DNA of 41,117 nucleotides. Origin: Candidatus Didemnitutus sp. GTDB lineage: Bacteria > Verrucomicrobiota > Verrucomicrobiia > Opitutales > Opitutaceae. Positions 1-41,117 of the stretch are shown here, piece after piece. The translations under genes and the position numbers were made by a program. Below the pieces are notes generated by a model that worked only from the letters and a program-made list of their open reading frames with translations, made no database searches and was not told where the DNA came from. Numbering within the stretch: the stretch's first letter is position 1; each line of letters begins with the position of its first letter. The stretch covers positions 1-41,117 of the forward strand of contig JAMPXH010000025.1 of NCBI GenBank assembly GCA_023701285.1. Direction: 5' to 3'.

Positions 1-1
1 C

Positions 2-2614
2 GAACTGCAGCGCATGCGCTTCGCGTTCGAGCGCGGCGATTTTCTCGAACTGGACGCCGCCAGCACGATCGACTTCGCGCGCTTCACCGCGCAACTCGAC
101 CTCGCGTGGCGCGCCGGCCTGCCCTCGCTGTTGGCGGGGCCGGACCGGCCGCTGCCCTTCACCTTCACGGGCAATCTCACCGCGCTCGCGAGCGAACAGT
201 CGCTCCACATCTCGGCCGCCGCGGCGGAGGCCCACATCCCGGAGCACGAGCGGCCCGTCTTCGCCGCCCGGCTGCTCGCGCCTGTTTCCTACGCGTTCGC
301 GGATGGCCGGCTTGAGGCGACGCCCGAATTCGCCCGCGTCAGCGCGGACGGGCTGCCGCTCGAATGGCTCGGTCGCTTCGCCGACGGCTACGCGCTCGCA
401 GGCCGGCTCGCCGAAGGCGAGGCGTTGGTCGGCCTCGCCGGCGATCGCCTCACTGTGCGCACCACGCGCCCGTGGACGCTCACCGGCCTCGGTCTCGCCG
501 AGCGCAGCGAGCCGTTGCTGCACGACGCGACGATCGCGCTGAGCCCGCAACTCAGCCTCGCGTGGCCGCCCGCCGCCGCACCGGCGTTCACGGCGCAGCT
601 CGGTGTCCAAGCCACGCTGCCCGAGGTGGCGCGCATCGTCGATCCGAGCGGCCCCCTGAGCTTCCGCGCCGACTTGGCCGGCGGGCGCGTCGACGAGTTC
701 TTCCACCTCGACTCCGCCACGCTCGACCTGCGCCGCGGCAACGGCGAGGCGCTCTTCGCATTGGCGACGGAACGCGCGCTGACATTCCGCCCCGCGAAAT
801 CGCCGGCCGCGGAGCCGCCCGTCTGGTTCCAGGCCCGGCTCGGCCGGATGCCGCTCGACCTGCTCAAGGGGCACTTGAGCGCAGGCCAGGAAATCGCCGG
901 CGAGATCGAGCCTGCGGAATTCGTCGCGCGCGCGGACTGGCCCAACCTCGCCCTGAAATCGACGGCGCCCGTGGCGGTGCAGCTGACGCGCTTCGCCGCG
1001 CAGGGCGTCCCGCTCCTCGAGGACGTGCGCCTCACCGCCGATCCCGGCATCCAGAACACCGCGCTCGTGCACGCCGCCTACGTCGAAAACGTGCGCGGCC
1101 TGCCGGCCGGCGCCGCGCAGCTCGGCTCGCTCGGATCGGGCTACATCATGTTTTTCAACGGCAATTTCCAGATGCCCGTCGCGCTGACCTACCAGACGCA
1201 GATCGACCTGCGCCAGTGGCAACGCCAGCCCGTCGCCACCGCCTACTCGCTGCCTGCGACCGGCCTCATCACCGCCGGTTACGAACACGACCTGATCAAC
1301 AGCCGGCAACCCAACTTCCATTTTTCCCTCGAACACGTTGTCGGCCAGGACGGCCAACCCGTGGCGCCGCTCAAGGCCAAGGCGCTGCTCTCGCCCGACG
1401 CCGTCATCGCGAAGAACGAGGTCGGCATGCGCTTCAACGTGGAACTCGCCACGCAGCCGCGCGCGAGCCAGGTGAGCTTCGACGCCACGCTGAGCAACGC
1501 CGACAACACCGTGACGGTGAACTCGGTGCTCAAGGGCGACTTCGTCGACATCGCCGAGATCGAGCGCCTCATCGCCACCACGGATCGCGCCTCCGGACCG
1601 ACACCCGCCACCGTCGTCGCGCCCGCGGCAACGGCGACCGAAATCGCGCCCGCTGCGGCCACCGGGGAGCCGCGCGCGCCCGCCTATCCGTTCTGGCTCG
1701 TGCTGCGCGGGCGCTTCGACCTCGAACTCGGCGAACTCGCCCGCGATCACTACCGCATCCAGGACGTGCGCGGCGCGCTCACGCTCGGTGAGCGCACGCT
1801 CGCGGTCACGGACCTCTCCGGCCGCACCTTCGACGGCGCCTGGGGCGGCGACCTGCGCATCGACTTCGACCCCGCGGAGGCTGCCGCGCCTTACCGCGCC
1901 CGCGGCGGTTTCCGCGTGCAGGGACTCGACGCCGGCCAGATCGTCGCCGCCGTCTATCCGGAGGAGGCCGCACTGTTCACCGGCCGCCTCTCGCTCGACA
2001 CCGAGGTCACGAGCCACGGCGCCGGCCTGGCCGGCTTATTGAACAACAGCGCCGCGCGCTTCGATTTCCGCGCGGAGAGCGGCCGCCTGCGTGTCAACGT
2101 CCCGCACGCGCAGCTCGCGTCGACCGCGCTCGTCTTCGGCGGCGTGGTGACCTTCTCCCCCGAGATCCGCGCGCTCGGCCGCCTGATCCGCACGCTCTCC
2201 GACCTCCCGGTCGAGACGCTCCATGCCCGCGGCCATCGCGACCCCGACGGACACGTGACGCTCGACGAGTTCCGCGTGCACACGCCGCAACTGCGCCTCA
2301 GCGCCACCGGCACCTGGCCGCTCCAACACCACGCGGACTGGCTGACGACGCCTTTCGAGCTCCCGGTGACGATCGCGGCGCGGGACGAGATCGGCGTCAT
2401 CCTCAAGGGCATGCGCCTGCTGGAGAAGCAGCCCGGGGCCGACGGCTTTTATCGCCTGAACCGCACGCCCAAGCTGAAAGGCACGCCCGGCCAGCCCGAC
2501 ACCTCGGAGCTTTTCGATCTGCTCGCGCACGCCGCGGACAAATCCACCGGCACCTTCGGCCTGCTCATGCGCAAACTGCAGAAGGAAGTGCAGAAGTCGC
2601 AGGCGAAAAATTAG
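2..2614 (+). CDS. AsmA-like envelope protein, 5' end outside window
   Basis: The reading frame is open from the left edge, so the first in-window ATG (14) is probably not the true start and about 870 C-terminal residues are visible. The protein alternates beta-strand-rich segments without catalytic motifs. Near residues 640-700 it carries a stretch of the type seen in AsmA/TamB C-terminal regions (a SHGAGLAGLL-NNSAARFDFRAESG-like pattern). Members of this group are inner-membrane-anchored periplasmic proteins thought to carry or regulate lipids between membranes; that role is inferred. A proline/alanine/threonine-rich linker lies near residues 525-555. The N-terminal membrane anchor expected for the family would lie upstream of the window. 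The family call is moderate; an uncharacterised DUF748/DUF3971-type protein is the alternative. Confidence 0.6.
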   Translation, partial: ELQRMRFAFERGDFLELDAASTIDFARFTAQLDLAWRAGLPSLLAGPDRPLPFTFTGNLTALASEQSLHISAAAAEAHIPEHERPVFAARLLAPVSYAFADGRLEATPEFARVSADGLPLEWLGRFADGYALAGRLAEGEALVGLAGDRLTVRTTRPWTLTGLGLAERSEPLLHDATIALSPQLSLAWPPAAAPAFTAQLGVQATLPEVARIVDPSGPLSFRADLAGGRVDEFFHLDSATLDLRRGNGEALFALATERALTFRPAKSPAAEPPVWFQARLGRMPLDLLKGHLSAGQEIAGEIEPAEFVARADWPNLALKSTAPVAVQLTRFAAQGVPLLEDVRLTADPGIQNTALVHAAYVENVRGLPAGAAQLGSLGSGYIMFFNGNFQMPVALTYQTQIDLRQWQRQPVATAYSLPATGLITAGYEHDLINSRQPNFHFSLEHVVGQDGQPVAPLKAKALLSPDAVIAKNEVGMRFNVELATQPRASQVSFDATLSNADNTVTVNSVLKGDFVDIAEIERLIATTDRASGPTPATVVAPAATATEIAPAAATGEPRAPAYPFWLVLRGRFDLELGELARDHYRIQDVRGALTLGERTLAVTDLSGRTFDGAWGGDLRIDFDPAEAAAPYRARGGFRVQGLDAGQIVAAVYPEEAALFTGRLSLDTEVTSHGAGLAGLLNNSAARFDFRAESGRLRVNVPHAQLASTALVFGGVVTFSPEIRALGRLIRTLSDLPVETLHARGHRDPDGHVTLDEFRVHTPQLRLSATGTWPLQHHADWLTTPFELPVTIAARDEIGVILKGMRLLEKQPGADGFYRLNRTPKLKGTPGQPDTSELFDLLAHAADKSTGTFGLLMRKLQKEVQKSQAKN

Positions 2615-2625
2615 CGCCGCATTAA

Positions 2626-2723
2626 GGTGGGGGCGGTTGTCCCCAACCGCCCTGGGTTCCTGCGTTGAAGCGTCAGGCGGCCACGAACGTCCATCAAGGA
2701 CGCTTAGGGACAAGCGCCCCACC
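2626..2723. repeat. REPIN-like inverted pair of hairpins
   Basis: Two 22-base hairpin units lie in opposite orientation. The left unit (2631-2652) pairs GGGCGGTTG with CAACCGCCC. The right unit (2698-2719, read on the minus strand) pairs GGGCGCTT with AAGCGTCC. The units match at 18 of 22 positions, and the G-C pair at position 6/17 of one is C-G in the other, a compensatory change. The outer ends, GGTGGGG (2626-2632) and CCCCACC (2717-2723), are also inverted. Neither hairpin has a T-run, so this is not a simple terminator. It fills most of the gap between the AsmA-like gene and htpG. Confidence 0.6.
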
Positions 2724-2755
2724 ACGTCCATCGCCTTTCCGTGCGCTCCGCTCGC

Positions 2756-2782
2756 TTGATTTTTTCCTGAACCTGCTAAACT
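2756..2782 (+). promoter_or_regulatory. Candidate extended -10 promoter of htpG
   Basis: TTGATT (2756-2761) is followed after 15 bases by TAAACT (2777-2782), which is preceded by TG at 2774-2775 (extended -10 pattern TGnTAAACT). This would start transcription near 2789 and leave a leader of about 38 bases before the htpG ATG at 2827. The short spacer is sub-optimal and the extended -10 would compensate. No CIRCE element or sigma-32-type site was recognised. Confidence 0.4.
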
Positions 2783-2826
2783 AGCCGGCTCGGAAAATCC
2801 CTTTCCTCAACCCACTGTTTCGCACC

Positions 2827-4671
<1,845 letters not shown>

Positions 4672-4708
4672 GCCGCGGGCTTCACCGGCTAAACCACTCG
4701 CACCTACC

Positions 4709-4734
4709 GGCGGGCCGCAGGGCCCGCCTTTTTT
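4709..4734 (+). terminator. Rho-independent terminator of htpG
   Basis: Perfect 8-base-pair stem GGCGGGCC (4709-4716) / GGCCCGCC (4721-4728) with a 4-base loop, followed directly by six T residues (4729-4734), 38 bases after the htpG stop codon. The 191 bases from here to the next gene hold a TTCG-capped hairpin (4844-4868) but no further gene. Confidence 0.9.
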
Positions 4735-4843
4735 GTGTCCACAGCATTCATCTGCCGAAGATAAAGCCGTAATTACCCAAGAGGCCATTCTTGTCCCGAC
4801 TCCGGCGGTAAGGGATTCTATGAGCTGCTGTGACCAGCCCGGC

Positions 4844-4868
4844 GGCACTGGGCTTCGGCCCGTGTGCC
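4844..4868 (+). other. TTCG-loop hairpin in the leader of the GH106 gene
   Basis: GGGC (4850-4853), loop TTCG, GCCC (4858-4861), extended by GGCAC (4844-4848) and GTGCC (4864-4868) around a small internal loop. It lies 57 bases ahead of the chosen ATG (4926). It may stabilise or regulate the leader; no T-run follows, so it is not an obvious terminator. Confidence 0.35.
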
Positions 4869-4925
4869 ACCCTCGCGGTCGTTCGCTTGGAACGGACCTG
4901 CACGGCAAACCCCCTCATCCATTTC

Positions 4926-7900
4926 ATGAACCCCGTGCGCCGGTTCCGTCATCTCGCCATCAGCTTGGGTTTCGTTTGCGGACTGCTCCACGCGACCGAC
5001 AACACCGCCGCGCCGCGCGAATTGGAGGAAGGCTTCGTCCATCCGCCGCTCGAAGCGCGGCCCTGGACGCTCTGGCAATGGATGAACGGCAACGTTTCCA
5101 AGGAAGGCATCACGGCGGACCTCGAGGCGTTCAAGCAGGCGGGGCTGGGCGGCGCGCAATCCTTCCACCTCGACTACGGGCTGCCGCAGGGGCCCGTGGC
5201 GTTCATGAGTCCGGAGTGGCTGGAGATGTATGCGCATGCCGCACGGGAGGCAGCCCGTCTCGGCATCGAGATCGGCACCCACAACAGCGGCGGCTGGTCC
5301 ACCAGCGGCGGCCCGTGGACCCAACCGAAGCATGGCATGCAGGTCGTGACGACCACCGAGGCCCGCTTCCGGGGACCGGGCAAATTCAGCCAGGCCCTGC
5401 CGCAACCCGCGTCCTACCTGCCGCCGGAGCAGCGCAACGCCTACCGCGACATCGCCGTGCTCGCCTACCCCACGCCGGCGAACGAGCGCGCCACGCTCGG
5501 GGCCGCCGCGCCAAAGATCACGGTTTCGCCCGGTAAGAACGCTTCCTTGCCCACCCTGAGCGGCGACACGCTCAGGTCGTTCGGCCTGCCGACCCCGACC
5601 GGCAAGAACGCCAGCACACTCCTGCTCGCCTTCGCGCAGCCATTCACCGCCCGCCAGTTGATGCTCGCGCCGGAAAAGCGCGGCACCGGCTTCGACGCCA
5701 CGCTGGAGGTCTCCGACGACGGCGTGACGTTCCGGAAAGTGCGCAGCCTCCAAGTCGCGGAACAACATCACCGGCAAAACTACCTCTACCGCCAGACCTT
5801 CCCTTTCCCGGAGGCGACGGGCCGGTTCTTCCGCCTGACCGTCCACAAAACGCGCTCTTCCGGCCGGCCGCTCCTGCTCGCCGAAGCTAGCCTTTCGGGT
5901 CGGGAAACGATCGAGAACCTTCCCGGCAAGGCGTTCTATCAACGGCATTATCTGGCCGTGAAGCCACAGCCGGCCCGCGACGAAAAGCAGGACGGAGCCA
6001 TCGCACTCGGCGACATCATCGACCTGACCGCGCATCTCGATGCCACCGGCCGCCTGGACTGGGACGCACCGGCCGGCGACTGGACGATCGTGCGCATCGG
6101 TCACCAACCCAACGGCGCGCTGAACCATCCCGCCCCCGCCGGTGGCGAAGGGCTCGAATGCGACAAGCTCAGCCGCGAAGCCGTGGACGCCCACTGGGCC
6201 GGCATGCTCGGCCAGATGATCAAGAAATTCGGACCGCTCGCCGGCCAATCCTTCACGAAGGTGGAAGTCGACAGCTGGGAAGTCGGCACCCAAAACTGGA
6301 CCCCGCGATTCCGCGAGGAATTCCTCCGCCGCCGCGGCTACGACCTGCTGCCGTTCCTGCCCGTCTTCGCCGGCCAGATCGTCGAGAACACCACGGTTGC
6401 CGAGCGCTTCCTGTGGGACCTCCGGCGCACCATCGCCGATCTTTTCGCCGAGAACTACGCCGCGCGCCTGCGCGAGCTCGCCCACCAGCACGGCCTGAAG
6501 CTCGCCGTGGAAAACTACGGCACCGGTCCTTTCGACGACCTCCAATACGGCGGCATGGCCGACATCCCGATGGGCGTGCACTGGATGCACAACGGCAGTC
6601 CGCAGGGCTGCACGCTCCTCGCCGCCTCCGCCGCGCACACCTACGGGCACCGGATCGTCGGCGCGGAGGCGTTCACCGCCGGCGAACTCGGCGGCAACCG
6701 CTGGGACAGCGATCCCTACGCCTTCAAGCGGCTCGGCGACCTGATCTTCTGCTCCGGCGTGAACAAGATGATCTTCCACGCCGGCGTGCTGCAGCGTTTC
6801 CCCGATCTCAAGCCCGGCCTCACGTTCGGCAAGGTCGGCACGCAATTCAGTCGCACGGTGACCTGGTGGGAGAACGCCGGCACGGCGTGGTTCCGCTACC
6901 TCGGCCGCAGCCAGTTCCTGCTGCAACAGGGCCTGCCCGCCGCCGACGTGCTGGTGCTCGCCGCAGAAAACGCCCCGTCGCCCACCTACGGCGGCAGCAC
7001 CTTTCCCGCCGTGCCCGCCGGCCACGATTTCGACCTCTGCTCGACCGACGCGTTTCTCCGCCGCCTCAGCTTCCGCGACGGGCGGTTCATGATGCCCGAC
7101 GGCATGAGCTACCGCGTGCTGCTGCTGCCCGACGCCACCACGATGACGCCGCAGGTCCTGCGCAAAATCAAACAACTCGCCGACGCCGGCGCCACCATCG
7201 TCGGCCCGCAGCCCGTGTGCTCCCCGAGTTATTCCGGCTATCCCGCCTGCGATGAGGAAGTGCGTCAGCTCGCCGCGGCCTTGTGGCGGCCGACCCTCGA
7301 TGCCCGGGGACGCGGTGTCGCGGACCAGACCGTGCAGACCGCGCTCGACGCGCTCGGCCTCAAACCCGACTTCGAGGCCCGCGGCTTCAAGCCGCAGATC
7401 GCGCACAAACACCGCACCACGCCCGACGCCGAGATCTATTTCGTCTCGAACCAGAAGTATCGCGCCGAGGAATTCGAAGCCGTTTTCCGCGTGAGCGGCC
7501 GGGCACCGGAACTGTGGAACCCGGAAACCGGAGCGATCATGCGCGCCCCTTTGTATCGCGAGCAGGACGGTCGCACGATCGTGCCCTTGCGGCTGAAAGA
7601 TTCCGGCTCCGTGTTCGTCGTCTTCCGCGCGCCATCCACCCAGACACATGCCGTCTCCGCCAAGACGCTCCCAGCTCCGGCAGCCCCACGCCAGACGCTC
7701 GAGATCCTTCGCGCGCACTACGGCACCTTCGCGCCGCAAGCTCAGCCCGGCAGCGTCGATCTCACGGGCACCCGCGCCGCCGGCGTCAAACGCATCATGA
7801 CGCCCGAGCGTTTCGCTGCCCGCGACCCCGCTCCCGGGAAACCCAAACACCTGCTCGCACAATATCGCATCGACGACGTTGTGCACTGCCAGACCGTGCC

Positions 7901-8915
7901 GGCTGACACCGTGCTCGAGCTGCCTCAGCTTCCGCAGCGCTTCAAATTGCTGCGCCTGCTCTACGGCGACCTGACGGCCGCGCCCGGTCCTGACGACGAA
8001 ACCGTGGATGTCACCGCCTCGCTACGGGAGCTCGTGCAGGCCGGCGCGCTCGACGTGACGGTGGACGAGAACCTAGCCGGCGTCTCGCCAGTGCCCGGAG
8101 GCGCGAGGGAATTGCGCGTGGAATACCGCTACAACGGACGCTGGAACGTCGCCTATCTGCCCGACGGCCAGCCGCTCTCCCTGCCCGGCGCCTACGAAGC
8201 CGAAGCCGGCCCTTCCACCCATGAACTGCGCACGCGCGCCGACGGGACCCTCGAATTGCTCGCCTGGACGCCCGGTCGCTACGAATTTGCCACCGCAAAC
8301 GGCCGCAGCCTCGCGGCCCAGATCGACGCCATTCCCACCAGCCGCGAAATTACCGGCCCGTGGCGCGTGACCTTTCCGCCGAAAACCGGCGCACCGGACG
8401 AGGTGACCTTTGACCAGCTCATATCATGGACGGAATCCGCCGACCCGGGCGTAAAATATTTCTCTGGCACGGCTACCTACCACCAGAGCATCGCGATCCC
8501 CGCCGACTTGATCGGCGATCACGTCGCACTCGAGCTCGATCTCGGTCAGGTCAAAAACAACGCCCAAGTGTTTCTCAACGGCCGGGACCTCGGCGTGCTC
8601 TGGAAGCCGCCCTTCCGCATCGACATCACCGACGCCGTCCGCCTCGGCGCGAATACGCTCGAAATCAAGGTGACCAACCTCTGGGTCAACCGCCTGATCG
8701 GCGACGAACAACTCCCGCTCGATCGTGAGTGGAACGCGAAGATGAACCTCGTGGCCTGGCCGCAGTGGCTGCTCGACGGGAAACCCAGCCCGACCGGACG
8801 GACCACGTTCGCGACCGCGCGCCACTGGACGAAGGACGACGCCCCGCTCCCGTCTGGCCTGCTCGGTCCCGTGCGACTCGTGCCGGCCGCCAAGCGCACG
8901 CTGCGCGCCGACTGA
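4926..8915 (+). CDS. Secreted GH106-family glycosidase (alpha-L-rhamnosidase-like)
   Basis: 1329 residues. The chosen start gives an Arg-rich n-region and hydrophobic core typical of a signal peptide (MNPVRRFRHLAISLGFVCGL), so the enzyme should act in the periplasm or outside; the upstream in-frame ATG at 4830 would bury this and is rejected. The mature N-terminus has the landmark pattern of the GH106 group (PF17132): WTLWQWMNGNVSKEGITADL, then GGAQSFHLDYG, FMSPEWLEMY and HNSGGWSTSGGPW. The C-terminal ~130 residues form a galactose-binding-like beta-sandwich (VFLNGRDLGVLWKPPFRIDI). Known members release alpha-L-rhamnose from plant polysaccharides; the exact substrate here is not known. No transporter, sulfatase or sugar-catabolic genes flank it, so it is not in an obvious polysaccharide-utilisation locus. 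Confidence 0.85.
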   Translation: MNPVRRFRHLAISLGFVCGLLHATDNTAAPRELEEGFVHPPLEARPWTLWQWMNGNVSKEGITADLEAFKQAGLGGAQSFHLDYGLPQGPVAFMSPEWLEMYAHAAREAARLGIEIGTHNSGGWSTSGGPWTQPKHGMQVVTTTEARFRGPGKFSQALPQPASYLPPEQRNAYRDIAVLAYPTPANERATLGAAAPKITVSPGKNASLPTLSGDTLRSFGLPTPTGKNASTLLLAFAQPFTARQLMLAPEKRGTGFDATLEVSDDGVTFRKVRSLQVAEQHHRQNYLYRQTFPFPEATGRFFRLTVHKTRSSGRPLLLAEASLSGRETIENLPGKAFYQRHYLAVKPQPARDEKQDGAIALGDIIDLTAHLDATGRLDWDAPAGDWTIVRIGHQPNGALNHPAPAGGEGLECDKLSREAVDAHWAGMLGQMIKKFGPLAGQSFTKVEVDSWEVGTQNWTPRFREEFLRRRGYDLLPFLPVFAGQIVENTTVAERFLWDLRRTIADLFAENYAARLRELAHQHGLKLAVENYGTGPFDDLQYGGMADIPMGVHWMHNGSPQGCTLLAASAAHTYGHRIVGAEAFTAGELGGNRWDSDPYAFKRLGDLIFCSGVNKMIFHAGVLQRFPDLKPGLTFGKVGTQFSRTVTWWENAGTAWFRYLGRSQFLLQQGLPAADVLVLAAENAPSPTYGGSTFPAVPAGHDFDLCSTDAFLRRLSFRDGRFMMPDGMSYRVLLLPDATTMTPQVLRKIKQLADAGATIVGPQPVCSPSYSGYPACDEEVRQLAAALWRPTLDARGRGVADQTVQTALDALGLKPDFEARGFKPQIAHKHRTTPDAEIYFVSNQKYRAEEFEAVFRVSGRAPELWNPETGAIMRAPLYREQDGRTIVPLRLKDSGSVFVVFRAPSTQTHAVSAKTLPAPAAPRQTLEILRAHYGTFAPQAQPGSVDLTGTRAAGVKRIMTPERFAARDPAPGKPKHLLAQYRIDDVVHCQTVPADTVLELPQLPQRFKLLRLLYGDLTAAPGPDDETVDVTASLRELVQAGALDVTVDENLAGVSPVPGGARELRVEYRYNGRWNVAYLPDGQPLSLPGAYEAEAGPSTHELRTRADGTLELLAWTPGRYEFATANGRSLAAQIDAIPTSREITGPWRVTFPPKTGAPDEVTFDQLISWTESADPGVKYFSGTATYHQSIAIPADLIGDHVALELDLGQVKNNAQVFLNGRDLGVLWKPPFRIDITDAVRLGANTLEIKVTNLWVNRLIGDEQLPLDREWNAKMNLVAWPQWLLDGKPSPTGRTTFATARHWTKDDAPLPSGLLGPVRLVPAAKRTLRAD

Positions 8916-8946
8916 GCGTGCGCTGCGCCGTTCGCGCTGCCTGCGC

Positions 8947-9396
8947 TTACTTGGCCGGTGGCGCCTCCGCCTTCACGGCGTAAGGCTGCCCGACCGTGCC
9001 GAGCGCGAACATCACCAGCTTCGCCGGCTTCGGCCCGGGATTGCGGCCGTTGTGCAGGAGCTGCACGACCTCGGCGAACGCGTCGCCGGCCCGGAAGGTC
9101 TTCACGGTGCCGTCGGGCAACTCGACCTGCACCTCGCCCTCGAGCATGTAGGCCACGCAAGGCACGGGATGTTGGTGCCAGTTCGTTTGTTGTCCCGGCG
9201 CGATCTCCACCAGCACGCCCGTGATCTCGGCAGGAGCGTGCACCGGATAAGCCAGCGGCTTGCCCGCGCCATCGGTCTGCGTGCGCAGCAGCGGCGTGAC
9301 GGACACTGCCCGCGAATACGCCGCGGGCTCGGCCGCGCCCGCCGACACCACGCACCAGATGAAGAGCAACAGGCCGGCCGCACGGGAGGTTCTCAT
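8947..9396 (-). CDS. Periplasmic cupin-domain protein
   Basis: 149 residues with the start at 9396, which gives a clean signal peptide (MRTSRAAGLLLFIWCVVSAG) cut near AAE; a longer frame upstream adds only Arg-rich sequence. One cupin_2 barrel is visible: WHQHPVPCVAYMLEGEVQVE (first motif, with metal-type His, His and Glu) and AGDAF-VVQLLHNGRNPG (second motif). Single-domain exported cupins of this kind often have unknown or dioxygenase/sensor-like functions, so no substrate is assigned. It converges on the glycosidase gene (31 bases apart) and diverges from the ATP-grasp gene (107-base gap). Confidence 0.8.
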   Translation of the reverse strand: MRTSRAAGLLLFIWCVVSAGAAEPAAYSRAVSVTPLLRTQTDGAGKPLAYPVHAPAEITGVLVEIAPGQQTNWHQHPVPCVAYMLEGEVQVELPDGTVKTFRAGDAFAEVVQLLHNGRNPGPKPAKLVMFALGTVGQPYAVKAEAPPAK

Positions 9397-9503
9397 GCCG
9401 CGCACTCCAGCGCGCCGGCGGCGGCCTGACAACGCCCAAGTCCCCCGCCGCGTTTGCTCGTTTGACCGCGAGCGCCCGCGCCGCATGCTGCCCCGCCTAC
9501 CCC

Positions 9504-10700
9504 ATGAGCGCTCCCCGCACGGTCCTTTGCCTGGCGAGTTTCCACAAAGGCCACGACTTCCTCCGCGAGGCCAAGGCGCAGGGCTGGACCGTCCTGCTCC
9601 TCACCTCGAAATCCCTCGAAGGCTCCGAGTGGCCGCCGGAGATCGACGAAAAATTCTACATGCCCGACGTCGACAAGGTCTGGAACCGCGACGACGTCAT
9701 CAAGGGCGTCAGTTACCTCGCGCGCCGCCGCCGGATCGACCGCATCGCCGCGCTCGACGATTTCGACGTCGAGACCGCCGCCGCCCTGCGCGAGCACCTG
9801 CGCATCCCCGGCATGGGCGACACCACCGCGCGCTACTTCCGCGACAAGCTCGCCATGCGCCTGAAGGCCCGCGAGGCCGGCATCCCCGTGCCCGAGTTCA
9901 CCGCCGTGGCCAACTACGACGACCTGCGCGCGTTCATGCAGCGCGTGCCCGGCCCGTGGCTGCTGAAGCCGCGTCTCTCCGCCTCGGCGCTCGGCATCGC
10001 CAAAATCGAACGCCCCGACGATCTCTGGCCGAAGCTCGATGCGCTCGGCGACGAGCAGTCGTTCCACTTGTTGGAAAAGTTCGTGCCCGGCCGGGTGTAT
10101 CACGTGGACAGCCTCGTGAACGACCGCGAGGTCGTCTTCGCCATCGCCAGCCGCTACGGCGCGCCGCCGCTCGCCGTCATGCACGGCGGCGGCATCTTCT
10201 CGACCGTGATCTGCGCGCACGGCTCGACCGAGGAGCGCGCGCTGGTCGACGCCAACGCGAAGGTCCTGCAGGCGATGGGGCACGTCCGCGGCGCCTCGCA
10301 CACGGAGTTCATCCAAGCCGACGACGGCACCTTTCACTTCCTCGAAACCTCGGCCCGCGTCGGCGGCGCCAACATCATGGATCTGATCGAGACCGCCACC
10401 GGACTGAACCTCTGGCGCGAGTGGGCGAAGCTGGAGCTGCAGGAAAGCGCCTATCGCGTGTCGCCGTGGCGGCGCGATTACGCGGGTCTGTTGATGTCGC
10501 TCGCCCGGCAGGAATGGCCGGATTTGAGCGCGTTCGCCGATCCGGAAGTCGTCATCCGTCACCACAAGCGCCACCACGTCGGCCTCGTCTGGCGCTCCCC
10601 GAGCCATGCGCGGGTGGAGGAGTTGCAGCGCGACTACCTCGCGCGCGTGCAGCGCGATTTCCACGCCAGCGCCCCGCCGCCGGCCCGGGCGACGGATTAA
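9504..10700 (+). CDS. ATP-grasp domain enzyme, substrate unknown
   Basis: 398 residues. The start at 9504 gives a Rossmann-like preATP-grasp N-terminus (RTVLCLASFHKGHDFLREAK). The ATP-grasp core follows: a pre-lid Lys segment (RYFRDKLAMRLKAREAGIPVPEF), PWLLKPR (ATP-binding Lys), HLLEKFVPGRVYHVDSLV and the metal-binding strand HFLETSARVGGANIMDLIE. This pattern resembles carboxylate-amine ligases of the carbamoyl-phosphate synthase/biotin carboxylase type, which couple ATP hydrolysis to amide or related bond formation. No partner gene indicates the substrate. It precedes the SeqA-like gene in the same direction by 139 bases, so shared transcription is possible. Confidence 0.85.
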   Translation: MSAPRTVLCLASFHKGHDFLREAKAQGWTVLLLTSKSLEGSEWPPEIDEKFYMPDVDKVWNRDDVIKGVSYLARRRRIDRIAALDDFDVETAAALREHLRIPGMGDTTARYFRDKLAMRLKAREAGIPVPEFTAVANYDDLRAFMQRVPGPWLLKPRLSASALGIAKIERPDDLWPKLDALGDEQSFHLLEKFVPGRVYHVDSLVNDREVVFAIASRYGAPPLAVMHGGGIFSTVICAHGSTEERALVDANAKVLQAMGHVRGASHTEFIQADDGTFHFLETSARVGGANIMDLIETATGLNLWREWAKLELQESAYRVSPWRRDYAGLLMSLARQEWPDLSAFADPEVVIRHHKRHHVGLVWRSPSHARVEELQRDYLARVQRDFHASAPPPARATD

Positions 10701-10839
10701 GGCCGGCCGCGCGTCCGCGAAGGACCGTGCTCCGCCGGCCGCCACGGGCAGGCTCGCCAGACCTGAGCTTCGTCCCGACGGCGCCGCGGGTCGTCGCACG
10801 CGCGTTGCAGGTGCAGCGCCGTGCGCCATGCTTCGTTGC

Positions 10840-11343
10840 ATGAAACACGTGGCGCTCAGCGAGGAAGCCTATGCGGCCCTTCAGCGGCTCGCGGCGGCGA
10901 AGAATCTTCCTCCCGAGGAGGTGCTGGCCGCGCTGCTCGGCGCGGGAAAACCGCTCTCCGGCGACCAGCTCCTGTTCTTCCTCGTCAGCGCGGAGTTCAC
11001 CGCCCTGCCCGACCGCACGGAGCGTTACCTTGCGCTGCTCGCCTGGGCGGCGCGGCACTACGCGTGCGACTTCGCGGACTTCATCGCGCACCAGGAAAGC
11101 GCCCGCCGCTACCTCATGCTCACGCGCGAGGCGGTGAACGGAATCCGCGCGCACAACCACGCCCGGCAGATTGACGGCACGCCATTCTGGGCCGTGATGA
11201 GCATCGACGACGCCTCCAAGGCGCGCTTCGTGCGCCGGCTGCTCGAGTTCATCGGTTGCCACGACGAGACCGTCGCGCAGGCGATCCGCGCGCTCGGCCT
11301 CGAACGCGCCGAGCCGCACGGTTTCCGGCTGCTCGCCGGCTGA
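10840..11343 (+). CDS. SeqA-like DNA-binding protein (atypical)
   Basis: 167 residues; the ATG at 10840 is chosen because the product then aligns without gaps to the N-terminus of E. coli SeqA as I recall it (both begin MK, share Glu9 and Tyr11, and reach Leu33 in register). The SeqA linker is much shorter here. The C-terminal half matches the SeqA DNA-binding domain: SAEF...RYLALLA for SDEY...RFMLLLS, FADF for FAEA, and ARQIDGTPFWAVMS for PKHVPGTPYWVITN. SeqA binds hemimethylated GATC pairs and delays re-initiation of replication. Here the contact residues differ: Arg116 appears replaced by Ser or Ala, Asn150 by Ser and Asn152 by Asp; Arg118 is kept. The fold assignment is strong; GATC binding is doubtful. 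An upstream in-frame ATG at 10828 is possible. Confidence 0.75.
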   Translation: MKHVALSEEAYAALQRLAAAKNLPPEEVLAALLGAGKPLSGDQLLFFLVSAEFTALPDRTERYLALLAWAARHYACDFADFIAHQESARRYLMLTREAVNGIRAHNHARQIDGTPFWAVMSIDDASKARFVRRLLEFIGCHDETVAQAIRALGLERAEPHGFRLLAG

Positions 11344-11376
11344 ACGCTTGGCGAGCCCCGCCGCCAGCCCGCTCGT

Positions 11377-11461
11377 GGCGCTCGGGACGAGCGCCGCACC
11401 CTGATACCAAACGCCCGCAGCTTCTGGACTTGGAGATGGGCGTCATTGCCCTGACGACGCC
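11377..11461. other. Intergenic spacer with two small hairpins
   Basis: The 217-base gap (11344-11560) between the SeqA-like gene and the convergent permease gene has no credible gene. It holds GGCGCTC (11377-11383) / GAGCGCC (11389-11395) and CGTCA (11441-11445) / TGACG (11452-11456). Neither is followed by a T-run on either strand. It may contain a decayed repeat, but nothing can be confirmed from one copy. Confidence 0.3.
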
Positions 11462-11560
11462 TGTCGCAGCCGGGACGGCGACGACCACCTGCCAAGTCGG
11501 ATACGGCCCCATGCGAAGGGACGTTGGCATCACCATGCCACACGCTCGCCGCCAACCGCC

Positions 11561-12673
11561 CTACCGCATCCGCCCGAAGAACCAGGCCGCCAGCCCGACC
11601 ATCGCCAGATTCGGCAGCAGGGCCGCCCAGATCGGGTCGAGGTAGCCGCGTCCGCCCAGCAGCGTGGCAAAGTTCGCGAGCAGATAATAGAGGAAGAACA
11701 GGCCGATGGACTTCGACACGCCGACGACGGGACTCACGCGCACTCCGGACACCGCGAAGGGAATCGCGATGGCGAGGATGATGAGCGGTCCGAGCGTGTT
11801 CGCCAGCAGGCTGTAATAGCGCACGGCGTAGCGGACGACCTTGGGATTATCCTCCAGCGTGAAGTAATCGACGATCCGCTGCAGCTCGAAGAACGACAGG
11901 TCGCCGGGATTGCGATCGATCAGCAGCATCAGATCCGGGTCCTCGTTGAGGTGCGGCACCGTCTTCACCGTGAAGGCGTGGCGCCGGATGAGTTCGCCGT
12001 GCTCGGGGTCGAACCACAGCTCGCGTCCGTCGCGGAAGGTCCAGCTGCGGGTCGCCGCATCGTAGCTCGCCTCGCGGGCCATGATGCGCGTGCGTTCGCG
12101 GCGCGAGCGGTCGAGCTCGGAGACGGTCACGCCGTAGCCGCGTTCGGCGAAGCGGTTGTAGCGGTTGATATACCAGAGGCGGTTGGCCCGCTGGTTGTCG
12201 AACGCCACACTCGTCACCAACCCCAGCGAGCCCGACCCGCCCTTCTGTTCCTCGGCGCGGAACTCGAAGCTCTCCAGCAGCCGCCGCGAGGTCTCGACCG
12301 ACCACGGCACGACGCGCGCGTTCAGCAGCAGCGACACGCCGCAGAAAAACAGCCCCGCGGCCCAGAGGACGCGCGTGGTGCCGAAGATGTTGAGCCCCGC
12401 CGCGCGCATCGCGGTGATCTCGTTGTTGCGATGCAGCTGGCCGAGCACGAACAGCAGCGACAGCAGCAACGACAGCGGCAACACCACGGAGAGGTAGCTC
12501 GGCATGAGCACGGCGTAATACCAGAGCATGTCGCCGAAGCCCGCGCCCACCTCGATCAGGTCGCGGAAATTGTCGTAGAGTGCCTGCATGAGCAGGAGCC
12601 CCATCGTGGCGCAGAGGAGCAGGCCGAGGATTTTCAGCCATTCGCGCAGCAGGTAGCGGTCGAGGAGCGTCAC
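11561..12673 (-). CDS. LptF/LptG family permease (YjgP/YjgQ)
   Basis: 370 residues, the family's usual size, starting at GTG. Six transmembrane segments are predictable: three near residues 10-110 and three near 285-365, around a periplasmic beta-jellyroll region. The N-terminus LLDRYLLREWLKILGLLL and the segment LHRNNEITAMRAAGLN, which contacts the ATPase in characterised systems, are diagnostic. LptF and LptG form with LptB the ABC transporter that extracts lipopolysaccharide from the inner membrane. Which of the two this is cannot be decided; a partner gene is not in the window. The gene is divergent from the NSS transporter gene; the 191-base gap between them shows no other feature. Confidence 0.9.
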   Translation of the reverse strand: MTLLDRYLLREWLKILGLLLCATMGLLLMQALYDNFRDLIEVGAGFGDMLWYYAVLMPSYLSVVLPLSLLLSLLFVLGQLHRNNEITAMRAAGLNIFGTTRVLWAAGLFFCGVSLLLNARVVPWSVETSRRLLESFEFRAEEQKGGSGSLGLVTSVAFDNQRANRLWYINRYNRFAERGYGVTVSELDRSRRERTRIMAREASYDAATRSWTFRDGRELWFDPEHGELIRRHAFTVKTVPHLNEDPDLMLLIDRNPGDLSFFELQRIVDYFTLEDNPKVVRYAVRYYSLLANTLGPLIILAIAIPFAVSGVRVSPVVGVSKSIGLFFLYYLLANFATLLGGRGYLDPIWAALLPNLAMVGLAAWFFGRMR

Positions 12674-12864
12674 GCGCCGCTAGACAAGCCGACGCGCGGG
12701 CCCGCGCAAAGGCGAAACTGCGCCCGCGTCCACGGCGACCGGGCGGGCGCCTCGCGCCGGTGAACGCCAGTGCGGCGTCCGACGCGGCCGGCGGACGCAA
12801 GCGGGAGCGTCGGGGAAACTTGGGGTTTGCGCACGCCGGGGCTTCCCGCTTCAACGGCGCGCAT

Positions 12865-14478
12865 ATGGCAGATACCCCCTCGAAAGAAGCCTGGAGTTCG
12901 CGCGTGGGCGTGATCCTGGCGGTGGCCGGCAGTGCCGTGGGTCTCGGCAACTTCCTGCGCTTCCCGGGCCTCGCGGCCCAGTATGGCGGCGGCGCCTTCA
13001 TGATCGCCTACTTTATCTCGCTCCTGCTGATCGGCATCCCGATCGGCTGGGCGGAGTGGACGATGGGCCGGCGCGGCGGCCTGGCGGGCTTCCACTCGTC
13101 ACCGGGCATCTTCTACTCGATCGTGAAGCACCCGATCGGAAAATACCTGGGCATCTTCGGCTTCATCGTGCCGGTGATGGTCTACATGTATTACGTCTAC
13201 ATCGAGGCCTGGTGCCTCGGTTACGCGCTCAATGCGGCCACCGGCACCTTCAGCCAGCCCGGCGTGAACTTCGGCGACTTCTTCGCCAACTTCACCGGCA
13301 CCAAGCAGGACGGCGCCTCGATCCACTTCGGCCTGCATGACGTCGGCATCTTCGTGCTCATCGTCTACGTCTTCAATTTCTACTTCATCTACCGCGGCAT
13401 CTCCCGGGGCGTCGAACTCGTCTGCAAATACGCCATGCCGGTGCTGATCCTCATCGCGCTCATCATCCTCGCGCGCGTGCTCACGCTCGGCACGCCCGAT
13501 GCCGCCAAGCCCGACCAGAACGTGTTGAACGGCCTCGGCTACATGTGGAACCCGAAGGACATCGCCACCGGCCTCAAGAATCCGCAGCTCTGGCTCGCGG
13601 CGGCGGGGCAGATCTTCTTCTCCCTCTCGGTCGGCTTCGGCGCGATCATCACCTACGCGAGCTACCTGAAGCGGAAGGACGACGTGGTGCTGAGCGGCAT
13701 CACCGCGGCCTCGGCCAACGAATTCTGCGAGGTCGGCCTCGGCGGCCTCATCACCGTGCCGGCTGCCTTCGTGTTCCTCGGCGTGGCGGGCATCGTCGGC
13801 CAGGGCACCTTCGCCCTCGGCTTCAACGTGCTGCCGTATGTCTTCTCGCAGATGCCGGCGGGCGAGTTCTTCGCGACGATCTTCTTCCTGCTGCTCTTCC
13901 TCGCCGCCATCACGAGTTCGCTCTCCATGCTGCAGCCCGGCATCGCCTTCTTCGAGGAGGGCCTCGGCCTCGGCCGCAAGCCGGCCATGCTCTTCCTCGG
14001 ACTGGTGACGGCGCTTGGCACCTCGCTCGTCTGGTGGTTCTCGAAGGACCTGAAGGCGCTCGACACGATCGATTTCTGGATCGGCACCGTCTTCATCTTC
14101 CTCGGCGGCGCCGTGCTGATCGTGGTTTTCAGCTGGGTCATCGGCATCGACGAAGGCATCGCCGAGGCGCACCAGGGCGCCGAGATGCGCATCCCCGCGC
14201 TCTACAAGCCGGTGATGAAATACGTCACGCCGCTCTTCCTCGCAGCCATCTTCGTGATGTTCATCCTCGCGAACGTCTTCGGGTGGAACTTCAGCTTCGC
14301 CGACGCCAAATTCCAGCCCACGGGCTACATCACGGACCTCATCGGCCCCAATCCGAGCGACTCCGCGCGCATCACCTTCGGCTTCATCGTCATCACGATC
14401 ATCTTCGTGGCGCTGATGATCAAACTGGCCGGCAAACGCTGGGATGCCGCCCGCAAACAGGGAGGAAACAACTCATGA
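12865..14478 (+). CDS. LeuT-like neurotransmitter:sodium symporter (NSS/SNF family)
   Basis: 537 residues. The start at 12865 (MADTPSKEAWSSRVG) places the first helix as in LeuT. The sodium-site segment AGSAVGLGNFLRFP, followed by GGGAFMIAYF, matches the LeuT pattern closely, including the unwound Gly and the Asn that binds sodium. Twelve transmembrane helices are expected in the inner membrane, driving uptake of an amino acid with sodium. The final helix is followed by a short basic tail (KLAGKRWDAARKQGG). The next gene overlaps it by ATGA and encodes a small subunit like MetS, so a MetP-type methionine/alanine transporter is the best guess for substrate. Confidence 0.93.
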   Translation: MADTPSKEAWSSRVGVILAVAGSAVGLGNFLRFPGLAAQYGGGAFMIAYFISLLLIGIPIGWAEWTMGRRGGLAGFHSSPGIFYSIVKHPIGKYLGIFGFIVPVMVYMYYVYIEAWCLGYALNAATGTFSQPGVNFGDFFANFTGTKQDGASIHFGLHDVGIFVLIVYVFNFYFIYRGISRGVELVCKYAMPVLILIALIILARVLTLGTPDAAKPDQNVLNGLGYMWNPKDIATGLKNPQLWLAAAGQIFFSLSVGFGAIITYASYLKRKDDVVLSGITAASANEFCEVGLGGLITVPAAFVFLGVAGIVGQGTFALGFNVLPYVFSQMPAGEFFATIFFLLLFLAAITSSLSMLQPGIAFFEEGLGLGRKPAMLFLGLVTALGTSLVWWFSKDLKALDTIDFWIGTVFIFLGGAVLIVVFSWVIGIDEGIAEAHQGAEMRIPALYKPVMKYVTPLFLAAIFVMFILANVFGWNFSFADAKFQPTGYITDLIGPNPSDSARITFGFIVITIIFVALMIKLAGKRWDAARKQGGNNS

Positions 14479-14630
14479 CCACCGGTGGCTGGATCAACAT
14501 GCTGCTCTCCGTGGGCTTCGTCACGGGGCTCTTCATCTTCTGCGTCTGCCGCGTGCTTTTCGGCAAGCGCCAGGAACACGAGCTCGGTCACATCGAGCCG
14601 ATCCACGAGGAAGAAGCCGACAAGTTCTGA
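14475..14630 (+). CDS. Small NSS-transporter subunit (MetS-type)
   Basis: 51 residues with one transmembrane helix near residues 7-27 (INMLLSVGFVTGLFIFCVC) and a charged, acidic tail (EPIHEEEADKF). The start codon overlaps the stop of the transporter gene (ATGA), and this is the only gene in the window with a strong Shine-Dalgarno sequence (GGAGG at 14461-14465). Position, size and topology fit the small subunit family described with MetP in Corynebacterium glutamicum. It would sit beside the transporter in the inner membrane. Confidence 0.82.
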   Translation: MTTGGWINMLLSVGFVTGLFIFCVCRVLFGKRQEHELGHIEPIHEEEADKF

Positions 14631-14661
14631 GCGCCGTTCGCGCCTGCCTGACCTCATTCCC

Positions 14662-14691
14662 GCCGGATGCCTCGCGGCATCCGGCTTTTTT
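14662..14691 (+). terminator. Rho-independent terminator of the NSS transporter operon
   Basis: Perfect 10-base-pair stem GCCGGATGCC (14662-14671) / GGCATCCGGC (14676-14685), loop TCGC, then six T residues (14686-14691), 31 bases after the small-subunit stop codon. The T-run is only on the plus strand, so it does not serve the convergent lnt gene. Confidence 0.93.
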
Positions 14692-14708
14692 CTGCCCGCC
14701 CGCGCCGG

Positions 14709-16388
14709 TCAGCGGATCCGGAAGCGGCTGCGGCGCTGGGGCTGCTCCGGCTCCGGCCGCGGCGGCCGCACGGTGCGCACGAGGTAATACCCAAGCGACG
14801 CCACCACGACGCACGCGATCACGAACCAGTCGCCGTGCTGCACATAGAAACTCGCGCGCCCCTGCCAGCGCCGGTCGCGCGAGATCTCCACGGTCTCGTG
14901 GCCGCGGAAATAGACGCGCCCATCCGGTCCGGTGAGCGTGGCTCGGATGTGGCCGTATTCGTCGATCCAGCCGGACCAGCCGCCGTTGCCGACGCGGAGC
15001 AGCGGCCGGCGGTTCTCCACCGCGCGCAGCACGGAATGCGCCGCGTGTTGGTAGGCCGCGCCGCCCTCGCCGAACCAGCCGTTGTTCGTCAACACCGCCA
15101 GCACCTCGGCCCCGCGCAGCGTGCTCTCCCGCGCCAGCGCCGGGAAGGTGTCCTCGTAGCAGATCAGCACGCCGACCGGCAGTTCGCCGGACGGCACGCG
15201 CAGGGGCAGCGGACGCGCCTCGCCGCCGCGTTGAAACTCGCCGCCGATGGGCACGAATTTCTCGAGCCAGCCGAGCAGCGGGCGCAGCGGGATGTATTCG
15301 CCAAACGGCACCAATTTGCGCTTCGCGTAGCCGGCGGGCTGCAGACCCAGGCGCGGATCGACCACGAAGGCGCCGTTGAACCATTGCTTGTCCTCGGGCA
15401 ATTCCGGCCGGGTGAAAACCGTGCCGAGCAGCAGCGGGGCGCCGGCGCGGCGCGCGACCGTCTCCAGCCAAGGTTGCACATTCGGATCGCGATGCAGGGC
15501 CCACGGCACGACGGCCTCGGGCCAGAGGATCGCGTCGGGATTGTCGCTGACGCTCGCATGCAGCGTCAGCTCCTCCAGCGTCTCCAGCACGGCGCGCGCG
15601 CGCTCGGGGTCCCATTTCTCGCCTTGGTCGATGTAGGGCTGCACCAGCGCGACGCGCGCGATTTTCTGCCGCTCCTGGCCGAACAGCTCGCGCAGCAGCG
15701 GCATCGTGGCGCAGACGAAGACGAGCATCGCCACCATGAACTCCGGGCTGCGCTTGCCCGCCTCCTTCTCGAAGAACAGGCGTTGCACGAGCGCGGCCAG
15801 CCCGAGGTTGAAGAACACGAGGATGAACGACACCGCCCAGGCCCCGCCATAAGCGGCGATCTGGAGCACCGCGGGGCGCTGCCATTGCGAGGCCGCCAGC
15901 GGCAACCACGGGAAGCCGCCGAAGATCCAGCTCCGAGCCCACTCGAGGAGCACCCACAGCGCCGCCAACCCCAGCAAGGCGAACACCCGCACCACCACGC
16001 GCTGACCGCGGATGCGACCGATGACCCACCACGCGACGAGGAACCATGTGCCGCCGATCAGGCCCACCAGCGGTCCGAGGAGGAACATGCCGATCCAGGT
16101 GACGTTGTGCAGCCACGCCAGCAGGGCCGTCCACGCGAGCACGTTCGCCCCGAGCGTGACGGCCGCATAAAGCCGGAACGCCGGCACCTGGAACGCCCAC
16201 CATGCCGCCGGCACCAGCAGGAGATAAGCCGCCTCGCCCATATCGACCGGCGGAAACGCCAGAAAGGTGAGCAGGACGGTCAGCGCAAAGACGGAGGCGC
16301 TCCAGACTAGTTTCGGGTTCTGCTCCGCCCAGCTCGGCTGCGGGGCGTAGGGATCGTCGGGAGGAAGGGTGTCGTTGGACGGCGTCAC
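14709..16388 (-). CDS. lnt: Apolipoprotein N-acyltransferase
   Basis: 559 residues, slightly longer than E. coli Lnt (512). It adds the third acyl chain to lipoproteins at the periplasmic face of the inner membrane. Several transmembrane helices occupy residues 30-230. The nitrilase-type domain follows with the catalytic triad in standard motifs: Glu291 in LWPEAVVPW, Lys356 in YAKRKLVPFGEYIPL and Cys410 in GVLICYEDTFPA. A last helix lies near 520-537 and an Arg/Pro-rich tail ends the protein. The GTG start is poorly supported: the secA terminator ends three bases upstream, so the ribosome site would be the T-run. The first 30 residues are hydrophilic and a start inside them would lose no domain. 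Confidence 0.93.
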   Translation of the reverse strand: MTPSNDTLPPDDPYAPQPSWAEQNPKLVWSASVFALTVLLTFLAFPPVDMGEAAYLLLVPAAWWAFQVPAFRLYAAVTLGANVLAWTALLAWLHNVTWIGMFLLGPLVGLIGGTWFLVAWWVIGRIRGQRVVVRVFALLGLAALWVLLEWARSWIFGGFPWLPLAASQWQRPAVLQIAAYGGAWAVSFILVFFNLGLAALVQRLFFEKEAGKRSPEFMVAMLVFVCATMPLLRELFGQERQKIARVALVQPYIDQGEKWDPERARAVLETLEELTLHASVSDNPDAILWPEAVVPWALHRDPNVQPWLETVARRAGAPLLLGTVFTRPELPEDKQWFNGAFVVDPRLGLQPAGYAKRKLVPFGEYIPLRPLLGWLEKFVPIGGEFQRGGEARPLPLRVPSGELPVGVLICYEDTFPALARESTLRGAEVLAVLTNNGWFGEGGAAYQHAAHSVLRAVENRRPLLRVGNGGWSGWIDEYGHIRATLTGPDGRVYFRGHETVEISRDRRWQGRASFYVQHGDWFVIACVVVASLGYYLVRTVRPPRPEPEQPQRRSRFRIR

Positions 16389-16391
16389 GTT

Positions 16392-16423
16392 AAAAAAAAG
16401 AGGGCCGGTGCTGGACCGGCCCT
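16392..16423 (-). terminator. Rho-independent terminator of secA
   Basis: On the minus strand, AGGGCCGGT (16423-16415) pairs with ACCGGCCCT (16409-16401) around a 5-base loop, then C and eight T residues (16399-16392). It lies 50 bases after the secA stop and directly abuts the GTG start assigned to lnt. Confidence 0.92.
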
Positions 16424-16473
16424 GAAGATGGAAGACGACCGGCGGGGAGGCAACGCGCGTTGCCAGCCCCGGC

Positions 16474-19467
16474 TCAGGCGCCGTGGCAGTTCTTGAACTT
16501 CTTGCCGGAGCCGCAGGGGCACGGGTCGTTGCGGCCGACCTTCGGGGTTTCGCGCCGGATGGTGACGGCGGGCAGCTTGACCTCCTCCTCGGCGGGCGCC
16601 GCGGCCGGAGCCTGCGTGGAACCGCCCGTGGTGGCCGTGGTCTGCACCGCCGCGCTGAGCGCGGTCGGAGCGGCCGCCGGGCCCTGCATCTTCGCGGAGC
16701 GGGCGAGGATGGCGAAGAGGTTTTCGAAGGCCTCGCGGTTCGTGGCGGAGCGGAAGAGCGACGTGCAGATCTGGAGGCGCACGTTGTTCATCAGCTCCTC
16801 GAAGAAGCGGAACGCCTCGCTCTTGTATTCGGAGAGCGGGTCCTTCTGGCCGTAGGAGCGCAGGCCGATGGAGCGGCGAAGCTCCTCCATCTCGGTGAGG
16901 TGCTCCTGCCAGTGGTGATCGATGGCGTTGATGACGATGTAACGCTCAAGGCCACCGAGGGCCTGCGGGTCCTCGACGGATTCCTTCAACGCGTAGGATT
17001 CCTGGATGCGGCCGACGAGGCGCTTGAGCAGGGCCTCGGTGTCGCGCTCGCCCTCGATCTCGGCGACTTTGACGCTGACCGGGAAGTGGGAGTTCATCCA
17101 GCCGACGAGGCTCTCGATGTTGGCGGCGGAGGGGCCGCCCTTGACGCCGTAGCCGGCGGTCTCGAGGCGGACGGCGATCTCCTCCTCGATCATCTCGAAG
17201 ATGATGTCCTTGGCGCGCTCGGCGTGGAGGGCGCCGTTGCGGATGCCGTAGATGACTTCGCGCTGCTTGTTCAGCACGTCGTCGTATTGGAGGAGGCGCT
17301 TGCGGATGGAGAAGTTCTGTTGCTCGACCTTCTTCTGCGCGGACTCGATGGAGCGGTTGAGCCACGGGTGCTCGAGCTCCTCGCCGTCCTGCATGGAGCC
17401 TTCCATGATCTTCGAGGCGAGGTTGCCCTGAAGGAAGAGGCGCATGAGGTCATCCTCGAGGGAGAGGAAGAACTTGGTCATGCCGGGGTCGCCCTGGCGC
17501 GAGCAGCGGCCGCGCAGCTGGCGGTCGATGCGGCGGGATTCGTGGCGCTCGGTGCCGACGACGAGCAGACCGCCGAGTTCGCGGACGCCTTCGCCGAGTT
17601 TGATGTCGGTGCCACGGCCGGCCATGTTGGTGGCGATGGTGACGGCGCCGCGATGGCCGGCGCGGGAAACGATCTCGGCTTCCTGCTGGTGGAACTTGGC
17701 GTTCAGCACCGTGTGGATGACGCCGGCGCGCTTGAGCATGCGCGAGAGGACCTCGGATTGCTCGACGGTGACGGTGCCGACGAGCACGGGCTGGCCGCGC
17801 TGCTGGGCGTCCTGGATGGTTTTGACGACCGCGTTGTATTTGTCGCGGCGCGTCTTGAAGATGGAGTCGTTCTTGTCGACGCGGATGCAGGGCTTGTTGG
17901 TCGGGATCTGCGTGACGGCGAGCTTGTAGATCTCGTTGAACTCGGTGGCTTCGGTCTCGGCGGTGCCGGTCATGCCCGCGAGCTTCTCATACATGCGGAA
18001 GTAATTCTGGATCGTGACCGTGGCGTAGGTGCGGGTCTCGCGCTCGATGGTCACGCCTTCCTTGGCCTCGACGGCTTGATGGAGGCCGTCGGACCAGCGG
18101 CGGCCGGGCATGATGCGGCCGGTGTTCTCGTCGACGATGACGACCTTGCCGTCCTGGATGACGTATTCGACGTCGCGCTCGTAGAGCGAGTAGGCGCGGA
18201 GGAGCTGGGAAATGGCGTGGATGTCCTCGGAGACGATCTCGTAGCGCTGCTGGGCTTCGCGCTTGGTCTGCTCCTTTTCCTCGGGAGTCTTGGCGGCGTC
18301 CTTCTCGATCTCGCTGAAATGCGTCGCGAGGTCGGGGAGCACGAAGGCATCGGGATCGTCGGGACGGAGACGCTTGCGACCGATCTCGGTCAGGTCGGCT
18401 TGGTGGTTCTTCTCGTCGATGACGTAGAGCAGCTCTTCCTTCAGCGCGTAGAGTTCCTTCTTGTTGAAGTCGGAGTGCATCTCGACGTCGGTCTTGTCGA
18501 GGAGCTTGCGCCACTCCGGATTCTCCATGAGGCGGAGGAGCTGCTTGTTCTTCGGCATGCCGAGCTTCACCTGGAGCATCTTCAGCGCGGCGGCTTGGCG
18601 GGCGTCGGCGGTGGCGTCGGGTTTCTCGAGGAGGTCGGTGGCTTCCTTGACGAATTTATTGACGAGGCGGAGCTGGTCGTTGACGAGCGAGGAGACGCCG
18701 CCCTTGAGGCGGGTGAAGGGCTGTTCGCGCTCGATCGGGGCCGGGCCGGAAATGATCAGCGGCGTGCGCGCCTCGTCGACGAGGATCGAGTCGATCTCGT
18801 CCACGATGCAATACCAGTGGTCGCGCTGGACCTGATCGTCCTTGCGCGTGGCCATGCCGTTATCGCGCAGGTAATCGAAGCCGAACTCGGAAGCGGTGCC
18901 GTAGGTGATGTCGCGGCCATACATCTCGCGCCGGAGATCGGAGGGCATCTGCTGTTGGATGCAGCCGACGGTGAGGCCGAGGAAACGGTAAAGGTGGCCC
19001 ATCCACTCGGAGTCGCGGCGGGCGAGGTAGTCGTTGACCGTGACGAGCTGGGCGTTCTTGCCGACGAGAGCGTTGAGGTAGAGCGGGAGCGTGGCGACGA
19101 GGGTTTTGCCTTCGCCGGTGGCCATCTCCGCGATGCGGCCTTCGTGCAGGGTGATGCCGCCGATGAGCTGCACGTCGAAGTGCACCATGTCCCAGGTCAG
19201 CTCGTGCTCGCAGACGACGATCGTCTGGCCGCACAGACGGCGGGCACCGTTCTTCACCGCCGCGAAGGCCTCGGGCAGGATTTGGTCGAGCGTCTCGCCC
19301 TGCTTCAGGCGCGCCCGGAACTCGTCGGTCTTGGCACGGAGCTGGTCGTCGGTGAGCCGCTGGTAGCTCAGCTCAATCTCGTTGATCCGCGCGACGATCG
19401 GGCGGCACTTCTCGACGTATTTGCGGTGGTGGCGGCCCGCCAGGCTTTTGAAGAGGAAATCGAACAT
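16474..19467 (-). CDS. secA: Preprotein translocase ATPase SecA
   Basis: 997 residues. SecA drives secretory proteins through SecYEG using ATP. Walker A lies at residues 118-122 ([11 protein letters not shown]), followed by [16 protein letters not shown], the DEAD-type box [20 protein letters not shown] and the second motor domain ([28 protein letters not shown]). The first nucleotide-binding domain contains a long insertion (roughly residues 245-410, rich in Lys, Glu and Asp), as in Bacteroidota/Verrucomicrobiota-type SecA, which explains the extra length over E. coli (901). The tail is an Ala-rich linker and an SEC-C zinc motif [14 protein letters not shown] that normally binds SecB and phospholipid. 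No Shine-Dalgarno sequence precedes it. Confidence 0.97.
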
Positions 19468-19571
19468 GAAAGAGGAAAACGATTAGCTGCGCAGAGCGAC
19501 AGCGCAACTGGCAAATGGTTCGCCCGGACACGTGGCGCAAGTGTCTTGCGGCCAACAAGGTCGAGGGGGAC

Positions 19572-19583
19572 GAAATTAATTTC
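19572..19583. promoter_or_regulatory. AT-rich perfect palindrome between secA and the ATP-grasp operon
   Basis: GAAATTAATTTC reads the same on both strands and lies in the 152-base divergent gap, 37 bases before the start of the ATP-grasp operon and 105 before secA. Twelve A/T-dominated bases stand out in this GC-rich sequence. It could be an operator or part of a promoter for either direction; I could not fix -35/-10 boxes with confidence. Confidence 0.35.
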
Positions 19584-19619
19584 ATACTTTGCACGCCGCA
19601 TGCTCACGCGAGGCCCGAC

Positions 19620-21107
19620 ATGCCCAAGTCCGCTCCGCCGCCCCCACCCCCGGGTCCCGCCACGTCGTTGTTCGAAGGCTATGTGCCGGACCGATTCTTC
19701 GATGAGATGTTCGCCTCCGACGGCGAGGTGCGCCCGCACTACCGGCGCTTCGCGCAGCGTTTCCACGGGGTCGACGGCGACACGCTGGCAGCGAAGCGCC
19801 GCTCCATCGACTTGGCCTTCCTGCGCCAGGGCATCACCTTCAACGTCTACGGCGACGCCCAAGGCACGGAGCGCGTTTTCCCTTTCGACCTGCTCCCCCG
19901 CATCATCCCGCTCGCCGAGTGGGAGCACCTGAAGGCCGGACTCGTCCAGCGCATCACCGCGCTGAACCTCTTCCTGCACGACATCTACCACGAGCAACGC
20001 ATCCTGCGCGACGGCACCATCCCCGCCCACTACGTGCTTTCCGCGAAACATTTCCGGCGCGAATTCGTGAACGCCAAGGTGCCGCGCGACATCTACATTC
20101 ACATCTGCGGCACCGACATCATCCGCGACGACGCCGGCAACTACTTGGTGCTGGAGGATAACGCCCGCTGCCCCTCCGGAGTCAGCTATGTGCTCGAAAA
20201 TCGCCGTGCCCTGAAGCGCACCTTCCCGGACATCTACGAATCCTGCGCCGTGCAACCCGTCGACCACTACCCCGACGAGTTGCTCAAGCTCCTCCGCTAC
20301 GTCGCTCCCAGCGGCGTCGCCGAGCCCACCGTCGTGCTGCTCACGCCCGGGGCCTACAACTCCGCCTATTTCGAGCACACCTACCTTGCCCGCCAGATGG
20401 GCATCGAGATCGTCGAGGGCCGCGATCTCGTCGTCCAGGACCAGCACGTCTACATGCGCACCACCAAGGGCCTGCGCCCCGTCCACGTCATCTACCGCCG
20501 CATCGACGACGATTTCCTCGACCCCACCGTCTTCCGGCGCGACTCGGCCCTTGGCGTGCCCGGCCTCGTCAACGCCTACCGCGCCGGCGCCGTCTCCCTC
20601 GCCAACTCCATCGGCACCGGCGTCGCGGACGACAAGGTCATGTATTACTTCGTCCCGCGCATCATCAAATACTACCTCGACCAGGAACCGCTGCTCCCGA
20701 ACGTCCCCACCTACCTTGCCAGCGAGCCCGGAGACCGCCAATACATCGTTGAGAACCTCGACAAACTCGTGGTCAAGGCCGCCAACGAAGCCGGCGGCTA
20801 CGGCATGCTGATGGGCCCGCGCGCCACCCAAGCCGAGCGCGACGAGTTTCGCGCCAAGATCCTCGCCGATCCCCGCAACTACATCGCGCAACCGATGATC
20901 TCGCTCTCCCGCCACCCCACGTGGTGCGACCGCGAGGGCTTCGGCGGGCGGCACATCGACCTGCGCCCCTTCATTCTCTTCGGCGAGAAACCCGTCATCA
21001 TCCCCGGCGGCCTGACCCGCGTCGCGCTCCGCAAGGGCTCGCTCGTCGTCAACTCCTCCCAAGGCGGCGGCAGCAAGGAGACCTGGGTGCTCTACGGCAA
21101 CGAATGA
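19620..21107 (+). CDS. Circularly permuted ATP-grasp type 2 protein
   Basis: 495 residues. The start at 19620 is followed by a Pro-rich leader ([10 protein letters not shown]) and the COG2308 (DUF404/DUF407) pattern: [65 protein letters not shown] and the C-terminal [23 protein letters not shown]. The family is predicted to ligate amine and carboxylate groups with ATP; a peptide-type product has been proposed but the substrate is unknown. It is the first gene of an operon with an alpha-E protein and a transglutaminase-like protein, a combination conserved across bacteria. The next ATG overlaps its stop. Confidence 0.92.
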
Positions 21108-22165
21108 CCCGCCCCATGCTCTCCCGCGTCGCCAATTCCCTCTACTGGATGAGCCGCTACATCGAGCGCGCCGACAACACCGCGCGCCTCGTCGATGTGA
21201 ATCTCCAGCTCCTTCTCGACATCCGCCGCCTCGACGACCAGACGCTCGCCGACCACTGGCTGCCCATCGTGCAGAGCAGCGGCGACGACGAGCTCTTCCG
21301 CACGCTGCACACCGCCGCCACCGGTGACAGCGTCACCGAGTTCCTCGTCTTCGAGACCGCCAACCCGAACTCCATCGTCTCCTCCATCGGCCAAGCCCGC
21401 GAGAACGCCCGCATGGTGCGCGACCAGCTCACGGTCGAATTTTGGGAGGAACTCAACCGGCTCTACCTCTTCCTCCACTCGCCCCGCGCCCGCGCCACCT
21501 GGCGTTCGAGCCCCCACGAGTTCTTCCTCGAGATCAAGAACAGCTCCCTCCTCCTGCACGGCCTCGCCACCGCCACCGTCATCCGCAACGAGGGCTGGAA
21601 CTTCATGCAGGCCGGCTGCTACCTCGAACGCGCCGACAAAACCTCTCGCCTCCTCGACGTGCGCCACACCTCTCTGCCCGCGCGCGGCGTGCCTGCCCTC
21701 ATCAGTCAGGAGGACGCGCTCGGCTGGTCCGCCGTGCTCCGTTCCTCCAGTGCGTGGGACGCCTACAAGGCCCGCCACGGCGCCGAGGTGCAACCCGCCT
21801 ACGTCGTGGACTTCCTGCTCCTGTCGGACAACTTTCCCCGCTCCGTCCGCTTCTGCGTCTGCGCGCTCGACGCCGCGCTGCGCCGCATCTCCGGCACCGC
21901 TGGCGACCGCTTCAGCAACGACGCCGAGAAGCTCGCCGGACGCCTCCTCGCCGATCTCAGCTTCAGCTCGCCCGAGGATATCTTCGCCCTCGGCCTGCAC
22001 GCCTACATCGACCAGCTGCAGGGCCGGGTGAACGCCATCGGCGACGCCCTCTTCCAAGCCTACATCTACCAACCCTTCCACACGCTCGAGGACTACCAGC
22101 TCCGCCAGCAGGAGGAGCAACAGCAGCAGGCCGCCCCAACGGCAGGCCAGCCCGCCCTCGCATGA
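21104..22165 (+). CDS. Alpha-E domain protein (COG2307)
   Basis: 353 residues, nearly all helical. The N-terminus [25 protein letters not shown] is diagnostic of the alpha-E family (PF04168), and [22 protein letters not shown] repeats the ERAD-type motif about 170 residues later. The function is unknown; it is always found with the ATP-grasp partner and probably forms a complex or acts as substrate or scaffold (inference). The first ATG overlaps the upstream stop by ATGA; an ATG at 21116 is an equally good start. The tail is Gln/Ala-rich ([11 protein letters not shown]). The next gene starts inside its stop codon. Confidence 0.92.
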
Positions 22166-23037
22166 AGCTCCACACCTTACACCGCACGCGCTACCGCTAC
22201 GAAGCGCCCGTGCGGGAGAGCTTCAACGAGGCGCGCCTCCGCCCCGCCACCGCCGACGGGCAGGAATGCCGGCACTTCGAGCTGCGCGTCACACCGTCCG
22301 CCCGGTCTTCCCACTACCTCGATTTCTACCAGAACTGCGTGCATCTTTTCGAGATCGCCGCCCCGCACAGCGAGCTTCTCGTCGAGGCCACCGCCCTCGT
22401 CTTCACCCGCGACACACCCGCTCTGCCCGCCGACGCCACGCCGGCCCCGCTCGCGAGCGTGGGCGACTGCCTGCTGCAGGACCGTTGCTACGACTTCCTC
22501 CCCGACAGCACCTATGTCGAGGTGACGCCCGAGACGAGCGCGCTCGCCGCCGAGGCCGCCGCCGGCGCGACGGACGTGTGGCAGGCCGCGCAAGCGATCA
22601 TGCGACACATCCACGGCGAGTTCCAATACCGGCCGGCTTCGACCACCGTGCACACCCACATGCGCGAGGTGCTGAAGGCACGGCACGGCGTCTGCCAGGA
22701 CTTCGCCCATGTCATGATCGGCTACTGCCGCGCGCTGAAGATCCCTGCCCGCTACGTGAGCGGCTACCTCTACAACGGGCCGCGCGACGAGTTGAAGGGG
22801 GCCCAGGCCAGCCACGCCTGGATGGAGGTCTTCGTCAACGGCGCCGGCTGGTGCGGACTCGACCCGACCAACGCCCAACTCGCCGCACACCGGCATGTGA
22901 AAGTCGCCGTCGGACGCGACTACGCGGACGTTTCGCCGCTGAAAGGCACCTACCGCGGCACGGACAGGCACCGCCTGAGCGTCGAGGTGCTCGTGTCCGA
23001 AACGGAGGAGCTGCCGCAGCCGATGTCGGTCGCGTGA
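22162..23037 (+). CDS. Transglutaminase-like cysteine protease/ligase
   Basis: 291 residues. The N-terminal ~140 residues form the beta-sandwich domain typical of bacterial transglutaminase-like proteins (HRTRYRYEAPVRESFNEARLRP). The papain-like core has the triad Cys178 (ARHGVCQDFAHV), His218 (SHAWMEVFV) and Asp234 (GLDPTN). Such enzymes usually act as peptidases or amidases. Its ATG overlaps the stop of the alpha-E gene, so it is the third member of the operon and likely processes the product of the ATP-grasp ligase (inference). It converges on the sugar-nucleotide decarboxylase gene after 28 GC-rich bases with no clear terminator. Confidence 0.92.
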   Translation: MKLHTLHRTRYRYEAPVRESFNEARLRPATADGQECRHFELRVTPSARSSHYLDFYQNCVHLFEIAAPHSELLVEATALVFTRDTPALPADATPAPLASVGDCLLQDRCYDFLPDSTYVEVTPETSALAAEAAAGATDVWQAAQAIMRHIHGEFQYRPASTTVHTHMREVLKARHGVCQDFAHVMIGYCRALKIPARYVSGYLYNGPRDELKGAQASHAWMEVFVNGAGWCGLDPTNAQLAAHRHVKVAVGRDYADVSPLKGTYRGTDRHRLSVEVLVSETEELPQPMSVA

Positions 23038-23065
23038 GCGAAGCCGGGCGGCGGCGCGCGGCGCG

Positions 23066-23992
<927 letters not shown>

Positions 23993-24076
23993 ACTGCTGC
24001 GGACGTTGCCAAACGCCTCCGCGCGTAGCCAGCAAAAGTTCGCCCAGCCCAGCGGCGTCGCCGTCGGCAGCGGCGG

Positions 24077-25216
24077 TCAGACCTGCGCCTCCCCCGCCTC
24101 GTAACGCGCGATCCACGCGCGGCTCCAAGACGCGAAGTCGCCCGCATCGAGGTGCGCGCGCGCCTGGGCCATGAGGTCGAGGTAGAAATGGATGTTGTGC
24201 AGCGTCAGCAGCGTGCTCGCGAGGATCTCGTTGGCCATCACCAGATGCCGCAGATACGCGCGGGAAAAGTGCCGGCAGGTGTAGTTGTCCAACCCCTCGA
24301 CCAGCGGGCCGGCGTCGGTCCGGTAGCGCTCGTTGCGGAGGTTGATGACCCCGTCGGGCGTGAACGCGGCACCGTTGCGCCCGATCCGCGTCGGGTGCAC
24401 GCAATCGAACATATCCACCCCGAGCGCGATCATCTTCAGGATCTGCGGCGGCGTGCCGAGACCCATCGTGTAGCGCGGCTTGTCCGCCGGCATGAACGGC
24501 GTCGTCGCGCCGACCTGCTTCAACATCTCCGGCTCGGGCTCGCCGACACTGACGCCGCCGACCGCGTAGCCGGGGAAATCCATCGCGGCGAGCGACTCGG
24601 CCGCCTCGCGCCGGAGGTCGTCGAAGGTCGAACCCTGCGCGATGGCGAAGACATGGTGCCCGCCCGCGAGGAAGCCGTTGTCGGTGGCGATCTGTTTGCA
24701 CTCGCGCGCCCAGCGCTCGCTGCGCGCGACGGCCCGGGCGCACTCGTCGCGCGTGCACGGCCACGGCGGACACTCGTCGATCACCATCGCAATGTCGGAG
24801 CCGAGGTTGGCCTGGATCGTCATCACCTCGCGCGGACCGAGGAAGAGCTTCGCCCCGTCGATGTGCGACGAGAACGCGATGCCGTCGTCGCGGATGTCGC
24901 GGAGCTTCGCCAGCGAGAACACCTGGAAGCCGCCGCTGTCGGTGAGGATCGGGCCATCCCAACCCATGAAGCGGTGCAACCCGCCGAGCTCGCGCACGAG
25001 CTCGGAGCCCGGGCGCAGATTCAGATGGTAGGTGTTGCCGAGGATGATCTGCGCCCCCGCCTCCTTCACCTGCGCCGGCGTGAGCGCCTTGACGGTGCCC
25101 TGCGTGCCCACGGGCATGAAGATCGGCGTCTCGATGACGCCGTGCAGCGTGCGCAGGCGGCCGCGGCGCGCGGCCGTGGCGGAGTCGGTTTTGAGCAATT
25201 CGAAATGGGCAGGCAT
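24077..25216 (-). CDS. tgt: tRNA-guanine transglycosylase, zinc site degenerate
   Basis: 379 residues from the ATG at 25216; an ATG at 25240 is possible. The enzyme exchanges guanine 34 of GUN-anticodon tRNAs for a queuosine precursor. Core residues are present: Asp93 in [11 protein letters not shown], Asp147 in MVIDECPP and the nucleophile Asp271 in [11 protein letters not shown]. Two points are unusual. The zinc motif, Cys-x-Cys-x2-Cys in E. coli (302, 304, 307) plus His333, reads Leu309, Asn311, Cys314 and His340 here. The substrate loop is GGVSVGE rather than GGLAVGE. Both could reflect altered base preference, such as queuine salvage, as reported for Chlamydia. Trp/Tyr/Arg-rich regions are otherwise intact, so it is not an obvious pseudogene. 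Confidence 0.94.
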
Positions 25217-25288
25217 CGGGATTCGGCGCGGGCGCGCCATGACAGGAATGAGGCTACCCGCGCGCTTGACCCCCCTGTCAAATCCCGA

Positions 25289-25867
25289 GTGGATTCGCCC
25301 GTGCTGCTCGTCATCGACAACTACGATTCGTTCACCTTCAACCTGGTCCAGTATTTCGGCCAGTTGGGCGTGAGCATGCGGGTCTTCCGCAACGACGAGC
25401 TCACCCCTGACGAGGCCGTCGCGCTGAACCCCGACCGCGTGCTGATCTCGCCCGGCCCCTGCACGCCGACGGAGGCCGGCATCAGCCTCGACATCTTCCG
25501 CGTCTTCGCCGGCCGGAAACCCATCTTCGGCGTCTGCCTCGGGCATCAGGCGATGGGCCAGTATTTCGGCGGCAAGGTCGTGCGCGCCGGCCGACTGATG
25601 CACGGCAAGCGCTCCCCGATCCAGCACCGCGGCACCGATGTCTTCGCCGGGCTGCCCTCCCCTTTCCAAGCCGCCCGCTACCACTCGCTGCTGGTCGAGC
25701 GCACCTCGTTGCCCGCCGAGCTCGAGATCACCGCCGAGACGGCCGAAGGCGAGATCATGGGCCTGCGCCACCGGCAGTTCCCCATCTGGGGCGTGCAATT
25801 CCACCCGGAATCCATCGCGACCGAGCACGGGATGAGGATCCTGCAGAACTTTCTCGCCCTGCCGTAG
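25289..25867 (+). CDS. trpG: Anthranilate/aminodeoxychorismate synthase glutaminase subunit
   Basis: 192 residues from GTG at 25289; a GTG at 25301 would also fit the family. It is a class I glutamine amidotransferase: the oxyanion segment [16 protein letters not shown], the nucleophile Cys83 in [10 protein letters not shown], and His172/Glu174 in GVQFHPES. It supplies ammonia to TrpE or PabB; sequence alone does not separate TrpG from PabA, and in many bacteria one subunit serves both. Neither partner gene is nearby. It is divergent from tgt with a 72-base gap, so promoters for both should lie there. Confidence 0.9.
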
Positions 25868-25921
25868 TCGAAAGAAGCTCGGCACCGCTTGCCCGACGCC
25901 CTTAGCCTGCCGCCGAAATCC

Positions 25922-26410
25922 ATGCGCTGTCCCAAGTGCACCTCCATCGAGGATAAGGTCATCGACTCCCGCATCGCGCGCGACGGCAACACCATCCGTC
26001 GCCGGCGCGAGTGCCTTGAGTGCAGCCACCGGTTCACCACCACCGAGTCGCTCGTGCGCGACAACCTTGTCGTGGTGAAGCGCGACGGCCGCACCGAGCC
26101 CTTCATGCGCGACAAGCTCGTCAGCGCCGTGCGCGCCGCCTGCCACAAGCGCCCGATCGACGGCGAGCAGATCTACATGCTCGTCGAGGACGTGATCGAC
26201 GCCCTCGAAGCCGAATTCGAGAGTCAGGTGCCGACCAAGGGCATCGGCGAACACGTCATGCAACGCCTGCGCAAGCTCGACCAGGTCGCCTACGTCCGCT
26301 TCGCCAGCGTCTACAAGGAATTCCGCGACGTCGGCGAGTTCGTCGACGAGATCACGAGCCTCACGCCGTTCCCGCCCGAAACCGACACCCCGCCGAAGCC
26401 GAAGAAATGA
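25922..26410 (+). CDS. nrdR: Transcriptional repressor NrdR
   Basis: 162 residues, standard length. A zinc ribbon with Cys3, Cys6, Cys31 and Cys34 (MRCPKC...ECLECSHRF) precedes an ATP-cone domain (VVVKRDGRTEPFMRDKLVSAV). NrdR senses ATP/dATP and represses ribonucleotide reductase genes through NrdR boxes. An upstream in-frame ATG at 25889 would add 11 residues before the MRCPKC start and is rejected. The ribonucleotide reductase genes are not in the window. The stop codon overlaps the start of the following unknown gene. Confidence 0.96.
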   Translation: MRCPKCTSIEDKVIDSRIARDGNTIRRRRECLECSHRFTTTESLVRDNLVVVKRDGRTEPFMRDKLVSAVRAACHKRPIDGEQIYMLVEDVIDALEAEFESQVPTKGIGEHVMQRLRKLDQVAYVRFASVYKEFRDVGEFVDEITSLTPFPPETDTPPKPKK

Positions 26411-26883
26411 CGTCCCCCGCCCAACTGCGACGGCTGCACTTCCTGAACGCGCTCTTCGCGCCGCTCACGGGACAGGATCTCTATCTCGCGCAGCAGATCG
26501 ACGACGCCATACGCACGACGCTCGCAGAAGATGTGGAGCGCGCGCCGAACGATCCCGACTTCGTCCAAGCCGCCGCGGCCCTGTTCGCCAAGCTCTGCCA
26601 GACGCACGCCTCGCACGGCTTCTACCATTTCGACGCCGCCGCCGACCCGACTGACGGCACCCCGCTCTTCGCCCGGGCCAACCTCATGCGCGGCTTGAAG
26701 CAACTCGCCCTCTGCGACGAGGCCACCGTGCTCGTGACGAATCTGCGCGCCGCCCACACCCCCGCCTCCGGTCGCTGGAGCGCGCGACGCGAGCGCGACT
26801 ACGGCGACACGCTTGACCTGCTCCGCCATCTCACCGCCGCCCGCACCCGCCGCGGTGCGAACGTGAACCTCCTGTTTCTCTGA
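26407..26883 (+). CDS. Conserved-looking hypothetical protein coupled to nrdR
   Basis: 158 residues starting in the nrdR stop codon (ATGA), so its translation is probably coupled. The sequence is soluble and helical, with no signal peptide, membrane segment or recognised motif. It opens with QLRRLHFLNALFAPLTGQDLY and has an Arg-rich C-terminus (ARRERDYGDTLDLLRHLTAARTRRG). I do not recognise the family. Gene position suggests a nucleotide-metabolism or housekeeping link, but that is only context. Confidence 0.7.
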   Translation: MTSPAQLRRLHFLNALFAPLTGQDLYLAQQIDDAIRTTLAEDVERAPNDPDFVQAAAALFAKLCQTHASHGFYHFDAAADPTDGTPLFARANLMRGLKQLALCDEATVLVTNLRAAHTPASGRWSARRERDYGDTLDLLRHLTAARTRRGANVNLLFL

Positions 26884-26890
26884 ACTCTTG

Positions 26891-26951
26891 AACCACAGAG
26901 AACACGGAGCCATCAGGGCAAACTCTCTGTGTTCTCTGTGCCTCTGTGGTT
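26891..26951. repeat. Inverted repeat of the AACCACAGAG type
   Basis: The left arm AACCACAGAG (26891-26900) pairs exactly with CTCTGTGGTT (26942-26951). Next to it AACACGGAG (26901-26909) pairs with CTCTGTGTT (26924-26932) with one mismatch. The right arm has an extra CACAGAG-like unit, so it reads as a run of ACAGAG/ACACAG modules. It lies between the 158-residue gene and the HIT gene. Sequences of this style recur in environmental bacterial genomes in my experience; copy number here cannot be checked. Confidence 0.6.
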
Positions 26952-26965
26952 AATCCCTTCCGCCG

Positions 26966-27307
26966 ATGAAGACCATCTTCCAGAAAATCATCGATCGCGA
27001 GATCCCCGCCCAGCTCGCGCATGAGGACGAGCACTGCATCGCGCTCCATGACATCAATCCGCAGGCGCCCGTGCACGTGCTGGTGATTCCCAAGCGGCTC
27101 ATCCCGCGCATCGCCGGAGCCGGCGCGGACGATCAGGCCCTGCTCGGCCATCTGTTGCTCAGCGCCGCGGCGGTCGCGAAAAAGCTCGGCTTGGAGGGAA
27201 GCGGGTTCCGCATCGTCATCAACAACGGTCGCGACGGCGGCGAGACGGTGCCGCATCTGCACGTGCATGTCCTCGGCGGCCGCCCGCTCGGCTGGCCGCC
27301 GGGCTGA
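26966..27307 (+). CDS. HIT family protein (HinT-like purine nucleoside phosphoramidase)
   Basis: 113 residues, the usual length. The histidine triad HLHVHV at His97, His99 and His101 and the N-terminal pattern FQKIIDREIPAQ...HDINPQAPVHVLVIPK mark the HinT branch, which hydrolyses AMP-lysine-type phosphoramidates in the cytosol. The terminal GRPLGWPPG is the family's typical short tail. It follows the AACCACAGAG repeat, which separates it from the nrdR pair; no Shine-Dalgarno sequence. Confidence 0.95.
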   Translation: MKTIFQKIIDREIPAQLAHEDEHCIALHDINPQAPVHVLVIPKRLIPRIAGAGADDQALLGHLLLSAAAVAKKLGLEGSGFRIVINNGRDGGETVPHLHVHVLGGRPLGWPPG

Positions 27308-27399
27308 GACGCGCCGGCGGCGCGCGACCGTCGCAGTTAGAGTGGGAGCACCCCGGTGGCGGCGAGCGCGGAGCGAGCCGTTGGAGGCTGGTTTTGCCT

Positions 27400-27452
27400 G
27401 GGTCGCTGGTCCTCCGGGTCGCTGGCGCTCCCCGCTACGGCTCCCCGCTACG
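27400..27452. repeat. Short direct repeats downstream of the HIT gene
   Basis: GGGTCGCTGG occurs at 27400-27409 and 27416-27425, and GCTCCCCGCTACG occurs twice in perfect tandem at 27427-27439 and 27440-27452. Read on the minus strand the second unit begins CGTAGCGGGGAGC, similar to GGTAGCGGCGAGC on the minus strand at 39588-39576. The rest of the 207-base gap has no gene. Confidence 0.5.
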
Positions 27453-27481
27453 AAAAGAAGGCGCGCCGTTTCGGGCGCGCC
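27452..27481 (-). terminator. Terminator of the pdxJ-to-S9 peptidase cluster
   Basis: On the minus strand, GGCGCGCC (27481-27474) pairs with GGCGCGCC (27467-27460) around a 6-base loop, followed by TTCTTTTCG. It begins 33 bases after the S9 peptidase stop. The T-run is interrupted by one C. Confidence 0.7.
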
Positions 27482-27514
27482 AGCAATCGAGGAGCGAGGA
27501 TCAAAACCCCAAGC

Positions 27515-29611
27515 TCATTTCAGGTATTTCGCCAGCCAGGCGTGGACCTCGCCGTAGAAGTAGCGGCTGTTCTCGCCCTTGAGGACCCAGTGGTTCTCAT
27601 CGGGGAACACGACCAGCCGGCTCGGCACCTGCAGGCGCTGTTGCACGGCGTAGTTCTGCAGCGCCTGATTGAGCGGCACGCGGAAATCGTTTTCGCCGAC
27701 CGTGATCAGGATCGGGGATTGGAAGCCCGTGCCCGCGGCGTGATTGCCGCCCTGGTAAAACGGACTCTGCTCGACCCACACCTTGCTGCCGGCCCACGGG
27801 AGGCCGCCATTCTGCGTCTCGCGTCCGAAGATCGTGTCGCTCGTGCTCCATTGCGACGCGAGATCCATGAGACCGGCGTGCGAAACGATCGCTTTGTAGC
27901 GCGTCGTCGTCGCCTGGAGCCAGTTCGCCATGTGGCCGCCGTAGCTCGCGCCACCGGCGGCGAGACGCGAACCATCGGCGAAGGGGAAACGCTGCACGAC
28001 TTCATCGACCGCCTCGTTCACCTCGTCGCAGGGCGTCTTGAGCGGGTCGTGCTTGATGCGACGGGAGAATTCCTCGCCGAAGCCCGTCGAGCCCGTGTAG
28101 TTCGTCAGCACCACGAGGTAGCCGGGCCGCGCCAGCAGATGGTAATTCCAGCGCAGCACGAAGGTGTCGCGCCACATCGACGCGAAGCCGCCGTGGATGA
28201 CCGTGAAGACCGGATATTTTTTCGTCGGATCGAAGCCCGGCGGCTTGATGAGCAGGTTGTGGATGTCGCGCCCGCGGCTGCTCTTGAACCAGAAATGCTC
28301 GGCGGGCGCCCAGTCGATCGCCGCGACGCGCGCGGTGTTGAACGAAGTCAAAGCCTTCGGGCCACCATCGAATCGGTAAACCTCGGCCGGATTCACCACC
28401 GAGTCCCACGTGCCGACGAGCGCCGTGCCACCGGCCGCCAGTGCGCCGATGCAGCCGGTCGCGGGCGAGGCTTCCTCGCGCACCTCGCCACCGGCGAGAT
28501 CGATCGAGTAGAGTTTCTCCAACCCGGCGTGCTCGTAGGTGAAGTGGACGCGACCGCTGCCGGCGACGAGCGCATAGCGGCTAACCGAGCGGTCGAGACC
28601 GGCCGTGAGGACCTTGCGTCCGCCGCGCGCCGGCCAGTCGAAACTGACCAGACGGGAGTTGTTGTAGACCTCGTCGTTGTTCGGGTTGAAGATCGCGAGC
28701 AACGTGCGTCCGTCGGCGGTGAATTCGAGCTGCCCGTAGCTGCCGTCGTCCTGCGTGAGCTGCTTCGGTTCGCCACCGGCGAGCGAGACTTCGAACAGGT
28801 GCGTCGACACATCGGCGTGCGCCGCCTCGTGACGGTTCGTGGACGCAATAAAGACCACCCCGGCCCCATCCGGCGTCCACTCGGCCTCGATCGACTGGCC
28901 GTCATCGCCCTGTCCGCCGCCGTAGCCGGGCAACTCGACGAGCTTGGTGCCGGCGAGGAGATTGCGCGGCTGCGAGTCAGCCTTGGCCTCCTGCACCCAG
29001 AGCGTGCCGCGCTTGTCGTCGAGCCAGCGGTCCCAGAACCGCGGCGGGAAGGATTCGTAAGCGCGGGCGTTGTATTTGCGATCCTTGCGCTCCTTGGCGG
29101 TCTTCTTGATCGCCTCCTGATCCTGCGCCCCCGGATAGAAATCGCTGACGAAGAGCAGCTGGCGTCCGTCGGGGCTGAACTTCGGCGCGCGCGCACCGAG
29201 CGTCAGATTGGTCACGCGCTGGGCCTCGCCGCCTTGGGCGAGGTTGAGCAGGTAAACCTGCCCGGCCTCGTCCCCTTCACGGCGGGTGACGAACGCGATC
29301 GTCGTCGAATCCGGCGACCACGCGACCGCGCCTTCGCCTGCCTTGGTGAACGTGATGCGCCGCGCCGGCGTGTCGTCGGTCAGCGACTTCAGCCACAGAT
29401 CGCTGGTCGCCTCCTTCGGATCGTAGGCCGGTTCGCTGACCGCGAAGACCGCCCACTTGCCGTCCGGGCTCGGGCTGGGCGCGCCCACGCGTTTCATCAA
29501 CCAGACATCCTCATGCGTGATGGCACGCTTGGCGGTTTCCTGGGCGGGGAGCCCGGCGGCTGGGAGGCAGGCAGCCGCAAGCAACAACACGAACAGACGC
29601 AGGGTTTTCAT
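27515..29611 (-). CDS. Secreted S9 family prolyl oligopeptidase
   Basis: 698 residues. A signal peptide (MKTLRLFVLLLAAACLPAAG) suggests export. Residues about 40-420 form a WD40-like/PD40 beta-propeller (SPSPDGKWAVF, AVAWSPDSTTIAF, PKFSPDGRQLLFVSD). The alpha/beta-hydrolase domain has the triad Ser556 (GGASYGGHM), Asp642 (GENDFRVP) and His674 (DENHWV). Members cleave oligopeptides, often as dipeptidyl or acylaminoacyl peptidases, in the periplasm. It begins 9 bases after dprA, so it is probably co-transcribed, although it has no evident functional link. Confidence 0.94.
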   Translation of the reverse strand: MKTLRLFVLLLAAACLPAAGLPAQETAKRAITHEDVWLMKRVGAPSPSPDGKWAVFAVSEPAYDPKEATSDLWLKSLTDDTPARRITFTKAGEGAVAWSPDSTTIAFVTRREGDEAGQVYLLNLAQGGEAQRVTNLTLGARAPKFSPDGRQLLFVSDFYPGAQDQEAIKKTAKERKDRKYNARAYESFPPRFWDRWLDDKRGTLWVQEAKADSQPRNLLAGTKLVELPGYGGGQGDDGQSIEAEWTPDGAGVVFIASTNRHEAAHADVSTHLFEVSLAGGEPKQLTQDDGSYGQLEFTADGRTLLAIFNPNNDEVYNNSRLVSFDWPARGGRKVLTAGLDRSVSRYALVAGSGRVHFTYEHAGLEKLYSIDLAGGEVREEASPATGCIGALAAGGTALVGTWDSVVNPAEVYRFDGGPKALTSFNTARVAAIDWAPAEHFWFKSSRGRDIHNLLIKPPGFDPTKKYPVFTVIHGGFASMWRDTFVLRWNYHLLARPGYLVVLTNYTGSTGFGEEFSRRIKHDPLKTPCDEVNEAVDEVVQRFPFADGSRLAAGGASYGGHMANWLQATTTRYKAIVSHAGLMDLASQWSTSDTIFGRETQNGGLPWAGSKVWVEQSPFYQGGNHAAGTGFQSPILITVGENDFRVPLNQALQNYAVQQRLQVPSRLVVFPDENHWVLKGENSRYFYGEVHAWLAKYLK

Positions 29612-29620
29612 AGGGGAAAT

Positions 29621-30763
29621 TCAGGCGGGGGAACGCGGCTCGAACGTGCCGTCGGCCCGTTTCGACACGAGCTTTTTCAACTCGAGCAGCATGAGCGTCG
29701 CGGAGATTTCCGGCGCCGGAAGCCCGGTGTGCGCCGCCAGCTGATCGATGCCGAGGATGCCGCCGCCGCGGAAACACTCGATCACACGACGTTCGGCCTC
29801 GGAGAGCCCGCCCTGCAATTGTTCGAGCAAGCTGGGCTGTCCGGGCGCGGCGGCCACGGCGGAGGGACGCAGGCCTTGCAGGTAATTCAACTCGCTCAGC
29901 ACATCGTCGACACCCGTGAGCAGCGTGGCGCCGTCGCGGATGAGTTGATGACAGCCCGCGCTGCTCGGCTGGTCGATGCGCCCCGGCACGGCGAAAAGCA
30001 AGCGTCCCTGCTCGCCGGCGAAACGCGCCGTGATCATGGCACCGCCATCCACGTCGCTCTCCACCACGATGACCGCCTCGCTCATGCCGGAGACGATGCG
30101 GTTGCGCATCGCGAACGACTGGCGGTCGGCCTTCCGGCCGAATGGGAACTCGGAAAGCACGGCGCCTGACTCCGCGATGCGCCGGTAGAGGCCGAGGTTC
30201 TCCGACGGGTAGATGATGTCGATGCCCGTGCCGGTCACCGCCACGGTGCGCCCACCGACGGCGAGCGCGCCCTCGTGCGCCGCCGTGTCGATGCCGCGCG
30301 CGAGGCCGCTCACCACGCAGAAGCCGAGGCGCGCCAGTTCCGCCCCGAGTTTCTTCGCCGTGGCCTGGCCGTAGAGCGTGGTGCGCCGGCTGCCGACGAT
30401 GGCGACGCACGGTTGATCGCAGGCGTAGTCACCCTTGCGGTAGAGCCCGATCGGCGGATCGGAGATTTCCTTGAGCAGGCGCGGATAGGCGGGATCGCGC
30501 GCCGTAATGAAGGTCGCGCCCGCCTGCGCGAGCCGCTCCTCCTCGCGCGGCAGGTCGAAATGCGTGCGCCAATTCAGCACCGCGGCACTGGTCTCCGGGC
30601 CGACGCCGCGCACGGATTCGAGGCGGCGTTTCTGGCCGGAGAGGATCGCGATGGGATCGCCGCCGAATTCGACCAGCAGGCGGTTGAGGGTGATGGGGCC
30701 GATGTTGGGCAGATCGTTCAAGATCATGAACGCCTGCCGTTCGGTGAGTTCAGGGGATGACAT
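29621..30763 (-). CDS. dprA: DNA-processing protein DprA
   Basis: 380 residues. The ATG at 30763 lies 14 bases inside the end of nnr; the upstream extension of the frame is in nnr and rejected. Helix-hairpin-helix-like N-terminus (DLPNIGPITLNRLL), then the Rossmann-like core with VAIVGSRRTTLYGQ, VVSGLARGIDTAAHEGAL, FPFGRKADRQSFAMRNRIVSG and GRIDQPSSAGCHQLI, and a C-terminal winged helix. DprA loads RecA onto incoming single-stranded DNA during transformation; it is also widespread in bacteria not known to be competent. Confidence 0.95.
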   Translation of the reverse strand: MSSPELTERQAFMILNDLPNIGPITLNRLLVEFGGDPIAILSGQKRRLESVRGVGPETSAAVLNWRTHFDLPREEERLAQAGATFITARDPAYPRLLKEISDPPIGLYRKGDYACDQPCVAIVGSRRTTLYGQATAKKLGAELARLGFCVVSGLARGIDTAAHEGALAVGGRTVAVTGTGIDIIYPSENLGLYRRIAESGAVLSEFPFGRKADRQSFAMRNRIVSGMSEAVIVVESDVDGGAMITARFAGEQGRLLFAVPGRIDQPSSAGCHQLIRDGATLLTGVDDVLSELNYLQGLRPSAVAAAPGQPSLLEQLQGGLSEAERRVIECFRGGGILGIDQLAAHTGLPAPEISATLMLLELKKLVSKRADGTFEPRSPA

Positions 30764-32342
30764 GGTCCGCGCAGTGGAGGGCTGGCCGGAGATACTCCAG
30801 CCACTGCGTCGTTTGCACCGCCACTTGGCCCCTGTCGCGGGCAAGCCGATCTGCAGCGAGGCCATGCCAGACGACACCGCGCGCCGCGGCGAGCCACAAA
30901 TCGTCCGGCGCTTGCGCCAGCAGCCCGCCGATGAGCCCGGCCAGCAGATCCCCGCTCCCGCCGCGCGCCAGGACCGGGCCGCCGAAGAACGAGTAGCAGG
31001 TGTTGCCCGCCACACCGGCGTTCAGAATAGCGCCGGTCTCCGACCGGCGGGGGAACGTCGCGATGCGTGTCGGGCAGCCTTTCAGCACCGCGATCGTTTC
31101 GCCGCCGCCCGCGGCTCCCTTTGCCGGTTCGACCCCGGTGCGGCCTCCGAGGCGCTGCCACTCGCCCGCGTGGGGCGTGAGCACGGCCCGCTTGCCCGTT
31201 GCCGCCCACACGATGTCCGGGCGGAGCGCATCGGCATCGAGCAACAGCGGCACGCTCACGCGGCGGACCAACTCCTCCGCAGCGGCGAGCGTCTCAGGCG
31301 CGGCGCCCAAGCCGGGGCCGAGCACGAGCGCGGTGGCGCGACCGACTTTCTCCGCGATGAGATCGACGGCCTCCGTGGAGAGGCCACCCGCGGCATTCTC
31401 GGGCCAGCCGACCCACATCGCCTCGGGAAACTTCGCCGCGTATTCGGGCACGAGACGCTCGGGCACGCAGGCGGTCAGGAGCCCCACGCCGCTGCGCAGC
31501 GCGGCTTGCACGGCCATCAGCACCGCACCGGGATAATCCCGCGAGCCGCCGACGACCACGAGATGGCCGAAGGTGCGCTTGTCGCTTTGCGCCGCGCGCA
31601 ACGCCGCAAGTGGACCAAGAACCGTGGGCAACAGCACCCGCGGCGCGGTTGGGCTGCCGGTGTCCTGGGAGAAGAACCCCAAATCGAGATAGCGCGCGCG
31701 ACCGACGAAGGCCGCGTTGGCGGGTGCGACGACCGGGGATTTCACGCTGCCGGTGCAATAGGTGAAATCGGCGCGGAAGACAGTTTTGCCCTGGCCCGCG
31801 TCCCCCAGCCCGCTGGGTAGGTCGACGGCCGCTCGCACGCGGAGGCGCGGGTGCGTATTGATCCACGCCAGCAGTTCCGCGACGGACTCGTCCAACGGCG
31901 GACGAAATTGGAAGCCGAACACGCCATCGAGACAGGCATCGTAGCTGCTGAACGCGCGTTTGAGTTGCGCGAGGTCGAGCACGCGCACGCGGCCGGGCAA
32001 AGCACGTTGCAACTGCTCGAAGGCCCGGTGCGCCAGCGGACGCAAGGGCGCGGCGCCGAAAGGGAACACGACATCGGCGCTGCCCCGCGCCCGGTCGGCG
32101 AGCAAGCGCTGTGCCGCGAGCAGGGCATCACCGCCGTTGTGGCCTTTGCCAGCAAGGACGAGGAGACGCGGAGCCTCCCCCAGCCCACCGATCTCCAGCG
32201 CATCTTCGGTCAACGCGGCGGCGAGCGCCGCTCCGGCGCGCTGCATGGCATCCCACTCGCCGGCTTCGGTCGTCAGCAAACCAACCTCCAGCGCCTTCGC
32301 CTCGGCGCAGGAGAGGATCGGATGAGTGCAGGCCGTCGACAT
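30750..32342 (-). CDS. nnr: Bifunctional NAD(P)H-hydrate repair enzyme Nnr
   Basis: 530 residues: an N-terminal NAD(P)HX epimerase (residues ~1-220, LVLAGKGHNGGDALLAAQRL) fused to the ADP/ATP-dependent dehydratase (~235-530, LVVVGGSRDYPGAVLMA, VLGPGLG, ARGGSGDLLAGLIGG). It repairs hydrated NADH and NADPH. Between the conserved VLKG (419-422) and GGPVLARGGSGD motifs lies RRSETGAILNAGVAG, which looks longer than usual and is encoded by a palindromic stretch (see repeat at 31031). It follows acpS by 73 bases and overlaps dprA by 14. Confidence 0.94.
   Translation of the reverse strand: MSTACTHPILSCAEAKALEVGLLTTEAGEWDAMQRAGAALAAALTEDALEIGGLGEAPRLLVLAGKGHNGGDALLAAQRLLADRARGSADVVFPFGAAPLRPLAHRAFEQLQRALPGRVRVLDLAQLKRAFSSYDACLDGVFGFQFRPPLDESVAELLAWINTHPRLRVRAAVDLPSGLGDAGQGKTVFRADFTYCTGSVKSPVVAPANAAFVGRARYLDLGFFSQDTGSPTAPRVLLPTVLGPLAALRAAQSDKRTFGHLVVVGGSRDYPGAVLMAVQAALRSGVGLLTACVPERLVPEYAAKFPEAMWVGWPENAAGGLSTEAVDLIAEKVGRATALVLGPGLGAAPETLAAAEELVRRVSVPLLLDADALRPDIVWAATGKRAVLTPHAGEWQRLGGRTGVEPAKGAAGGGETIAVLKGCPTRIATFPRRSETGAILNAGVAGNTCYSFFGGPVLARGGSGDLLAGLIGGLLAQAPDDLWLAAARGVVWHGLAADRLARDRGQVAVQTTQWLEYLRPALHCADHVIP
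31031..31049. repeat. Palindrome inside the nnr coding sequence
   Basis: CGCCGGTC (31031-31038) and GACCGGCG (31042-31049) are perfect inverted copies around TCC. The palindrome codes for residues 432-438 of Nnr in a loop between kinase-domain motifs, and it is flanked by CGCCACACCGGCG-type sequence at 31008-31020. It keeps the reading frame. Confidence 0.5.
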
Positions 32343-32415
32343 GCCGTCAGGCTACGACGAGCAGCGCAGCGGGGAAAGCGCGAAGCTCAGACCCAGCGAG
32401 CCACGGCGCGGATTC

Positions 32416-32826
32416 TCAAGCGTGCTTCACCAGCGCGGCGACAGCCATCGCGTGCGAGTCGATGTGCGACAAACTGAGCCAGACGTGCGTGGCCCCGACT
32501 TGATGCAGGAGCGCGGTGGCCTTGGCATCGAGGCGGACAAGCGGCTCCTTGCGCTCGCCGTGGTAGACAGAAATCGAGGTCCATTCCAGATGAGGGCCGA
32601 TGCCGGTCGTGAAGCACTTGGACACGGCTTCCTTCGCCGCCCAGCGCGCGGCGTAGTGCTTGTGCGGGTAAGCGAGGGTCGAGCAATACGCGCGCTCCTC
32701 GTCGGTGAACACGCGCTTGAGAAAACGGTCGCCGTGCTTCTCGAGCACTTTGCGGATGCGCTCGGTCTCGATCAGGTCGCAACCGAGACCGATGAGGGTG
32801 CCGCCGGGAGGGAGAACGATGTTCAT
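32416..32826 (-). CDS. acpS: Holo-[acyl-carrier-protein] synthase
   Basis: 136 residues from the ATG at 32826; the frame's upstream ATG at 32847 would add seven atypical residues. Magnesium/CoA ligands are in place: Asp17 in GLGCDLIETERI and Glu66 in AAKEAVSKCF, with FTDEERAYC between them. It transfers phosphopantetheine from CoA to the acyl carrier protein in the cytosol. It lies between pdxJ and nnr, a common neighbourhood for acpS. Confidence 0.95.
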   Translation of the reverse strand: MNIVLPPGGTLIGLGCDLIETERIRKVLEKHGDRFLKRVFTDEERAYCSTLAYPHKHYAARWAAKEAVSKCFTTGIGPHLEWTSISVYHGERKEPLVRLDAKATALLHQVGATHVWLSLSHIDSHAMAVAALVKHA

Positions 32827-32837
32827 CGGAGAGAAAC

Positions 32838-32901
32838 CACGAAACACACAAAATGCGCGAAAAGGGAAGGCCGGAGCGGCCAGTCTCTCGTGTATTTCGT
32901 G
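32838..32901. repeat. Inverted repeat of the ACCACGAAA type
   Basis: CACGAAACACAC (32838-32849) pairs with GTGTATTTCGTG (32890-32901) at 11 of 12 positions, around a 40-base spacer that includes GGCC-5-GGCC (32869-32881). It fills the gap between pdxJ and acpS and resembles in style the AACCACAGAG repeat at 26891: both begin ACCAC and are made of short A/C/G modules. Confidence 0.5.
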
Positions 32902-32911
32902 ACGAGCAAAG

Positions 32912-33655
32912 TCACGGATTCATCCGGGCTTTCATCTCGCGGACGGCTTCCTCGATGCCGGTGAAGAGCGCACGGGAGATGATGCTATGGCCGATGTTGA
33001 GCTCGTGCAGGTGCGGGATGGTGCGCACCTCGGCGATGTTGACGTAGTTGATGCCGTGACCGGCGTTGACGACGAGGCCGAGGGCGTGGGCCTGCGTGGC
33101 ACCGACGCACAGGCGCTTGAACTCATCGGCGCGAGCTGAGCCGTGGTATGCGTTGGCGTAGGCGCCGGTGTGCAGCTCGATCCACGGCGCGTTCAGTTTC
33201 TTCGCCAGGCCGATCTGGTGCTCGTCGGCATCGATGAAGAGCGAGGTCTTGATGCCCGCGGCGTTCATGGCGTCGGTGACGCGCGCGACCTTGTCGCGAT
33301 GCTTCACGATGTCGAGGCCGCCCTCGGTGGTGACTTCCTCGCGGCTCTCGGGCACGAGGCAGACGGCGTGCGGCTTGAGGCGGAGCGCGAGGGCGGTCAT
33401 CTCGGGCGTGCAGGCCATCTCAAGATTCACGCGCGTGGCGGCGACCTCGCACAGGCGCTCGACGTCGCGATCCTGGATGTGCCGGCGATCCTCCCGGAGG
33501 TGGATGGTGATGCCGTCGGCGCCGGCCCGCTCGCAGAGGAGCGCAAGCGTGACGGGATCGGGCTCGACATTGCCGCCGACAGTGGCGCCGGCCTGGCGAT
33601 AGCGGGCTTGGCGGACGGTGGCGCAGTGGTCGATGTTGACGCCGAGAAGGATCAT
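32912..33655 (-). CDS. pdxJ: Pyridoxine 5'-phosphate synthase
   Basis: 247 residues from the ATG at 33655 (MILLGVNIDHCATVRQAR is the family's N-terminus; an upstream ATG adds 19 unrelated residues). TIM-barrel motifs include GITIHLREDRRHIQD, VNLEMACTPEM, LFIDADEHQIGLAK, IELHTGAYANAYH and LVVNAGHGINYVN. It condenses 1-deoxyxylulose-5-phosphate with 3-amino-1-hydroxyacetone phosphate to pyridoxine phosphate. First gene of the leftward cluster; divergent from the membrane-protein gene by 104 bases. Confidence 0.97.
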   Translation of the reverse strand: MILLGVNIDHCATVRQARYRQAGATVGGNVEPDPVTLALLCERAGADGITIHLREDRRHIQDRDVERLCEVAATRVNLEMACTPEMTALALRLKPHAVCLVPESREEVTTEGGLDIVKHRDKVARVTDAMNAAGIKTSLFIDADEHQIGLAKKLNAPWIELHTGAYANAYHGSARADEFKRLCVGATQAHALGLVVNAGHGINYVNIAEVRTIPHLHELNIGHSIISRALFTGIEEAVREMKARMNP

Positions 33656-33759
33656 GCGGGAAGGATGCGGGATGGACCGGCAACAGGAAACGAGGAAAAT
33701 AGTTCGCGGCAAAGTTTCTTCCTTCCTGTCGCGGGCGGTTCCGTTTTCGCTCTGAGGCC

Positions 33760-34461
33760 ATGTCCGAACCTGCGCCCAAACGGGAAAGCCTGCTGCTCAA
33801 CCTCGCCTTCAGCATCGCCGCGCCGATGCTAATCCTGTCGAAGCTGAGCGACCGGCTCGGGGCGATGCCGGCGCTGCTGCTGGCCCTGGCGTTCCCGCTG
33901 GCCTACGGCATCTACGATTTCTGGCAGCGGCGGCGTTTCAACTTCGTCCCCACGGTGGGCTTCCTGAGCACGTTGGCGACGGGCGGACTGGGGCTGATGC
34001 GGTTGGAGCCGTTCTGGTTCGCCGTGAAGGAGGCCGCCGTGCCGGCGTTGATCGGCGGGGCGGTGATCGTCTCGCATTGGACGAAGCGTCCGCTGGTGCA
34101 CACGTTCCTGCTCAACGACCAGGTCATCAACCTGCCACGCGTCAACGCGGCGATCGACGAGCACGGCATGCGCGCCGCCTTCGAGGGATTGCTGAAGGCC
34201 TCCACGGTGCTGCTGGCCGGGTCGTTTTTCCTGAGCGCGGTGCTCAACTACGCCCTCGCCCGGTATCTGATCACCGCCATGCCGGACACGCCGGAGTTCA
34301 ACGCGCAATACAGCGCGATGCTCGGCTGGAGCTGGCCCGTGATCGTGTTGCCCACGATGGTCGTGACGATCTTCGCCCTCTGGCGCCTGATCACGGGACT
34401 CCAGAAAATGACCGGACTCGGGCTGGAGGAGATCCTCCACGCGCCGCCGGAAAAGAAGTGA
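33760..34461 (+). CDS. VC0807-family inner-membrane protein
   Basis: 233 residues with about five or six transmembrane helices (for example LLNLAFSIAAPMLILSKL, PALLLALAFPLAYGIYDF, AVPALIGGAVIVS, VLLAGSFFLSAVLNYAL and PVIVLPTMVVTIFALWRLI). The pattern, with a central amphipathic region (LNDQVINLPRVNAAI), fits the VC0807/septation-protein-A-like group of unknown function. A weak GAGG precedes the ATG. It converges on gltA. The function is not known. Confidence 0.72.
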   Translation: MSEPAPKRESLLLNLAFSIAAPMLILSKLSDRLGAMPALLLALAFPLAYGIYDFWQRRRFNFVPTVGFLSTLATGGLGLMRLEPFWFAVKEAAVPALIGGAVIVSHWTKRPLVHTFLLNDQVINLPRVNAAIDEHGMRAAFEGLLKASTVLLAGSFFLSAVLNYALARYLITAMPDTPEFNAQYSAMLGWSWPVIVLPTMVVTIFALWRLITGLQKMTGLGLEEILHAPPEKK

Positions 34462-34510
34462 GAATGCGATAGCCGCTGCGGTTCGCACCCGCGATGCGGG
34501 AATCCGGCCC

Positions 34511-34539
34511 ACAAAGACGGCCGGTCAGGCGACCGGCCG
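34511..34539 (-). terminator. Probable terminator of gltA
   Basis: On the minus strand, CGGCCGGTC (34539-34531) pairs with GACCGGCCG (34526-34518) around a 4-base loop, then TCTTTGT. The stem is strong, the T-run weak. It lies 36 bases past the gltA stop and within the convergent gap. Confidence 0.6.
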
Positions 34540-34575
34540 GAAGGGAGCAAACTCGGGAGGCGAATGCCGGCGCGC

Positions 34576-35865
34576 TCAGCCGCGATCGCCCATGGGGACG
34601 TAATCGCGGTGCACGGGGCCGACGTAGACCTGGCGCGGACGGTAGATGCGGCCCTTCGGGTTGGAGGCGACTTCCTTCCAGTTGGCGATCCAGCCCGGAG
34701 CGCGGCCGATGGCGAACATGACCGTGAACATGTCGGTCGGGATGCCGAGCGCGCGCATGATGATGCCCGAGTAGAAGTCGACGTTCGGGTAGAGTTTGCG
34801 CGAGACGAAGTAGTCGTCCTTGAGCGCGGCCTGTTCGAGGTTCTTGGCGATGTCGAGCAACGGGTCGGACTTGCCGAGGCGATTGAGCACCTCGTCGCAG
34901 GCTTTGCCGATGATGCGGGCGCGGGGATCGAAGTTGCGGTAGACGGCGTGGCCGAAGCCCATGAGGCGGTTCGTCTTCGAACCGCTCTTGGCGGCCTCGA
35001 TGAAGCGCGTGCCGTCGTCGCCCTCGTCATGGATGTTCTGCAGCATCTGCATCACCGCCACGTTCGCGCCGCCGTGGAGCGGGCCGGAGAGCGCACAGAC
35101 GCCCGCAGCGATGGAGGTGAAGAGATTGGCGCCGCTGGAGGCGACCATGCGCACCGTGGAGGTGGAGCAGTTTTGCTCGTGGTCGGCGTGGAGGAGGAGC
35201 AGCAGGTTCAGGGCACGCGTGACCTCGGGGATGGGCTGGTAGGCCACATACGGGTCCGAGAACATCATGTGCAGGAAGTTGTCGGCGAAGGGCAGGTCGC
35301 GCGGATGGATGAAGGGCAGGCCGTTGCGATAGCGGTAGATCATCGCGACGATCGAGCGGATCTTCGAGATGGCCATGGCCGCGGCCAGGTCGAAGTTCTC
35401 GAGGTCCTTCTCAAAATTGTTCGTCGCGAGGTGCGGGTAATAGGCCGCGAGCGAGCTGACGATCGAGGTGAGCATGCCCATCGGCGGGGCCGATTCCGGG
35501 AAGCCCTCGAAGATGCGCTGCATCTGGGTGCCGATGGCGGCGTTGTCGCGAAGGCTGCGGCCAAAATCGCGGCGCTGTTTGGCGTTGGGCAGCTCGCCGT
35601 AGATGATCAGGTAGGCGGTCTCGACGTATTCGGAGTAGGTCGCGAGCTGGTCGATGGGATAGCCGCGGTGGCGGAGGATGCCGTTGTCGCCGTCGAGGAA
35701 GGTGATCTGGCTCTCGCACGAGCCCGTGTTGCCGTAGCCCTGATCGTAGAAGATGTAGCCGGTGTCCTTGCGGAGGTTGCGGGCATCGATGGCTTTTTCG
35801 CCCTCGCTGCCGTGCATGATGGGGAACGTGAATTCTTTGCCGTCGACTTTGATCAGGGCGCTCAT
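34576..35865 (-). CDS. gltA: Citrate synthase (type II)
   Basis: 429 residues, the length of hexameric Gram-negative type enzymes. It condenses acetyl-CoA and oxaloacetate at the entry of the TCA cycle. The catalytic residues are present: His264 (GPLHGGAN), His306 (GFGHAVYR) and Asp363 (NVDFYSG). The N-terminal ~60-residue domain ([20 protein letters not shown]...[20 protein letters not shown]) is the one that binds the NADH regulator in E. coli. It stands alone; its leader is about 110 bases and ends at the terminator of the neighbouring gene. Confidence 0.97.
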
Positions 35866-35979
35866 GGGTAATTAAGAGGGAACGACGCCACCGTGGAGAA
35901 AACCCCGCGGCATGCAAAGCAAAGCCGCCCGCGGGAAGGAGCCGCGCCAATGAATAAGGTGCCCGCGGTTTGGCTTTAG

Positions 35980-36009
35980 AAAAAGTAAAGCGCCGGGCAA
36001 CCGGCGCTT
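35980..36009 (-). terminator. Terminator of the LolA-fold protein gene
   Basis: On the minus strand, AAGCGCCGG (36009-36001) pairs with CCGGCGCTT (35996-35988) around TTGC, then TACTTTTTC. It begins 27 bases after the stop codon. Confidence 0.85.
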
Positions 36010-36035
36010 CTAGTGGCGGGGCGTGGGACGCCGGC

Positions 36036-36809
36036 TCAGTTCGGAACGAGCATCGGGACCTCGAAGTCGGCCGGGGCAAACTTCTCGTTCAGGGTGATCG
36101 CCTCGAAGGTGATGGTGGCGATCTGACCGCTCGGCGCCTTGTTGATGAGTTTCTTCGGGAAGCGCAGGCCGTTGACGACGAACTCGCCCTCTTCCCGGAT
36201 CTCGCCGCCGTTCTCCGTCTCGGTCTTCACGAGCCGGCCGGTGGCTTGGTCGAAGTAGCGGGTGAAGATGATCGCCGGATCGTGGGTGAAGACCAGCTTC
36301 ACACAGGCGCGCCCGTCCACGGTGGCTTCGCCGACATACTCGACTTTCCCGCCGCGCTTCTCGATGTCGCGGTAGAAATTGAGGTTCTCCCACGTGTTGG
36401 CGCGGAGGCGCTTCACCTGCTGGGTGTCGAGCAGGGTGAGTTGCCACTGGGATTCGTTGGTCGCATCCGCGCGGCGCACCCAGGCATCGTAGCCGTCGAG
36501 GGCGGTGGTCTCGACCACCTTGTCGGAGCGCAGGATCATGCGCTGCTGGTAGGGCTTCTGGAAAACGATATCGATGCCGAGGCGAAGCTTTTCCTCGCGC
36601 AGCTCCGTGGGCTTGGCGGGATCGACCGGCACCTGCTGCGTCGTCTCGAGCGTGCCTTTGAAATGGATGCTCTGGAGGGTGCCGAGCGCCGCCTCCCCGC
36701 CCAAGGCCTGCCGGGCCTTGGCAATCCATTGGTCCGCGCGGCTGTCAGCGAAAGACGCGGTGGCGAGCAGGGAAATACACAAGGCCAACACGAGGGTGCG
36801 GAATTTCAT
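36036..36809 (-). CDS. LolA-fold periplasmic protein (outer-membrane lipoprotein-sorting-like)
   Basis: 257 residues with a signal peptide (MKFRTLVLALCISLLATASFA). The rest is rich in antiparallel beta-strands, with WTLRAxx-like repeats of charged strands (LRLGIDIVFQKPYQQRMILR, YVGEATVDGRACVKLVFTH, DPAIIFTRYFDQATGRLVKTETE), as in the LolA/LolB-like superfamily used for lipid or lipoprotein handling. It is longer than LolA and lacks a lipobox. The specific cargo is unknown. Located 109 bases after guaA in the same direction. Confidence 0.7.
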   Translation of the reverse strand: MKFRTLVLALCISLLATASFADSRADQWIAKARQALGGEAALGTLQSIHFKGTLETTQQVPVDPAKPTELREEKLRLGIDIVFQKPYQQRMILRSDKVVETTALDGYDAWVRRADATNESQWQLTLLDTQQVKRLRANTWENLNFYRDIEKRGGKVEYVGEATVDGRACVKLVFTHDPAIIFTRYFDQATGRLVKTETENGGEIREEGEFVVNGLRFPKKLINKAPSGQIATITFEAITLNEKFAPADFEVPMLVPN

Positions 36810-36918
36810 GGTCTATCAGACCCAAACCGTGGGTAAGGGTGCCGTAGTTCGCAAGGGGAAATCCCTCACCCGGGCCGCGGGCCGGGGCCTCGCCCCTCGC
36901 AGCGGGGGCCGGGACGGC

Positions 36919-38460
<1,542 letters not shown>

Positions 38461-38575
38461 GCGGGAAGCTGGGAAAGTTTGCCGGCGAAAGAAACCAAAA
38501 AAACAAGCCGACCGACACAGCACCCGCCCCGCGCGACGGCTTGCTGCGTGCGACCGCCTGCCCTTGACTGCGGAC

Positions 38576-39406
38576 ATGGCCGAATTGATCCGGGCTTATG
38601 ACAATCGCAACCAGCCGCTCGTTCGCCCGGGCGGCGTCCTGCAGGCTACTTATTTCAATCTGCTCCGTCTCCGCGCCGGAGAGGTTTGCCGCGCACACGT
38701 CCCCGGCTGCGAGCTGCTGGCGGTCGTGCTCTCCGGCACCGCGGACGTGAAGGCCGGCGACGTCCGGTTCGCTTCGGTCGGCCAACGCGCCGACGTCTGG
38801 TCGGGGCCGGCGGACTCCGTCTACGCGGGGCTGGAGCCACTCGAAATCACTGCGCACACCGATGCGGAGGTCGCCATCGCTGGCGGCCGCTGTGCCACCA
38901 GTCACACACCCTTCCGCGTGCGCCCGGAGGAAGTTGCAATGGTGGACGTCGGTTCGAACGAAACGAAGTCGCGACGGAGAATCTTCCATGTGCTGGGGCA
39001 GCAACATGCCGGTCGGGCCGGCAATCTGCTGGTGAGCGAGCTCTACGCCGACGAAGGCTGTTGGTCGGGCTATCCGCCGCACAAGCACGACACCGAGCGT
39101 CCGCCGGAGGAGACGTTTTTTGAGGAGGTCTATCACTACCGCTTCCAACCCGAGACCGGCTTCGGCGGACAATACTGCTACAACGAAGGCGAGGAACCCC
39201 GCGCCGTGATGACGCGCCACGGCGACACCTTCCTGATCGACCGCGGCTATCACCCGACCTCGACGTCGCCCGGCCACCGCGGCTACATCTTCACGATTCT
39301 GGTCGGTCTGCACCAGCGCTCGCTGGTGCAATACTTCGAACCGCAGCATCGGCACCTCATGGCCGGCATCCCCGGTTTGCAGGCAATGCGGGACAAGTTC
39401 AAGTAA
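38576..39406 (+). CDS. iolB: 5-deoxy-glucuronate isomerase (IolB)
   Basis: 276 residues, the usual length. Tandem cupin halves; the C-terminal half has the metal-binding [24 protein letters not shown] and the closing pattern [23 protein letters not shown]. IolB isomerises 5-deoxyglucuronate to 2-deoxy-5-keto-gluconate in myo-inositol breakdown. No other iol gene is in the window, so this may be an isolated copy or may act on another uronate-like substrate. KduI (5-keto-4-deoxyuronate isomerase) is the nearest alternative, less likely by motif. Confidence 0.9.
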
Positions 39407-39410
39407 GCGT

Positions 39411-39433
39411 CCGCGGTGCAGGCTGCACCGCGG
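39411..39433. other. Strong hairpin after iolB
   Basis: CCGCGGTGCA (39411-39420) and TGCACCGCGG (39424-39433) are perfect 10-base inverted copies around a GGC loop, 4 bases after the iolB stop. There is no T-run, so it may stop transcription weakly with Rho or protect the 3' end. A second small stem, GGCGAG/CTCGCC (39564-39582), follows. The rest of the 217-base gap to the next gene has no coding signal. Confidence 0.55.
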
Positions 39434-39623
39434 CTGCGGCGGACATTCCGGCGGGATGAGCGGCCCGAGATAAAGGCTCAACGTGAGCGTCCGCGCAATT
39501 TCAGGAATAGTGTGGCGGTCGTTGCAGGGGGCAGCCGCCGTCCCTTGCGGCCACCTCACCCGTGGCGAGGGGGACGCTCGCCGCTACCATTTGGGTTCTG
39601 CGGCTACAGTTAAGTAACCAGCC

Positions 39624-39857
39624 CTAAAATTTCAGGCGCGTGTTCACGTGCCCGCACTTCGGGCACGGCGCCGTTTCGGTGCCCGCCTTCCGGGTGTAGA
39701 GGTGATCGCAGCGGATGCAGTGGAAGGAAATCTTCCGGCGATCCGCATGATAAAAGGCCCGGTCGCGGCGATCGTAATAGAAGCCAAGCCCGAGGAAGAC
39801 GCCGAGCGTGAGCAGCCCGTAGAGGACGACTTCGAACGTGAATTCCGGAGCAAGCAT
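39624..39857 (-). CDS. Small membrane protein with zinc ribbon
   Basis: 77 residues from the ATG at 39857; the longer frame upstream has no membrane-protein character. One transmembrane helix (residues ~7-25, FEVVLYGLLTLGVFLGLGFYY), a basic stretch, and a zinc ribbon with two Cys-x2-Cys pairs (CIRCDH and CPKCGH) separated by 12 residues. Similar short proteins occur beside ribosomal operons in related bacteria to my knowledge; the function is unknown. It follows the rplQ terminator. Confidence 0.75.
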   Translation of the reverse strand: MLAPEFTFEVVLYGLLTLGVFLGLGFYYDRRDRAFYHADRRKISFHCIRCDHLYTRKAGTETAPCPKCGHVNTRLKF

Positions 39858-39945
39858 GCGCGGCACTTTCCCAGCAAAGCCACCGTCCGCCAAGGGCAAA
39901 CATGGCGTGGCCGCCCCTCGCCCGGGCTTGTCGGGACCCACCCAA

Positions 39946-39978
39946 GAAAAACGCGCCGACCTTGCGGTGCGGCGCGTT
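39946..39978 (-). terminator. Terminator of the rpoA-rplQ operon
   Basis: On the minus strand, AACGCGCCG (39978-39970) pairs with CGGCGCGTT (39958-39950) around an 11-base loop and runs into TTTTTC (39951-39946). It starts 22 bases after the rplQ stop. Confidence 0.85.
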
Positions 39979-40000
39979 GAGAGTGGAGCGAAGGGCCCGG

Positions 40001-40519
40001 TTATTCAGCCTTCGGCGCATCGGCCGCCGGAGCGGCTTCCGCGGGGGCCTCGGTCTTGGCGGCCTTCTTGGCCGGAGACTTCTTGGCCTTCTTAGCACCC
40101 TTGGACTTCTTGTAGCCCTGATCGTCGGCACCGATGAACTCGATCAGCGCCATCTCGGCGGAGTCGGAGTTGCGGGCGCCGAGCTTGTAGATGCGGGTGT
40201 AGCCGCCGGAGCGCTTCTCGAACTGCGCGACCTTCTCGTTGAAGAGGAGGGTGACGGCGGACTCGTCGCGCACGTCCTTGAGGGCGAGGCGGCGGAGATG
40301 GATGGCGGAAGCGGAGAGCTTGCCGTTTTCCTTCGGGAGCGCGGCGGCCTTCTTGGCCTTCGTGATCACCTTCTCGATGAAGGGGCGCAGGGCCTTGGCC
40401 TTCGTGAGGGTGGTCTCGATGCGACCGTGCTTGATGAGCGAGGCGCCCATGTTGGAGAGCATCGCCTTGCGGTGCTCGCGGGTGACGCCGAGGGAGGCGT
40501 GGTGTTTATTGTGACGCAT
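40001..40519 (-). CDS. rplQ: 50S ribosomal protein L17
   Basis: 172 residues; the core (residues 1-120, MRHNKHHASLGVTREHRKAM...LIKHGRIETTLTKAKALRPFIEKVIT) is standard L17. The last ~45 residues are a Lys/Ala-rich tail ending in Ala/Pro/Glu (AEAAPAADAPKAE), longer than E. coli L17 (127). L17 sits at the polypeptide exit side of the 50S subunit. The gene is downstream of rpoA, as is usual, but separated by 191 bases holding a repeat. Confidence 0.97.
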   Translation of the reverse strand: MRHNKHHASLGVTREHRKAMLSNMGASLIKHGRIETTLTKAKALRPFIEKVITKAKKAAALPKENGKLSASAIHLRRLALKDVRDESAVTLLFNEKVAQFEKRSGGYTRIYKLGARNSDSAEMALIEFIGADDQGYKKSKGAKKAKKSPAKKAAKTEAPAEAAPAADAPKAE

Positions 40520-40597
40520 TGTGGGTCTGGGTTATCGGCTCCCGATCGGCAATCCGGTCGCAGCGTTGGGCGGCAGCGGACGGCGCGAGAGCCGGTG

Positions 40598-40710
40598 AAA
40601 TTTTCGATTTTGGATTCTCGATTTTCGGTTGGCGACGCTACGCGGCGCGAAGGCGGATTTTCGATTGGGTTTCGACCAATCGAAAATCCAGAATCGGAAA
40701 TCAAAAATCC
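40598..40710. repeat. AT-rich inverted repeat between rpoA and rplQ
   Basis: The outer arms 40598-40632 and 40676-40710 (reverse complement) match at 28 of 35 positions. Inside, GGATTTTCGATTGG (40655-40668) pairs perfectly over 14 bases with CCAATCGAAAATCC (40676-40689) around a 7-base loop. The GATTTTCGATT-type module therefore occurs three times. The right arm begins immediately after the rpoA stop codon. The AT-rich composition contrasts with the flanking genes. Confidence 0.75.
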
Positions 40711-41117
40711 TTAGAGGTCTTTCTTGTTCTCGAGGAGGCGCTCGTCGAACTTCATGCCCAGCGACAGGCCGAGGGCTTCGAGCTTCTCCTTGATCTCGTT
40801 GAGCGACTTCTTGCCGAAGTTGCGATACTTGAGCATCTCCTGCTCGGTCTTCATGGCGAGTTCGCCGACCGTGGTGATGTTCGCGTTGTTCAAGCAGTTC
40901 GCCGCACGGACCGAGAGTTCGATCTCGTTGACGGACATGTTGAGCAGCTTGCGGAGCTTGTTCTGCTCTTCGGAGACCTCGGCGGCCTGCGACTCGAACT
41001 CGTAGCTCTCCTGCGAGACGCGATCGAACACGTCGAGGTGGTGCTTGAGGATCGAGGCGGACTGCTTGAGGGCGTCGTCCGGCGTGATGCGGCCGTCCGT
41101 CCAGATCTCGAGCACGA
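40711..41117 (-). CDS. rpoA: RNA polymerase alpha subunit, C-terminal part
   Basis: The 5' part lies beyond the right edge; about 135 C-terminal residues are seen. They end the N-terminal assembly domain (VLEIWTDGRITPDDALKQSASILKHHLDVF), then a linker and the alpha-CTD (ELSVRAANCLNNANITTVGELAMK...YRNFGKKSLNEIKEKLEALGLSLG), which contacts UP elements and activators. No internal start is assigned because the visible region begins inside a known domain. Confidence 0.96.
   Translation of the reverse strand, partial: VLEIWTDGRITPDDALKQSASILKHHLDVFDRVSQESYEFESQAAEVSEEQNKLRKLLNMSVNEIELSVRAANCLNNANITTVGELAMKTEQEMLKYRNFGKKSLNEIKEKLEALGLSLGMKFDERLLENKKDL

Follow-up and report, generated by a model that had tools for sequence, protein, structure and literature searches.

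The tRNA-guanosine(34) preQ1 transglycosylase (Tgt) of this Candidatus Didemnitutus genome is very probably an active and ordinary preQ1-inserting enzyme that has lost its structural zinc site, the pattern of kept and replaced residues suggesting that the former zinc knuckle is now a metal-free turn. The gene lies on the minus strand of the window, the whole 41,117-nt stretch of DNA analysed, starting with an ATG at 25216 and ending with a stop codon at 24079-24077. The positions referred to throughout are as follows, the residues having been placed by alignment:

24077..25216, minus strand: tgt, tRNA-guanosine(34) preQ1 transglycosylase, 379 aa, stop codon within the span (TIGR00430, dN/dS)
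24938..24940, minus strand: Asp93, general acid/base (E. coli Asp89, Z. mobilis Asp102)
24770..24772, minus strand: Cys149 (Z. mobilis Cys158), second preQ1/queuine determinant
24539..24559, minus strand: base-recognition loop GGVSVGE, residues 220-226, with gate Val224 (Z. mobilis Val233)
24404..24406, minus strand: Asp271, catalytic nucleophile (E. coli Asp264, Z. mobilis Asp280)
24263..24304, minus strand: former zinc knuckle, residues 305-318, with Leu309 at 24290-24292, Asn311 at 24284-24286 and Cys314 at 24275-24277
24197..24199, minus strand: His340 (E. coli His333), retained in 229 of 231 aligned rows
23066..23992, minus strand: NAD-dependent epimerase/dehydratase gene (PF01370), downstream neighbour of tgt

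The window Tgt scored 467.6 bits against TIGR00430 (cut-off 306.75) over residues 5-374 and is a member of that family, while its 119 bits against the archaeosine TgtA family TIGR00432 fall below the cut-off of 350. An AlphaFold2 model built from 41 aligned sequences gave a mean pLDDT of 93.4, with 96-97 over residues 301-320. The 50 structural matches listed were all Tgt structures, the named ones mostly from Z. mobilis, with Z scores of 55-56 and an rmsd of 1.2-1.5 over 363-375 residues. AlphaFold would be expected to produce a very similar fold with or without zinc; the model shows the usual fold and says nothing on zinc binding. Identity to the Z. mobilis chains was 47-48%, and the enzyme resembles the E. 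coli and Z. mobilis Tgts in its fold, its catalytic Asp pair, its Cys/Val base gate, its TIGR00430 membership and the presence of queA and queF in the genome, but differs from both in having two of the four zinc ligands replaced and in reading GGVSVGE for GGLAVGE. The neighbouring epimerase/dehydratase, matched in 22 of 29 related loci searched, is not a known component of the Q pathway.

Leu309, Asn311, Cys314 and His340 align with Cys302, Cys304, Cys307 and His333 of E. coli Tgt, the four zinc-binding residues of that enzyme. Site-directed mutagenesis to identify the Tgt zinc ligands was reportedly the subject of a study by Chong in 1995, going by its title as cited in PMC9508795. The window Tgt therefore reads LxNxxC plus His in place of CxCxxC plus His. 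The sequence-only reading had named these two substitutions, the retained Cys314 and His340 and the loop GGVSVGE, and its residues and numbering agree with the E. coli alignment. A sequencing error was rejected as the source of the substitutions, as the Tgts of all three same-genus genomes read likewise have neither cysteine (L141, L145 and L150, the last with Gln for Leu), and of 105 rows of standalone Val-gate Tgts from the order Opitutales or close named kin, none has a full CxCxxC. These 105 rows, taken irrespective of their zinc motif, comprise 73 from genomes of the order (four of them of a GGVVVDF type described below) and 32 named rows with at least 66% identity to the window Tgt. Among 100 distinct order-type sequences, Asn311 is present in 85, Cys314 in 56 and His340 in all 100, and we can offer no zinc-based explanation for the retention of His340 despite the lost cysteines. 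Separately, two Akkermansiaceae-like Tgts (L229 and L232) have Gln at the position of His340 as well, so that all four zinc ligands are absent.

A metal could still be weakly held by Cys314 and His340, together with water, nearby Asp or Glu side chains or residues of the partner subunit. In its favour are the frequencies of His340 and Cys314 given above. Glu307 and Asp310 could in principle also bind a metal, and their frequency beside the turn (72 and 61 of the 100 distinct order-type sequences) is why this possibility was weighed slightly higher, and the preferred reading slightly lower. It is nevertheless unlikely, because Cys314 is missing from 44 of the same 100 sequences, Asn311, the usual replacement, is not a usual zinc ligand, and among the residues gained in columns 302-322 no new Cys, His, Asp or Glu is conserved in all rows. 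With two of four ligands gone, the third varying freely in relatives and no fully conserved replacement nearby, the earlier suggestion of a zinc-poor Tgt gains support, and a metal-free turn would account for the site.

TGT is stated to require zinc for activity in the available text of PMC9508795, so an active zinc-free Tgt would need some compensation. The only pointer to it among the sequences compared comes from ten columns in which Opitutales-type rows depart consistently from zinc-complete ones, including residues 265, 335, 364 and 368. In that comparison the 100 Opitutales-type rows had been selected for the absent motif, so that its own zero count of full motifs carries no information, and one Opitutales Tgt (L196) was grouped as 'Akk-type'. 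Because E. coli TGT is said to need this site (PMC9508795), losing residues from it could also be taken as the mark of a decayed or inactive enzyme. This is most improbable and was rejected, as comparison of tgt with 15 loci, including two pairs that are apparently one sequence each, gave dN/dS values of 0.08-0.15, indicating purifying selection, and the same cysteine loss recurs across relatives. Asp93, Asp271 and the base-pocket residues are intact and, like Val224 and Glu226, invariant across 41 aligned rows, and the gene is the only Tgt match in its genome, where it occurs alongside queA, queF and queG.

The cysteine motif was full in 101 and not full in 129 of 230 aligned Tgt rows; these rows are interdependent, weighted towards Opitutales and include near-identical loci of two collections. 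The 30 rows from the phylum search (L002-L031) are best-scoring matches, all of them zinc-complete, and do not gauge the frequency of zinc loss in the rest of the phylum. By parsimony, a 152-row tree, thinned to an 85% identity threshold and built with the motif columns excluded, needs four zinc-state changes, and a tree of 50 hand-chosen rows needs five; the well supported (starred) branches of the 152-row tree force at least three. On that tree the long branches of fused and queuine-type Tgts meet and L011 and L109 are long, while Bacteroidota are represented by one row (L110) and Chlamydiota Tgts are absent from the sample. The window Tgt falls within a set of 50 rows, all 50 zinc-lost, on a starred branch with a support of 100. 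The zinc-lost groups are the Opitutales, the Verrucomicrobiales/Akkermansiaceae, the queuine-type Tgts of families f6 and f9, and a group in which the rows of family f85 are joined by a single Bacteroidota and a single Ignavibacteriota row.

A single loss common to Opitutales and Verrucomicrobiales was disfavoured, as forcing the two into one clade costs 26 log units (p-AU 0.024, for groups named after the tree had been seen). At the 0.05 level the test did not reject a clade joining the Opitutales with the zinc-lost Bacteroidota, Ignavibacteriota and f85 rows (p-AU 0.060), and the number of losses is therefore given as a parsimony count. Change counts carry no direction; the changes were read as losses because the full motif occurs in E. 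coli, Clostridium, Geoalkalibacter and the other Verrucomicrobiota rows of the tree. Read in this way, the simplest history would place the loss of the zinc site in the ancestor of the Opitutales standalone Tgts.

The sequence-only reading had gone further, proposing an altered base preference and comparing the enzyme with the Tgt of Chlamydia, for which use of queuine from outside is reported. Val222-Ser223-Val224 aligns with L215-A216-V217 of E. coli, and the loop does differ from GGLAVGE at two positions. According to PMC3660597, the preQ1 pocket of Z. mobilis Tgt owes its shape to Cys158 and Val233, a Val233Gly exchange gives the space that queuine needs, and Ala232Ser variants have a kcat approximately 100-fold lower. 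Both pocket residues are kept in the window Tgt, as Cys149 and Val224, and the Ser223 found in place of Ala, a point against the preferred reading, occurs naturally at this position in most aligned rows. The loop GGVSVGE is present in 155 of the 230 rows, 112 of them zinc-lost and 43 zinc-complete, with Kiritimatiellae and Desulfuromonadales loci (L093, L104) among the latter, and so is diagnostic of neither zinc loss nor queuine use. The typical loop of bacterial Tgts that salvage queuine is GG[LS][AS]G, without the gate Val. In GGLAVG that Val is predicted to obstruct queuine, yet the GGLAVG-bearing Tgt of B. henselae accepts queuine at elevated levels (all PMC11570991). By analogy, the Val gate probably does not bar queuine wholly.

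The genes of the source genome (4.0 Mb, 95% complete, 220 contigs) bear on the same question. It encodes queA (373.5 bits), queF of the preQ1-synthase type (TIGR03139, 156.4 bits, cut-off 86.9), queC (TIGR00364, 175.4 bits, cut-off 150.3) and queG (310 bits, cut-off 200). A radical-SAM gene overlaps the end of queC; QueE accounts for all five of its top-scoring families, with every score under the respective cut-off (best 105.2 against 300 bits). Neither queH nor, by PF02592, a yhhQ-type transporter was matched in this genome. A complete preQ1 pathway was named in the sequence-only reading as a finding that would speak against it, and queA, queC, queF and queG together with the QueE-like gene largely bear this out; of the queuine transporters it had also suggested looking for, a search for the yhhQ type found none. 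The combination that would mark a salvage genome, tgt with a yhhQ/QPTR transporter and no queA, is not what this genome shows, since it has queA. A queuine preference for the window Tgt is thus very unlikely, and was rejected on its gate residues and pathway genes, even with likely queuine-type Tgts in the same order and the B. henselae example in its favour; the proposed change of base preference finds no support in a loop that zinc-complete Tgts share.

Base choice and zinc were compared across 92 genomes in which Tgt was read and queA searched, drawn from sets in which queA was tallied overall in 58 of 60 and 22 of 38 genomes, with the standalone Tgt unread in six queA-positive ones. The gate Val was present in all 74 queA-positive genomes and absent in all 18 queA-negative ones, the 38-genome set having been chosen partly for divergent Tgts and one queA-negative genome (G397) being only 64% complete. 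The zinc motif was complete in 5 of the 74 and in 12 of the 18. Because the gate residue tracks queA and the zinc motif does not, these sequences indicate that the zinc site and the choice of base vary separately.

The 18 likely queuine-type Tgts (L200-L217) come from 18 Opitutales genomes, 11 of them 0.8-1.3 Mb in size, and have GGSLG or GGCLG loops, which resemble but do not equal the published GG[LS][AS]G pattern. No queA match was found in any of the 18 genomes. The zinc cysteines are lost in 6 of the 18 rows and the zinc motif is kept in 12. A yhhQ-family gene occurs in 8 of the 18 genomes, adjoining tgt in six (G131, G366, G407, G417, G422 and G393), and was not found in the other 10. 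Taken together, these Tgts look like queuine salvage outside Chlamydia. The Chlamydia comparison of the sequence-only reading therefore suits them better than the window Tgt, which has the gate Val and queA where they have neither and has the Tgt family in common with the Chlamydia trachomatis-type salvaging enzyme.

Two further arrangements were observed. The f85 Tgts (L195, L197, L198 and L199) have the loop GGVVVDF and no zinc motif; this loop is without a Glu equivalent to Glu235 of Z. mobilis, which interacts with the Leu231/Ala232 peptide. In all four, queA adjoins tgt, and queG is nearby on the same contig in three. In four Opitutales genomes (G116, G207, G271 and G134), queA and a yhhQ-family match occur together with no queF match and a weak or no queC match, and preQ1 salvage is possible there.

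A second, longer Tgt of 674-696 residues was found in 15 of 36 genomes and in G102, with the full zinc motif and GGLAVGE in 16 of 16 rows (for example L172:4965-7001 and L173:4655-6703; also L169 and L178-L190). The L172 and L173 Tgts continue into an MnmC2-like methyltransferase domain (PF05430; NF033855 at 73.3 and 71.5 bits, under the cut-off of 136), placing two wobble-position-34 enzymes in one chain. This domain as a query scored above 100 bits in 14 of 288 phylum genomes, in three over part of the domain, and none of the titles listed in a literature search concerned a Tgt/MnmC2-like fusion. The longer Tgt was not found in the source genome.

Loss of the site through life at low zinc would be compatible with an active, metal-free Tgt, but as an explanation it is quite unlikely. 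The longer, zinc-motif Tgt accompanies the zinc-free one in 15 of 15 genomes with both read, and the source genome has no second copy. Its QueC retains a C-x8-CGxC-xx-C stretch, presumably the QueC zinc site. QueC is itself said to need zinc in the text available of PMC9508795. In favour of such sparing, some zinc-binding ribosomal proteins are known to have zinc-free copies (PMC5912738 and PMC13343924).

In the preferred reading, an ordinary preQ1-inserting Tgt with a lost zinc site, the conserved residues suggest that guanine 34 of GUN-anticodon tRNAs would be exchanged for preQ1 through Asp271 and Asp93. Asp271 would attack, guanine would depart, and preQ1 would then enter and attach, before conversion to queuosine by QueA and QueG. 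To judge from the loss of ligands, the zinc knuckle would have become a metal-free turn, typically L-D-N-Y-T, beside the retained His340, and the shape of the C-terminal domain would presumably be held by packing and hydrogen bonds. A broader proposal, tentative and on balance rather doubtful, is that zinc is dispensable to Tgt and was lost approximately four times in the sampled tree by parsimony, with the C-terminal domain, part of the dimer interface, rebuilt; dimer stability or tRNA handling may then differ while the preQ1 chemistry is kept.

The literature presents Tgt as a zinc enzyme whose site is conserved: its zinc residues are called highly conserved in a review (PMC4425180) and the zinc domain a TGT hallmark in a study of QTRT1 (PMC6165067). 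Among the titles listed in literature searches, some of them with zinc terms, none dealt with zinc-free Tgts. Precedent in a tRNA enzyme, of another kind and fold, is given by the bacterial glutamyl-tRNA synthetases, many of which are without a zinc-binding motif (PMC4381286, in part). Neither zinc loss nor GGVSVGE should be taken as a sign of queuine use. If all sampled standalone Tgts of a bacterial order do without the site, zinc would be shown to be structurally convenient for the enzyme but not required.
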